Of a stretch of DNA of 52,348 bases, positions 1-52,348 are shown piece after piece. Source of the DNA: an uncultured Clostridia bacterium (GTDB lineage: Bacteria; Bacillota; Clostridia; Oscillospirales; Acutalibacteraceae); NCBI GenBank assembly GCA_946184295.1, contig CAMHEZ010000016.1, positions 1 to 52,348 of the forward strand, written 5' to 3'. The notes under the pieces are model-generated. The model saw only the letters and a program-made list of their open reading frames with translations. It did not search any database and was not told where the DNA came from. The translations under genes and the position numbers were made by a program. Each line of letters opens with the position of its first letter. Positions within the stretch are counted from its first letter, which is position 1.

Positions 1-139
1 TCCTCGCAGGTCAAGGGCAGCGCCCTTGTGGGGAGTGGGGCAAAGCCCCACGAGGTCGGCATTGCCGACCGAGCAAGACGCACTCAGACTTGTGACAGGG
101 ATAGGCGAATACGGAAACAGCCCTATAACAAGATTTGCC
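1..139 (+). repeat. Dispersed multi-hairpin intergenic repeat, copy A (cut by window edge)
   Basis: Right-hand part of a repeat family with further copies near 14701, 29048, 35536 (minus) and 50149. Three palindromes follow one another: AAGGGCAGCGCCCTT, GTGGGGCAAAGCCCCAC and GTCGGCATTGCCGAC, then the shared terminal segment GGCGAATACGGAAA. The left end lies outside the window, so the gene before it is unknown. No protein resemblance was seen in any frame. Confidence 0.8.
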
Positions 140-251
140 TTGCTCCAAACGGAGAAAAAATATCCTTTTTCCATTGACCAAACCCCGAATTTACGCCGTT
201 TTTCAACTTTTACAATCAGCTATTAACAATTCATGCAAAGGAGATGCTTGT

Positions 252-584
252 GTGGGAAAAGCAAATGAACCGCTGACCGAGAGCTATTTCTATATTCTCA
301 TGTGTCTGTATAACGGTCCCAATCACGGCTACGGCATTATGCAGATGACTGAACGGCTCTCCCAAGGCCGGGTCAAGATCGGCTCCGGCACGATGTACGG
401 CGCGACCGGCAACATGCTTAAAAAAGGCTGGATTGTGGAAAGTACCGACACGGGGGGCAGTGAACGCAGGCGCATGTATCTGCTGACTGACCTCGGACGG
501 CAGGTCTTTTTGGAGGAATACAACCGGATCGCCGCATTGACCGAGAGTGCGAGAAGTATCATCGAACAAAAGGACAATCTGTAA
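252..584 (+). CDS. PadR family transcriptional regulator
   Basis: A 110-residue PadR-type winged-helix DNA-binding protein. The family pattern is visible from about residue 12 (YFYILMCLYNGPNHGYGI), then the recognition-helix region with GSGTMYGATGNMLKKGWI, and the wing with RRRMYLLTDLGRQ. I chose GTG at 252 because AAAGGAGA ends 7 bases before it and it gives a normal PadR length; an in-frame upstream extension has no family resemblance. It lies 14 bases before a DUF2812 protein gene. PadR regulators paired with DUF2812 proteins are common in Clostridia, and PadR members usually repress their own operon in response to a small molecule or membrane stress; the ligand here is unknown. Confidence 0.88.
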   Translation: MGKANEPLTESYFYILMCLYNGPNHGYGIMQMTERLSQGRVKIGSGTMYGATGNMLKKGWIVESTDTGGSERRRMYLLTDLGRQVFLEEYNRIAALTESARSIIEQKDNL

Positions 585-598
585 AAAGGAGCAGGCGT

Positions 599-1330
599 AT
601 GAAACGGAAAACCAAGAGAACATTCAAAATCTTTGCCGCGTGGGATTATGAATTTGAAGAGAAAGAATACAACCGTATGTCGGAGCAGGGCTGGCAGCTT
701 GTGAATGGCGGCAGCTTCAGCCAGAAATATGAATTTGACGACAGTGTGATCTATCGCTATCAGTTGGATTACAACAACGGTATCACGGATATGGACCGTT
801 ACGACGAAACCTTCCGCGACGCGGGCTGGGAGCGGGTTAATTCCACCGCCAACGGCTGGCATGTGTTCCGCAAGGCTTATGATCGCAACCTTCCCGATGA
901 GGCGTATGAAATTTACACCGATGAGCAGTCCCGCACCGAAATGCTCACGCGCTGGAGAAATCTCTGTTACATTATTTTCGGTGTGCTGCTGCTCAATGTC
1001 GGCAATTCCCTTCGTATTCTGTCAACAGATGACGCCAGCATGATCGGTGTTGCCTTACTGATTACCTATGCGCTGCTGTTTGGTATGCTGATTGTCGGAG
1101 TTTTCAACATCAACCGTATGATTAACGGGCGGAAAAACACCCGTCCGTTCCCGATGGGGCTGTTTATGGCGCTGCTGTTGCTGATGCTTGCGGTACTCCT
1201 TATCTCAGCCGTATTCGTGCTGATAAAGGAAGGTTCTTATGGAGCACTGGGTATGATGGTCGGCATCCTTGTGGTGCTGTTTATTGTCATGATCGCGGTG
1301 TTTCACAGCCGCAAAACGAAAGCGCAATAA
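599..1330 (+). CDS. DUF2812 domain membrane protein
   Basis: A 243-residue protein. The N-terminal half (about residues 8-110) is a soluble DUF2812 domain, recognised by FAAWDYEFEEKEYNRMSEQG and by WERVNSTANGWHVFRK. The C-terminal half has four hydrophobic segments, near residues 123-140, 150-172, 186-208 and 213-235. Function is unknown. DUF2812 proteins are typically encoded next to PadR regulators, as here, so it is probably the effector or target of the upstream regulator, possibly in a membrane-stress response. The start has a good ribosome-binding site (AAAAGGAGC) and follows the PadR stop by 14 bases, so the two are almost certainly co-transcribed. Confidence 0.8.
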   Translation: MKRKTKRTFKIFAAWDYEFEEKEYNRMSEQGWQLVNGGSFSQKYEFDDSVIYRYQLDYNNGITDMDRYDETFRDAGWERVNSTANGWHVFRKAYDRNLPDEAYEIYTDEQSRTEMLTRWRNLCYIIFGVLLLNVGNSLRILSTDDASMIGVALLITYALLFGMLIVGVFNINRMINGRKNTRPFPMGLFMALLLLMLAVLLISAVFVLIKEGSYGALGMMVGILVVLFIVMIAVFHSRKTKAQ

Positions 1331-1370
1331 GCACATGGCGAAAACATAAAAACAATGGGAGGAAACACAC

Positions 1371-1622
1371 ATGGAAAAGAAAATCATTGACGGTAAGGCT
1401 CACGCCTATATGGGATTTGGCTTTGCGGCACGCATGGCGGAAATGTACCTCGAACGCCGGGGCGCGTTTGAGGACAACGCATTCATATGCGGTATGCTGC
1501 TCGGCGCCGCGATTCTGCTGCTGCTCCACGCCGTTTACTTCCTCGCCAGCGGTTTTGCCAAATTCGCTAAATCAGAGAACCAATCCTCGGAGGAGAAATC
1601 CTCGGAGGACACCGAACAGTAA
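1371..1622 (+). CDS. Small membrane protein of unknown function
   Basis: An 83-residue protein I do not recognise. It has a polar N-terminus, one strong hydrophobic segment (about residues 39-60, ICGMLLGAAILLLLHAVYFL) and a charged tail rich in Glu and Ser. GGGAGG lies a few bases before the ATG. It is 40 bases after the DUF2812 gene and before a good terminator, so it is probably the third gene of the PadR operon. No catalytic motif is visible. Confidence 0.65.
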   Translation: MEKKIIDGKAHAYMGFGFAARMAEMYLERRGAFEDNAFICGMLLGAAILLLLHAVYFLASGFAKFAKSENQSSEEKSSEDTEQ

Positions 1623-1650
1623 CACAGGACACATACAGCTTGATATCCGC

Positions 1651-1698
1651 AAAGCAGCGTTTCCGCTTGCCGCATGGCAGGGGGAGACGCTGCTTTTT
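1651..1698 (+). terminator. Rho-independent terminator of the PadR operon
   Basis: A 10-bp perfect stem, AAAGCAGCGT at 1651-1660 pairing with ACGCTGCTTT at 1687-1696, ends in a short T run. It closes the PadR-DUF2812-small protein operon. Confidence 0.75.
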
Positions 1699-1776
1699 GC
1701 GCTGACAACTACGGTTTGTTAAACCTATAAACTCTATAAATCATATGTATATTCAATTAATTATCATGAAAAAATA

Positions 1777-1805
1777 TTGACATTATGTGGTAATTGGGGT
1801 ATAAT
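1777..1805 (+). promoter_or_regulatory. Sigma-A promoter of the permease-GGDEF gene
   Basis: TTGACA at 1777-1782 and TATAAT at 1800-1805 with a 17-bp spacer, a consensus housekeeping promoter. The start codon at 1893 leaves a leader of roughly 80 nt with no obvious structure. Confidence 0.85.
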
Positions 1806-1892
1806 CAAAAAAAATATGCGGTACAACGGGGATTCTTTTGCGTACCGCTGTCGTTGTTTGCCCTGTCAATTTTTTAGAAAGTGTGTGTGTTT

Positions 1893-4103
1893 ATGCCAAA
1901 AAGATACAAAAAGCGTCTGCCGCCCTATCTGTCTCCGATAGGCGCGTGGGCATTCGCGCTCGGTACCAGTGTGGGATGGGGGTCTCTGGTGGTCACCAGC
2001 AATACATATCTCATGCAGGCAGGCCCCTTGGGAAGCTGTCTGGGTGTGATTCTGGGCGCGGTGGTCATGCTGATTATCGCGTGGAATTACCACTACATGA
2101 TGAATTGCTATCCCGAAACAGGCGGTTCCTACGCGTTTGTGCGCAACGCGATGGGCTTCGATCAAGGGTTTCTGATTGCGTGGTTTGTCATCATCACCTA
2201 TCTGGCGATGCTCTGGGCCAATGCTTCGTCGCTGCCGCTTTTTGCCCGGTATTTTATGGGAGATACCTTTGAGTTCGGGTATATGTACAACATCTTTGGC
2301 TATGACGTATATTTCGGTGAGGCGCTGCTTTCCATTGGCACACTGGTGATTATCGCGTTTCTCTGTTCCCGCCACAAGCGGCTGACGTCTTTGGCTATGA
2401 TCGCCTTGGCGACGGTTTTCTCGGTGGGGATTACAGTGTGCTTTCTGGTCTCGCTGGTGCGCAACCGCACGCCGGTGGAGCCTCAGGTGATTCCCGACAA
2501 GGATATCTTGCCGCAGGTTTTCAGGATTGCCGTTATTTCGCCGTGGGCTTTTATCGGTTTTGAGAATATTTCTCACGCGGCCGAGGAATTTCACTTCGAT
2601 CAGAAGCGTTCGTTTGAGGTGCTGTCTGTGGCCGTGGTCACCGCGGCGCTGCTGTATATCTTTGTAATCCTGTTGTCGGTTTCGGCCTATCCGCCGGAAT
2701 ACGCCAATTGGCTGGAATATATCCGTGATCTGCCCAATCTGAGCGGTATCAAGGGGCTTCCGCCTTTTTATGCCGCCCACCGTTACTTTGGCATGGCCGG
2801 CGTCTGGACGCTGCTGGCGGCGCTGCTGGCGCTTATCATCACCAGCCTGATTGGTAATATCTTCGCGCTCAGCCGCCTGTTTTACGCGCTTTCGCAGGAC
2901 GACCTTGTTTCCAAGAAATTCGCGGAGGTCAACGAGCGCGGCACGCCGGAAAAGGCGATCATCTTTATTGTGTGCGTTTCCGCCGTCATTCCCTTTATCG
3001 GTCGTACCGCCATTGGCTGGATTGTAGACGTCACTACCCTCGGCGCGACGATGATTTACGCGTTCGTTTCCTCGGCCACGGTGAAGATTGCCATGACGCG
3101 TGACGATACCATGGAAAAATACACAGGTGTGGCCGGTGTGGCTACCATGCTGATTTTTATGGTGTATGTGCTGGGTATGAGCGTTTTTACTACCAATTAC
3201 GCGATTGATAAAGCGGCCCTTTTCCTCTTTGCGGTGTGGGCTGTATTGGGTATCCTGTATTTCCGCGTGCTGCTGAAGAACGACAAAAAGAACCGCTTCG
3301 GCAAATCGCTTTCCGTATGGGTGGCGCTGCTCTCCCATCTCATGCTGATTTCATTGGTCTGGGTGAGCCAGATGATTATGGATGAAACGCACCAGGCGAT
3401 GATTAACATTCAACAGCATTATATCAACGCGGGATACGGCGCCGATCAGTCGTGGTTTATCGAAGAAGCGCTGGAGTCGATTCGCAATATCAACGCCCTG
3501 AGTGTGGTTGTAGTGGTTATCATTTTCGCGTCGGCTGTGGGGATTCTACTGACATCCTACACGCTTATGCGCAAACGGGCTAATCAGAGTGAGGAAGAAC
3601 TGAGTGCCATGCAGGAGATGGCCAATACCGATCCGTTGACCGGTGTGCGCAGCAAACACGCCTATGCGCAGATGGAAAAGGCTGTGGACGACGCTATTAA
3701 CGCTGGCACTGTGCCGAACTTTGCCGTAGTGGTGTGCGATGTGAACGGCCTGAAATTCGTCAACGATACGCTTGGCCATAAGGCCGGCGACGCTTATATC
3801 AAGTCGGCCAGCGAGATGATCAGCGGTATTTTCAAGCACAGCACAATCTATCGCACCGGCGGCGATGAATTTGTGGTGCTGCTGCGCGGCCGCGACTATA
3901 AGCACCGCGCAGAACTGCTCCATCAGCTTCACGATACCTCTGTGGCGCATATTGCCGAAGGAAGCGTTGTGGTTTCGGGCGGCAGCTCCGATTACGTGCC
4001 CAAGCAGGATCACGATATTCACGATGTGTTTGTGCGTGCCGACGCGCTGATGTATGAGGAAAAAATGAGCCTCAAGGGTATGGGCGCCAAGACCAGAGAA
4101 TAG
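1893..4103 (+). CDS. APC-superfamily amino acid permease fused to a GGDEF (diguanylate cyclase) domain
   Basis: A 736-residue fusion. Residues about 1-440 form an APC-type transporter: TM1 carries GTSVGWGS in the place of the substrate-binding unwound helix, followed by about 12 membrane segments and ETGGSYAFVRNAMGF in the first cytoplasmic/TM3 region. Two further membrane segments (about 468-490 and 530-553) flank an outside loop of about 40 residues. The C-terminus (about 575-730) is a GGDEF domain: DPLTG at 580, DVNGLKFVNDTLGHKAGD, and an intact GGDEF at 656-660, so c-di-GMP synthesis from two GTP is plausible. The position of the inhibitory RxxD site reads FKHS, so product feedback inhibition is probably absent. 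No EAL or HD-GYP domain. GTG 1881 is an alternative start. Inference: substrate sensing or transport controls cyclase output. Confidence 0.88.
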   Translation: MPKRYKKRLPPYLSPIGAWAFALGTSVGWGSLVVTSNTYLMQAGPLGSCLGVILGAVVMLIIAWNYHYMMNCYPETGGSYAFVRNAMGFDQGFLIAWFVIITYLAMLWANASSLPLFARYFMGDTFEFGYMYNIFGYDVYFGEALLSIGTLVIIAFLCSRHKRLTSLAMIALATVFSVGITVCFLVSLVRNRTPVEPQVIPDKDILPQVFRIAVISPWAFIGFENISHAAEEFHFDQKRSFEVLSVAVVTAALLYIFVILLSVSAYPPEYANWLEYIRDLPNLSGIKGLPPFYAAHRYFGMAGVWTLLAALLALIITSLIGNIFALSRLFYALSQDDLVSKKFAEVNERGTPEKAIIFIVCVSAVIPFIGRTAIGWIVDVTTLGATMIYAFVSSATVKIAMTRDDTMEKYTGVAGVATMLIFMVYVLGMSVFTTNYAIDKAALFLFAVWAVLGILYFRVLLKNDKKNRFGKSLSVWVALLSHLMLISLVWVSQMIMDETHQAMINIQQHYINAGYGADQSWFIEEALESIRNINALSVVVVVIIFASAVGILLTSYTLMRKRANQSEEELSAMQEMANTDPLTGVRSKHAYAQMEKAVDDAINAGTVPNFAVVVCDVNGLKFVNDTLGHKAGDAYIKSASEMISGIFKHSTIYRTGGDEFVVLLRGRDYKHRAELLHQLHDTSVAHIAEGSVVVSGGSSDYVPKQDHDIHDVFVRADALMYEEKMSLKGMGAKTRE

Positions 4104-4146
4104 GCAGGGTTTTGTCCGTTTGCGGACAAGCTTCCATTCATATGAT

Positions 4147-4197
4147 AAAAAAGGCGGAGCCTTGTGCGTTGATTCATCGCGCAAGGTCCCGCTTTTT
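4147..4197. terminator. Bidirectional terminator between convergent genes
   Basis: A long hairpin flanked by AAAAA on the left and TTTTT on the right (GCGGAGCCTTGTGCG pairing with CGCGCAAGGTCCCGC, with small bulges). It sits between the permease-GGDEF gene and the minus-strand lipoprotein gene and can serve both. Confidence 0.8.
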
Positions 4198-4198
4198 G

Positions 4199-5062
4199 TT
4201 AATACAAAACGTTCCAGTTGTCCGAAGTGCCATCTGTGATAAAGGTCACGTTGCCGCTGCGGGTGGAGTAGGCCTCCACACCGTATTCCTCCAGCAGAGA
4301 GAGCGTCTTTTCGTCTTCGGGTTCGTCGTCCGAGCCGGTCAGAATGGCGTATTCCGGCTGCACATGATCGAGCAGATCGTCGAGATTTTTCTCCCAGCCC
4401 CCGTGATGCGGCATTTTCAGGATATCGCTGCGCAGTCCGTCGATAGCAAGCAACTCATTGATGCGGGTCTTCTGCGCGTCGCCGGCAAAGAGAGCGGACG
4501 CTTTGCCATAGGTCATGCGCACGACGAGAGAGGAATTGTTGCTGATGTCCTTCTTGTAGTCGTCCTTCTCAGGCGGGAAGAGCTGCCACGTGACGCCGTC
4601 CTGTGTCAGGGTTGTCTCGGTCTTTACTGAAACCAGCGTCAGATGTTTGGCCGTCAGCGCTTTGGTGTATTGGTCGATGTCGTCTGATTCCTTGGCAATG
4701 TAGGAAGTAGTATACACTTTTCCGATGGTATAGTGCTTGATAAGCTTGTCCGCGCCGCCGACATGGTCGCGGTCGTAGTGGGTGAGAATCAGGGTGTCAA
4801 TGCGGGTGATGCCCTGTTCGTTCAGGTACATTTCCACATGGCCCGCCGATTCCTCGGTGCCCGTGTCGATGACCGTGACGGTTTCCGGTGAGCGGATGAC
4901 AATGCAGTCCGCCTTGCCGACGCTGAGTGCCGTGACGGTGACACTGCGCGAGGTTGCGTCGGCGGGGGTATTCTCTGTGCCGGCTGTATCCTTTTTGCAA
5001 CCGGTGAAAATTCCCATCAGCAGTGCGAGTGCCGCCGACGCGAGTTTTTTACATAATGACAT
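4199..5062 (-). CDS. Secreted ComEC-like metallo-beta-lactamase-fold lipoprotein
   Basis: A 287-residue protein with a lipoprotein signal (KK, hydrophobic core, lipobox FTGC at about residues 20-23). The rest is a metallo-beta-lactamase fold of the kind found in the C-terminal domain of the competence protein ComEC: VIDTG, then THYDRDHVGG (the HxDxDH metal site), a metal-binding GDA in LFAGDAQ, and MPHHGG. It lacks the ComEC membrane channel, so it is a stand-alone, membrane-anchored, outward-facing hydrolase. ComEC-type domains are considered nucleases or phosphodiesterases; the substrate here is not known. Start at 5062 is supported by AAAGGAGG 8 bases upstream. Confidence 0.85.
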   Translation of the reverse strand: MSLCKKLASAALALLMGIFTGCKKDTAGTENTPADATSRSVTVTALSVGKADCIVIRSPETVTVIDTGTEESAGHVEMYLNEQGITRIDTLILTHYDRDHVGGADKLIKHYTIGKVYTTSYIAKESDDIDQYTKALTAKHLTLVSVKTETTLTQDGVTWQLFPPEKDDYKKDISNNSSLVVRMTYGKASALFAGDAQKTRINELLAIDGLRSDILKMPHHGGWEKNLDDLLDHVQPEYAILTGSDDEPEDEKTLSLLEEYGVEAYSTRSGNVTFITDGTSDNWNVLY

Positions 5063-5186
5063 GGAACATGCCTCCTTTACCGCTATTATACACGGTCCCG
5101 ATGTGAAATGCAACATCTGTATTTGCCCGGTCTGGAAATCAATTTCATTTCATTTTCATTTCTTTGCCTTTTTCTGAAAAAAATGC

Positions 5187-5215
5187 TTGCAATTTAAGAA
5201 GACGTATGCTATAAT
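5187..5215 (+). promoter_or_regulatory. Sigma-A promoter of rpsB-tsf
   Basis: TTGCAA at 5187-5192 and TATAAT at 5210-5215 with a 17-bp spacer. Transcription would start near 5222, giving a leader of about 170 nt before rpsB. Confidence 0.8.
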
Positions 5216-5221
5216 TGATGA

Positions 5222-5390
5222 GAAATTCACACGCCGCGCTGTGGAGGGTGCGGTGCAGGGCTTACGGCAGCCGCCGGGGCTTTGTGGCTCTCCATTTGCT
5301 TAAATTTTTATCTTTACGGTGCGCTGGGCGCGCCTTTTTACACTGAGCTTAAAGTGTCGGCGGAGGTATTAACCGGGAGGAATTTTCACT
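5222..5390 (+). promoter_or_regulatory. Structured rpsB leader with an intrinsic-terminator-like hairpin
   Basis: The leader between the promoter and rpsB is GC-rich and foldable (CACGCCGCGC... and GGCAGCCGCCGGGGCTTTG). At 5318-5334 a 7-bp stem (GGTGCGC/GCGCGCC, loop TGG) is followed directly by TTTTT, which is the form of an intrinsic terminator inside the leader. Ribosomal protein genes are often controlled by their product through the leader, so this may be an attenuator, but I cannot match it to a named leader RNA. Confidence 0.5.
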
Positions 5391-6125
5391 ATGGCAGTAG
5401 CATCCATGAAACAGCTGCTTGAAGCAGGCGTCCACTTCGGACATCAGACCAGACGCTGGAACCCGAAAATGGCTGAGTACATTTTCACCGAGCGCAACGG
5501 CATCTACATCATCGACCTTCAGAAGACCGTCAGAAAGCTCGATGAAGCTTATGCCTTCGTGAGAACCGTTGCCGAGAACGGCGAATCTGTTCTCTTCGTC
5601 GGCACCAAGAAGCAGGCGCAGGAATCCATCAAGGAAGAAGCGCTCCGTTCCGATTCCTATTTTGTCAATGAGAGATGGCTCGGCGGTATGCTCACCAACT
5701 TCACCACCATTCGCCGCAGAATTGCCCGTCTCAACCAGCTCAATACCATGGCCACCGACGGCACCTTTGACAGACTCCCCAAGAAGGAAGTCATCAAGTT
5801 CAACCTCGAGATCGAGAAGCTCGAGAAGTTCCTCGGCGGTATCAAGAACATGAACAAACTCCCCGGCGCTCTCTTCATCGTTGACCCCCGCAAGGAGAAG
5901 ATCGCCGTTTCCGAGGCCAAGAAGCTCGGCATTCCCGTGGTCGCTATCGTTGACACCAACTGCGATCCCGACAACATCGACTATGTCATTCCCGGCAATG
6001 ACGACGCGATCCGCGCTGTCAAGCTCATCTCTTCTGTCATCGCCAACGCGATTATCGAAGGCAGACAGAGCGCTCAGGGCGAGGCCGAGGCACAGGCAGT
6101 CGAGGCAGAGGAAGCCGCTGAGTAA
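5391..6125 (+). CDS. rpsB: 30S ribosomal protein S2
   Basis: Structural protein of the small ribosomal subunit, 244 residues, within the usual length. The sequence shows classic S2 segments: [18 protein letters not shown] near the start, [20 protein letters not shown], and [13 protein letters not shown] with [13 protein letters not shown] near residue 205. The last 15 residues are a Glu/Ala-rich tail. The start has GGGAGG about 8 bases upstream. It forms an operon with tsf, the usual partner in bacteria. Confidence 0.98.
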
Positions 6126-6179
6126 TTATTGACTGTTGACTTTTGCTTTTATAGAAATTCGTTGTAGGAGGAATTTATC

Positions 6180-7103
6180 ATGGCTTTTACAGCAAGTGAT
6201 GTAAAGAATCTGAGAGAAATGACCGGCTGCGGCATGATGGACTGCAAGAAGGCACTCACCGAAGCTGACGGCGATATGGATAAGGCTGTTGACATTCTGC
6301 GCGAGAAGGGTCTCGCCGCTTCCCAGAAGAAGGCGGGCAGAATCGCTGCGGAAGGCACCGTTTACGCGCTTGTCGAGGGCAACACCGGTGTCGTGATCGA
6401 GGTCAACGCGGAAACCGACTTTGTTGCCAAGAACGCGGAGTTCATGGCCTTTGTCGATACCTGCGCCAAGACCGTCATCGCGGAGAATCCCGCTGATGTA
6501 GAGGCACTTCTGGCCTGCACCGCTGCGGGCAGCGATGTGACCATCGACGCAATGCTCAAGGAGAAGATTCTGGTGATCGGCGAGAACATCAAGATCCGCC
6601 GTTTTGTCAAGTACGAAGCTCCGGTAGTGACTTATGTCCACGGCGGCGGCAGAATCGGCGTTATGGTGAAGTTTGACACCACCGACGAAATCGCGGCGAA
6701 GCCCGAGTTCACTGATTTCGGCAAGGACGTTGCGATGCAGATCGCGGCTGTTAACCCCAAGTACCTCGTTCCCGAGGATATGCCCGCTGAGGAACTCGAG
6801 AAGGAAAAGGCCATTCTCATGGAGCAGATTCACAACGATCCCAAGAATGCCAAGAAGCCCCCGAAAATCATCGAAGAGAAGATTCTTCCCGGCCGCGTCA
6901 ACAAGCTGTTCGAGGAAATCTGCCTCTTGAAGCAGGCATTCGTCAAGGACAGCGATATCAACGTGGAGACTTATGTTGCCAACACCGCTAAGGCACTCGG
7001 CGGCGACATCAAGATTGTTTCTTTCGTCCGCTTTGAAAAGGGCGAGGGCCTCGAGAAGAGAGAAGAGAACTTCGCCGACGAAGTGGCCAGCATGATTAAG
7101 TAA
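6180..7103 (+). CDS. tsf: Translation elongation factor Ts
   Basis: EF-Ts is the nucleotide exchange factor that removes GDP from EF-Tu. The 307-residue protein shows the N-terminal UBA-like domain with the family signature LREMTGCGMMDCKKAL (about residues 10-25) and then EVNAETDFVAKN of the core domain (about residues 75-90), followed by the two dimerisation-type subdomains. TAGGAGG lies upstream of the ATG. It follows rpsB by 54 bases and precedes a strong terminator, so the operon is rpsB-tsf only. Confidence 0.98.
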   Translation: MAFTASDVKNLREMTGCGMMDCKKALTEADGDMDKAVDILREKGLAASQKKAGRIAAEGTVYALVEGNTGVVIEVNAETDFVAKNAEFMAFVDTCAKTVIAENPADVEALLACTAAGSDVTIDAMLKEKILVIGENIKIRRFVKYEAPVVTYVHGGGRIGVMVKFDTTDEIAAKPEFTDFGKDVAMQIAAVNPKYLVPEDMPAEELEKEKAILMEQIHNDPKNAKKPPKIIEEKILPGRVNKLFEEICLLKQAFVKDSDINVETYVANTAKALGGDIKIVSFVRFEKGEGLEKREENFADEVASMIK

Positions 7104-7140
7104 TTTTGCTCTTCTCATTCACCGACATTTGAATATGGCG

Positions 7141-7185
7141 TCCCTCCTGCGACCGATTTTTGATCGGCTGCGGGAGGGATTTTTG
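7141..7185 (+). terminator. Rho-independent terminator of rpsB-tsf
   Basis: A long stem, TCCCTCCTGC... pairing with ...GCGGGAGGGA, with inner pairing of CCGATT region around 7155-7168, followed by ATTTTTG. Confidence 0.9.
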
Positions 7186-7279
7186 TCTGTATCCGATTTA
7201 TCGAAATACCCCCGTTCTCTTAACCTTTTCTAAACCTTTGGGGCGTATCATAAAACCATCGAAAGGAAAGGTGAGCTTC

Positions 7280-8203
7280 ATGGGCAACACGATTCTCAAA
7301 ACCGAAAATATCATCAAGAAATACGGCAGCACCACCGTTCTCAACAATGTGAGCATCACACTCGAAAACGGCAGAATTTACGGGTTGATCGGCGTCAACG
7401 GCGCGGGCAAGACCACACTGATGCGCCAGATTCTTGGGCTGTCGGTTCCGGATTCCGGTGAGATCGAGCTTTTTGGCAAGCGCGGCAGACAGGCCGCCGC
7501 TGAACGCAGCAGAATGGGCTGTCTGATCGAAGCACCCGGTCTGGTACTGAACCTTACGGCCAAACAAAATCTTCACCTCCACCGCATCATGCACGGCATT
7601 GCCGACAAGGAAATTGAGGACAAACTGCTGGAAACTGTGGGTCTGGCTAACATCGGCAAAAAGAAGGCGAAAGATTTTTCCCTCGGTATGAAACAGCGCC
7701 TCGGCATCGCTATCGCGCTTTTGACCAATCCCGAGCTGGTCATTCTCGACGAACCCATCAACGGTTTGGATCCCATCGGCGTGGTGGAAATCCGGGAGCT
7801 GATTAAAACACTCTGTGAGGAACGGGGCATGACGATTCTGATTTCCAGCCATAATCTGCCTGAGTTGTATCAATGCGCGACGGATTACATTATCATTGAC
7901 CACGGCGAGGTCAAGCAGGAAATCAGCTTGGAAGAGCTGGAGGAGAAATGCCGCCACTACCTGCTGATTGAGACCGATGATACCGGCAAGCTGACTGCTG
8001 TGCTGGAAGAAAAACTCGGCACCGCGAATTTCAAGGTAATGCCCGACAAGAGCGTACAGCTTTACGACTTTACAGAAGAACGCGACAGGGTAGCCGACGT
8101 GCTGTTTGAAAACAGCATACGTATCAGGGGATTCGCGCTGAAAGGCGAAACGCTGGAGAACTATTTTATTTCGGTCGTCAGAGGTACGCAGGCGTCTGTG
8201 TGA
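7280..8203 (+). CDS. ABC transporter ATP-binding protein (BcrA/lantibiotic-exporter type)
   Basis: A 307-residue ATPase subunit. Walker A is GVNGAGKTT (about residues 38-46), the signature is FSLGMKQRLGIA (about 135), Walker B is LVILDEPINGLD (about 154), and the H-loop is ISSHNLPEL. The C-terminal about 80 residues form the extra regulatory domain typical of ABC-2 exporters for bacitracin or lantibiotic resistance. ATG 7280 has AGGAAAGG 8 bases upstream; an in-frame upstream extension overlaps the tsf terminator and is unlikely. It is followed after 13 bases by its permease. Substrate unknown. Confidence 0.88.
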   Translation: MGNTILKTENIIKKYGSTTVLNNVSITLENGRIYGLIGVNGAGKTTLMRQILGLSVPDSGEIELFGKRGRQAAAERSRMGCLIEAPGLVLNLTAKQNLHLHRIMHGIADKEIEDKLLETVGLANIGKKKAKDFSLGMKQRLGIAIALLTNPELVILDEPINGLDPIGVVEIRELIKTLCEERGMTILISSHNLPELYQCATDYIIIDHGEVKQEISLEELEEKCRHYLLIETDDTGKLTAVLEEKLGTANFKVMPDKSVQLYDFTEERDRVADVLFENSIRIRGFALKGETLENYFISVVRGTQASV

Positions 8204-8216
8204 GGAGGAAACCATC

Positions 8217-9011
8217 ATGTTCAATTTGATTAGAGCGGATTTTTACAAAATCAATCGTTCAATGATTTATAAAGTGTTGTTTGCCATTACGGCAGTGTCC
8301 GCGGTGATCACGACGGTGGTTTCGCACAGAGTTTATGCGGGCGAGATGGATTTTGCTGCCGCGTCCGCCACGGCCATGCTCACCGATGTAGTGATCCTCA
8401 GTCTGGTGAGCTGCGTGATTGCGGGTCAGCTCATCTGCGGCGACTTTGAGAACAAGCTCATGCAGTCCTCGCTCACCGGCACCAGCAGCCGCCTGACGGT
8501 GGTGTGTGCCAAGATAATTTCCTTTACAGCACTGATTGGCATCATGTCACTGCCCTACGCGCTCTGCGCGGTTATCGGCGCGGCCACGGGCGCAGGCTTC
8601 TCGGTTCCGTTTTCGGCTTCGACCTATCTCAAAATGCTGTCCGACGCCACGAAAAACGATGTGACCGGCGGCGTGTTGGTCAAGTTTGCCGCTATCGGTT
8701 TGATTATGATGCTGGTCTACGCGGCACAGACGGGTATTGTCTTCCTGTTGGGCTTTCTCATGAAGAACAAGCCTCTTGTCGTGACCATTATCGGCTTTAT
8801 TCTTTCCACAATCGTGGGAATGAGCAGCTCACTCTTGGACGATTCCCTTGACAAGGTACTTGGATTTACACCCTACAGCGCCGATATTTACGCGCTCGGC
8901 AGCGATACAGGTTACGGAACCATCGGCAAGATCGCCGTGATTTGTGTCGCATGGATTGTTGCTTTCGCCGGTATCAGCTATGCCGCCTTCCGCAAGGCTG
9001 AGGTTAAGTAG
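8217..9011 (+). CDS. ABC-2 type transporter permease
   Basis: A 264-residue membrane protein with about six hydrophobic segments (near residues 18-36, 56-76, 104-126, 155-180, 182-205 and 236-256), the usual pattern of an ABC-2 exporter permease. It begins with the typical short cytoplasmic start MFNLIRADFYKINRS. GAGGAGG lies upstream and the gene follows its ATPase by 13 bases. Both form one exporter, perhaps for a peptide or for self-protection; no biosynthetic genes lie nearby. Confidence 0.82.
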   Translation: MFNLIRADFYKINRSMIYKVLFAITAVSAVITTVVSHRVYAGEMDFAAASATAMLTDVVILSLVSCVIAGQLICGDFENKLMQSSLTGTSSRLTVVCAKIISFTALIGIMSLPYALCAVIGAATGAGFSVPFSASTYLKMLSDATKNDVTGGVLVKFAAIGLIMMLVYAAQTGIVFLLGFLMKNKPLVVTIIGFILSTIVGMSSSLLDDSLDKVLGFTPYSADIYALGSDTGYGTIGKIAVICVAWIVAFAGISYAAFRKAEVK

Positions 9012-9040
9012 TTGTCATTCATTCACAGTCAGCATATGAA

Positions 9041-9100
9041 AACACGTCCCCGCCGGAAGCGAGCGAAGTCCGCGCTTGCTTTCGGCGGGTGCGTGTGTTA
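9041..9100 (+). terminator. Large hairpin after the ABC-2 exporter genes
   Basis: A 16-bp stem with few mismatches (CCCGCCGGAAGCGAGC pairing with GCTTGCTTTCGGCGGG), extended outward by ACACG/CGTGT. There is no clear T run after it, so termination may be inefficient. Confidence 0.55.
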
Positions 9101-9171
9101 TCATAAGGGCGCAACGCATGACGATAAATTATAAACTTTTTATGAAAATTCCAAATTTATGCGTCGTTCAC

Positions 9172-9200
9172 TTGAAAAATCCAAAGAAATATTGTAGAAT
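9172..9200 (+). promoter_or_regulatory. Sigma-A promoter of pgi
   Basis: TTGAAA at 9172-9177 and TAGAAT at 9195-9200 with a 17-bp spacer, giving a leader of about 35 nt. Confidence 0.7.
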
Positions 9201-9241
9201 AAACTAGCTGTTATTACAAAAAACAGGAGGCAAAATGACGC

Positions 9242-10582
9242 ATGGCTGTTACATTAAATAGCAAGTATATTGCCGATTTTGTGTCGGCAGATGAATTAAA
9301 GGCGATTGCGCCGCAGATTGCAGCCGCTCACGATACCCTGCACAACGGTACGGGGCTGGGCAACGATTTTCTCGGCTGGCTGGGTCTTCCCACCCATTAC
9401 GACAAGGAGGAGTTTGCCCGCATCAAGGCGGCGGCCGAGCGCATCAAGGCAAATTCCGACGTGTTCATCGTTATCGGCATCGGCGGTTCCTACCTCGGTG
9501 CGAGAGCGGCAATCGAGTTTCTGACCTCGCCCAATTACAATCTCACCTGCAAGGACACGCCCCAGATTTTCTTTACGGGCAATTCCATCAGCTCCGCCGC
9601 GCTCAATGAGATCGTCGCGCTGTGCGAGGGCAAGCGGGTTTCCATCAATATGATTTCCAAGTCGGGTACCACCACGGAGCCTGCCATTGCGTTCCGCGTG
9701 CTGCGCGGTCTGCTGGAGGAGCGTTACGGCAAGGAAGGCGCCAGAGAGCGCATTTTCTGCACGACCGACAAAGCCAAAGGTACGCTGAAAGCGCTGGCCG
9801 ATACCGAGGGATATGAGACCTTTGTTGTACCGGATGACGTGGGCGGCCGTTTCTCTGTGCTGACCGCTGTGGGTCTGCTGCCCATTGCCGTGGCGGGTGC
9901 GGATATTGACGCGCTGATGGCCGGCGCCAAGGAAGCGCAGGATTCCCTCAATGACACCGATCTGGACAAGAACGACGCCTACAAGTACGCCGCTGTGCGC
10001 AATATCCTCTATCGCAAGGGCTATTGCACGGAGCTGCTCGTGAGCTATGAGCCTTACTTCCAGCTCATGAGCGAGTGGTGGAAGCAGCTCTACGGCGAGA
10101 GTGAAGGCAAGGACAACAAGGGTCTGCTGCCGGATTCGGTGATTTTCTCCACCGATCTGCACTCCCTTGGTCAGTATATCCAGTCCGGCAGACGCAATCT
10201 CTTTGAAACGGTTGTGCAGATTGAAAAGGCCAAGAGTGAAGTCACCATCGGCACCGATCCCACCAATGTGGACGGCCTGAATTTCCTTGCGGGCAAGACC
10301 ATGGATTATGTCAACAAGAAGGCGTTTCAGGGCACCGTTCTGGCGCACAACGACGGCGGCGTGCCGAACATGATCCTGTCGGTTCCCGAGGCCAATGAAT
10401 TTGAACTTGGCTGGCTGATCTATTTCTTTGAGAAGGCCTGCGCCATCTCCGGCTATACGCTCGGTGTGAATCCCTTCAACCAGCCCGGTGTGGAGGCGTA
10501 CAAGAAGAATATGTTCGCGCTTCTCGGCAAGCCCGGCTACGAAGAGCAGAAGGCGGCGCTGGAAGCGAGACTGGGCGAGTAA
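9242..10582 (+). CDS. pgi: Glucose-6-phosphate isomerase
   Basis: Interconverts glucose 6-phosphate and fructose 6-phosphate in glycolysis; cytoplasmic. The 446-residue length is that of the short Firmicute form. Visible family segments are [16 protein letters not shown] (about residue 79), SKSGTTTEP (about 140) for phosphate binding, [19 protein letters not shown] (about 201) and the C-terminal [12 protein letters not shown]. The ATG at 9242 is in frame with the family; an ATG at 9235 is out of frame. AGGAGG lies 11 bases before the start. The product feeds both glycolysis with the downstream phosphofructokinase and glycogen synthesis. Confidence 0.97.
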
Positions 10583-10672
10583 CGAATCTACCGTTTCGCA
10601 ATTATTGAAACTGATCAATCATCATTCAAGATGTGGCTTATGAATGATGAATTAAATTAGGAGGCACTATTT

Positions 10673-11089
10673 ATGATTACACTTCTGACTGGCAAAAAGG
10701 GCTCCGGCAAGACCAAGAAGCTCATCGACCTGGTACACGGCGCGGTTGGCACCTCTCTGGGCAACGTCGTTTGCGTGGAGAAGGGCGACACCCTGACCTA
10801 TGACGTCGATCACAAGGCGCGCCTGGTCAACATCGAGAGCTACGGCATCGTCGGTTTTGAGGGCCTTTATGGCTTTATTGCAGGCCTGTGCGCCGGCAAT
10901 TACGATATCACCGACGTCTTTGTGGACTCTACCCTCAAGATCGGCGGCAAAGACCTCAACGATCTGCTGGCCTTCCTTGTCAAGGTCAAGACGCTTACCG
11001 ACGGCGCGAGCGTGAACATCACGTTCTCCATTTCTGCCGATTCCGCTGAATTCCCCGAGGCGATTTTCAAGATTGCGCAGGTGCAGTAA
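10673..11089 (+). CDS. Small P-loop NTPase-like protein of unknown function
   Basis: A 138-residue protein. A Walker A motif sits at the very start (MITLLTGKKGSGKTKKLIDL; the GKKGSGKT loop at residues 7-14), and DVFVDST at about residue 84 could be a Walker B strand. No helicase, kinase or GTPase specificity motif is visible and the length is too short for a typical AAA or ABC protein. TAGGAGG precedes the ATG. It lies between pgi and the DUF177-rpmF operon, 90 bases after pgi and 99 before the DUF177 gene, which has its own promoter. I do not know its function. Confidence 0.75.
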   Translation: MITLLTGKKGSGKTKKLIDLVHGAVGTSLGNVVCVEKGDTLTYDVDHKARLVNIESYGIVGFEGLYGFIAGLCAGNYDITDVFVDSTLKIGGKDLNDLLAFLVKVKTLTDGASVNITFSISADSAEFPEAIFKIAQVQ

Positions 11090-11131
11090 TCGCTGTCTGA
11101 CCGCGAAAATTGAAATATTTTCAAAAATGTA

Positions 11132-11160
11132 TTGACAAAAACCGCTCGATTCTTTATAAT
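11132..11160 (+). promoter_or_regulatory. Sigma-A promoter of the DUF177-rpmF operon
   Basis: TTGACA at 11132-11137 and TATAAT at 11155-11160 with a 17-bp spacer, a consensus promoter with a very short leader (start codon at 11189). Confidence 0.88.
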
Positions 11161-11188
11161 ATATTATCGAGTGTAGAGAAGGTGTGTT

Positions 11189-11680
11189 ATGCCGCTTGAA
11201 CTGAGCGATCTGTTTGTCGCTCCCGGCAGCCGTGTGGCGGTTGACGAGCGCTTTGTATACGATGACCTTTCCGCCGAAGGCGAGAACCTCACGGTTTCTC
11301 CGGTGGCGGTCAAAGGGCAGGTGACCAATACGGGCGGTCTGGTGGAGCTGACGTATACAGCGGATTTCACATATTCCAAGCCATGTGACAGGTGTCTGAA
11401 GGAAACCGAAAAATCCGTGTGCCGTGTATTCGTCCATACGCTCGCGCTTTCTGCCGAGCATGAGGATTCCGATGACATTATTGTTGTCACAGACGGTGCT
11501 CTTGACCTTTTCAGTCTGGTCAGAGACGATATTCTTCTTGAATTGCCCGTCAGGCACCTTTGTTCCGAGAATTGTCTGGGGCTTTGTCCGCAGTGCGGAC
11601 AGAATCTCAATGAGGGTCGGTGCGACTGTAAGACACAGGCGGTTGATCCCAGAATGGCCATTTTGGACGAGTTGCTTTAA
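11189..11680 (+). CDS. DUF177 (YceD family) protein, large ribosomal subunit rRNA accumulation factor
   Basis: A 163-residue DUF177/YceD protein. Members are needed for normal 23S rRNA accumulation in several bacteria and in plastids, and are usually encoded just before rpmF, as here. Visible features are the internal CDRCLKETEKSV and the C-terminal cysteine cluster with LGLCPQCGQNLN followed by CDC. The start follows a GAAGGTGTG ribosome-binding region within a short leader. Gap to rpmF is 64 bases. Confidence 0.88.
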   Translation: MPLELSDLFVAPGSRVAVDERFVYDDLSAEGENLTVSPVAVKGQVTNTGGLVELTYTADFTYSKPCDRCLKETEKSVCRVFVHTLALSAEHEDSDDIIVVTDGALDLFSLVRDDILLELPVRHLCSENCLGLCPQCGQNLNEGRCDCKTQAVDPRMAILDELL

Positions 11681-11744
11681 GCGGCGTCATTTTGACGAGT
11701 CGCTTTGAGACTGATTTGTTATTTTGATAAGGAGGTGCTGAAAG

Positions 11745-11933
11745 ATGGCGGTACCGAAGAGAAAAACTTCCAAGGCAAGAAGAAACAGCAGACGTTCCAG
11801 CGTGTGGAAGCTCAACGCCCCCGCGCTCGTGAGATGTCCGAAGTGCGGCGAATACAAGAGACCTCACCGCATTTGTGGTAACTGCGGCTTCTACAAGGGT
11901 CGTGAAGTGATTAAAATGGGCGAAGGCGAATAA
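11745..11933 (+). CDS. rpmF: 50S ribosomal protein L32
   Basis: A 62-residue ribosomal protein. It begins [18 protein letters not shown], typical of L32, and has the zinc-ribbon type cysteines CPKCG (about residue 31) and CGNCG (about residue 44), so it is the zinc-binding (C+) form. AAGGAGG precedes the ATG. The fatty acid genes plsX and fabH, which often follow rpmF, are absent here; a terminator follows instead. Confidence 0.97.
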
Positions 11934-11956
11934 TTTCTTCTGACTTTGCAATCTGA

Positions 11957-12008
11957 AAGAGCGACTGTGACAGTATCGCCGGTGTACCGGCGGGCGCAGT
12001 CGCTTTTT
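11957..12008 (+). terminator. Rho-independent terminator after rpmF
   Basis: An outer stem AGCGACTG pairing with CAGTCGCT and an inner stem CGCCGG/CCGGCG, ending in CTTTTTAA. Confidence 0.85.
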
Positions 12009-12038
12009 AATTTCGTGAGGAGTTAGGAGCGAACCGTT

Positions 12039-13343
12039 ATGTCTGTTACCGTGAGCAACGTGGAAAAAGGCGGGCTGGCCGACAAGCACGGCATTGCCCC
12101 CGGCGACAAGATTCTCACTATCAACGGCAGCGAGATCGGGGATATCCTCGATTACCGTTTTTATGAGACAAACCGCCGTCTGACTGTCTGTGTGGAAAAG
12201 TCGGACGGCAGGAAGGAAGAGATATCCCTGTGCAAAGGGGAATATGACTCCCTCGGCGTGGAGTGCGGCACCTATCTGATGGACAAGCAGCGTTCCTGCC
12301 GCAACAAGTGCGTGTTCTGCTTCATCGACCAGCTTCCCAAGGGAATGCGGGAATCGCTCTATTTCAAGGACGACGACGACCGTCTGTCCTTTCTGTTCGG
12401 CAATTACATCACGCTGACCAATATCGACGAGCGCGAGATTGAGCGCATCATCAAAATGCGCATTTCGCCCATCAATATTTCGGTTCACACCACTAACCCC
12501 GAACTGCGTGTGAAAATGATGAAGAATCCCCACGCGGGCGAGGCGCTGCGCTTTATCAAAATGCTGGCGGACGGCGGCATTTCGCTCAATTGTCAGATCG
12601 TGCTGTGTCCCGAGTGGAACGACGGCGCGGAGCTGGACAGGACATTGACCGATTTGACGGCGCTCTGTCCGCAGGTGCAGAGTATCGCGGTGGTGCCGGT
12701 GGGTCTGACGCGGCATCGCGAGAAGCTGGCGCAGCTACGCATGTTTACCCCGGAGGAATGCGGACAAGTCATCGACCAGATCGAACGTTTTGGGGAGCAG
12801 TGTCTGAAGCGGCACGGTGCGAGAATTGTCTATCCCTCGGACGAATTTTACCTGAATGCCGGGCGGGAGATTCACGGGGATGACTTTTACGGCGACTTTG
12901 ACCAGCTCGAAAACGGTGTGGGCATGGTCGCGCTGCTGCGCAGCGAATTTAGTATGGCACTGGCCGATTTTGAACAAGATGACGCAAAACACTGTGCCTC
13001 CATCGCGTGCGGACTGAGCATTGCGCCGATTTTGCAGGAATTGCTTGACCTCGCCGGAAAAAAGTGGCATAATGCTAATTGGAAGCTCTACCCGATCACC
13101 AATCACTTTTTCGGTGAGCGGATTACCGTTTCGGGGCTGATTACGGGGCAAGATCTCATCGCGCAATTGCGGGGGAAAGAACTGGGCGATAAGCTCTTGA
13201 TTTCCTCCAGTATGCTTAACAGCGACGGTTCGGTTTTTCTCGACGACCTGACCCCCGCCGATGTGGAGGCGGCCCTTGGCGTGCCGGTAGTACCGGTGTC
13301 CAGTGACGGTTACGAATTGCTGGAAGAGCTGATGAATACGTAA
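12039..13343 (+). CDS. DUF512 radical-SAM-like protein with N-terminal PDZ domain
   Basis: A 434-residue protein of the DUF512 family. Residues about 1-60 are PDZ-like (VEKGGLADKHGIAPGDKIL). Residues 87-97 carry CRNKCVFCFID, a CxxxCxxC motif that would bind an iron-sulfur cluster with SAM, as in radical-SAM enzymes. The C-terminal region (about 270-430) is the DUF512 domain proper. In Clostridia it is commonly encoded just before der, as here, which hints at a role in ribosome or RNA maturation, but the reaction is not established. Start ATG follows GTGAGGAG. Confidence 0.88.
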   Translation: MSVTVSNVEKGGLADKHGIAPGDKILTINGSEIGDILDYRFYETNRRLTVCVEKSDGRKEEISLCKGEYDSLGVECGTYLMDKQRSCRNKCVFCFIDQLPKGMRESLYFKDDDDRLSFLFGNYITLTNIDEREIERIIKMRISPINISVHTTNPELRVKMMKNPHAGEALRFIKMLADGGISLNCQIVLCPEWNDGAELDRTLTDLTALCPQVQSIAVVPVGLTRHREKLAQLRMFTPEECGQVIDQIERFGEQCLKRHGARIVYPSDEFYLNAGREIHGDDFYGDFDQLENGVGMVALLRSEFSMALADFEQDDAKHCASIACGLSIAPILQELLDLAGKKWHNANWKLYPITNHFFGERITVSGLITGQDLIAQLRGKELGDKLLISSSMLNSDGSVFLDDLTPADVEAALGVPVVPVSSDGYELLEELMNT

Positions 13344-13366
13344 AGATTGCAACGGAGTTGATGATT

Positions 13367-14698
13367 TTGTCAAAACCAATCGTGGCAGTAGTGGGACGTC
13401 CGAATGTGGGCAAGTCCACACTGTTTAATAAACTTATCGGGCGCAGGGTGTCCATCGTGGAGGACACGCCAGGCGTGACCCGCGACCGCATTTATGGCGA
13501 CTGCGAATGGCGCAGCCGTCCGTTTATGCTCATCGACACGGGCGGTATTGAACCGGCCTCGGACGATATCATTCTGTCCCAAATGCGCAGTCAGGCGCAG
13601 CTCGCGATGGACGCCGCCGACGTGATTGTCATGGTGACGGATTTGAAAGCGGGCGTGGTGGCTACGGATATGGAGGTTGCCACCATGCTGCAAAAAAGCG
13701 GCCGCCCCGTCGTGCTTTGTGTGAATAAGTGCGACAACATCGGCAGTCTTCCTGCGGATTTCTATGAATTTTACAACCTCGGTCTGGGTGAACCTTATCC
13801 CGTTTCGGCTGTGCATGGCCACGGTACGGGTGATCTGCTCGACGCGGTATTTACTTTCTTTCCGCCGGAGACGGAGGAGGAAACCAACGACGACTGCATC
13901 AAGGTGGCGGTCATCGGCAAGCCCAATGCAGGCAAGTCCTCGCTGATTAACCGTGTAGCGGGGGAGGAGCGGGTGATCGTCTCCGATATCGCCGGTACGA
14001 CCCGTGACGCGATTGACACCGTGATCGAGAACGACAAGGGGCGTTTTCTCTTCATTGACACGGCGGGGATTCGCCGCAAGAGCCGCGTGAAAGACAACGT
14101 GGAAAAATACGGTATTATTCGTGCCGAAGCCGCTGTGGACCGCGCCGACGTATGCGTCATCATGATTGACGCAACCGAGGGCTTCACCGAGCAGGATTCC
14201 AAGGTGGCGGGTATTGCCCACGAAGCGGGCAAGGGCTGTATTGTTGCGGTCAACAAGTGGGACGCTATCGAGAAAGACGGCGGCACTATGAACACCTTCC
14301 GCAAGAAACTGGAAAACGACTTTTCCTTCATGGCCTACGCGCCCATTATCTTTATCTCCGCCAAAACCGGACAGCGTATCGACCGCCTGTTTGAACTGAT
14401 TACCTATGTGGCCAACCAGAACGCGACCCGCATTTCTACGGGTATGCTCAACGACGTGCTGGCCGACGCGACCGCGAGGGTGCAGCCGCCTTCTGACAAG
14501 GGCAAGCGGCTGAAAATCTACTACATCACCCAGCCATCTACCAAACCGCCGACCTTTGTCTGTTTTGTGAATAACGCTGATCTGTTCCACTTCTCCTATC
14601 AGCGTTATCTGGAAAATAAAATCCGGGAAACTTTCGGTCTGGAAGGCACGCCTGTCCGCTTCATCGTGCGTGAGCGCGGCGACGGCAAGAAAAAATAA
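13367..14698 (+). CDS. der: Ribosome-associated GTPase Der (EngA)
   Basis: Der has two GTPase domains in tandem and is needed to mature the 50S subunit. The 443-residue protein shows G1 motifs GRPNVGKS (about residue 9) and GKPNAGKSS (about 182), two switch/G3 regions (DTGG and DTAG), NKCD and NKWD as G4 motifs, and the C-terminal KH-like domain. I prefer TTG at 13367, giving the usual MSKPIVAVVGRP, with GGAG 9 bases upstream; ATG 13361 is the alternative but only 3 bases from that GGAG. It follows the DUF512 gene by 23 bases and is probably co-transcribed with it. Confidence 0.96.
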   Translation: MSKPIVAVVGRPNVGKSTLFNKLIGRRVSIVEDTPGVTRDRIYGDCEWRSRPFMLIDTGGIEPASDDIILSQMRSQAQLAMDAADVIVMVTDLKAGVVATDMEVATMLQKSGRPVVLCVNKCDNIGSLPADFYEFYNLGLGEPYPVSAVHGHGTGDLLDAVFTFFPPETEEETNDDCIKVAVIGKPNAGKSSLINRVAGEERVIVSDIAGTTRDAIDTVIENDKGRFLFIDTAGIRRKSRVKDNVEKYGIIRAEAAVDRADVCVIMIDATEGFTEQDSKVAGIAHEAGKGCIVAVNKWDAIEKDGGTMNTFRKKLENDFSFMAYAPIIFISAKTGQRIDRLFELITYVANQNATRISTGMLNDVLADATARVQPPSDKGKRLKIYYITQPSTKPPTFVCFVNNADLFHFSYQRYLENKIRETFGLEGTPVRFIVRERGDGKKK

Positions 14699-14700
14699 TT

Positions 14701-14889
14701 AGCGAAGCGCGGGTTTCCAAAGGGGTAGGCCCCTTTGGCGGGTCCAGCTTTCACGAAAGCGGGGGCAGTCGCCCTCGCAGGGGGTGGGACAGCGTCTCAC
14801 AAGCCAAGGCCGACGGCCTTGGCGGGCACCACGCGCAGGGATATCGGAAAAGGTTGGGCGAATACAGAAAATGCCTTTCATAACGATTT
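14701..14889 (+). repeat. Dispersed multi-hairpin repeat, copy B
   Basis: Starts 2 bases after the der stop with AGCGAAGCGCGGG and ends near GGGCGAATACAGAAAATG. Successive hairpins include AAAGGGGTAGGCCCCTTT, AGCTTTCACGAAAGC, GTGGGACAGCGTCTCAC and AAGGCCGACGGCCTT. It lies between der and plsY, and plsY has no visible promoter of its own after it, so the repeat is probably transcribed. Confidence 0.85.
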
Positions 14890-14927
14890 CGCGGCCAAAA
14901 AATCATGATTTCGGAGGGTGACATCCT

Positions 14928-15605
14928 ATGAACGTCATTCAAACTTACTGGCTGCCGACACTGATTTCGGCAGTAATTGCCTATCTGCTCGGCAGCATCA
15001 GCTTCGCCATTCCTGTGACCAAAATGTTCATCGGCAAAGATATCCGCACGATGGGCAGCGGCAACGCAGGTTTTACCAATGTGCTGCGCTGCGTGGGCAA
15101 ACCGGCGGCGGCTATCACTTTCGTCGGCGATTTTGCCAAGGGTATCGGCGCCATTTTTCTGGGCGAAATGATTTTTCATCTGATGTGTCCTGGCGTGGCC
15201 AATATTGATGAAACTGCCAAGGTCGGTGCGGCGGTGGCGGGACTCTTCGCCCTGTTGGGGCACCTTTTCCCGCTGTACTTTGGTTTTAAAGGCGGCAAGG
15301 GCGTTCTCATCAGTGCGGGCATTATCTGCGCGCTGGACTGGCGCACGGTCCTGATTTTAGCGGTGGTATTTCTGATTGTACTGCTCATTACCAAGACGGT
15401 TTCCAAAGGCTCTTTAACCGTAGCGGTACTCTATCCCATTGTAACCTGTGTACTTAACACGACACTATATCATTCCGACGCGTGGCTGGCGCTGACACTG
15501 ATCGCGCTGTGCTTTGCCGTAGTGGTCATCTATATGCACCGTTCCAATATTGAACGCATTCTGAACGGCACCGAACCCAAGACGATTGCCAAGAAAAATG
15601 CATAA
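14928..15605 (+). CDS. plsY: Acyl-phosphate:glycerol-3-phosphate acyltransferase PlsY
   Basis: Transfers an acyl group from acyl-phosphate to glycerol 3-phosphate, the first step of phospholipid synthesis. The 225-residue integral membrane protein shows the three PlsY motifs: LGSISFAI (about residue 21) in TM1, GSGNAGFTNVLR (about 43, with GKDIRTMGSGN) and GHLFPLYFGFKGGKGV (about 111). TCGGAGG lies upstream. It is followed by gpsA, which makes its glycerol 3-phosphate substrate; this pairing is typical. Confidence 0.95.
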   Translation: MNVIQTYWLPTLISAVIAYLLGSISFAIPVTKMFIGKDIRTMGSGNAGFTNVLRCVGKPAAAITFVGDFAKGIGAIFLGEMIFHLMCPGVANIDETAKVGAAVAGLFALLGHLFPLYFGFKGGKGVLISAGIICALDWRTVLILAVVFLIVLLITKTVSKGSLTVAVLYPIVTCVLNTTLYHSDAWLALTLIALCFAVVVIYMHRSNIERILNGTEPKTIAKKNA

Positions 15606-15687
15606 TGAGGCCGGTTCGGGAATCCTGTTGTATATATTGTAAACAAAAGGCGTGTGCCTGATATTAAATTGAATTGGGGGCTATATT

Positions 15688-16701
15688 ATGAAAAATTGGA
15701 AGAAGATCGCAGTGCTTGGCTCGGGCGGCTGGGGCACGGCAATGGCAATGTCGGCGGTTTCGTCGGGGCATGACGTGACGGTCTGGTCGGCGTTTCCCGC
15801 GGAGATTGAGCGCATTGTCAGCACGGGAGAAAATCCCCTCCTGCCGGGCATCAAGATGCCCAAGGAACTGAAATTTACGTCGGAGCTGGCGGACGTACTG
15901 GGCGCAGACATCATCATCACCGCCGTGCCGTCCTTTGCGACGGCGAGCGTCGTGGCCAAGCTGGCGGAAGCCGGCATTCCGGAGTCCACCGTGATGGTCA
16001 ACATCAGCAAGGGTTTTGATCCGTCCACCTGCGACAGACTGTCCGTGACCATTCAGAAGACACTCCCCAAGAACAAAATCGTTGTGCTGTCGGGTCCTTC
16101 TCATGCGGAAGAAGTGGCGAGAGAGATTCCCACCGCGCTGGTGGCGGCCGCTACGGATAAGGAAACCGCCCTTATGGTGCAGGATGTGTTTACCACGCCC
16201 CGTCTGCGTGTCTACACCAACAAGGATATGGTGGGCGTGGAGCTTGGCGGCGCAATTAAGAATGTGATTGCGCTGGCGGCAGGCATCACTGACGGCCTCA
16301 AGCTGGGCGACAACAGCAAGGCGGCGCTCATGACGCGCGGGCTGAGCGAAATCGGACGGCTCGGCAAGGCCATGGGCGGCAACGAGAAAACCTTCGCGGG
16401 TCTGACCGGCGTAGGCGACCTGATCGTGACCTGTACCAGTATGCACAGCCGCAACCGCCGCGCCGGGATTCTCATCGGCGAAGGCGTACCCGTGGAAGAA
16501 GCCATTAAGGTAATTGGCACGGTAGAAGGCTATCACGCGGCGCGTCTGGCTCACATTCTCAAAACCAAATATGATGTGGAAATGCCCATCATGGACGCCT
16601 GTTACAAGGTGTGTTATGAAGGCGGCAACCCGCTGGAAGAGGTTACTGCTTTGATGACCCGTCCGACCCGTCACGAAGACGATGACACATGGCTGAACTG
16701 A
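15688..16701 (+). CDS. gpsA: Glycerol-3-phosphate dehydrogenase [NAD(P)+]
   Basis: Reduces dihydroxyacetone phosphate to sn-glycerol 3-phosphate for phospholipids. In 337 residues it shows the Rossmann motif GSGGWGTAMA (about residue 11), LSGPSHAEEVA (about 134), the catalytic lysine segment ELGGAIKNVIALAAG (about 187) and GVGDLIVTCTS (about 243). GAATTGGGGG lies upstream of the ATG. It works with plsY, 82 bases before it. Confidence 0.97.
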   Translation: MKNWKKIAVLGSGGWGTAMAMSAVSSGHDVTVWSAFPAEIERIVSTGENPLLPGIKMPKELKFTSELADVLGADIIITAVPSFATASVVAKLAEAGIPESTVMVNISKGFDPSTCDRLSVTIQKTLPKNKIVVLSGPSHAEEVAREIPTALVAAATDKETALMVQDVFTTPRLRVYTNKDMVGVELGGAIKNVIALAAGITDGLKLGDNSKAALMTRGLSEIGRLGKAMGGNEKTFAGLTGVGDLIVTCTSMHSRNRRAGILIGEGVPVEEAIKVIGTVEGYHAARLAHILKTKYDVEMPIMDACYKVCYEGGNPLEEVTALMTRPTRHEDDDTWLN

Positions 16702-16769
16702 TGTTTAGTGAGGAATGACTGTTTTCAAACAACTACTAACGCCTAACTGATAGAAAGGTGTCTGATTTC

Positions 16770-17582
16770 ATGCACTATGAAGCGCTGGTCCTCGATATTG
16801 ACGGGACACTGTATAATTCGGAGAAGAGAATCACGGCAGCTACCAAGGCGGCCATCTTGAAAGCGCAGGAAGCGGGCAAAATCATTGCCATCGCGTCGGG
16901 ACGACCTCTGCCGGGGATTCGCGAGGCGGCGGGGGCGCTGCAATTCGCTGAGAAGGGCGGCTACATCATGGCCTACAACGGCGGCAGAATTATGAACGCT
17001 TGCACGGGTGAGAAAATCAGCGATATTCGCCTTCCGGCTGAAGTGGTGCCGCGTATCGCGGCTTTGGCAAAAGCACACGGCGTGGCCGTGGTGGGTCACG
17101 CACCGAATTATCTGGTGACCGAATCGCCCGACGACGAACTCATTCAATATGAGGCGCGTCTGAATAAAATGCAGGTGATGCCGATTCCGTCACTTGCGGA
17201 ATATACCAGACACCGTCTTTATAAATGCCTGATTACTGGTGAGGCGGAAAAACTCGCAACACTGGAGAAAATTGCGGCAAAGGAGTTTGAAGGGGAGCTG
17301 AGCGTTTACCGTTCCGAGCCGTATTTTCTGGAAATTTTGCCGCTTGGCATTGACAAGGCGCACGCCATCGACATTCTGGCGGCGCATCTGGGAATCAGCA
17401 AGAATGAGGTTATCGCCTGCGGCGACGGCTTCAATGATCTTTCGATGATTCGTCACGCGGGTCTCGGGGTGGCGATGTCAAACGCACAGCCGGTGGTGAA
17501 GGAATCGGCGGATTACGTTACCGCCTCCTGTGATGAGGACGGTCTTGTTCCCGTGATCGAACGCTTCCTGATGGTGGGCTGA
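16770..17582 (+). CDS. Cof-type HAD-superfamily phosphatase
   Basis: A 270-residue HAD hydrolase of the Cof type, which removes phosphate from sugar phosphates or nucleotides in the cytoplasm. It shows the nucleophile motif DIDGTLYNS (about residue 9; first Asp is catalytic), ASGRP (motif II), the C2 cap in the middle, LGIDKAHAI with the conserved Lys, and CGDGFNDLSM (motif IV). ATG 16770 is chosen because GAAAGG is about 10 bases upstream; GTG 16758 would extend it by four residues. Substrate cannot be told. Confidence 0.9.
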   Translation: MHYEALVLDIDGTLYNSEKRITAATKAAILKAQEAGKIIAIASGRPLPGIREAAGALQFAEKGGYIMAYNGGRIMNACTGEKISDIRLPAEVVPRIAALAKAHGVAVVGHAPNYLVTESPDDELIQYEARLNKMQVMPIPSLAEYTRHRLYKCLITGEAEKLATLEKIAAKEFEGELSVYRSEPYFLEILPLGIDKAHAIDILAAHLGISKNEVIACGDGFNDLSMIRHAGLGVAMSNAQPVVKESADYVTASCDEDGLVPVIERFLMVG

Positions 17583-17596
17583 CAGGAGCTAGGAGC

Positions 17597-17641
17597 GAGG
17601 AGTCAGGAGTGATTTTGTCAACTCCTGACTCCTCACTTTTT
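17597..17641 (+). terminator. Rho-independent terminator
   Basis: A perfect 14-bp stem, GAGGAGTCAGGAGT at 17597-17610 and ACTCCTGACTCCTC at 17621-17634, followed by ACTTTTTTG. Serves the HAD phosphatase and probably the plsY-gpsA transcripts. Confidence 0.93.
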
Positions 17642-17665
17642 TGTCCATTGTTCATAAAATTGTTG

Positions 17666-17694
17666 TTGCAATTATCGGATAAATATAGTATTAT
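17666..17694 (+). promoter_or_regulatory. Sigma-A promoter of the nitroreductase gene
   Basis: TTGCAA at 17666-17671 and TATTAT at 17689-17694 with a 17-bp spacer. Confidence 0.7.
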
Positions 17695-17735
17695 TATTTA
17701 GTGAATTTAACAGGGTGAGGAGTGTGAACGGCAAA

Positions 17736-18488
17736 ATGGAGATGAAAGACGCGATTGTGGCGCGGCGTTCCGTGCGAACGTACACGGGGGAACCGCTGCG
17801 GGAATCGGTGTATGACGGTCTGACTGCGTTCATTGCGGCGTTGAAACCGCTGCATGACGATATTCCCGTGGACATCGAGCTGTGCGACCGGGAGGACTTT
17901 GACAAAGATTTTGCGCGATCTTATCTTTGCCGCGCCCACAATTTTGTGGTGCTGCGTTCCGCGACCAACGCGCGGGGCTATTTGCAGAATGTCGGCTTTA
18001 TCGGCGAGCAGCTGATTCTCTGGCTGACGCATGTCGGTCTGGGTACCTGTTGGTGTGGACTGGTCAAGCCAAACCGGCCGCCCGCAAGGGGAGAGCTGCC
18101 CTACGTCATTACGATTCAGTTCGGACGTCCCGACAATGCGCCGTTCCGACGGCTCCCCGAGGAAGCGCCCCGTAAAAAGCTGCATGAGGTCGTGCTTAAC
18201 AAGATCAGCTGTCCGGAATTTCTGCCGCTGCTCGACGCGGGGCGGCTGGCGCCGTCAGCGCTGAATTTGCAGCCGGTGCGCTATTATAGCGATCAGGATG
18301 CGCTGTATATCTGCCGCACGTCTCCGCCGTTTAGCAATCAGGCGCTGGACAAAATGCAGCAGATCGACGTAGGAGCGGCAATGGCGAATATGTTTGTGCA
18401 AAGCGGTGGCGCCTGCACCTTCGCCCGACAGGAGCATCCACCCGAGCTGCCGCAGGGCTGCTTGTATGAGTATACCGTGAAAATATAA
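17736..18488 (+). CDS. Nitroreductase family protein (TM1586-type, FMN-binding)
   Basis: A 250-residue protein with the nitroreductase fold, of the two-half TM1586 type. MKDAIVARRSVRTYTG at the start is the FMN-binding N-terminus, GFIGEQLILWLTHVGLGTCW is the central helix, and AGRLAPSALNLQPVRYY (about residue 171) is a second FMN-site signature. Members reduce flavins, nitroaromatics or quinones with NAD(P)H, but the physiological substrate is usually unknown. Start choice is uncertain: ATG 17736 lies 13 bases after GAGGAG, with GTG 17724 and ATG 17742 as alternatives. Confidence 0.85.
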   Translation: MEMKDAIVARRSVRTYTGEPLRESVYDGLTAFIAALKPLHDDIPVDIELCDREDFDKDFARSYLCRAHNFVVLRSATNARGYLQNVGFIGEQLILWLTHVGLGTCWCGLVKPNRPPARGELPYVITIQFGRPDNAPFRRLPEEAPRKKLHEVVLNKISCPEFLPLLDAGRLAPSALNLQPVRYYSDQDALYICRTSPPFSNQALDKMQQIDVGAAMANMFVQSGGACTFARQEHPPELPQGCLYEYTVKI

Positions 18489-18548
18489 TGCGTCATTCGT
18501 CACCATACAGACGGACAGGCGCAGGAATTGATTTGGAGGTTCAATAAT

Positions 18549-19628
18549 ATGGCAAAACGCAGAGTGGGAATTTTGACCAGCGGCGGCGACTGCCCCGGAT
18601 TGAATGCCGCGATCCGCGGCGTGGCTTACGCGTCCTTCAACCTGATGGACGTGGAATTTGTGGGGATTAACGACGGCTACAAGGGTCTGATCGACGGCAC
18701 CTATCATGTGATGAAGCCGGATGATTTTTCGGGTCTGCTGACCCTCGGCGGCACGATTCTCGGCACCAGCCGTCAGCCTTACCGCAATATGCGCGTTATC
18801 GAGCAGGACAATGTCGATAAGGTGGCTGCGATGAAGAAGCATTACAAAGAGATGAAGCTGGACTGTCTCATTACGCTCGGCGGCAACGGCACCCACAAAA
18901 CAGCCAATCTGCTGAGTGAGGAAGGGCTGAATGTCATCGGTCTGCCCAAGACCATCGACAACGACATCTACGGCACCGACGTGACCTTCGGTTTCCACAG
19001 TGCGGTGGACATTGCCACCGACGTGGTAGACCGTATCCATACCACCGCCAACAGCCACGGTCGCGTGATGGTCATCGAGGTCATGGGCAACAAGGCCGGC
19101 TGGCTCACGCTGTATGCCGGTATCGGCGGCGGCGCGGACGTGATTCTGCTCCCCGAAATCCCCTATGATATCGAGAGAGTCATTGAGACAGTCGAGAAGC
19201 GCACCAGCAAAAAGCGCAAGTTCAGCATTATCTGCGTGGCGGAAGGCGCGATGGATCTGGAAGAATCCGTCATGAAGAAGAAGAAGCGCATGGAGAAGCG
19301 CGCGGCGGAGAATTACGCGTCGGTCAGCTACCGCGTGGCGGATCAGATTCAGAAGGCCACCGGTATGGAAGCACGTGTTGTGGTGCCCGGACATTATCAG
19401 AGAGGCGGTTCGCCGTCGGCCTATGACCGTGTGCTGGCTACCCAGTTCGGCGCATATGCTGCCAAACTCATCAAGGATGAAAATTACGGCAATACGGTTG
19501 CCATGATCGACGGCAAGGTCGGCTGCAACCCCCTGATCGACATTGCAGGCAAAACAAAGTTTGTTCCCGCCGACAGTGAAATCGTCAAGACAGCCAAGGT
19601 CACTGGCATTTGCTTTGGTGACAAATAA
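18549..19628 (+). CDS. pfkA: 6-phosphofructokinase
   Basis: Phosphorylates fructose 6-phosphate to fructose 1,6-bisphosphate, the committed step of glycolysis. The 359-residue protein has the N-terminal GGDCPGLNAAIRG, the donor-site segment GGNGTHKTA (about residue 111), PKTIDNDI (about 133, catalytic Asp), MGNKAGWL and PGHYQRGGSPSAYDR. Gly at the second donor position with Lys in PKTIDND is the combination of the mixed group III of this family, whose members may use ATP or pyrophosphate, so the phosphoryl donor is not settled. ATG 18549 has TTGGAGG upstream. It lies directly before the glycogen cluster, 159 bases from glgB. Confidence 0.93.
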   Translation: MAKRRVGILTSGGDCPGLNAAIRGVAYASFNLMDVEFVGINDGYKGLIDGTYHVMKPDDFSGLLTLGGTILGTSRQPYRNMRVIEQDNVDKVAAMKKHYKEMKLDCLITLGGNGTHKTANLLSEEGLNVIGLPKTIDNDIYGTDVTFGFHSAVDIATDVVDRIHTTANSHGRVMVIEVMGNKAGWLTLYAGIGGGADVILLPEIPYDIERVIETVEKRTSKKRKFSIICVAEGAMDLEESVMKKKKRMEKRAAENYASVSYRVADQIQKATGMEARVVVPGHYQRGGSPSAYDRVLATQFGAYAAKLIKDENYGNTVAMIDGKVGCNPLIDIAGKTKFVPADSEIVKTAKVTGICFGDK

Positions 19629-19698
19629 GAAACTAATCAAAAATACCAAATTTAGAGCGGAATATAAACAAAAATTGTAAGAAAAATGCTAAAAAGGC

Positions 19699-19730
19699 TT
19701 GCAATTTGCAAGAATATTTGTTATTATAAT
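19699..19730 (+). promoter_or_regulatory. Probable promoter of the glycogen cluster
   Basis: TTGCAA at 19699-19704 with TATTAT at 19722-19727 (17-bp spacer) or the overlapping TATAAT at 19725-19730 (20-bp spacer). The region 19629-19787 is AT-rich and otherwise featureless. Confidence 0.6.
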
Positions 19731-19787
19731 TGTAACCATAGAATTTTTGGTGAAATTTGGGTTATTATTTTTTAGGAGTTGAATTTA

Positions 19788-22190
19788 ATGAGCAATGAAA
19801 GAAACATCTCATCCAGCGGAAGTTTGGCACAGCACCTTTTTTACGAAGGCAAAAATGTTCGTGCCTACGAGTATTTAGGTGCGCATCGCCAAAGTGACGG
19901 GAACGTTGTGTTCCGCACATGGGCTCCTAATGCGAAAGCGATTTCCGTGGTAGGCGACTTCAACGGCTGGAATCCGCAGGCCAATTACATGGTCAAGTGC
20001 AACAACGGCGGCGTGTGGGAATGCGAAATTGAGAACGTCGGCGATTTCTGCGTTTATAAGTACTGTGTAGAGGCCGATTACGGCACCACCACGCTCAAGA
20101 GCGACCCCTACGGCTATCACTTTGAGACCCGTCCCTCCAATGCCACCAGATTCTATAACCTCGACGGTTACGAGTGGCACGATCAGGCTTGGCAGGAGAA
20201 GCAGACTCCCAACAAGCAGGATAAGCCCATGAATATCTATGAGATGCACGCCGGTTCCTGGAGAACCTATCCCGACGGCAATCCCTTTGGTTACGTCAAG
20301 CTGGCCGAGGAACTGGTGCCCTATCTCAAAGAAATGAATTACACCCATGTGGAACTGATGCCGATGACCGAGTATCCCTTTGACGGTTCCTGGGGTTATC
20401 AGGTCTGCGGCTACTATGCTCCCACATCCCGCTACGGTGAGCCGAAGGAGTTTATGCAGTTTGTGGATATTCTCCATCAGAACGGCATCGGCGTCATCAT
20501 GGACTGGGTGCCCGCTCACTTCCCCAAGGACGCACACGGTCTCTATCGCTTCGACGGCACGCCTACATACGAGTATTCGGATTGGCGCAAGGGCGAGCAT
20601 AAAGAGTGGGGTACCTGCGTATTTGATTTCGGACGCAATGAAGTGCGTTCCTTCCTGATCTCGAATGCGCTGTTCTGGCTCGACAAGTATCACATTGACG
20701 GTTTGCGCGTGGACGCGGTAGCTTCCATGCTTTACCTTGACTACAACCGCAACAACGGCGAATGGATGCCCAACATCTATGGCGGTCATGAGAATCTGGA
20801 AGCAGTGGAATTTCTCCAGATGCTCAACAACTTTGTCAAAGAGTACTATCCCAACGCGATGATGATCGCCGAGGAATCCACCGCGTGGGCCAAGGTCACA
20901 GGTGACCCCGCAGACGGCGGTCTGGGCTTCACTTTCAAGTGGAATATGGGATGGATGAATGATTCGCTCCGTTATTTCTCGATGGATCCGGTCTATCGTT
21001 CCTACGATCATAACCTGCTCACCTTCTCACTGATGTATGCCTTCTCCGAGCACTTTGTTCTGGCGCTTTCTCACGATGAAGTGGTGTACGGCAAGGCTTC
21101 TATGATTCAGAAGATGCCCGGCGATTACGATATGAAGTTCGCGGGTCTGAGAGCCTTCATGTCTTATGTCATGGCGCACCCCGGCAAGAAGCTCAGCTTC
21201 ATGGGCGCGGAGTTCGGTCAGTTCGACGAATGGAACTATCAGAAACAGCTTGACTGGAACCTGCTTCAGTATCCCATGCACAGCAAGCTGAAGGATTTCA
21301 ACAAGCAACTCAATAAATTCTACCTCGATCACCCCGAATTTTGGGAGATCGACGACAACTGGACCGGCTTCCAGTGGATTGCGCTGGATGACTATCAGCA
21401 GAGCGTCATCAGCTTCCGCAGAATTGACAAGCTTGGCAACGAGATCATCGTTATCTGCAACTTCTGCCCGGTCAGACGCGAATGCTATCGCATTGGCGTG
21501 CCGGTACACGGCCGTTATACGCAGGTCTTCTCTTCCGACGCGATGGAATTTGGCGGCAGCGGCGAGGACAACGGCACCATCACCAGCGACGAGATGCTCC
21601 CGCTGCATGATCTTGACCAGTCCATCGGTATCAACCTCCCCGCACTCTCGGTGCAGTACTTCCAGTTGACTGCCAAGCTGCCCAAGAAGAAGAAAAGAAT
21701 CGTCAAGGAAGGTCCCGACGGCGTGGCCATCGAGATTGTTGATATCACCGAGGAAGATATTGCGGCCGAGGCTGAAGCCGAGGCTACGGTTGAGGCGGAG
21801 GCACCTGCTGAAGAAGCACCCGCAGAGGAAAAGCCCGCACCCAAGAAGCGCGCAGGACGCGCCAAGAAGGTAGCCGAGCCTGCCAAGGAGACGCCTGCGG
21901 AGGAAAAACCCGCTCCCAAGAAGCGCGGTTCCAAGGCAAAGAAGGCAGCCGAGACTGTTGAGACCGAAGAGAAGCCCGCACCCAAAAAGCGCGCTTCCAG
22001 GGCTAAGAAAGCGGCCGAGCCGGAAGTGAACGCGGAAGATGCGCCTGTTGCCGAGGAGAAGCCCGCCTCCAAGCGGCGCGGCGGCGGCAGACCCAAGAAG
22101 GCAGCCGCCCCGGAAGTGAAGGCGGAAGAAGCCCCCGCCGCGGAAACTCCTGTTGAGGTAGCCGCAGAGGCTCCGTCCACCGAAGAATAA
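19788..22190 (+). CDS. glgB: 1,4-alpha-glucan branching enzyme with a long Lys/Ala/Pro/Glu-rich C-terminal tail
   Basis: Forms the alpha-1,6 branches of glycogen. The enzyme part (about residues 1-630) has a CBM48 domain (VFRTWAPNAKAISVVGDFNG) and a GH13 catalytic barrel with DWVPAHF (about 238), GLRVDAVASM (about 304, nucleophile Asp), AEEST (about 360, acid Glu) and LSHDE (about 428). It continues with about 170 extra residues: a basic stretch LPKKKKR, then an acidic segment, then four imperfect repeats of EEKPAPKKR...AKKAAE, the last reading RGGGRPKKA, and an acidic end. That tail resembles the low-complexity tails of histone-H1-like proteins, is absent from typical GlgB, and is probably disordered. 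ATG 19788 has AGGAG 9 bases upstream; a TTG at 19779 is less likely. Confidence 0.95.
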   Translation: MSNERNISSSGSLAQHLFYEGKNVRAYEYLGAHRQSDGNVVFRTWAPNAKAISVVGDFNGWNPQANYMVKCNNGGVWECEIENVGDFCVYKYCVEADYGTTTLKSDPYGYHFETRPSNATRFYNLDGYEWHDQAWQEKQTPNKQDKPMNIYEMHAGSWRTYPDGNPFGYVKLAEELVPYLKEMNYTHVELMPMTEYPFDGSWGYQVCGYYAPTSRYGEPKEFMQFVDILHQNGIGVIMDWVPAHFPKDAHGLYRFDGTPTYEYSDWRKGEHKEWGTCVFDFGRNEVRSFLISNALFWLDKYHIDGLRVDAVASMLYLDYNRNNGEWMPNIYGGHENLEAVEFLQMLNNFVKEYYPNAMMIAEESTAWAKVTGDPADGGLGFTFKWNMGWMNDSLRYFSMDPVYRSYDHNLLTFSLMYAFSEHFVLALSHDEVVYGKASMIQKMPGDYDMKFAGLRAFMSYVMAHPGKKLSFMGAEFGQFDEWNYQKQLDWNLLQYPMHSKLKDFNKQLNKFYLDHPEFWEIDDNWTGFQWIALDDYQQSVISFRRIDKLGNEIIVICNFCPVRRECYRIGVPVHGRYTQVFSSDAMEFGGSGEDNGTITSDEMLPLHDLDQSIGINLPALSVQYFQLTAKLPKKKKRIVKEGPDGVAIEIVDITEEDIAAEAEAEATVEAEAPAEEAPAEEKPAPKKRAGRAKKVAEPAKETPAEEKPAPKKRGSKAKKAAETVETEEKPAPKKRASRAKKAAEPEVNAEDAPVAEEKPASKRRGGGRPKKAAAPEVKAEEAPAAETPVEVAAEAPSTEE

Positions 22191-22238
22191 TCGAGAGTCT
22201 GTGAGCATATGTTTGAATGCCCGCTGATTTGACAATAC

Positions 22239-22290
22239 CGACCGTCTCGGCGCAGGCGTGTGCCGAGACGGTCGCGGGAATGGTTCCCGC
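22239..22290 (+). terminator. Tandem hairpins between glgB and glgC
   Basis: A 13-bp perfect stem (CGACCGTCTCGGC at 22239-22251 with GCCGAGACGGTCG at 22262-22274) followed at once by a second, 7-bp stem (GCGGGAA/TTCCCGC, 22274-22290). There is no T run, so this is more likely an RNA processing or stability element than a strong terminator. The 204-bp gap otherwise shows no gene. Confidence 0.6.
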
Positions 22291-22394
22291 AATTCTCTCA
22301 ACAAATGTGTGCGGCTTGGTGTGATGACGCTGCGTGAAGCGTATCGGCACGAGTCGCAACATGAATTTATCAAACGCAAGGAGGAATTCACAAG

Positions 22395-23612
22395 ATGTAT
22401 CCAAAGCAGGAATGTATTGCGATGCTGCTGGCCGGCGGACAGGGCAGCAGACTTTACGCTTTGACTAAAAAAATCGCAAAGCCCGCCGTACCGTTTGGCG
22501 GCAAATACAGAATCATCGACTACCCGCTGTCCAACTGTGTTAATTCCGGTATCGACACAGTCGGCGTGCTGACCCAGTATCAGCCGCTGGTTCTCAACGA
22601 TTACTTGGGCAACGGTCAGCCGTGGGATCTCGATACCATGTACGGCGGCGTTCACGCGCTGCCCCCCTATCAGGGCACACATGGCGCCGACTGGTACAAG
22701 GGTACCGCCAACGCCATTTATCAGAATATTCCCTTCATCGAGAGATACAACCCCGATTATGTGGTGATTCTCTCGGGCGACCATATCTACAAGATGGACT
22801 ACTCCGAAATGCTCGCCTATCACAAGGCGCATAAGGCCGCCTGCACCATCGCCGCCTATCAGGTGCCGATGGAAGAAGCGTCCCGTTTCGGTATTTTGAA
22901 CTGCAACGAGGACGCCACCATCTACGAGTTCGACGAGAAGCCGAAGGTGCCCAAGAGCAACAACGCCTCTATGGGTATCTATGTGTTCAGCTGGGACAAG
23001 CTGCGCAAGTATCTGGAAATGGACGAGGCTAACCCTGACAGCAGCAACGACTTCGGTAAGGACGTGCTGCCCGCTATGCTCAACGCCGGCGAAAAGATGG
23101 TCGCGTGGAAATTCGAGGGCTACTGGAAGGACGTGGGAACGATTGATTCCCTTTGGGAGGCCAATATGGACCTGCTCGACCCCAGAGATCCGCTGAATAT
23201 GTCCGACCCGTCCTGGCGTATTTACACCCGCAACCCGGTCATGCCGCCCCATTTCCTCGGGCGCAACGCGGTTTGCCAGAATTCGCTCATCACCGAAGGC
23301 TGCGTGGTCAACGGTGAGCTGGAATTTGCCATTTTGTTTGAAGGCGTCACGGTGGAAACCGGCGCCAAGATTACCGATTCCATCATCATGCCCGGCGCCA
23401 AAATTATGGAAGGCGCGGTAGTACAGTATGCCATCGTTGCGGAAGACGCTGTGATCGGACCCGGCGCTGTGGTCGGCGAGCGTCCCGAAGACGTCGAAAA
23501 TAAGGACGATTGGGGCATCGCGGTCATCGGCGGCGGCATAAAGGTCGGCGCGAATGCCGTGGTCAAGGCAAAGGCAATGGTGGAAGAGGACGTTCCGGAG
23601 GTGACAAAGTAA
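22395..23612 (+). CDS. glgC: Glucose-1-phosphate adenylyltransferase, catalytic subunit GlgC
   Basis: Makes ADP-glucose from ATP and glucose 1-phosphate, the committed step of glycogen synthesis. In 405 residues it shows the nucleotide loop [12 protein letters not shown] (about residue 14), [24 protein letters not shown] (catalytic Asp, about 131), EFDEKPK (glucose 1-phosphate site) and a C-terminal left-handed beta-helix with repeated hexads (about residues 290-405). AAGGAGG precedes the ATG. Its stop overlaps the glgD start by one base (TAATG), which implies translational coupling of the two subunits. Confidence 0.96.
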
Positions 23613-24727
23613 TGAGAGGTAACAATGTTGTCGGTATCATTTTTTCCAATATGCACGATGACGCGCTCCGCGAAGTGACCAGCATCAGAACGTTCGGCTC
23701 AGTGCCTTTCGGCGGTCGCTACCGCACCATCGACTTCCCGCTGTCCAACATGGTCAATTCGGGTGTCAATAAGGTGGGCGTCATCACCAAGAGTAACTAT
23801 CAGTCGCTCATGGATCACCTCGGCTCCGGCAAGGCGTGGGATCTGTCCCGCAAGAGAGAGGGTCTGTTCATTCTGCCTCCTTTCGGCAACGGCAATTCCA
23901 TGTATAACAACCGTATCGAGGCGCTCGACGGCATTTCCAACTTCCTCCAGAACTGTCAGGAGGAATATGTGATTTTGGCCGACTGTGACATGATCTGCAA
24001 TCTCGATTTCAAGAAGGTGCTGGACGCACATCTGGACAATAACGCGGATATCACGGTGGTCTATCATCACAGCGAAATGCCCAAAGCACTCACCGAAGCG
24101 GTGGTGCTTGAGCTCAACGGTCAGGGCAAGGTCACCGATCTGGTCGCCGGCATCAATAAAGACGGCAAGTGCGACTGGGGCATGGGCATTTATGTCATGA
24201 AGAAGGACTTCCTCCAGAAGGTCATCAGCGAGGCCATCGGCCGCAATCGCAACAACTTTGTGCGCGATATTCTCCAGCGCGGTGTGTTGGAAAACAAAAT
24301 CTACGGCTATAAGTTTGATGGCTATGTGAGCGCGATTGATTCTGTGCAGTCCTACTTCAGGGCAAATATGGATCTCATGAGCATGGACGTTCTCAAGGAT
24401 CTCTTTAATGCCATGCGTCCGATTTATACCAAGGTCAGAGACGAAATGCCCGCCAAGTACGGCCTCGGCTCGGTGGTTAAAAATTCCATTATCGCCGATG
24501 GTTGCGTCATCGAAGGCGAGGTGGAGAACTGCGTGCTGTTCCGGGGCGTTCGCGTGGGCAAGGGTGCCAAGATCTCCAATTGTATCATCATGCAGGACAC
24601 TGTGATCGGAGACAATACGGCGCTGGATTATATCATCAGCGATAAGGACGTTGTATTTAGCGATGGAAAGTCCCTGATTGGCGCGGATTCCTATCCGATG
24701 TACGTCACCAAGGGCAGTGTTGTGTAA
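23612..24727 (+). CDS. glgD: Glucose-1-phosphate adenylyltransferase, regulatory subunit GlgD
   Basis: Partner of GlgC in Firmicutes. The 371-residue protein keeps the overall fold (GGRYRTIDFPLSN, ILADCDMICNLDF, C-terminal beta-helix) but the N-terminal nucleotide loop is degenerate: GIIFSNMHDDALREVT replaces the GGxGxRL loop of GlgC, so it is probably not catalytic by itself and instead adjusts GlgC in a mixed tetramer. The start at 23612 shares its A with the glgC stop codon; a longer in-frame version inside glgC has no family resemblance. Confidence 0.94.
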   Translation: MRGNNVVGIIFSNMHDDALREVTSIRTFGSVPFGGRYRTIDFPLSNMVNSGVNKVGVITKSNYQSLMDHLGSGKAWDLSRKREGLFILPPFGNGNSMYNNRIEALDGISNFLQNCQEEYVILADCDMICNLDFKKVLDAHLDNNADITVVYHHSEMPKALTEAVVLELNGQGKVTDLVAGINKDGKCDWGMGIYVMKKDFLQKVISEAIGRNRNNFVRDILQRGVLENKIYGYKFDGYVSAIDSVQSYFRANMDLMSMDVLKDLFNAMRPIYTKVRDEMPAKYGLGSVVKNSIIADGCVIEGEVENCVLFRGVRVGKGAKISNCIIMQDTVIGDNTALDYIISDKDVVFSDGKSLIGADSYPMYVTKGSVV

Positions 24728-24754
24728 ATTTGGCGGTGTAAATCTTGCGATGAG

Positions 24755-24793
24755 CCGTGCGGTACGCTGTATCGTTGTGTCCGCACGGTTTTT
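24755..24793 (+). terminator. Rho-independent terminator between glgD and glgA
   Basis: An 8-bp perfect stem, CCGTGCGG at 24755-24762 and CCGCACGG at 24781-24788, followed by TTTTT. It would reduce or stop read-through from glgBCD into glgA. No clear separate promoter for glgA is visible in the 32 bases after it. Confidence 0.8.
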
Positions 24794-24825
24794 GCAAAGA
24801 ATTGAGTGAGGACGGTCATTAAGTT

Positions 24826-26265
24826 ATGAGAGTTTTATATGTTACAAGCGAGGCAGTGCCTTTTGCCTCCTCGGGGGCTCTGGCCGAAACCGCCAGCAGC
24901 TTTGCCTATGCCATGCGCCAGCGGCTGGTGACATGCCGCGTGGTGCTGCCGCTGTACGAGGCGATTCCGCAGGAACTCAAGGATAACATGAGGTTTATCG
25001 CCAGCCTGTCAGTGCCGGTGGCGTGGCGGCGTCAGTATTGCGGCGTGTTTGAGTCGCGGTACAAGGGCGTGACGTATTACTTCATCGACAACCAGTATTA
25101 CTTCAAGCGCAAGGGCTTCTACGGTCATTATGATGATGCCGAGAGATTTGCGTTCTTCTCACGCGCCGTTCTTGAAATGCTGCCTTATATTGATTATCAG
25201 CCTGACATCATTCACGCGAATGACTGGCAGACGGCGCTGGTGCCGGTGTATTACGATCTGTTCTACGGACAGAATGAGTGGTATCGCGGTATCAAAACCG
25301 TGTTCACCATTCACAGCATTCAGTATCAGGGCAAGTACGGCATGGAGCTGGCGGAGGAAGTGCTGGGCATTCCCTCTGAGCGGCAGGGCGTGATTGAATT
25401 TGACGGTTGTATCAACCTGCTCAAAGCCGCGATCGAAACCGCGCACAAGGTCACAACCCTCAGCGCCACCTATGCGCAGGAGCTGCGCGACCCGTGGTTT
25501 GCCTGCGGGCTGGACGCGATAATCCGCGAGAGATCGTGGAAGATACAGGGTATTCTCAACGGTTTGGATACCGCGAGCTATAATCCGGCGACTGACGCGA
25601 TGCTGTATGCGCAGTACGATCAGGATACGTTCGCCGAAGGCAAGGCGATTAATAAGCGCGAGCTGCAAAAACGCCTTTATTTGCCTGAGCGCGACGACGT
25701 GCCCATGATCGGCATGGTCACGCCGATGGTGGCGTCCAAGGGGCTTGACCTGCTCCGCGAAGTGCTCGACGAGTTGCTCCAGTACAGCGATGTGCAGTTT
25801 GTGATTCTCGGTTCGGGCGACTGGGAGTATGAGTCCTATTTCAAAGAGATGCAGGAGCGTTACAGAGACAAGTGTGTCGCCTGCTTTGGCTTTATTCCCG
25901 AGCTGGCGCGCAAAATCTACGCGGCGAGCGATATGTTCCTGATTCCCTCCAAGAGCGAACCGGGTGGCAATACCCAGATGATCGCACTACGTTATGGTGC
26001 GGTGCCGATTGTCCGCGAAACAGGCAGTCTGCGTGACACCGTGTTCGACAGCGAGGACGGCTACGGCAACGGATTTGTCTTCCAAGCTTATGACAGCCGT
26101 CAGATGATTAATGCTGTTTACCGGGCCTTGGGCGGTTATTCAAATAGCTACGGTTGGAATATTCTGACAGAACGTGCCATGTTGTGTGACAATACATGGA
26201 ATAAGAGCGCAAAGCAGTATCTCAATCTGTATCAGGAATTGCTCAACGAGCAATCTGCCAATTAG
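24826..26265 (+). CDS. glgA: Glycogen synthase-like GT5 glycosyltransferase
   Basis: A 479-residue GT5-type transferase expected to elongate alpha-1,4 glucan from ADP-glucose. The GT-B fold is evident: MRVLYVTSEAVPFASSG start, DIIHANDWQTALVP (about residue 127), TIHSIQYQGKYG (about 164), VTPMVASKGLDLL (conserved Lys, about 304) and IPSKSEPGGNTQMIALRYG (conserved Glu, about 376). The ADP-glucose loop near residue 15, normally KTGGL, reads SSGAL here, and the Cys usual after the EP of the C-terminal motif is Gly. It may be an active divergent form, or a second synthase with another donor or role. It is the last gene of the glg cluster. Confidence 0.87.
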   Translation: MRVLYVTSEAVPFASSGALAETASSFAYAMRQRLVTCRVVLPLYEAIPQELKDNMRFIASLSVPVAWRRQYCGVFESRYKGVTYYFIDNQYYFKRKGFYGHYDDAERFAFFSRAVLEMLPYIDYQPDIIHANDWQTALVPVYYDLFYGQNEWYRGIKTVFTIHSIQYQGKYGMELAEEVLGIPSERQGVIEFDGCINLLKAAIETAHKVTTLSATYAQELRDPWFACGLDAIIRERSWKIQGILNGLDTASYNPATDAMLYAQYDQDTFAEGKAINKRELQKRLYLPERDDVPMIGMVTPMVASKGLDLLREVLDELLQYSDVQFVILGSGDWEYESYFKEMQERYRDKCVACFGFIPELARKIYAASDMFLIPSKSEPGGNTQMIALRYGAVPIVRETGSLRDTVFDSEDGYGNGFVFQAYDSRQMINAVYRALGGYSNSYGWNILTERAMLCDNTWNKSAKQYLNLYQELLNEQSAN

Positions 26266-26276
26266 CAATCAAAAGA

Positions 26277-26312
26277 GACCGTGTGGATCATCAGTGGTCC
26301 GCACGGTCCGTT
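26277..26312 (+). terminator. Terminator after glgA
   Basis: GACCGTGTGGA pairs with TCCGCACGGTC (one G-T pair), followed by CGTTTGTTT. The T run is weak. Confidence 0.65.
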
Positions 26313-26336
26313 TGTTTATGTGGGGGAGAGAAGAAA

Positions 26337-26376
26337 AAAACAATCTGCGCGAATATAATCGGAACAGATTGTTTTA
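26337..26376 (-). terminator. Terminator of the XRE regulator gene, overlapping its stop codon
   Basis: A 10-bp stem AAACAATCTG / CAGATTGTTT spanning 26338-26374. Read on the minus strand it is followed by TTTTTTCTTC. The outer arm includes the stop codon of the regulator. Confidence 0.75.
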
Positions 26377-27087
26377 TTGATTGTGGGGATGTTGGGCTGG
26401 GCCGATGTCCATGGCGTTTTCCGCGCTGCGGATCAAGCTCATGAGAGACGCGGCAAAGAGGGGATAGTCACCGCTAAGCGTTTCAAAAGTCATATGCAGC
26501 GCTTCCACACTTTCTACCGGCATCATGCCGCCGACACGTCCGCCCTTGCTAAGCGCGGTGATGTTTGCCTCCAGAATGCTCATGGAAGCGTCGGAAAAGC
26601 CGCGGAAACGGGAGTCCGGTACCGAGAAGAAACTTGGCGCATTGCCGGCGTTGGCCTGATAAAGAATGCGGAACATCTTGTAGACCGCCACCATCTCATA
26701 GAGCGCCACCTGATTGGTGAGATCAGCACAATCCACCTTTTGCAGCAGGTCAAAGAGAATATTCAGTGAATTGGCAATTAGTTTTTTATTGAGAACAGGG
26801 AGCGTGGAGCCTTTGAGCAGCTTGTCCTCGGCGGACTCCGGCTCGGGAATATCGTTGACCGTCAGGCGTGCGCCGTTGCGGTCGGAGGTGCGCCCCAAGA
26901 GGTAATCACACGAAACGCCATAGAAATCCGCCGCTTTGATAAGAAAATCCAGACCGCATTCCCTTGCACCGCGTTCATAATGCGAGAGCAGCGCCTGTGA
27001 AATGTCCAATGCGTCAGCGGCCTGTTTCTGGGTCAGCTTGCGTTCGGTTCGCAGCAGTGTAATGATTCTCGGAAAGCTGTCGTTCAA
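26374..27087 (-). CDS. XRE-type helix-turn-helix transcriptional regulator
   Basis: A 237-residue regulator. Residues about 5-62 are an XRE/Cro-type HTH (RTERKLTQKQAADALDISQ, then LLSHYERGARECGLD) followed by YGVSCDYLLGR, the usual end of that domain. The C-terminal about 150 residues are alpha-helical, unrecognised, and may sense a ligand or mediate dimerisation. The start is TTG at 27087, with GAGGTG 9 bases upstream; a longer form has no support. It is divergent from a histidine phosphatase gene, and direct repeats of AATGATAACA in the shared region are candidate operators. Confidence 0.85.
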   Translation of the reverse strand: MNDSFPRIITLLRTERKLTQKQAADALDISQALLSHYERGARECGLDFLIKAADFYGVSCDYLLGRTSDRNGARLTVNDIPEPESAEDKLLKGSTLPVLNKKLIANSLNILFDLLQKVDCADLTNQVALYEMVAVYKMFRILYQANAGNAPSFFSVPDSRFRGFSDASMSILEANITALSKGGRVGGMMPVESVEALHMTFETLSGDYPLFAASLMSLIRSAENAMDIGPAQHPHNQ

Positions 27088-27173
27088 TGCCGATTCACCT
27101 CGATCTTTGACGAATTTGATATGATGAACGTGCAGAAAGGGCAATAATTTTCATGACAATCCATCAATAACAC

Positions 27174-27202
27174 TTGATAATATGGAAAAGACAAGTTATA
27201 AT
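27174..27202 (+). promoter_or_regulatory. Sigma-A promoter of the histidine phosphatase gene
   Basis: TTGATA at 27174-27179 and TATAAT at 27197-27202 with a 17-bp spacer; transcription would start near 27209 and run through the opposing promoter before the gene at 27315. Confidence 0.78.
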
Positions 27203-27246
27203 AAAAGTAATCTTTTTCCATGTGTGATTTGATACCGAATAGTATT

Positions 27247-27292
27247 AATGATAACATAAACCGCTTGTTATTTCAAGTGGAAATGATAACAA
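27247..27292. promoter_or_regulatory. Minus-strand promoter of the XRE gene with candidate operator repeats
   Basis: On the minus strand TTGAAA (27276-27271) and TATCAT (27253-27248) are 17 bp apart and point to the XRE gene. The same segment holds AATGATAACA twice as direct repeats (27247-27256 and 27282-27291, 35 bp apart) and an inverted pair TTGTTAT (27265-27271) / ATAACAA (27286-27292) over the -35 box, suitable for a repressor. Confidence 0.55.
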
Positions 27293-27314
27293 ATTGTCAT
27301 TTGGAGGCAGTTTT

Positions 27315-27992
27315 ATGAAAACTTACCAAATTCATTTTCTCAGGCATGGAATAACTGACGGAAATATACACGGACAATACATCGGCAGTAAGGATTTGCC
27401 GTTGAATGATGCAGGGATACAGGACATCAAAACGCTTGATGCAACTTATGTTTACCCCGGTGCGGCGGCATATTTCACCAGTCCCATGCAGCGCTGCAAG
27501 CAGACACTGTCGCTCATTTATCCCAACGCCAATCCCTTGGAAATCGACGCCTTCCGTGAGTGCGATTTTGGTGAATTTGAGGGACTGACCGCCGAGGATC
27601 TGAAGGACAACGCGGACTTTGCCGCGTGGCTGGCCTCCGACGGGCAGGCTGCTCCGCCAAGCGGGGAGTCCGGCGCGGATTTCGGGCGGCGTGTGTGTGA
27701 GGCCTTTGAGAAAATTGTCGAGGCTATGATGAAGACCGCGATTCCTTCCGTGGTGGTGGTGACGCACGGCGGCGTGATAGCCACGATTCTCGCGCAGTAC
27801 GGCCTGCCCGAAGCGAGCATGGCGGAATGGGGCATGGCGCCGGGCTGCGGGTATTCCATCAGGATTCACCCACAGATTTGGACGGCGGCGCGGAAGGTGG
27901 AGGTGTTTCAGACCCTCCCGCTTCCCAAAGAGACAGACGATGACGATTATGACGAGGAATATTTTATCGCGGACGCCGGAGAATCGTTGTAA
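27315..27992 (+). CDS. Histidine phosphatase family protein (phosphoglycerate-mutase-like)
   Basis: A 225-residue member of the histidine phosphatase superfamily. The catalytic motif reads FLRHGITDGN (RHG at about residues 8-10), with the second arginine in SPMQRCKQT (about 57), the acidic EFEGL region and the second histidine in VVVTHGGV (about 153). Such proteins remove phosphate from small molecules (for example the alpha-ribazole phosphatase or broad sugar phosphatase groups); the substrate cannot be told. The last about 25 residues are very acidic (ETDDDDYDEEYF). ATG 27315 has TTGGAGG 7 bases upstream. Confidence 0.87.
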   Translation: MKTYQIHFLRHGITDGNIHGQYIGSKDLPLNDAGIQDIKTLDATYVYPGAAAYFTSPMQRCKQTLSLIYPNANPLEIDAFRECDFGEFEGLTAEDLKDNADFAAWLASDGQAAPPSGESGADFGRRVCEAFEKIVEAMMKTAIPSVVVVTHGGVIATILAQYGLPEASMAEWGMAPGCGYSIRIHPQIWTAARKVEVFQTLPLPKETDDDDYDEEYFIADAGESL

Positions 27993-28014
27993 TGCGTGTC
28001 ATATTGGTTGCAAA

Positions 28015-28054
28015 CAAAAAACAGCCCGCCGCAGGTGGAGAAACGGCAGGCTGT
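28015..28054 (-). terminator. Terminator of the HPr-like gene
   Basis: The stem ACAGCCCGCC / GGCAGGCTGT (one mismatch) is followed, on the minus strand, by a run of T (A run at 28015-28021 on the plus strand). Confidence 0.8.
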
Positions 28055-28082
28055 TGAGGGAATGGCGGTTTGATAAAGGAAC

Positions 28083-28316
28083 TTATGCGATATACTTGTC
28101 AATCTTTGCGAGGAAATCCTTGGCTTCGTTCTGGTCGGCGTGAATGCCGAGCGTGACCTCACTGCCGAGATCAAGGCCAAACACGGAGAGAATGGACTTG
28201 GCGTCGGCGACGTAGCGCCCCGCAATCAGGTCGATATCAAACGGCTGCTTGGTGGTAAGATTGACAAATTCTTTTATCTCATTGGCAGATGTGAAAGCAA
28301 TGGTTTTTTTAATCAT
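28083..28316 (-). CDS. HPr-fold protein lacking the active-site histidine (Crh-like)
   Basis: A 77-residue protein with the HPr fold. The C-terminal half is clear: RYVADAKSILSVFGLDLGSE aligns with the HPr helix holding regulatory Ser46 (the Ser of AKSI). At the N-terminus, where HPr has the phosphorylated His15 in a GxHARP motif, this protein reads SANEIKEFVN, with no His. It therefore cannot pass phosphate in the sugar phosphotransferase system but could still be phosphorylated on the serine by an HPr kinase, as is known for Bacillus Crh, a partner of the catabolite regulator CcpA. It has its own consensus promoter and a leader hairpin. Confidence 0.88.
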   Translation of the reverse strand: MIKKTIAFTSANEIKEFVNLTTKQPFDIDLIAGRYVADAKSILSVFGLDLGSEVTLGIHADQNEAKDFLAKIDKYIA

Positions 28317-28368
28317 GAGTAGTTATCCCCTTCCAAAAATAACGCGAGAAAACATCTATATAAAAGCC

Positions 28369-28404
28369 CGGGAGCATTGGCCGCGGTGGACGTGACCGCT
28401 CCCG
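28369..28404 (-). promoter_or_regulatory. Hairpin in the leader of the HPr-like gene
   Basis: CGGGAGC (28369-28375) pairs with GCTCCCG (28398-28404); the loop can pair internally. On the minus strand it is followed by GGCTTTTATA. It lies between the promoter and the ribosome-binding site and could be a leader attenuator or stabiliser. Confidence 0.5.
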
Positions 28405-28415
28405 AAGCTAGCAAC

Positions 28416-28444
28416 ATTATAATTCTTTGTTAATCTTTTGTCAA
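28416..28444 (-). promoter_or_regulatory. Sigma-A promoter of the HPr-like gene
   Basis: On the minus strand TTGACA (28444-28439) and TATAAT (28421-28416) are separated by 17 bp, a consensus promoter. The leader is about 90 nt. Confidence 0.88.
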
Positions 28445-28559
28445 TGTGCAAAACCACAGACAAATCCTGCACCTTGCGTTGGGAATCTATGGATAACGCA
28501 AAAAATCGACGAATTGTGCAAGGTTTCGAAGGTATCCGACAAGGAGGTTTTTTAAAAAA

Positions 28560-29048
28560 ATGGAACGACGCGACAAGATCAATTATTATCTGGATCTGGC
28601 CGAGATGGTCTCGCAGCGTGGGACTTGTTTACGGCGGCGGTTCGGCGCGGTCATCGTCAAAAATGACGAGGTGATTTCGACGGGTTATGTGGGCGCGCCG
28701 CGCGGTCGGAAAAACTGCACTGATATAGGACGGTGTATCCGTGAAGAACTGCAAATTCCCCGCGGTGAGCGGTATGAGCTGTGCCGCAGCGTTCATGCTG
28801 AGCAGAATGCTATCATCAGTGCCTCGCGCAACGAAATGATCGGCAGCTCGCTCTTTCTGGTCGGGCTGGACGCCGTGACGGGCGAATATGTCGAAAATGC
28901 CAATTGTTGTTCCATGTGTAAGCGCATGATTATCAATGCGGGCATTCAGCACGTTTATATCCGTGACAATGAGGACGACTACCGCCGGATTGACGTGCAG
29001 GAATGGATTGACAACGACGAATCCGTCGCCGGTATTTTGGGATATTAA
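28560..29048 (+). CDS. Deoxycytidylate (dCMP) deaminase family protein
   Basis: A 162-residue zinc-dependent deaminase, expected to convert dCMP to dUMP for thymidylate synthesis. The zinc site is visible as HAEQN (about residue 80; His and the catalytic Glu) and CCSMCKRMI (about 120; two Cys). RRFGAVIVKNDEVISTGYVG and GAPRGRKNCTDIG are typical of the dCMP/ComEB type. AAGGAGG lies 12 bases before the ATG. Its last two stop-codon bases are the first bases of repeat copy C. No clear promoter was seen upstream. Confidence 0.88.
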   Translation: MERRDKINYYLDLAEMVSQRGTCLRRRFGAVIVKNDEVISTGYVGAPRGRKNCTDIGRCIREELQIPRGERYELCRSVHAEQNAIISASRNEMIGSSLFLVGLDAVTGEYVENANCCSMCKRMIINAGIQHVYIRDNEDDYRRIDVQEWIDNDESVAGILGY

Positions 29049-29235
29049 GCGAAGCGCGGGGAGTCCTAGCTGTTAACAAGCAACAGCTTGGGGTGCTGGC
29101 GCCTCTTGGCGGGTCAAGGGCAGAGCCCTTGCAGGGAGTGGGACAGCGTCCCACAAGGCAAAGCGTAGCTTTGCCGAGCGAAACACACTTGGTTGTCAGT
29201 ACAGTTGGGCGAATCTGATCAAAGCTCCAATCAAA
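29048..29235 (+). repeat. Dispersed multi-hairpin repeat, copy C
   Basis: Begins AGCGAAGCGCGGG inside the stop codon of the dCMP deaminase gene. Hairpins: AGCTGTTAACAAGCAACAGCT, AAGGGCAGAGCCCTT, GTGGGACAGCGTCCCAC and GGCAAAGCGTAGCTTTGCC. Ends GGGCGAAT...AGCTCCAATCAAAA. It precedes the promoter of the calcium ATPase gene. Confidence 0.85.
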
Positions 29236-29264
29236 ATTGTTTTCTCTGTTTTCACAGAATTGTC

Positions 29265-29293
29265 TTGACAAATGGGGAATCTTGGCGTATAAT
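29265..29293 (+). promoter_or_regulatory. Sigma-A promoter of the calcium ATPase gene
   Basis: TTGACA at 29265-29270 and TATAAT at 29288-29293 with a 17-bp spacer; leader of about 105 nt. Confidence 0.88.
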
Positions 29294-29403
29294 TCAATCA
29301 AGTAAATGTCAAATGTCAATATGAAAGGTTCAAACGAACTTGAGATATTTTCAGATGATGTTTATTATATTCTTCAGTACAGGTATCAGGAGGTATCTAT
29401 TTC

Positions 29404-32088
29404 ATGAAAATCGTAGGCTTGACAGACGCTGAGGTTGCCGCGTCAAAGGCAAAATACGGCGACAACAGCATGACCGAGCAGCAGGGCGAGACGTTCTGGC
29501 AAAAGCTCCTCGGCAATTTCGGGGATCCGATGATTAAGATTCTTTGCTTTGCGCTCATCGTCAATGTAGTGCTGGTGGTGCTGGGCTATGCGGAGATTTA
29601 CGAGCCGGTGGGTATTGCGGCGGCGATTCTCATTGCGACGCTGGTTTCCACCTATTCCGAGTACAACAATGAGAACGCCTTCAAAAAGCTCCAGGAGGAA
29701 GCCTCCCGCATTATGTGCAAGGTCTACCGCAACGGCGAAATCGTCGAGGTGGCGATCAACAATCTGGTGGTCGGCGATTGCATTCTGCTCCAGTCGGGCG
29801 ACAAAATCCCCGCCGACGGCTTGCTGATCGACGGCGAGATCAAGGTCGATCAGTCGGTGCTCAACGGCGAGAGCAAGGAAGCCCGCAAGACGGCCATTCC
29901 CGAAGGCTATGTGGAGCCGGAGGAACCGATGGATTTCCTCAATGCGTATAAGGTCTTCCGCGGCGCAGTGGTTTGCTCCGGCAACGGCGTGATGCGCGTC
30001 ACGGTCGTGGGCGACAATTCCGTTTATGGCAAAATCGCCAGCGAGCTTCAGGCGGACGATGACAGAGAGTCTCCCTTGCAGGTCAAGCTCTCCGGACTGG
30101 CCAACGGCATCAGCAAGTTTGGCTACATGGGCGGTGCGCTTATCGCGCTCGCTTATCTGTTCCAGCAAATGCTGGTGATGAATCACTTCAACGGCGCGGA
30201 AATTGCTGCGTATTTTGCGAATACGGGCGTATGGGTTCACGATATTGTCAACGCGGTTATGTTCGCGGTTATCATCATCGTCATGGCGGTGCCGGAGGGC
30301 CTGCCGCTGATGGTGGCGCTGGTTTCGGCCATGAACATGAACAAGATGCTGAAAGACAACGTCCTTGTGCGCAAGATCGTTGGTATCGAAACTGCCGGCA
30401 GCCTGAATATCCTGTTCAGCGACAAGACCGGCACCATCACCAAGGGTAAGCTGGAGGTTGTCACCTTTATTAATGGCGATCTCAAAGAGTTCAGACACAT
30501 TACGGATATACCCGGAGAACTGGGTAACCTCATTACCCTGAGCATCAAGAACAACACCGATTCGGTTGTGTCGGGCGAGGGAGAGGACAGAAAGATCGTG
30601 GGCGGCAACGCTACTGAACGCGCTGTACTGGGTTTTGCGGTGGATACCGACAAGACATTCCATGCGCCCAAGGTCAATACAATTCCTTTCAACAGCACGA
30701 ATAAATATTCAGCTTCTACCGTCGAGGGTGATTATAATATTACGCTCATCAAGGGCGCACCTGAGAAGATGCTGAAAAAGTGTCAGTTTTTCTATGATGC
30801 CGACGGCAACAAGCAGCCGCTGACAAACGCTGCCGCGATTAACGCCAAGATGGACGAATTGGCCGAACGCGCTATTCGCGTGCTGGCGTTTGCCACGTCT
30901 GACAGTGTGATTACCGACGGCAATCTGCCGGAGGACGCCTGGACGCTGGTTGGTTTCGTGGGCATTCGCGATGAAGTGCGCCCCGAATCCATTCAGGCCA
31001 TCAAGGAAGTGCGCCACGCGGGTGTGCAGGTGGTCATGATTACCGGCGACCGCAAGGAAACCGCTGTGGCCATCGCCAAGGACGCAGGCATTCTGCGCAA
31101 GGACGATGATCTGGTCTATACTTCCGATGAGCTGGCCGGTATGAGCGACAAGGAAATCAAGAAGAACCTGCGCAAGATCCGCGTGATTGCCCGTGCACTG
31201 CCCACCGACAAGAGCCGTCTGGTGCGTCTGGCGCAGGAGCGCAATCTCGTAGTCGGCATGACGGGCGACGGCGTGAACGATTCCCCCGCTTTGAAGAAGG
31301 CCGACGTCGGCTTCGCGATGGGCGGTGGTACCGAGGTCGCCAAGGAGGCAGGCGATATCGTGATTCTCGACGACAACTTCCTCTCCATCGACAAGGCTAT
31401 TCTTTACGGCCGTACCATCTTCAACAGCATCCGCAAGTTTATTGTTTTCCAGTTGACTATCAATGTAGCGGCTGTGCTGATTTCCTTCATCTGCCCGTTG
31501 CTGCAATTGGATAACCCGCTTTCTGTTACGCAGATTCTGTGGGTCAACCTCGTGATGGATACGCTGGCGGCGCTGGCCTTCGGCGGCGAACCCGCACTCC
31601 GCCGTTTCATGAAGGAAAAGCCCAAGAAGCGCGACGAGAGCATCATCAGCAAGTCCATGTGGTCGTCGATTCTGGTAGGCGCAGGTTACACAGTGGCCAT
31701 GAGTCTGGTCTTCCTGCTGATGGGCGACAGATGGTTTTCCGATTGGGCGAGAGTGGACGGAATGCTCTCCGAAAATCATCTGACCGGCTATTTTGCCTTC
31801 TTCATTTTCACGGCTGTTTTCAATGCGTTTAATGCCCGTACGGAGGAAATCAACCTCTTTGACAATATCGGAAAGAACAAGAACTTCCTCAAGATCATGG
31901 CTCTGATCGCGGTGGTACAGGTGGCGCTGACCTATTTCGGCGGCGCTGTCTTCCGCTGCCACGGTATGACGTTGGCGCAGTGGGGCGTTGTGCTTCTGCT
32001 CTCCTTCACCATCATTCCCGTGGATCTCATCAGAAAGTGCATTGTCAAACTGGTTGCTCCCAAGCCGGAAAAGAAAACCGAGAAGTAA
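29404..32088 (+). CDS. Calcium-transporting P-type ATPase (PMCA-like, P2B)
   Basis: An 894-residue P2-type ion pump in the cell membrane, expected to export Ca2+ using ATP. TM4 carries AVPEGLPLMVALV (about residue 295, ion site), the phosphorylation motif is SDKTGTITKG (about 337), the nucleotide domain has KGAPEKML (about 455), and the hinge has TGDGVNDSPALKKADVG (about 619). An actuator domain with LNGES (about 155) and ten membrane segments complete the fold; TM5/TM6 show NVAAVL and NLVMDTLAALAFG. There is no long C-terminal calmodulin-binding tail. AGGAGG precedes the ATG. Single-gene transcript with its own promoter and terminator. Confidence 0.94.
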   Translation: MKIVGLTDAEVAASKAKYGDNSMTEQQGETFWQKLLGNFGDPMIKILCFALIVNVVLVVLGYAEIYEPVGIAAAILIATLVSTYSEYNNENAFKKLQEEASRIMCKVYRNGEIVEVAINNLVVGDCILLQSGDKIPADGLLIDGEIKVDQSVLNGESKEARKTAIPEGYVEPEEPMDFLNAYKVFRGAVVCSGNGVMRVTVVGDNSVYGKIASELQADDDRESPLQVKLSGLANGISKFGYMGGALIALAYLFQQMLVMNHFNGAEIAAYFANTGVWVHDIVNAVMFAVIIIVMAVPEGLPLMVALVSAMNMNKMLKDNVLVRKIVGIETAGSLNILFSDKTGTITKGKLEVVTFINGDLKEFRHITDIPGELGNLITLSIKNNTDSVVSGEGEDRKIVGGNATERAVLGFAVDTDKTFHAPKVNTIPFNSTNKYSASTVEGDYNITLIKGAPEKMLKKCQFFYDADGNKQPLTNAAAINAKMDELAERAIRVLAFATSDSVITDGNLPEDAWTLVGFVGIRDEVRPESIQAIKEVRHAGVQVVMITGDRKETAVAIAKDAGILRKDDDLVYTSDELAGMSDKEIKKNLRKIRVIARALPTDKSRLVRLAQERNLVVGMTGDGVNDSPALKKADVGFAMGGGTEVAKEAGDIVILDDNFLSIDKAILYGRTIFNSIRKFIVFQLTINVAAVLISFICPLLQLDNPLSVTQILWVNLVMDTLAALAFGGEPALRRFMKEKPKKRDESIISKSMWSSILVGAGYTVAMSLVFLLMGDRWFSDWARVDGMLSENHLTGYFAFFIFTAVFNAFNARTEEINLFDNIGKNKNFLKIMALIAVVQVALTYFGGAVFRCHGMTLAQWGVVLLLSFTIIPVDLIRKCIVKLVAPKPEKKTEK

Positions 32089-32117
32089 GTTATAGATTGA
32101 CAGCATACAATTTTTCC

Positions 32118-32165
32118 AAAAGCCCGGTTCTCACCGCGTACTGCGCGGCGAGGCCGGGCTTTTTG
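32118..32165 (+). terminator. Rho-independent terminator after the calcium ATPase gene
   Basis: AAAAGCCCGG pairs with CCGGGCTTTT; inner CCGCG/CGCGG region; ends in TTTTTG. Confidence 0.93.
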
Positions 32166-32258
32166 TGCAGGGGGAAGAGAATGACAATACTGTGTGTGGA
32201 TTTTGTGTATAATTTCTAAATTTAGACAAAACAATGAATTTGTCGTATGGGGAATGGG

Positions 32259-32288
32259 TTGACATGGTCAAGATAATTATGTTATAAT
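32259..32288 (+). promoter_or_regulatory. Sigma-A promoter of the citrate synthase gene
   Basis: TTGACA at 32259-32264 and TATAAT at 32283-32288 with an 18-bp spacer. Confidence 0.85.
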
Positions 32289-32353
32289 ATTTGCAGGAAC
32301 ATATTCATTGAATTGCATAATTATAAGTATGCGAAGTCATAAGGAGGCCAAAA

Positions 32354-33685
32354 ATGACAGAAAAGGAACTCAGAGATTATACAGCAGGCAAGAAGGGTCT
32401 GTGTATTGCCAACGACACCATTTCGGATATTTTATTCAAGGAATACGGCGTCAATCGCGGTCTGCGCGATGAAAAGGGCAAGGGCGTGCTGGCGGGTCTT
32501 ACCAACATTTCCAAGATCGTATCCTTCAAAAATATCGACGGTGAAAACAGGCCCTGTGACGGCGAACTGTGGTATCGCGGCTATAATGTGAATACGCTGA
32601 TTCAATCCTTGCGTGAGGACGAATTTGGCTTTGAAAAGACGGCGTATCTGCTGGTGTTCGGTCAGAAGCCGAGCGCCGAGGAAGAGGCGGAATTCTGCCG
32701 CGTGCTGGGCGAGTGCAAGAAGCTTCCGGTCAACTTTACCCGCAACGTCATCATGGAAGGCCCTTCGAAGGATATCATGAATTCCATGACCAAGAGCATC
32801 CTCACGCTGGCTTCCTATGACGACGAAGTCAATTCGGGGACGCTGGAAAGCTGCATTCGCCAGTGTATGGAGCTGATTGCGGTATTCCCCATGCTCGCGG
32901 TCTACGGCTACCACGCCTACAATCATTACGAAAATGACGAGAGCATGTATATTCACCGCCCGATTCCCGAACTGTCTACCGCCGAGAATATTCTGAGAAT
33001 GCTGCGACCCGACAGTTCCTACACCAAGCTCGAAGCCAAGGTACTCGACGTGGTGCTGATGCTGCATATGGAGCATGGCGGCGGCAATAATTCCACTTTC
33101 ACAACCCGTGTCGTGACGTCTTCCGGCTCTGATACCTATTCGTCCATCGCCGCGGCTATGTCCTCTCTGAAAGGACCCAAGCACGGCGGCGCCAACATCA
33201 AGGTCATGGAGATGATGGAGGACATCCGCGCCCATGTGTCTGACAAGACAAACCGCGCGGAAGTGCAGGCGTATCTTTCCAAAATTCTCGACGGGACGGC
33301 TTTTGATGGCAAGGGGCTGATTTATGGCATGGGTCACGCGGTCTATTCCGTGTCCGACCCCCGCGAGCGGATTCTGAAATCCTATGTGGAGGCGCTGGCC
33401 AGCGCCAAGCATGAGCATGAAAACATCACGCTTTACAATATCATCGAGGAAGAAGCGCCCAAGCTCATCGCCGAGAAACGCCACATTTACAAGGGCGTGA
33501 GTCCGAATGTGGATTTCTACAGCGGCTTTGTGTATGAGATGCTGGGCATTCCGGTGGAGCTCTACACACCGCTTTTCGCCATTGCCCGCATTGTCGGCTG
33601 GAGCGCCCACCGCATCGAGGAAATGATCGGCATGAACAAGATCATTCGCCCGGCCTACATGAGTGTCATGGAGGAAATCGAATAA
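32354..33685 (+). CDS. gltA: Citrate synthase
   Basis: Condenses oxaloacetate and acetyl-CoA to citrate; in fermenting Clostridia mainly for glutamate synthesis. The 443-residue protein has the first catalytic His in MLHMEHGGGNNSTFT (about residue 239), GPKHGGANIKVMEMM with the second conserved His (about 277), YGMGHAVYSVSDPR (about 327) with the third, and catalytic Asp in SPNVDFYSGFVYEMLGI (about 386). AAGGAGG lies upstream of the ATG. No aconitase or isocitrate dehydrogenase gene is adjacent; TerD genes follow. Confidence 0.95.
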   Translation: MTEKELRDYTAGKKGLCIANDTISDILFKEYGVNRGLRDEKGKGVLAGLTNISKIVSFKNIDGENRPCDGELWYRGYNVNTLIQSLREDEFGFEKTAYLLVFGQKPSAEEEAEFCRVLGECKKLPVNFTRNVIMEGPSKDIMNSMTKSILTLASYDDEVNSGTLESCIRQCMELIAVFPMLAVYGYHAYNHYENDESMYIHRPIPELSTAENILRMLRPDSSYTKLEAKVLDVVLMLHMEHGGGNNSTFTTRVVTSSGSDTYSSIAAAMSSLKGPKHGGANIKVMEMMEDIRAHVSDKTNRAEVQAYLSKILDGTAFDGKGLIYGMGHAVYSVSDPRERILKSYVEALASAKHEHENITLYNIIEEEAPKLIAEKRHIYKGVSPNVDFYSGFVYEMLGIPVELYTPLFAIARIVGWSAHRIEEMIGMNKIIRPAYMSVMEEIE

Positions 33686-33739
33686 TCATATCAGACGCGT
33701 TCCGGACGCGTACCGCAGGAAGAAAAGGGGTTGAAGCAT

Positions 33740-34303
33740 TTGGCAGTGAATTTGCGAAAAGGGGAGAGGGTTGCCCTTTCCTCACAGAGCAGCAAGGTCA
33801 ACGGCATTATCGTCGGGCTGGGCTGGGACAGCGCCAAATTCGGCGGCGAAACAGTGGATTGCGACGTATCGGCCATTCTTTGCGGTCTCGACCGCAAGGC
33901 GTATGATGTGATTTACTTCGGCAGAATGCGCAGTCAGAATGATGCGGTGGTTTATACGGGTGACAGCCGCACCGGCGAGGGTGACGGTGAAAACGAGCAG
34001 ATTTACATCAATTTCACCAAGCTGCCTCCCAATGCGGGTCTGATTGCCATTGCGGTCAATATCTATGACGCGAAGGCCAAACGGCAGCATTTCGGCATGA
34101 TTAACAACGCGTTTATCCGTGTACGCAACTGGAAAACCGGCGCGGAAATGTGCCAATTTAACCTGACCGATAATTACAGCGGCATGACGGGCATTATTGC
34201 GGCCGAGATTCTGCGCAGTGCGGATGGCTGGGACTTTGTTCCCAGCGGACAGGCGATTGCGGAGGCCAGCCGCTTGCAGTCTATCGTGAAGTTGTACCAG
34301 TAA
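33740..34303 (+). CDS. TerD family protein (first of a pair)
   Basis: A 187-residue TerD-domain protein. It begins MAVNLRKGERVALSS, the usual TerD start; has GLGWDSAKFGGETVDCDVSA, the first calcium-site region; and GDSRTGEGDGENEQI, the second, with acidic residues typical of the calcium-binding TerD fold. Start is TTG 33740 with AAGGGG 8 bases upstream. TerD proteins occur in stress and tellurite-resistance clusters (with TerC, TerZ, TelA), none of which are adjacent here. It probably acts with the second TerD gene that follows after 30 bases. Confidence 0.87.
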   Translation: MAVNLRKGERVALSSQSSKVNGIIVGLGWDSAKFGGETVDCDVSAILCGLDRKAYDVIYFGRMRSQNDAVVYTGDSRTGEGDGENEQIYINFTKLPPNAGLIAIAVNIYDAKAKRQHFGMINNAFIRVRNWKTGAEMCQFNLTDNYSGMTGIIAAEILRSADGWDFVPSGQAIAEASRLQSIVKLYQ

Positions 34304-34333
34304 AACGAAAACGGGAAAGGAGCCAGATGATCT

Positions 34334-34912
34334 ATGAAGCAGCAATTGCATCCGAATGTAAACTATATTCGCACGGCGCTGTCGTGGGATTCCGAGGGAA
34401 AGCCGGATTGTGACCTCGACCTGTCGGCCTTTTTGCTCAACAGCGACAGCAAGGTGCGCGGCGACGATGATTTGATTTATTACAATACCGAAGTGGCGCT
34501 GTTCGCCGATCAAGCTTTTATTCACGGAGGCGACAGCCGCCGCGGCTCGGCGGGAGACGGTATCGACGAAACCATTTTGGCGGTGTTGGACAAAATTGAC
34601 GAGGATATCTGCCGCGTGGCGTTTTGTGTGACGGTCGTCTCGGCCGCAGAAAAGCAATGTTTCTCTTCGGCCAATCACGCGGTTTTTACGGCGAGCATTG
34701 TGGAGGATCCCTTTGAAAAAGAAGGAACCGAGCTTTGCCGGGTAGATCTGATTCAGGATCATGCCGACTGCATTGGCGCGGTAGTGTTTGATTTGTGCCG
34801 CACGCCTGACGGCTGGGCCTATGATGTACGCAACGAATCTGTCCCGGGCGGTCTGGCGGAGCTGTGCGAGCAATTCGGTATGACTGTTGCGGTCAGCAAA
34901 ACAAACAATTGA
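34334..34912 (+). CDS. TerD family protein (second of a pair)
   Basis: A 192-residue TerD-domain protein, divergent from the first (NYIRTALSWDSEGKPDCDLD with SAFLLNSD, then IHGGDSRRGSAGDGIDETI). The acidic calcium-site residues are kept. It lacks the MAVNLxKG start of the first copy and instead begins MKQQLHPNVN, so it may be of the TerX/TerZ-like arm type. GAAAGGAG lies upstream. Same transcript as the first TerD gene; a strong terminator follows. Confidence 0.85.
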   Translation: MKQQLHPNVNYIRTALSWDSEGKPDCDLDLSAFLLNSDSKVRGDDDLIYYNTEVALFADQAFIHGGDSRRGSAGDGIDETILAVLDKIDEDICRVAFCVTVVSAAEKQCFSSANHAVFTASIVEDPFEKEGTELCRVDLIQDHADCIGAVVFDLCRTPDGWAYDVRNESVPGGLAELCEQFGMTVAVSKTNN

Positions 34913-34925
34913 CAGCAAAACAAGC

Positions 34926-34969
34926 AAAGGGAGACACTTGCACGGTTTGGTGCAAATGTCTCCCTTTTT
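34926..34969. terminator. Bidirectional terminator between TerD and anti-sigma genes
   Basis: AAAGGGAGACA pairs with TGTCTCCCTTT around an inner GCAC/GTGC stem; A run on the left side, TTTTT on the right. Confidence 0.9.
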
Positions 34970-34990
34970 GGTGTCTGCATAAGAGCGTGT

Positions 34991-35506
34991 TCAGCGGTTT
35001 TCAGCGGAGTCATTGAGCAGCTGTTCCAACGGCATCATCACGGTTTTGCCGCCGGAGAGGATAATCGGTGCGCAGACGTCAAAACTGTCATCCATGAGAT
35101 TCTCCGCCATGTCGGACTGTTTCATGCTGTTTTCGTCCCAGATGGATTCGTCCTGTACCGTTTCTATGTCTTCCAGCTTTTCAGCTGTTTCGTCATAGAC
35201 TGAACAGGACGATTGCGCGGCATTGCTTGTGTCGAATTGAGGGGCGCTCAGGAGATTACCGATCAGCGATGTTCCGATCACCAACAGTACAGCGGCGGCG
35301 GTTCCTGCCGCAATACGGTATGCGCGGGAGCGGCCGACGAAACCTTTTGGTTTTTCGCCGAAGAATTGCTCGTAGGACTCGATGGGGACGTCCTGCCGGA
35401 TTCTGGCCGCGACTGTTTCAAACGGCGGCACCGAGACTGTGTGAGCGGTCTGGCCGATTGCTTGGTATAATTGCTCTTGAAATGCTTTCTGTTCGGTTTC
35501 CTTCAA
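34991..35506 (-). CDS. Probable anti-sigma factor (single-pass membrane protein)
   Basis: A 171-residue protein with a cytoplasmic N-terminus of about 80 residues, one membrane segment (about residues 83-105, AAGTAAAVLLVIGTSLIGNLL region) and an outside acidic tail. It has no zinc-binding anti-sigma motif. I call it an anti-sigma factor from position: it is the gene after an ECF sigma factor, with matching topology. The start is TTG 35506 with AAAGGAGGG 7 bases upstream; a longer reading runs into repeat copy D. The function is inferred, not shown by sequence. Confidence 0.65.
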   Translation of the reverse strand: MKETEQKAFQEQLYQAIGQTAHTVSVPPFETVAARIRQDVPIESYEQFFGEKPKGFVGRSRAYRIAAGTAAAVLLVIGTSLIGNLLSAPQFDTSNAAQSSCSVYDETAEKLEDIETVQDESIWDENSMKQSDMAENLMDDSFDVCAPIILSGGKTVMMPLEQLLNDSAENR

Positions 35507-35535
35507 GACTGTCCCTCCTTTCCTGTGTCTGTATA

Positions 35536-35722
35536 TTAGCCGATTTAGTATTCGCCCGACCCTGTTGCGTGTCACAATGCGTCTCGCTCGTTCGGCTACG
35601 CCTCACTCGTGGGGCGCTGCCCCACCCCCTGCGAGGGCTCTGCCCTCGACCCGCCAAGAGGTGCCAGCACCCCCTTGCATTCCCGCGCTCGCATTCGCTC
35701 GCTAATTATGGCGCTGCGCTTG
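35536..35722 (-). repeat. Dispersed multi-hairpin repeat, copy D (between sigma and anti-sigma genes)
   Basis: Minus-strand copy. Read on the minus strand it starts about AGCGCAGCGCCATAATTAGC and shows GAGGGCAGAGCCCTC, GTGGGGCAGCGCCCCAC, and ends GGGCGAATACTAAATCGG. It begins within 20 bases after the sigma stop codon, in the same relation to the preceding gene as copies B, C and E, and separates the sigma gene from the anti-sigma gene in one transcript. Confidence 0.85.
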
Positions 35723-35740
35723 CTTTTTCTTTTTTCGGTT

Positions 35741-36280
35741 TTAAAAATCTTCGCCCAACAGACTGCGCAGCTTTTTGAGCGCCTGCGCGTGGCGCCATTT
35801 GACAGTGCCGAGCGGCTTGTCAAGGATTCCTGCCACCTCTGCGAGCGTCAGGCCGGACAGTGCGTGGAGTGAAACGATCTGCCGTTCCTCGTCGGAAAGC
35901 CGGTTCATCGCCTGGGCCAGCGCTTGGGCGTTGACGGCGCGTTCCTCCGCGTTGTCGCCGCTGCACAGTTCATCGGTCAGGCCAACTTCGATACGCCGAC
36001 TGGTATTTTTTTGAAAATAAGTCAGCGCCAGCCGCCCCGCAATCTTGTAAACCCACGATTTGCCGCAGCCTGTCGGGACGAATTTGGGCGCGTATCTGTA
36101 GACCCGGAGGAAGGTGTCTTGCGCGAGGTCTTCGGCCACCTGTGTATTGCCGACCGTTGAGAGAAGATATCCGTATATTTCGCGGTACATGACGTTATAT
36201 AATGTTTCGAGCGCGCCCATATCGCCGCCCGCAATGGCCAATATCAGCCTGTCGGCCGTCTGCTGATCCAACGTACCCAT
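35741..36280 (-). CDS. RNA polymerase ECF-type sigma factor
   Basis: A 179-residue sigma factor of the extracytoplasmic function type. Region 2 shows EDLAQDTFLRVYRYAPKF (about residue 55), and region 4 shows LSDEERQIVSLHALSG followed by the HTH LAEVAGILDKPLGTVKWRHA (about 146). It directs RNA polymerase to stress-type promoters. ATG at 36280 has AGGAGGG 10 bases upstream. Operon: sigma then anti-sigma, with a repeat element between. It is divergent from a YdjM-like membrane protein gene, which is a candidate for control by it, but the promoters in the shared region look like sigma-A. Confidence 0.9.
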   Translation of the reverse strand: MGTLDQQTADRLILAIAGGDMGALETLYNVMYREIYGYLLSTVGNTQVAEDLAQDTFLRVYRYAPKFVPTGCGKSWVYKIAGRLALTYFQKNTSRRIEVGLTDELCSGDNAEERAVNAQALAQAMNRLSDEERQIVSLHALSGLTLAEVAGILDKPLGTVKWRHAQALKKLRSLLGEDF

Positions 36281-36376
36281 GCAAAATCTTCCCTCCTGTC
36301 TGTTATAACCGATGAAAACGGTTTTTGGTTGGTGAATTTTTTTTTCGTTCCCGGGTGTTTGCCATATGATAAAATC

Positions 36377-36405
36377 ATTATACATCATGACAGACGGATT
36401 GGCAA
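36377..36405 (-). promoter_or_regulatory. Promoter of the ECF sigma operon
   Basis: On the minus strand TTGCCA (36405-36400) and TATAAT (36382-36377) with a 17-bp spacer; leader of about 95 nt. It resembles a sigma-A promoter, not an obvious autoregulatory ECF motif. Confidence 0.7.
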
Positions 36406-36446
36406 CTGTTCCGCAGAAAAGAATCGTATCGTATTTGAAATCAGAG

Positions 36447-36475
36447 TTGATTTTTGTCGCATTTAATGGTATAAT
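36447..36475 (+). promoter_or_regulatory. Sigma-A promoter of the YdjM-like gene
   Basis: TTGATT at 36447-36452 and TATAAT at 36470-36475 with a 17-bp spacer. Confidence 0.75.
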
Positions 36476-36517
36476 CGGATTGTTGAAAAAATACAAGCAG
36501 GAAGGATTATTTAAAAT

Positions 36518-37033
36518 ATGACAGGAAAAACGCATCTTTTAGCGGGAGCTTTTACAGCGCTCGCGTGTCACTGCACCGGGGCGGAAGTGGTGATGGTGTG
36601 CTTCGGCGCACTGCTGCCGGATATCGACCAAGCGCAATCCACTGTCGGGCAGAAGGCGCCTCTGTTGGGGCGTATTCTGACGCACCGCGGCCCGACCCAC
36701 AGTCTGCTGATGCTGGCGGCTGCAACTTTTGTCAACCCTTGGTTGGGAGTGGGTGTGCTGACTCATTTGCTGCTGGATATGATGACCGCCAAAGGCGTGC
36801 TGCTGTTGTGGCCGTGGCACAAAAAGTGCCGTTTGCCGCTGGCCAAGTACAATAAAACTCGGGGCAAATGGGAAAAGGTGCTGCAATATGCGCTGCTGGC
36901 GGGGACGGTGCTGCTCTGTATCGCCTCGACGGACCGCTTTTTTGACGCGCCGGGTATCATTCAGAATCTGACCGCGGGCTTTGAGAGCATCAAACAATAC
37001 CTTCACAATATCCTCACAATGCTTTTTAAGTAA
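36518..37033 (+). CDS. YdjM-like membrane-bound putative metal-dependent hydrolase
   Basis: A 171-residue membrane protein of the YdjM/DUF457 group, annotated in general as a membrane-bound metal-dependent hydrolase. Conserved parts are the start MTGKTHLLAGAF, GALLPDIDQAQS (Asp pair) and THRGPTHSLLM (His residues), which could bind a metal. About four hydrophobic segments. AGGAAGG lies upstream. Divergent from the ECF sigma gene. Physiological role unknown. Confidence 0.82.
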   Translation: MTGKTHLLAGAFTALACHCTGAEVVMVCFGALLPDIDQAQSTVGQKAPLLGRILTHRGPTHSLLMLAAATFVNPWLGVGVLTHLLLDMMTAKGVLLLWPWHKKCRLPLAKYNKTRGKWEKVLQYALLAGTVLLCIASTDRFFDAPGIIQNLTAGFESIKQYLHNILTMLFK

Positions 37034-37139
37034 ATTAAAGGTTGGCTTTATATACTATTGTCAGAAAGAGCGAAGGAAACAAACCCAAACGAAAAGAAAA
37101 CAAATTCAAAAATCCGCTTCGCTTGCAGGAGGTAATCAT

Positions 37140-38402
37140 ATGAAAAACGAATTATTATTGAAATACTTGGCAGGTCTGATGGCAGTGAATGTTTGCGCAA
37201 TGGCATTGGCGGGTTGTGCAGCCGGTTCAACCGATTCCTCCGCGACAGAAACAACGACCCATACGGCAGCGGTCAGCACCGTCACCGAAACAGCCGACAC
37301 GACAGAAGGTGAGATTGTCACCACGTCTCTCAACACTGCCGCCAGCGGCAAGCTGAATGCGGCCGATCTCTTTACTGACCGCGACCTCACCCAGACCGCT
37401 GATCTCACCGAAGCCACCACCTACACCATCACTGACGGCAAGAATATTACCATCAAAGAGGCGGGCGTGTATGTCATCACCGGTTCGGCTTCCGATGTGA
37501 CCATCACTGTGGAAGCAACCTCTGAGGATAAGGTGCAAATCGTGCTGAACGGCGTGAGCATCACCAACAGCGACGCACCTTGTATCTACGTCAAGCAGGC
37601 CGATAAGGTGTTTGTCACCTCTGTCGGGGACAATACCCTCTCTGTCACGGGCACCTTTACGGCGGACGGTGATACCAATACCGACGGCGTGATTTTCTCC
37701 AAGGATGATCTGGTACTCAACGGCACCGGCACGCTGACCATCTCCTCCACGGACAACGGCGTTGTCTGCAAGGACGATCTCAAGGTCACCGGCGGCACCT
37801 ACAACATCACCGCCTCCTCCAAGGCCTTTGAAGCCAACGATTCTATCCGCGTGGCGGACGGCACCTTCAACCTTACAGTCGGCACCGACGGCCTTCATGC
37901 CGAGAACGAGGAAGACGATTCCCTGGGTTATATTTACATCGGCAGCGGTACGTTCAATATTCAGGCCGGCGATGACGGTATCCATGCCAACTCGCTCGTG
38001 CAGATTGACGGCGGTAATTTCACCGTTTCCGCAGCCGAGTGTATCGAAGGCACGTATATCCAGATTAACGACGGCACCTTCAATCTGTCCAGCTGGGACG
38101 ACGGTATCAACGCCGCGAACAAGTCCAGCGCTTACACCCCTACCGTTGAGATCAACGGCGGCAGCATCACCATCACGATGAGCGCGGGCGATACCGACGG
38201 CATCGACTCCAACGGCAATATCATCGTCAACGGCGGAACCATCAACGTTACCGGTCAGTCCAGCTTTGACTATGATGGCACGGCGCAGTACAACGGCGGT
38301 ACGATCATCGTCAACGGCCAGCAGGTCGATTCTATCCCCAACCAGATGATGGGCGGCGGCGGCATGGGCGGCTTTGGCGGCGGCCACGGCGGCAGAAGAT
38401 AA
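37140..38402 (+). CDS. Cthe_2159-like carbohydrate-binding lipoprotein (DUF4353)
   Basis: A 420-residue surface lipoprotein. The signal has a lipobox AGC at about residue 29 (MALAGCAAGS), then a Thr/Ser-rich linker. Residues about 60-400 are a right-handed beta-helix-like repeat with many GGT/GGS turns (for example GTFNLTVGTDGLHAEN and GTFNIQAGDDGIHANS), as in the Clostridium thermocellum Cthe_2159 family, which binds acidic plant polysaccharides such as polygalacturonate with calcium. The C-terminus is GGGGMGGFGGGHGGRR, a Gly/Met/His-rich tail. GCAGGAGG lies before the ATG. Whether it binds pectin here is untested. The 106 bases before it, after the YdjM-like gene, show no promoter. Confidence 0.87.
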   Translation: MKNELLLKYLAGLMAVNVCAMALAGCAAGSTDSSATETTTHTAAVSTVTETADTTEGEIVTTSLNTAASGKLNAADLFTDRDLTQTADLTEATTYTITDGKNITIKEAGVYVITGSASDVTITVEATSEDKVQIVLNGVSITNSDAPCIYVKQADKVFVTSVGDNTLSVTGTFTADGDTNTDGVIFSKDDLVLNGTGTLTISSTDNGVVCKDDLKVTGGTYNITASSKAFEANDSIRVADGTFNLTVGTDGLHAENEEDDSLGYIYIGSGTFNIQAGDDGIHANSLVQIDGGNFTVSAAECIEGTYIQINDGTFNLSSWDDGINAANKSSAYTPTVEINGGSITITMSAGDTDGIDSNGNIIVNGGTINVTGQSSFDYDGTAQYNGGTIIVNGQQVDSIPNQMMGGGGMGGFGGGHGGRR

Positions 38403-38456
38403 TCAATCCCTCCATTTGACAATTACCCTCCAATACAATTTTCAAACCAATATGCA

Positions 38457-38508
38457 CAAGAAAAGACCTCCACGGGCAGCCGTTGCTGTATCCGGGGAGG
38501 TCTGTTCT
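38457..38508. terminator. Terminator between convergent lipoprotein and exporter genes
   Basis: AGACCTCC pairs with GGAGGTCT with a loop of about 27 nt that pairs partly (GGGCAGC...); AAGAAAAG flank on the left gives the T run for the minus strand, GTTCTT on the right. Confidence 0.7.
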
Positions 38509-38539
38509 TATGCCGTTGAAAAAGGTCAGGTGAACCCCC

Positions 38540-39367
38540 TCAGCTTCCCGTGGAGCGGTAGTGCCTCACGCCGACCTTCCAGAGAAGGTAGCAGGGAATC
38601 AGGAAGAGCAGCGCCAGCAGCGGCAGCAGGCCATAGAGAAAATTGTCGCTGCGGCCGATGAGATAGAGCAGCGGATAATACTGTACCAGCGCGTAAGGAA
38701 TGATGAAGGTGCAGAACTGCATCATGCGTTTGCCATAAATACTGATCGGGTATTTGCCGTATTCGCGGGCGCCGTCGGTGAGAATATTCATAAATTCCAG
38801 CCCTTCGAGTGTGTAGAAGCACAGCACCGCGTAGATCAGGAAAATGCCGCAGAAGAGCGCCGTGCCGCCGAGCAGCATGAGGAAAACCGTCAGCATGCGA
38901 CCCGCATTCCATGTGACACCGCTGTGTGTGACGCCGTAGGCAAACATGACGATCGCCTGTGCCAGCTTGCCGAAGCGGCTCAGCTCAATTTTATGTCCCA
39001 ACACCTGCAAAATCTCGTGGCGCGGACGGGTGAGTACCCGGTCAAATTCGCCCCGGCGCACCATGCCGTCGAAGGTGTCGAATCCGCGGGCGATACACTC
39101 GCCGAGAGAATATTCCGTCAGCATGACGGAAAAGCAGAGCAGCACCTCGCTGTAGGAAAAGCCTTCGACACTGCCGAAGCGGTCAAACATAAAATAGATG
39201 CCCAGAAACATATTGAAGGACACCAGAAACTGCCCGAAGGCTGTCATGAGGAAAGAGGCCTTGTACTGCATGACCGAGCGGAGATGAATGGAAAGGTAGT
39301 GGCCGTACAATCTGAGGGCGGAAACTTTGTGCCGTGATGGTGTGTTCATATCATTCTTGCTGTTCAT
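38540..39367 (-). CDS. ABC-2 type transporter permease (COG3694-like)
   Basis: A 275-residue membrane protein of the ABC-2 family with six hydrophobic segments. It shows VRRGEFDRVLTRPRHEILQV (about residue 104), typical of the COG3694 permeases that work with a COG4587 partner. It is the last gene of a three-gene minus-strand operon, beginning 5 bases after the preceding permease; AAGGGGG lies before the ATG at 39367. It forms an exporter with the two upstream genes; the substrate is unknown. Confidence 0.85.
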   Translation of the reverse strand: MNSKNDMNTPSRHKVSALRLYGHYLSIHLRSVMQYKASFLMTAFGQFLVSFNMFLGIYFMFDRFGSVEGFSYSEVLLCFSVMLTEYSLGECIARGFDTFDGMVRRGEFDRVLTRPRHEILQVLGHKIELSRFGKLAQAIVMFAYGVTHSGVTWNAGRMLTVFLMLLGGTALFCGIFLIYAVLCFYTLEGLEFMNILTDGAREYGKYPISIYGKRMMQFCTFIIPYALVQYYPLLYLIGRSDNFLYGLLPLLALLFLIPCYLLWKVGVRHYRSTGS

Positions 39368-39372
39368 ATTGC

Positions 39373-40227
39373 TTAGCCCCCTTGTACCGTCGTTTTTTTG
39401 ATGGCTAGTGCGTTGAGCCATTTCCCAAGCATTACCAGCGCGAAAATCCAGAAGAGTTGCAGCGCCACGGCGCGCAGCAATGCGTGCCCCGCCAGATTGC
39501 CACTGTAGACGCGCAGCGGCACGTTCTGCATGGCGGCAAAGGGCGACAGCTCCATGACGGCCTGTATCGGCCGGGGAAAGAAGGGCAGCGGAATCACCGC
39601 GCCCTGAAAAAATTCCGCCGCCATGGAAAACAGCAGCCGCAGCCCCAGCGGCGAGATGGTGAAAAAGGTGAGCATATAAACAATCATGCAGACCGCCACT
39701 GTCACCAGCAGTCCCAGCACCATGGTGAGCAGAAACAGCAGCGCGGTCACAGGGTCGGCTGGCGCGTGCATACGGTACGGTTCGGGCAGAAACGCCGCGA
39801 CGATCAGAATCGGGAAACAGCGCAGCAGTCCCGCCGAAAGTCGCGTGGCCGCGCTGCGTGCAAACCACATATCGTAGAGGTTGATGGGGCGACAAAGCTC
39901 ATACGCCACGCCGCCGCCGCCGATGCAATCGAACAGTTCACCCTCCATCAGCCACGCCATGAAGAAGGCGAGAAACGCCTGCTGGAGCCACAGATAAGAC
40001 GAAAGCTGGCCCAGTGTCATCGGAAAGGCTGCGGGATTGGTGCGGTGAAAGGCCAGAAAGACCTTGATTTCCATAAAGCCCCATGCGAATTGCGTGGCAA
40101 CGCCTGCCAGCGCGGCGGCGCGGTACTGCAATCCGGTGAGAAAGCGCAGGCGGAAGAAGGCCAGATTATTTTGCGGATTTGGGTGAGGGCGCGTTACGTC
40201 GGCGGCAGAAAAATCAGAAAATCGCAT
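39373..40227 (-). CDS. ABC-2 type transporter permease (COG4587-like)
   Basis: A 284-residue permease with six membrane segments and the family segment AYELCRPINLYDMWFARSA (about residue 103). It is the middle gene of the operon, 10 bases after the ATPase stop; GAGGTGG lies 5 bases before ATG 40227. An ATG at 40248 would overlap the ATPase gene and is less likely. Heterodimer partner of the next permease. Confidence 0.85.
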   Translation of the reverse strand: MRFSDFSAADVTRPHPNPQNNLAFFRLRFLTGLQYRAAALAGVATQFAWGFMEIKVFLAFHRTNPAAFPMTLGQLSSYLWLQQAFLAFFMAWLMEGELFDCIGGGGVAYELCRPINLYDMWFARSAATRLSAGLLRCFPILIVAAFLPEPYRMHAPADPVTALLFLLTMVLGLLVTVAVCMIVYMLTFFTISPLGLRLLFSMAAEFFQGAVIPLPFFPRPIQAVMELSPFAAMQNVPLRVYSGNLAGHALLRAVALQLFWIFALVMLGKWLNALAIKKTTVQGG

Positions 40228-40237
40228 GACGGCCACC

Positions 40238-41026
40238 TCAAATCTCATAGGAGCGATACAGCTCCGCGACGGTTTTGTCGATATCCTCGCCGCCGCGTCG
40301 GATATCCTCCAGACTGCCGTCCAGCAGCAGCCGTCCCTTGCCGATGAGGATAATGCGCTTGGTGATGGCCTCGATGTCCTGCATATCGTGGGTAGTGAGC
40401 AGAACGGTGGTGTTGTGGGTCTGATTGCGCTTGACGATAAATTCCCGCACGGCGATTTTGGACACCGCGTCGAGGCCGATAGTCGGCTCGTCCAGAAAGA
40501 GAATTTTCGGCGAGTGGAGCAGCGAGGCGGCCAGCTCACAGCGCATTCTCTGACCGAGTGAAAGCTGACGGGCAGGGGTGCGCAGCAGCTCTCCAAGGTC
40601 GAGCAGCTCGGTCAGTTCATCGAGATTGTCGCGGTAAGCGGCATGCGGAACGGAATAAATATCCCGCAGCAGCTCGAAGGAGTCGATGACCGGCACGTCC
40701 CACCAGAGCTGGGAGCGCTGGCCGAATACCACGCCGATCTGTGCTACATGGTCAATGCGGTTTTTCCAAGGGGTGCGGCCGTCCACCAGACATTCCCCGC
40801 TGTCGGGCGTGAGAATGCCGCTGAGAATCTTGATGGTGGTGGATTTCCCCGCGCCGTTGGGGCCGATGTACCCGACCGTTTCCCCATCTTGTACGGTGAA
40901 GCTGATGTGATCCAGCGCCTGTACGTTTTCGTACTCGCGCCGGAAGAACGAACGCGCCGCCTCTTTGAATCCGGCGTTTCGCTTGGCGACCTTGTAGGTC
41001 TTGCAGATGTTTTTCATGACAATCAT
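40238..41026 (-). CDS. ABC transporter ATP-binding protein (COG4586-like)
   Basis: A 262-residue ATPase. Walker A is GPNGAGKSTT (about residue 58), signature is LSLGQRMRCELAASLL (about 152), Walker B is ILFLDEPTIGLD (about 172) and the H-loop is LLTTHDMQDIE. FFRREYENVQALDHISF at the start is typical of COG4586. AGGAGG lies before ATG 41026. First gene of the exporter operon. Confidence 0.9.
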   Translation of the reverse strand: MIVMKNICKTYKVAKRNAGFKEAARSFFRREYENVQALDHISFTVQDGETVGYIGPNGAGKSTTIKILSGILTPDSGECLVDGRTPWKNRIDHVAQIGVVFGQRSQLWWDVPVIDSFELLRDIYSVPHAAYRDNLDELTELLDLGELLRTPARQLSLGQRMRCELAASLLHSPKILFLDEPTIGLDAVSKIAVREFIVKRNQTHNTTVLLTTHDMQDIEAITKRIILIGKGRLLLDGSLEDIRRGGEDIDKTVAELYRSYEI

Positions 41027-41156
41027 AACGGTTCCTCCTGAAAGAAATAGGAATGATATTCGCCATGCGGTCTGCGTTCTTTTGGATTTTGCCAAAGGAA
41101 ATACCGTATGTGAATGAGCGGATTTCTGCTGCGTTTTTGAGCGAAAAGGGAACGCT

Positions 41157-41185
41157 ATTTTAACACAGCAAGTGGGAATTGTCAA
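41157..41185 (-). promoter_or_regulatory. Sigma-A promoter of the ABC-2 exporter operon
   Basis: On the minus strand TTGACA (41185-41180) and TAAAAT (41162-41157) with a 17-bp spacer; leader of about 125 nt. Confidence 0.75.
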
Positions 41186-41230
41186 TCATTTATTTTTGCG
41201 CAGATTAAAAATTTACAATTTATTCATAAA

Positions 41231-41273
41231 AATAAAAAGCCCTGCACATCGAAAAGATGCGCAGAGCCTTTGT
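41231..41273 (-). terminator. Terminator of ldh
   Basis: On the minus strand GGCTCTGCGCATC pairs with GATGTGCAGGGC, followed by TTTTTATTTTT. Confidence 0.88.
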
Positions 41274-41298
41274 CAACCGGTCGTGATGAGGCGGCAGG

Positions 41299-42246
41299 TT
41301 AAAAAATGTCGTCGATAATCTTTTGAAGCGTGTCGGCGGAATTTCTCAATGCCAGCGCTTCCTGTCCGTTCAGTTCAATCGGCACGGTGCCTTCCACACC
41401 GTCCTTGCCGACGATCGCGGGCATACTGAGGGCGATATCGTTGATGCCGTAATTGTCGTGCTGAATGCTGGAGATGGGCAGAATGGATTTTTCGTCGCGC
41501 ACAATGGCCTCACAGATGCGCTTGACCGACATGGCGATGCCGTAGTAGGTCGCGCCCTTGCGGTTGATGATTTCATAGGCGCTGTTCTTGACGTCCTCGG
41601 CAATCGCGCTCATGGAATCCTGATGATTGAAGTGACCGCGCATTTCGCAGAAGTTGTTGAGCGGAATGCCCGAGACGTTGGCGCTGCTCCATGCGGCAAT
41701 TTCGCTGTCGCCGTGCTCGCCGATGATGAATGCGTGAATCGAGCGGCTGTCCACGCCGAGGTGCTGCCCCAGCAGGTATTTCAGACGGGCAGTGTCCAGC
41801 ACTGTGCCGGAGCCGAAGACACGGTTTTCCGGGAAACCGCTGAGCTTGGCGGCGGTGTAGGTGAGAATATCCACGGGATTGGCTACCACCAGCAGGATAC
41901 CGTCCTGATTGTGCTTGGCAATCTCGGGAATGATGGACTTGAAAATGCCCACGTTCTTTTTGACCAGATCGAGACGGGTTTCACCGGGCTTCTGACCGGC
42001 GCCGGCGGTGACGATGATGACGGCGGCATCGGCGATGTCGCTGTAATCCCCCGCGTAAATCTGCATCGGCTTGGCGAAGGGCAGACCGTGGCTGATGTCG
42101 AGCGCCTCGCCCTCGGCCTTTTCGCGGCTCACGTCGATGAGCACCATTTCGGAGAAGAGACCGCTCTCCATCAGCGCAAACGCCGACGCGCTGCCCACAA
42201 AGCCGCAGCCCACGATCGCGGCTTTTCTGCTGTTGATTTCACTCAT
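41299..42246 (-). CDS. ldh: L-lactate dehydrogenase
   Basis: Reduces pyruvate to L-lactate with NADH, regenerating NAD+ in fermentation. The 315-residue protein shows the Rossmann motif GCGFVGSASAFALM (about residue 14), AGAGQKPGETRLDLV with the substrate-loop Arg, NPVDIL, and the catalytic His in GEHGDSEIAAWS (about 178). Malate dehydrogenase is less likely, since the loop residue before the Arg-containing segment is Gln as in lactate dehydrogenases. It reads as a single gene between typA and its own terminator, with no clear separate promoter in the 56 bases before it. Confidence 0.93.
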   Translation of the reverse strand: MSEINSRKAAIVGCGFVGSASAFALMESGLFSEMVLIDVSREKAEGEALDISHGLPFAKPMQIYAGDYSDIADAAVIIVTAGAGQKPGETRLDLVKKNVGIFKSIIPEIAKHNQDGILLVVANPVDILTYTAAKLSGFPENRVFGSGTVLDTARLKYLLGQHLGVDSRSIHAFIIGEHGDSEIAAWSSANVSGIPLNNFCEMRGHFNHQDSMSAIAEDVKNSAYEIINRKGATYYGIAMSVKRICEAIVRDEKSILPISSIQHDNYGINDIALSMPAIVGKDGVEGTVPIELNGQEALALRNSADTLQKIIDDIF

Positions 42247-42302
42247 GATTGGAAAACCTCGCTTTTCTTTATGATTTGTTATTATTAACTATTCATTATT
42301 CA

Positions 42303-44132
42303 TTATTCTTTACTTCTGCTCCATGCCTTCATGCGCAGTGCCTTATCCAGAATGACCTTCCGCATACGAATGGACTTGGGCGTGACTTCGACCAGCTCGT
42401 CGTCGGCGATAAATTCCAGACACTGCTCCAGACTCAGCACCGTGTGGGGTACCAGGCGGAGCGCTTCATCGGAACCGGCGGCACGCGTATTGGTGACGTG
42501 CTTCTTCTTGCACACGTTGACCACAATGTCTTCCGATTTGGGAGACGCGCCCACAATCATGCCCTCATACACCGGCACGTTGGGGCCGATAAACATTCTG
42601 CCGCGGTCCTGTGAGTTCCACAGACCATAGGCGGTGGCCTCGCCGGTCTCATGGGCAATCAGACTGCCCTGCTGGCGGGTGGCGATATCGCCTTTATACG
42701 GCTCATAGCTGTCAAAGACGTGGTTCATGATGCCGTTGCCGTTGGTGTCGGTGAGAAATTCCGAGCGGTAGCCCATCAGGCCGCGCGCAGGAATCTTAAA
42801 TTCGAGATGGGTCATGCCGGTCTCGCGGGTGTCCATATTCAGCATTTCGGCCTTGCGGGTGCCGAGCTTTTCCATGACCGCGCCGACGTAATCCTGCGGC
42901 ACCTCGATCATCAGCAGCTCGATCGGTTCACATTTCACGCCGCTGATTTCTTTGAAGATGACCTGCGGACGGGAAACCTGAAATTCGTAATTCTGGCGAC
43001 GCATGGTTTCGATGAGAATGGAGAGGTGCAGCTCGCCGCGCCCCGATACTTTGAAGCAGTCGGTGCTGTCGGTTTCCTCCACACGCATGGCCACATTAGT
43101 CTCCACTTCCTTGAAGAGACGGTCGCGGATATTGCGGCTGGTGACGTACTTGCCCTCCTGACCCGCAAAGGGGGAGTTGTTGACCATGAACATCATGGAG
43201 ACAGTCGGCTCGTCGATTTTGATGAAGGGCAGCGGTTCCACACATTCGGGGTCGCAGGCCGTCTCGCCGATGTTGAGCTCGGTCAGGCCGGATACCGCGA
43301 TGATGTCACCCACGGAAGCCGTCGCAGCTTCCACGCGGCGCAGCCCCTCAAACTGATACAGCTTGCCGATGCGCACGTTCTGGGTGGTGCCGTCGCGATG
43401 GCAAAGCACTAAAGACTGTCCGGTTTTGATGCTGCCGCGCTCCACACGGCCGATGCCGATGCGGCCGACATAGTCGTCGTAATCGATATTGGAGAAAAGC
43501 ACCTGCGCCGCGCCCTCCAAGTCTCCAACGGGGGCGGGCACTTCGTTGATGATGGTCTCAAAGAGGTCGGTCATGTCCTTGCCCATGTTGTCGGGGTAGA
43601 GCGAGGAATAGCCGTCACGGCCGGAGGCATAGACCACCGGAAATTCCAGCTGATCTTCGTCTGCGCCGAGGTCGATAAAAAGGTCTAGGATTTCGTCGAT
43701 GACCTCAGCGGGGCGTGCGCCGGGGCGGTCGATCTTGTTGATGACGACGATCGGCTTCTTGCCGAGGCTGAGCGCTTTTTTCAGCACGAAGCGGGTCTGG
43801 GGCATACAGCCCTCAAAAGCGTCCACCAGCAGCAGGATACCGTCCACCATCATGAGAATGCGCTCCACCTCGCCGCCGAAATCGGCGTGGCCGGGGGTGT
43901 CGATAATGTTGATCTTGATGCCCTTATACATGACGGCGGTCTGCTTGGAGAGAATCGTGATGCCGCGTTCGCGTTCCAGATCGCCTGAATCCATGACGCG
44001 CTCGGCGACAGCTTCATTTTCGCGGAAAACGCCGCTCTGTTTGAGCAGCTGGTCTACCAAAGTGGTCTTGCCGTGGTCAACGTGGGCGACGATGGCGATA
44101 TTTCTCAATCTTTCCTGTGAAGAAACACTCAT
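42303..44132 (-). CDS. typA: Ribosome-associated GTPase TypA/BipA
   Basis: A 609-residue translational GTPase related to EF-G; it binds the 70S ribosome and helps 50S assembly and stress adaptation, especially in the cold. G1 AHVDHGKTT (about residue 16), [12 protein letters not shown] (G3, about 79), [10 protein letters not shown] (G4, about 133), then beta-barrel, domains III and V, and the BipA-specific C-terminal domain with [19 protein letters not shown] (about 541). The start is ATG 44132 with AGAGGT upstream; extensions toward 44309 have no family resemblance. Confidence 0.96.
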
Positions 44133-44618
44133 ACTGAGATACCTCTTTTTGTCCGTTTTGGAATTTGATAACAGTTTGATAATATTATAACATACCGTCG
44201 CGCCAATTGGAACCACATCAGGCAAAAAATGGCGGGGGCGGGTGAAGAAATGCGCGGGGGTATCTGGATTTTTTTTGTCCAAAATGAATATGTCGAAAAG
44301 AAACAGCATGGATTGGGAAAAGCGTCAGCAAAAATCGACAAGTTTTTCACAATGTTGTGTGATTTTGACGAATTGAGGATAAAAAATATGAAAAAAATAT
44401 AAAATTTTTGATTTTTCCATAAAAAAATAGTGACTATTTTGAAATTATGTGATATACTACGAAAGTAAGACCGATTATGAGGTTGTGTCCGGGCTGTGAA
44501 AGGTCTGTCGTTTTTTCGCTCACTCGGCAGGATGGAATGTCACACGGCTGCGGCGCTCCCGGCGGTCGGATTTTGCAGCATGACAGTTTTCCCAAAACAT
44601 GAGAGGAGTCTTTTTGCT
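44133..44618. other. AT-rich gap between typA and phoH
   Basis: This 486-bp region holds a weak minus-strand promoter for typA (TATAAT at 44189-44184 on the minus strand, TTCCAA at 44212-44207) and, on the plus strand, GTGACT (44430-44435) and TATACT (44453-44458) spaced 17 bp for phoH. The phoH reading frame is open from GTG 44496, but those extra 41 codons lack family resemblance. I see no other gene. Confidence 0.5.
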
Positions 44619-45599
44619 TTGTACGAGGAATCCGTTCATATTGAACGATTGGAGTATGCCGTCAGTCTGTTCGGCAGCTTTGATGAGAATATCAGGCTGC
44701 TGGAGCGGACGTTTCGCATCAGCATTGTCACACGCGGCGCGGAGATAAAGATTTCGGGCGAGCGTGAAGAGGACGTGCGGCGTGCCGTCAAGGCTGTCAA
44801 TTACATGCTCAGCCGGCTGTCGCGCGGCGAGACGCTGGACGAACAAACGGTGCGGTACTGTGTTTCTCTGGTAGAGGACGATGTGGACGGCGCGGATGCG
44901 GCTTTTGACAAGATGCCCGACGAATGCGTGTGCATCACCGCCAAGGGCAAGCCGGTCAAGCCCAAAACCATCGGACAGAGCAATTACGTAGACGCCATCG
45001 CCAAGCATTCTATTACCTTCGGTGTCGGTCCGGCCGGCACCGGCAAGACCTATCTCGCCGTCGCTATGGCTGTAGCGGCATTCCGGCGGGGTGAGGTTGA
45101 CCGAATCATTCTGACGCGCCCCGCGGTAGAGGCGGGCGAGAAGCTCGGTTTCCTGCCGGGCGATCTCCAGTCCAAGATTGACCCCTATCTGCGGCCGCTG
45201 TACGACGCGCTGTTTGACATGCTGGGTGCGGAGAGTTACCAGCGTTACCTGGAGCGCGGCACCATCGAGGTGGCGCCGCTGGCTTATATGCGCGGCCGGA
45301 CGCTTGACGACAGCTTCATCATTCTGGATGAGGCGCAGAATACCTCTCGGGAACAAATGAAAATGTTTCTCACCCGTCTGGGCTTTCACTCCAAAATGGT
45401 CATCAACGGGGACATCACCCAGATCGACCTGCCCGACGGCAAACGCTCCGGATTATCCGAAGTCGTCCGTATTCTGAATCATATTGATGATATCGCGATT
45501 GTCCGCTTCAGCGGACGCGACGTCGTCCGTCACAAGCTGGTGCAGGATATCATCAAAGCCTACGAGAAAAGTGAGGAGGCCAAACATAGACATGGATAA
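44619..45599 (+). CDS. phoH: PhoH family ATPase
   Basis: A 326-residue PhoH-like P-loop protein of the ybeZ type, linked with YbeY in rRNA maturation. The N-terminal part has RLEYAVSLFGSFDENIRLLE and a KH-like GAEIKISGE; the ATPase core has Walker A GVGPAGTGKTY (about residue 136), TRPAVEAGEKLGFLPGDL (about 171), Walker B DSFIILDEAQN (about 230) and GDITQIDLP (about 264). I prefer TTG 44619 because GAGAGGAG lies 10 bases before it and the resulting MYEESVHIERLEY start fits the family. ATG 44580, ATG 44532 and GTG 44496 are in-frame alternatives. It overlaps ybeY by 8 bases. Confidence 0.93.
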   Translation: MYEESVHIERLEYAVSLFGSFDENIRLLERTFRISIVTRGAEIKISGEREEDVRRAVKAVNYMLSRLSRGETLDEQTVRYCVSLVEDDVDGADAAFDKMPDECVCITAKGKPVKPKTIGQSNYVDAIAKHSITFGVGPAGTGKTYLAVAMAVAAFRRGEVDRIILTRPAVEAGEKLGFLPGDLQSKIDPYLRPLYDALFDMLGAESYQRYLERGTIEVAPLAYMRGRTLDDSFIILDEAQNTSREQMKMFLTRLGFHSKMVINGDITQIDLPDGKRSGLSEVVRILNHIDDIAIVRFSGRDVVRHKLVQDIIKAYEKSEEAKHRHG

Positions 45600-46113
45600 C
45601 AATAACAGAACCAAGGTCATTATATCCGACAGACAGAAGGCCGTCAAGATTCCCACGGGAATCCGCCTTCTCATCAGAAGATGCTGCAACGCGGTGCTCC
45701 AGCTGGAAAAGATTCCCGGTGCCTGCGAGGTGAGTGTGTCCTTTGTGGATACCGACGAAATCCAGCAGCTCAACGCCAAATTCCGCAACAACGACTATCC
45801 CACCGATGTGCTTTCGTTCCCGTTGGGCGTGGACGGCAATTATGACGTCAACCCCGCCACCGGCGCCAAGCAGTTGGGTGATATCGTGCTTTGCGTGTCT
45901 ATTGCGGAAGAGCAGGCCAAGAAGTACGGCCACTCTTTCCAGCGAGAGGTGGGCTATTTGACCGTACATTCCATGCTGCACCTGCTGGGCTATGACCACG
46001 AGCAGGGCGGCATTGAGGCCGTGCGCATGAGAGAAAAAGAGGAAACCGTCATGATTTCCCTTGGACTGCCCCGCAACAGCAGCTATGTGCCCCAGTCGGG
46101 CGACGAGATGTAA
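45592..46113 (+). CDS. ybeY: Endoribonuclease YbeY (rRNA maturation factor)
   Basis: A zinc endoribonuclease that matures 16S rRNA 3 prime ends and takes part in ribosome quality control. The 173-residue protein has the metal-binding triple His motif HSMLHLLGYDH (about residue 126) and the conserved LNAKFRNNDYPTDVLSFP (about 60) before it. GTGAGGAGG lies upstream of ATG 45592, inside the phoH end. The overlap with phoH implies coupled translation; this pair is widespread in bacteria. Confidence 0.95.
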   Translation: MDNNNRTKVIISDRQKAVKIPTGIRLLIRRCCNAVLQLEKIPGACEVSVSFVDTDEIQQLNAKFRNNDYPTDVLSFPLGVDGNYDVNPATGAKQLGDIVLCVSIAEEQAKKYGHSFQREVGYLTVHSMLHLLGYDHEQGGIEAVRMREKEETVMISLGLPRNSSYVPQSGDEM

Positions 46114-46168
46114 TGTCGATAGGCAGAGCGTCATGCGCCGACGCGTCGCTCTTTTCTGAAAAAGAAAC

Positions 46169-46209
46169 AAAAGGAAGGCTTTCCCCGTATTGCGGGAGCC
46201 TTCCTTTTT
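46169..46209. terminator. Bidirectional terminator between ybeY and dgkA
   Basis: AAAAGGAAGGCT pairs with AGCCTTCCTTTT with inner CCCG/CGGG; A run left, T run right. Confidence 0.93.
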
Positions 46210-46228
46210 CTTTTTCGATTTTGATATG

Positions 46229-46687
46229 TCATGGTTTCCGTATGAGCAGCACCACCGCGGCGAGAGCGGCAATCTGTACGGGAATGGCGACAGGATATCG
46301 CAGGAAAAAGCGGAGTATGGCGGCGAAGGCGGTCGGCTGCCACAGCAGTATCACGCCGCAGACCACCGCAGTGACGGCGGCGACCAGCACACCACCCGCC
46401 GCCATGTCCTTGGCGGCTCCGGCGCGGGGACTGATCTCCCCGGTGCAGTTGACGGCCCGTTCGATCGCGCTGTTGACGGCTTCCAGCCCGATGACCAGCC
46501 CGCAGAGCAGGAACAGCAGGCAGATTTCGGCGCGTGACAACGTGAAAAACGGCAGATACACCAGCAGATGCAGCATGACAGCCAGATGAAAGCGGAAGTT
46601 GCGCTCTTCCCTGACACACGCCGCCAAGCCACGGAAGGCATACACAAAGCTACGCAAAAAACGTCTGATGGACTTCATTGGTTTCAT
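46229..46687 (-). CDS. dgkA: Diacylglycerol/undecaprenol kinase
   Basis: A 152-residue integral membrane kinase. The N-terminal amphipathic helix SFVYAFRGLAACVREERNFR (about residue 13) and the active-site helix GLEAVNSAIERAVN (about residue 65) identify it, with KDMAAGGVL following. In Gram-positive bacteria the enzyme phosphorylates undecaprenol for cell-wall precursor recycling rather than diacylglycerol. A longer than usual C-terminal hydrophobic part is present. The start ATG 46687 overlaps the stop of the DUF1836 gene in an ATGA arrangement, so translation is coupled. Confidence 0.92.
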   Translation of the reverse strand: MKPMKSIRRFLRSFVYAFRGLAACVREERNFRFHLAVMLHLLVYLPFFTLSRAEICLLFLLCGLVIGLEAVNSAIERAVNCTGEISPRAGAAKDMAAGGVLVAAVTAVVCGVILLWQPTAFAAILRFFLRYPVAIPVQIAALAAVVLLIRKP

Positions 46688-47250
46688 TGACAATCGTCCT
46701 TTGTCTCCTTGAGCAGCGAGAGAATCTTCCGCGCCGTCGTACCGGCGGAGAAGGCTTGCAGTGAAAGTGCCATGGCCAACCTTGCGAGCTGCTGACGGTC
46801 AGCGGATTGCAGGTTGTCGGTGTGCTGCGAAACGGTACGCACGGTCTCGATCAGTTCTTGTTCCAGCGTTTCGCCGAACTGGGTGTGAATTTCGCAAAAG
46901 TCCTCGGCTGTGTTGAGTTCCCGCAGCATGGCGGCCAGCTCCGGCCCGGAAAGCACCTGACGGGTGATGCAGAACAGCAACAAGTTGCTCAGAAGGGCGC
47001 GGGAGTATTTCTTTTTGAATGGCTTGGGCAGTACGCCGTCCTTGGTGTTGTTGTTGATGATGGAGGGCGTGATAAGCTTTTCGTCCTCATAGATGCGGAA
47101 ATATTCCATATAATGTTCCAGATAGGAAATCACCTGGTCCATATACAGGTCGATGTCCGGCCAGTCCTCCCATGCGCCCACCTCAAAGGAGGAGACCCTG
47201 TCGCACCATTCCTTCAGCTCGTCCAATGTCAGGCTTGTGTCGTCCGTCAT
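46684..47250 (-). CDS. DUF1836 domain protein (putative DNA-binding regulator)
   Basis: A 188-residue protein of the DUF1836 family, which has a MerR-like helix-turn-helix. The domain spans about residues 55-160; typical parts are EDEKLITPSIINNNTKDGV and KKYSRALLSNLLLFCITRQV. The N-terminal 40 residues are acidic. ATG 47250 has AAAGGGG about 10 bases upstream; ATG 47280 would add 10 residues. It heads an operon with dgkA and may regulate its own expression. Confidence 0.86.
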   Translation of the reverse strand: MTDDTSLTLDELKEWCDRVSSFEVGAWEDWPDIDLYMDQVISYLEHYMEYFRIYEDEKLITPSIINNNTKDGVLPKPFKKKYSRALLSNLLLFCITRQVLSGPELAAMLRELNTAEDFCEIHTQFGETLEQELIETVRTVSQHTDNLQSADRQQLARLAMALSLQAFSAGTTARKILSLLKETKDDCQ

Positions 47251-47310
47251 ACCATATTGACCCCTTTCGCGTTTTTTCATGTGAATTGATAAAAAACAGT
47301 CCTTGACAAT

Positions 47311-47339
47311 ATCATACCACAAACCGCCGTTTTTTGCAA
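47311..47339 (-). promoter_or_regulatory. Sigma-A promoter of the DUF1836-dgkA operon
   Basis: On the minus strand TTGCAA (47339-47334) and TATGAT (47316-47311) with a 17-bp spacer. Confidence 0.72.
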
Positions 47340-47461
47340 TCATCTTTTCCCCGGTTTGTTACGGTGTCCACGCAGAGGCGGGATTTCTTCGTGGACGCTG
47401 CGTGGACACAGCGTGAATCGCCGACGGCGAAGAAAAATAACAAAAAATGGTAAAAACAGGC

Positions 47462-47490
47462 TTGACAAATGATTAACAATAGGCTATAAT
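47462..47490 (+). promoter_or_regulatory. Sigma-A promoter of the Crp-type regulator operon
   Basis: TTGACA at 47462-47467 and TATAAT at 47485-47490 with a 17-bp spacer; transcription would start near 47497, at the edge of the operator described next. Confidence 0.88.
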
Positions 47491-47500
47491 CTTACGCATA

Positions 47501-47522
47501 AAGTGTTCCAAATGATACACTT
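47501..47522. promoter_or_regulatory. Candidate Crp/Fnr-type operator
   Basis: AAGTGT (47501-47506) and ACACTT (47517-47522) form an inverted repeat with a 10-bp centre, directly downstream of the -10 box. Its size (22 bp) and symmetry fit a Crp/Fnr dimer site, and the adjacent gene encodes such a protein, so negative autoregulation is a natural guess. Confidence 0.6.
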
Positions 47523-47551
47523 TTTTAGCGGCAGCATTGGAGGAAGTTACC

Positions 47552-48238
47552 TTGGTTAAAAGTGAGATTACTGCCAATGATTTTAATACAGCCCTGACCT
47601 GCCGTCTTTTTGAGGGCTGCGGTGAGGACGAAGTCAAAAAATTCTGGGCGGCTTCGGCCGTTTCAGTCTGCGACTTTGCGGGGGGTGAGGAAATTCCCCT
47701 GTCGCTGCGGGACAGCCATTGGGGCATTGTGCTATGCGGTTCGGTCAGGATTTTCTCCGGCGGTGACGGCGGCGCGGTGCTGCTCAATGTGGTGGGACGG
47801 CGTGAGCCCTTTGATATCGCTTCACTGACGGGACGGCGCTCCGCCACGCCGCAATCGAGGGTAACGGCGGCAGGCAAGTGCCGGATTGCCTTTCTGACAG
47901 CGATGGAGCTGACGGTCCTGATGAGCGATTATCCCCGGATTGCCGCCAACTGCTTCGTGTTTTTCACCAACCGCATCGCGTTCCTCAACGGCCGCCTGCA
48001 TACGCTTTCCTGCGGCAGCGCCGAGGGCAAGCTGGCCAATTACCTGCTGAGTGAATTTACGCATGAGGGCGGCAGCTGTACCGTGCGGCTCAAAAGCTGC
48101 GTGGAGCTGGCCGACCGGCTGGGTGTCTCGCGGGCGTCGCTCTATCGGGCGCTCGGTGCGCTGGAGGAATCGGGTGTGATTTCCCGCGCGGGCAAGGTTA
48201 TCACGATCTGCGATCTGGAAGCGCTGCAAGGGACGTAA
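47552..48238 (+). CDS. Crp/Fnr family transcriptional regulator
   Basis: A 228-residue regulator with an N-terminal cyclic-nucleotide-binding-like beta barrel (about residues 15-120), the long dimer helix (CFVFFTNRIAFLNGRLHTLS) and a C-terminal winged helix with ELADRLGVSRASLYRALGAL (about residue 186). The effector-binding phosphate cassette of E. coli Crp is not recognisable and there is no cysteine cluster of the Fnr type near the N-terminus (Cys at about 16 and 22 only), so the signal is unknown. The start TTG 47552 has TTGGAGG 8 bases upstream. It is the likely regulator of the importer genes that follow. Confidence 0.85.
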   Translation: MVKSEITANDFNTALTCRLFEGCGEDEVKKFWAASAVSVCDFAGGEEIPLSLRDSHWGIVLCGSVRIFSGGDGGAVLLNVVGRREPFDIASLTGRRSATPQSRVTAAGKCRIAFLTAMELTVLMSDYPRIAANCFVFFTNRIAFLNGRLHTLSCGSAEGKLANYLLSEFTHEGGSCTVRLKSCVELADRLGVSRASLYRALGALEESGVISRAGKVITICDLEALQGT

Positions 48239-48324
48239 TCATTTTTTTGCAAAAAAGCCCAAAACTACGCCAATCGGCGGGTGGCGGCTTTTAATAAAAA
48301 TCACAGGAAGGAATTGTAAGAGCA

Positions 48325-49371
48325 ATGAAAAAGACAATTTCTAAAATCACAGCGATGGTACTGTCGCTGGCCATGGTCGCGGCACTGGCTGCTTGCGCGG
48401 GCAAGAAGGACGACAAGGTTTCAGACAGCGACGCTGCCAAGACACAGGTCAGCACCACCGTCAATGTGGGCGCGCTGATTGGTCCCACCGGCGTTTCGAT
48501 GGCTAAACTCGCCGCGGAGGAAAAGACCCTTGCCGACGCTTACGCAGACAATGTAGGCGAATACGTCAACACCTACAAGACCAGTTTCGTCGAGGAACCG
48601 ACCCAGATGGTTGGCATGCTCTCTTCGGGTGAAGTAGATATCGCCTGCGTGCCCACCAATCTCGCGGCCAAGCTCTATAAGGTGACGAGCGGCAACATCA
48701 GAGTCGCAGCTGTCAGCACGCTGGGTGTGCTGTATTTCATCGACACCACCGGTGAGGTCAAGTCCGTGGCCGACCTCGACGGCAAGACCATTTACGCGCC
48801 GTCTTCCGTACAGGGTGCGAATCCCGAGTTTATTCTCAATTACCTCATCGAGAAAAACGGCGTCAACGCCAAGGTGAGCTTTGACTTTACGGTCGATGAG
48901 CTGACGGCCAAGATCATCAAGGGCGACGTGCAGACCGTGATGGTGCCGGAACCCAAGGCAACTGCCATCAAGGGTCAGCTCAAGCAGAACGAAAAGCCCT
49001 TTACTGTGACCAATGTGCAGGACGAGTGGAACAAGGTCTGCGATACCCCCATCGCGCAGGGCGTGGTGGTTGTGCGCGCCGATTGGCTCAAGGACAATGA
49101 GGGCGCGTTCAAGACCTTCCTCAATGACTTTGCCGCTTCCACTGATGCGGCTGTGAACAATGTGGACGCGATTGCCGCCGATGTGGTGTCGCTCGGCATC
49201 ATTCCTAACGAAAATCTGGCCAAAGCCGCGATTCCCAACTGCAATCTGGTCTGCAAGACGGGCGCGGATATGAAGAGCTCGGTCTCAGCTTTCCTCGATG
49301 TACTGCTTGCGGCGGATCCCCAGTCCGTCGGCGGCGAAGTGCCGGACGACGCGTTCTATTACGTCGGATAA
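48325..49371 (+). CDS. ABC transporter substrate-binding lipoprotein (SsuA/TauA/NMT1-like)
   Basis: A 348-residue periplasm-facing binding protein with a lipoprotein signal (lipobox LAAC at about residue 27). The mature part resembles the SsuA/TauA/ThiY type: NVGALIGPTGVSMAKL, EPTQMVGMLSSGEVDIACVP and GVLYFIDTTGEVKSVADLDG. Such proteins bind sulfonates, nitrate, bicarbonate, thiamine precursors or other small molecules; the ligand cannot be told from sequence. GGAAGG precedes the ATG. It heads the importer with the permease 18 bases after it. Confidence 0.86.
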   Translation: MKKTISKITAMVLSLAMVAALAACAGKKDDKVSDSDAAKTQVSTTVNVGALIGPTGVSMAKLAAEEKTLADAYADNVGEYVNTYKTSFVEEPTQMVGMLSSGEVDIACVPTNLAAKLYKVTSGNIRVAAVSTLGVLYFIDTTGEVKSVADLDGKTIYAPSSVQGANPEFILNYLIEKNGVNAKVSFDFTVDELTAKIIKGDVQTVMVPEPKATAIKGQLKQNEKPFTVTNVQDEWNKVCDTPIAQGVVVVRADWLKDNEGAFKTFLNDFAASTDAAVNNVDAIAADVVSLGIIPNENLAKAAIPNCNLVCKTGADMKSSVSAFLDVLLAADPQSVGGEVPDDAFYYVG

Positions 49372-49389
49372 TCGACGGAGCGGCATTTT

Positions 49390-50169
49390 GTGAAGCGATT
49401 TAAAACCATAGCGATAAAGACAGCTGTCGCGGCACTCTGGCTGGTGCTGTGGCAGCTTGTCTGCGTTGCGGTGAATATGGAACTGCTGGTGGTTTCTCCG
49501 CTCACCGTACTGCGTCGGCTGATTGAGCTGGGGCAGACGGCGGATTTCTGGCGCTTTGCGCTGGGCTCCCTCGGCAGAATCCTGGTGGGCTTTGGGCTGG
49601 GCTGCGTTGTGGGAACGCTGCTCGCCGTGGTCTGCGCCGCCTGCTCTTTTTCGCGGGCATTTTTTTCCCCCGCCATTACGGTCATCAAATCTACTCCCGT
49701 GGCTTCGTTCATTATCCTCGCGCTGGTCTGGCTGACGGGGCAGTATGTGCCGATCTTTATTGCCTTTCTGATGGTGCTGCCGGTGGTATATGCGAATGTG
49801 TACCAAGGCATCGGTGAGGTTGACCAAAAGTTGTTGGAAATGGCGCAGGTGTTCGGCATGAGCAGACGGAAAAAGCTCACCAAAATCTACATGCCTTCGG
49901 TGATGCCCTACTTCATGGCGGCAAGCCGTACCGCGCTGGGGCTGGCGTGGAAAGCCGGTGTCGCGGCGGAGGTCATCGGCGTGACCAAGGGCTCCATCGG
50001 CCGACAGCTCTATTATTCCAAAATCTATCTGGAAACCGCCGATCTGTTCGCGTGGACGGCGGTTGTGATCGTGCTGAGCCTGCTGCTGGAAAAACTGTTT
50101 GTGTGGGCGGCGGGTCAGCTAGAGAAAAAGAAAAGAATAAAGAATAACGAAAGCGCGAAGCGCAATTAA
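49390..50169 (+). CDS. ABC transporter permease (SsuC/TauC-like)
   Basis: A 259-residue permease with six membrane segments and the EAA-loop typical of importers: MAQVFGMSRRKKLTKIYMP (about residue 155). The start is GTG 49390 with ACGGAG upstream. The last codons are unusually basic (EKKKRIKNNESAKRN), and the bases encoding them are part of the 5 prime end of repeat copy E (AGCGCGAAGCGC), so the repeat has probably changed the end of the protein. Confidence 0.87.
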   Translation: MKRFKTIAIKTAVAALWLVLWQLVCVAVNMELLVVSPLTVLRRLIELGQTADFWRFALGSLGRILVGFGLGCVVGTLLAVVCAACSFSRAFFSPAITVIKSTPVASFIILALVWLTGQYVPIFIAFLMVLPVVYANVYQGIGEVDQKLLEMAQVFGMSRRKKLTKIYMPSVMPYFMAASRTALGLAWKAGVAAEVIGVTKGSIGRQLYYSKIYLETADLFAWTAVVIVLSLLLEKLFVWAAGQLEKKKRIKNNESAKRN

Positions 50170-50345
50170 GCGAAGCGCGGGAGTGCAGGGGGACTGGTCC
50201 TCCTGCCGGGTCCAGCTTTCATGAAAGCGGGGGCAGTCGCCCTCGCAGGGGGGGGACTGCGTCCCACGAGGGAGGCTTTAGCCGACCGAGCGCCACGCAC
50301 CAAGATACGCAGCGAGGTCAGGCGAATACGGAAATGCTCCAATCA
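50149..50345 (+). repeat. Dispersed multi-hairpin repeat, copy E (inside the importer operon)
   Basis: Begins with AGCGCGAAGCGCAATTAAGC over the last codons and stop codon of the permease gene, then GCGAAGCGCGGG. Hairpins: AGCTTTCATGAAAGC, GGGCAGTCGCCC, GGGACTGCGTCCC, GGCTTTAGCC. Ends GGCGAATACGGAAATGCTCC. It separates the permease from the ATPase gene in one operon. Confidence 0.85.
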
Positions 50346-50360
50346 CAAGGAGGAAACGAT

Positions 50361-50930
50361 TTGAAACTGTCACTCAATCACATCACCAAATCCTTCGGAG
50401 AAAAAGAGGTGCTGCGGGATTTCTCCTTTGCGCTGGCGGAAGGAGAACGGGTGTGTCTGCTGGGACCGTCGGGCGGCGGCAAGAGCACGCTGCTCAACAT
50501 CATCGCGGGATTGGTCAAGCCGGACAGCGGCGAGCTGATAAGCGAATGGGAGCGTATCGGATACGTCTTTCAGGAGTATCGGCTGCTGCCATGGCTGACG
50601 GTGGAGGAAAATCTCACGGCTGTTACGGGCTGCGGCAAGGAGCAGGCGCGGGAACTGCTGAAAGCAGTGGAACTGGACGGCGACAGGGCGGCATATCCCG
50701 ACAGCCTTTCGGGCGGTATGAAACAACGCGTCAATATTGTCCGTGCCCTCGCCTGTGAGCCGGAGCTGCTGCTGCTAGACGAACCCTTCAAAGGGCTGGA
50801 TACGGCACTGCGCGAGCGTGTTATCAGGAATCTGGATCCTTATTGGCAAGGACGGGCTTTGGTGCTGGTCACGCATGACGTTGATGAAGCTGCCATGATG
50901 GACTGCACCAAAGTGATTTCATTTGGATAA
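50361..50930 (+). CDS. ABC transporter ATP-binding protein (SsuB/TauB-like)
   Basis: A 189-residue ATPase, shorter than the usual 240-260 of this group; it ends just after the H-loop strand. Walker A is GPSGGGKSTLL (about residue 35), the Q-loop is GYVFQEYRLLPWLTV (about 74), signature is LSGGMKQRVNIVRAL (about 122), Walker B is ELLLLDEPFKGLD (about 143), H-loop VLVTHDVDEA. The start is TTG 50361 with AAGGAGG 6 bases upstream. The 24-residue upstream extension from ATG 50334 lies in the repeat and is rejected. It completes the importer with the binding protein and permease. Confidence 0.87.
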   Translation: MKLSLNHITKSFGEKEVLRDFSFALAEGERVCLLGPSGGGKSTLLNIIAGLVKPDSGELISEWERIGYVFQEYRLLPWLTVEENLTAVTGCGKEQARELLKAVELDGDRAAYPDSLSGGMKQRVNIVRALACEPELLLLDEPFKGLDTALRERVIRNLDPYWQGRALVLVTHDVDEAAMMDCTKVISFG

Positions 50931-51007
50931 AACTTACAAAATATCGTTAATTCTTTTTGCACATATGTAGGAATTACACGTTGATTTATTTTTTTTCAAT
51001 AAACCTA

Positions 51008-51036
51008 TTGACAAATACCACCAAGTAGTATATCAT
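51008..51036 (+). promoter_or_regulatory. Upstream promoter of the sugar transferase gene
   Basis: TTGACA at 51008-51013 and TATCAT at 51031-51036 with a 17-bp spacer. The following segment has ATTTATCG twice and GATAAGTATTTATC, a possible operator. Confidence 0.7.
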
Positions 51037-51134
51037 GAATACGATGATTTATCGTTATTTGATAAGTATTTATCGGTTGACGACCATTATTTTTTGAGAG
51101 TTTTGCCGAATTTACAAAAAACATCAAATTAATA

Positions 51135-51163
51135 TTGAATTTCGATAACCATTGTGGTATACT
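51135..51163 (+). promoter_or_regulatory. Downstream promoter of the sugar transferase gene
   Basis: TTGAAT at 51135-51140 and TATACT at 51158-51163 with a 17-bp spacer, about 50 bases before the start codon. Confidence 0.65.
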
Positions 51164-51215
51164 ATAGACAATAAACGAGCATGGTCATTGCTAAAGCGAA
51201 AAGGAGGTTTTTGTC

Positions 51216-51872
51216 ATGGTCAATGTGCGTGAAAACTATGTAGGCAGTCTTTACTTCGACGACACGCGCGTGAGGACAAAGCCTGTGTATTCCTGTATCA
51301 AAAGAACGTTTGATGTATTAGTTTCGGCGGCCTCGCTGGTGCTGCTCTGCCCGCTGTTTCTGCTGGTGGCTGTGGTCATCAAGCTGGATTCTGAAGGCTC
51401 GGTGATTTTCAGTCAGAGCCGCGTTGGCAAGAACGGCAACCTTTTTAGCGTATATAAATTCCGCACGATGAGAACTGATGCGCCGCATTACGCTGCGACA
51501 GCGGAGCTTTCTGACCCGTACGCGCATATCACCCGCGTGGGGCGTTTCCTTCGCAAGACCAGTATCGACGAGCTGCCCCAGCTTTTCAACGTATTCAAGG
51601 GCGATATGAGTCTAGTGGGCCCCCGTCCGCTGATTATGAGCGAATCGGATATTCACAAGCTGCGTATGCGCGAGGGCGTGTATGATATTCGCCCCGGTGT
51701 CACAGGCTGGGCGCAGGTCAATGGCAGAGACTGCGTTTCTGTGGAGGAGAAGGTTTATTTCGATAAGGAATACCTCATCAGACGCTCGGTTTTGATGGAC
51801 GTGTTTATCTTCATCAAGACGGTGGCGGTTGTCATCGGAGGCGAGGGTTATGTCGAGGGACGCAGAAACTGA
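51216..51872 (+). CDS. Undecaprenyl-phosphate sugar-phosphate transferase (WcaJ/WbaP C-terminal type)
   Basis: A 218-residue membrane-anchored enzyme that loads the first sugar phosphate onto undecaprenyl phosphate for exopolysaccharide or glycan synthesis. One N-terminal hydrophobic segment (about residues 30-55) is followed by the catalytic domain: [20 protein letters not shown] (about 68), [11 protein letters not shown] (about 110), [10 protein letters not shown] (about 128) and [13 protein letters not shown] (about 155). GGAGG precedes the ATG. It lies alone, without other polysaccharide genes, so its product pathway is not visible in the window. Sugar specificity is unknown. Confidence 0.92.
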
Positions 51873-51901
51873 CGGTTATCTTCGATTTTTGTACTTTATG
51901 G

Positions 51902-51936
51902 AGTGGAGCTGCATGAGATGCAGTTCCGCTTTTTCT
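51902..51936 (+). terminator. Rho-independent terminator after the sugar transferase gene
   Basis: AGTGGAGCTGCAT pairs with ATGCAGTTCCGCT (two G-T type pairs), followed by TTTTCTTTTT. Confidence 0.92.
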
Positions 51937-52042
51937 TTTTCCATAATTGTCATCTTCATGGAACAGTTTTTTAACAAACAGACGTGGATTGTATGGTAGA
52001 ATGAATATGCTGAAAACTTGTCAAAAGGGAGAGAATCATGAA

Positions 52043-52348
52043 ATGGTGAAATATCAGGAATCCACCCGACCATACCCGCCGTTTGGGGTAGTGCTGACCA
52101 TCGTTGTGCTGGCGGCGGCGCTGTTTTCCGGACTGAAAACGATTGGCGGCTTCGGTCAGTACATATCCGAGAGCAAGATGGAACGCTTCATGCGCGTTCA
52201 CAACATAGATAGCAGCGCTTATCCGCAGGAGCTGCTGGATTTGATGGAGCGCAACCCGGAAACCGAGGATTTTGTGGTGCAATATCCCGTAAATAAAGAT
52301 AAGACCTTTGACATTGACCTGTCGGAATACAAAAATGCCAAGACGGTG
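52043..52348 (+). CDS. Membrane-anchored protein of unknown function, partial (cut by window end)
   Basis: The first 102 codons of a protein that runs off the window. It begins MVKYQESTRPYPPFGVVLTI, has one hydrophobic segment (about residues 14-32, VVLTIVVLAAALFSGL) and then a soluble stretch with ELLDLMERNPETEDFVVQY and KTFDIDLSEYKNAKTV. This layout resembles the N-terminus of C39-like or similar secreted peptidases of Clostridia, but the catalytic part lies outside the window, so the identity is a guess. AAGGGAGAG lies before an ATG at 52038 in another frame that stops after three codons (MKW); the gene's own ATG follows at 52043. Confidence 0.7.
   Translation, partial: MVKYQESTRPYPPFGVVLTIVVLAAALFSGLKTIGGFGQYISESKMERFMRVHNIDSSAYPQELLDLMERNPETEDFVVQYPVNKDKTFDIDLSEYKNAKTV

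Follow-up and report, generated by a model that had tools for sequence, protein, structure and literature searches.

A permease–GGDEF protein of an uncultured Clostridia bacterium and its little-described family of probable transporter-derived receptors in Bacillota

The window, i.e. the whole stretch of 52,348 nucleotides of contig CAMHEZ010000016.1 that was analysed, carries on its forward strand a gene (1893..4103) for an APC permease followed by two added membrane helices, TM13 and TM14, and a GGDEF domain. The frame runs from an ATG at 1893 to a TAG ending at 4103 and encodes 736 aa with no internal stops; as Pfam and AF2 agree, the single unbroken transporter and GGDEF frame described in the first-pass annotation is borne out. 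A sigma-70-type promoter-like site (TTGACA-17-TATAAT, 1777..1805, forward strand) matches the consensus at 12 of 12 positions, its use being predicted from this match, and a strong hairpin 3' of the gene (4149..4197, forward strand; minimum free energy -30.4 kcal/mol, z -4.93) is a possible terminator. Because of this perfect site and the hairpin, the gene looks like a single-gene unit. Further upstream, Pfam identifies a PadR-type regulator (135-584) and then a DUF2812 membrane protein (599-1330), both on the forward strand. The downstream neighbour (4199-5116, reverse strand) is a metallo-beta-lactamase-fold protein (Pfam Lactamase_B, 80.8 bits), which looks secreted and resembles the C-terminal part of ComEC; two anti-phage system models match it weakly, far below their cut-offs. 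It had been described as a secreted ComEC-like hydrolase. The fold agrees with this description, but the ComEC_Rec2 match (89.2 bits) lies below the model cut-off of 190, and a search of 10 relative loci at E 1e-8 did not recover it. Since it was not seen beside the relatives examined, this neighbour provides no evidence for the function of the permease–GGDEF protein.

The window comes from a draft genome in 65 contigs, and two adjacent genes could have been fused through an error of sequencing or assembly, a concern already raised with the first reading. This is extremely improbable: the same architecture occurs in other genomes, where it can be aligned through the junction (G006, G090, L034, L035, G199 and G309), and the codons are constrained on both sides. 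A set of 98 genomes that includes the window's own has the full architecture in G006 (70% identity), in G090 (53%) and, split into two pieces on two contigs, in G001. L034 (Eubacterium sp.) and L035 (Lachnospiraceae bacterium UBA3711) are two further loci with this architecture. Conservation of the fusion within a family, suggested earlier as a check, is thus seen in full-length relatives from other genomes. Between the window and G006, dN/dS was 0.21/1.40 for the permease, 0.24/2.84 for TM13-TM14, where dS is close to saturation, and 0.17/1.09 for the GGDEF part. Judged from these codon comparisons, purifying selection is acting on the three parts alike.

The permease domain covers residues 10 to 465 approximately (1920..3287, forward strand). 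Pfam AA_permease_2 matches residues 13-430 with 85 bits against a cut-off of 27, placing the protein in this family. The AF2 model, calculated as a monomer from an alignment of 40 sequences (window protein plus relatives), has a mean pLDDT of 93.9 and a pTM of 0.83. Foldseek matches of the permease part are y+LAT1, AdiC, GkApcT and CATs, with TM-scores by target length of 0.75-0.82 for 8xxi, 5j4i, 5oqt and 6f34; the model and its matches to AdiC, GkApcT and LAT structures identify a LeuT-type fold. The added helical hairpin TM13-TM14 and a signalling helix occupy residues 473-577 (3309..3623, forward strand) as AF2 helices 473-513 and 520-577, the second of which continues unbroken into the GGDEF fold. 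Residues 496-537 contain 1 K/R and 6 D/E, and residues 462-474 contain 5 K/R and 1 D/E, counts consistent with an N-terminus in the cytoplasm and a hairpin on the outside. The helices and charges therefore agree with the two extra membrane segments and outside loop noticed initially. The GGDEF domain itself (residues 577-725, 3621..4067, forward strand) scores 71.9 bits in Pfam against a cut-off of 23.8 and belongs to the family. DPLTG (580-584), CDVNGLKFVNDTLGHKAGD (615-633) and GGDEF (656-660), which we take to be the catalytic and metal/GTP motifs of cyclases, can all be read, so that the earlier description of intact motifs holds and a degenerate GGDEF domain was rejected.

In other Bacillota, the permease and two-helix module can be aligned to about residue 568, with different outputs beyond this point. 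Based on Pfam analysis of 10 chosen proteins (8 receptors and 2 stand-alone permeases), the output is HD_5 in L007 and L041, HisKA-HATPase-REC in L011 and L094, GGDEF in L040 and, in a 1311-aa protein of L035, GGDEF (two stretches), REC and EAL (GGDEF-REC-GGDEF-EAL); only HATPase was matched in the output of L050 (24.7 bits, below the cut-off of 26.4) and L058 (54.8 bits). Motif patterns divide 86 distinct sequences, after removal of those shorter than 400 aa, one spurious frame and near-copies, into 46 kinase, 18 GGDEF and 6 HD-GYP receptors and 16 stand-alone permeases. Because at most 30 loci were taken per search, kinases from the order of G508 make up too large a share here, and weaker matches from that order were left out; the hybrid kinase L118, missed by the start pattern, lies outside the set. 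In six of the 46 kinases, the first phospho-acceptor pattern is not the usual SHDIRTP or SHEIRTP; some of these may be degenerate and others may be slips of the pattern. The GGDEF motif is present in all 18 GGDEF-type receptors, window included, and the D-x-N...GH-x-x-GD pattern fitted 15 of them (not L068, L071 and L109). The RxxD feedback site had been reported as absent from the window protein, correctly: R at -9 and D at -6 before GGDEF, presumably the I-site position, are lacking in 18 of 18 GGDEF receptors, window included. The combination had also been called unusual. The fusion is indeed conserved, but it is no isolated oddity, being one branch of an output-exchanging receptor family.

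Some arrangements of receptor genes were observed as well. In L035, a GGDEF receptor (3540-5735, forward strand) and the GGDEF-REC-GGDEF-EAL receptor (6097-10029, reverse strand) meet at their ends. Tandem receptor kinases are encoded on the reverse strand in L159 (5507-7951 and 7947-10418), L160 (396-2939 and 2923-5400) and L164 (5495-7993 and 7993-10515), with frames that touch or overlap. Tandem kinases are possibly paired or partly degenerate; the two that were scanned, L050 and L058, gave the HATPase match only. A 997-aa hybrid kinase on the forward strand adjoins the tandem pair of L159, and its outside part resembles, by eye, two solute-binding-protein domains. In L013 (G014), the HD-GYP receptor gene is split between two frames and lacks part of the permease, owing to decay or an assembly error.

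The receptors have TM13 and TM14 and the stand-alone relatives lack them, as would be expected if the outside hairpin between them were the sensor and the permease an anchor or passive transporter. However, across the 70 receptors the share of the commonest residue is only 0.38 in the hairpin, compared to 0.78 in TM1, 0.74 in TM3 and 0.70 in TM6; it is 0.75 in the TM10 region, 0.65 in TM13, 0.61 in the whole permease, 0.52 in the linker and 0.51 in TM14. In addition, the loop measures 44-49 residues in the GGDEF types but just 14-35 in one HD-GYP and eight kinase receptors (9/70). Sensing by the hairpin is thus improbable. As the hairpin is the least conserved part and so short in these nine proteins, the sensor is probably to be placed in the permease part and not in the outside loop.

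A tree was constructed on the permease region only, with 65 rows, the kinases being thinned from 46 to 24, and one outgroup. All 48 sampled receptors form one clade (bootstrap/SH-aLRT 100/99) beside the stand-alone permeases, and the 24 GGDEF and HD-GYP receptors form one clade as well (100/100). By parsimony, at least three output changes are needed, a count that gives no direction. With the root on L015, a long branch, the stand-alone permeases lie outside and the kinases branch first. HD-GYP outputs occur at two separate positions, one being the single, long-branched L041; L115 is also a long branch, of unsure placement. Within this sample, the tree shows a single origin of the putative permease sensor module, with exchanged outputs. 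The simplest history would lead from a transporter to a receptor kinase and then to c-di-GMP enzymes.

By their labels, all genomes searched belong to one phylum, Bacillota. At a sensor-profile threshold of E <= 1e-60, matches, which include stand-alone permeases, were obtained in at least 11 of 391 genomes of the class, at least 10 of 398 of the phylum, 7 of 95 of the order of G199, 53 of 121 of the order of G508 and 12 of 245 of the window's own order, in sets that overlap. Counted by open-frame length, receptors occur in at least 7 of 391, at least 4 of 398, 7 of 95, 52 of 121 and 9 of 245 genomes, respectively; for the class and phylum, up to three candidates were scored per genome and receptors were possibly missed. 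Within the window's genus, matches were found in 7 of 18 genomes at 1e-30, with GGDEF receptors in G000, G001 and G006 and HD-GYP receptors in G003, G010, G012 and G014 (broken). No genome of the genus was seen with both a GGDEF and an HD-GYP receptor, several of these assemblies being incomplete. A plasmid collection gave 13 records with 23.0-27.5% identity, none covering 80% of the query, and the best matches in a viral structure library were GGDEF and permease as separate proteins.

Using thresholds chosen in the script, 22 of 465 columns separate the 70 receptors from the 16 stand-alone relatives. Position 224 is E in 68/70 receptors versus D in 16/16 stand-alone permeases, position 227 is S or T in 68/70 versus P in 16/16, position 322 is N in 58/70 versus F in 15/16, and position 108 is W in 68/70 versus P in 13/16. 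As these substitutions were inherited from a common ancestor, 68/70 does not represent 68 independent events. The TM1 motif GTSVGWG (residues 24-30, 1962..1982, forward strand) contains W29, found in 69/70 receptors. In a profile alignment to GkApcT (6f34), with the residue pairs numbered by hand, the TM6 receptor signature E224-H228 (2562..2576, forward strand) is aligned with D237-T241 (E224 with D237, H228 with T241) and N322 in TM8 (2856..2858, forward strand) with M321; R328 is paired with R327, Y255 with Y268, I221 with I234, T102 with E115 and F176 with K191. According to the available text on GkApcT, residue D237 shows high conservation within SLC7, function is completely lost when it is replaced by alanine, the thin intracellular gate consists of M321, I234 and E115, with D237 and T241 helping it to close, and Y268 is a conserved binding-site residue (PMC5803215). 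The 22 separating columns include two of the eight mapped GkApcT residues, against an expectation of about 0.4 (rough hand binomial about 0.05). This coincidence of separating columns with gate residues, seen at the level of the alignment, is suggestive, not strong.

The same residues bear on whether the permease still transports. It might be a true transceptor, in which the signal reports substrate flux or the transport cycle and not mere occupancy, and this is quite possible, if not the reading we would choose. Ordinary stand-alone permeases are among the close relatives, R328 (R327 of GkApcT) is kept in 66/70 receptors and Y255 (Y268) in 70/70, as it is in 16/16 stand-alone permeases, and CbrA transports L-histidine according to the text available (PMC7096432). 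Against this, 68/70 receptors have a changed residue at the D237 position, although the replacement, E, retains the charge. At the position of E115, the proton site, the receptors have T, V, L, I, A or S; this does not separate a transceptor from a receptor, because the stand-alone relatives also lack the Glu.

Taken together, the protein is likely a membrane receptor in which an amino-acid-permease fold governs a diguanylate cyclase. The ligand would be a small amine, amino acid or amino-sulfonate, bound centrally between TM1, TM3, TM6 and TM8, and occupancy of this site would move the intracellular gate. TM13-TM14, together with the continuous helix 520-577, might relay this motion to the output, where a shift of the helix would alter how two GGDEF domains meet and hence c-di-GMP synthesis. 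As there is no I-site, control would come from the sensor and the phosphodiesterases of the cell. The genome encodes at least three further GGDEF proteins, one EAL and five HD-GYP proteins, and no PilZ effector was found in it; a c-di-GMP-I riboswitch search was uninformative, as the control gave no signal anywhere. The first-pass annotation had proposed that the output is set mainly by the transporter part. Sensing by the permease is the best reading of the conserved fusion and its relatives, and to that extent the proposal stands. Coupling by the transporter part is, however, not proven even in CbrA, since its kinase activities were not significantly affected by L-histidine in the text available (PMC7096432). 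The flow could also be reversed, with the cytoplasmic domain regulating transport through GTP or c-di-GMP binding. Nothing specific favours this, apart from the c-di-AMP-bound KimA, a nucleotide-controlled APC fold, among the Foldseek matches. Kinase, HD-GYP and GGDEF outputs on one module fit a shared input better than a shared regulator, and the GGDEF motifs are intact with the I-site missing, which makes regulation in this direction very improbable.

With regard to the ligand, the neighbourhoods of 36 stretches, the window and 35 relatives, were compared. Two neighbour groups occur in more than four stretches, one in 12 and one in 6, and the eight members read from them by eye belong to the GGDEF, EAL or hybrid-kinase types. 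An ABC ATPase and a rhodanese-like lipoprotein occur among three smaller groups (4, 4 and 3 stretches). As read by eye, GGDEF or EAL genes adjoin the receptor gene in several genomes from the order of G199. Beside outer stand-alone relatives, neighbours match Xsc (772 bits, cut-off 676), CuyA (543, cut-off 450), CuyB (252, cut-off 190) and alanine dehydrogenase (513, cut-off 392). In G570, the gene beside an outer stand-alone permease encodes sulfoacetaldehyde acetyltransferase; in G486, D-cysteate sulfo-lyase, cysteate racemase and a HisD-type dehydrogenase are found beside one, and alanine dehydrogenase with a class III aminotransferase beside a stand-alone permease. The permeases concerned (L141, L143 and L144, from G570 and G486) are of the same subfamily, with tandem copies in two loci, and this context suggests them as candidate taurine or cysteate permeases. 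An amino-sulfonate ligand was proposed because these outer relatives adjoin Xsc and CuyA/CuyB. Near L112, L113, L114 and L043, the stand-alone permeases nearest to the receptors, no sulfonate genes were seen by eye, and one of their neighbours put to NCBIfam had no match at 1e-20. As no such genes were seen beside these nearest permeases, a sulfonate ligand for the receptors is a lead only.

Several known systems resemble this arrangement. According to the literature text available, CbrA likewise has a secondary-transporter fold as the input of a signalling enzyme in one chain, and the SLC5-STAC sensor kinases CrbS and RpuS follow the same principle. These kinases combine an SLC5 domain, a STAC linker and a kinase output, whereas the window family has an APC domain, the TM13-TM14 hairpin and also GGDEF, HD-GYP or EAL outputs. 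In the window protein, Pfam matches above cut-off on the membrane part are two AA_permease families only, with no SLC5 domain. There is no STAC match in Pfam, which may hold no STAC model, and AF2 places the hairpin there; the output by Pfam is GGDEF, histidine kinases being found only in relatives. These tests place the protein outside the SLC5-STAC kinases. In yeast, transceptors such as Gap1 are, in the sources available, likewise amino acid permeases with a receptor function, acting on protein kinase A. To our knowledge, Gap1 has no enzyme in the same chain, and a transporter fold with a signalling enzyme in one bacterial chain has been described mainly for SLC5-STAC and Amt kinases. Ks-Amt5, a transporter-family protein with a C-terminal kinase, is also read as an ammonium sensor in the text available (PMC10433425), but it has an Amt fold, not LeuT, and a kinase output. 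The 5TMR proteins also have a transporter-related membrane fold with GGDEF, EAL and kinase outputs; their fold is a five-helix, S-component-like one, and the fusion to an NRAMP transporter described in the accessible text adds NRAMP to 5TMR, not to GGDEF (PMC11109136). By profile and fold, GkApcT and CAT (SLC7) are the closest solved relatives of the permease part, but they are without a signalling output and have D, not E, in TM6. In the open-access full text available, no description was found of an APC permease that carries a GGDEF, HD-GYP or kinase output. The window protein is therefore probably a transporter-fold receptor that uses a known principle, with SLC5-STAC and Ks-Amt5 nearest, on another fold, and the sequence comparisons suggest a little-described family of such receptors.

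More tentatively, one conversion of an APC transporter may have given rise to a dedicated, probably non-transporting receptor family in Bacillota. The intracellular gate would have been remodelled, with D replaced by E in TM6 and a large residue by N in TM8; two motion-carrying helices would have been added and the output changed three or more times (histidine kinase to c-di-GMP enzymes; GGDEF/HD-GYP), the ligand perhaps being a taurine- or cysteate-like amino-sulfonate. If this holds, one sensor could raise or lower c-di-GMP or drive a phosphorelay. Having a single origin, stand-alone permeases as close relatives and outputs of three kinds, the family is a natural experiment on the step from carrier to receptor, because the residues separating receptors from permeases are few and can be exchanged both ways. 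The inputs of c-di-GMP and two-component proteins of Bacillota are mostly unknown, and the family would suggest an input class for them.
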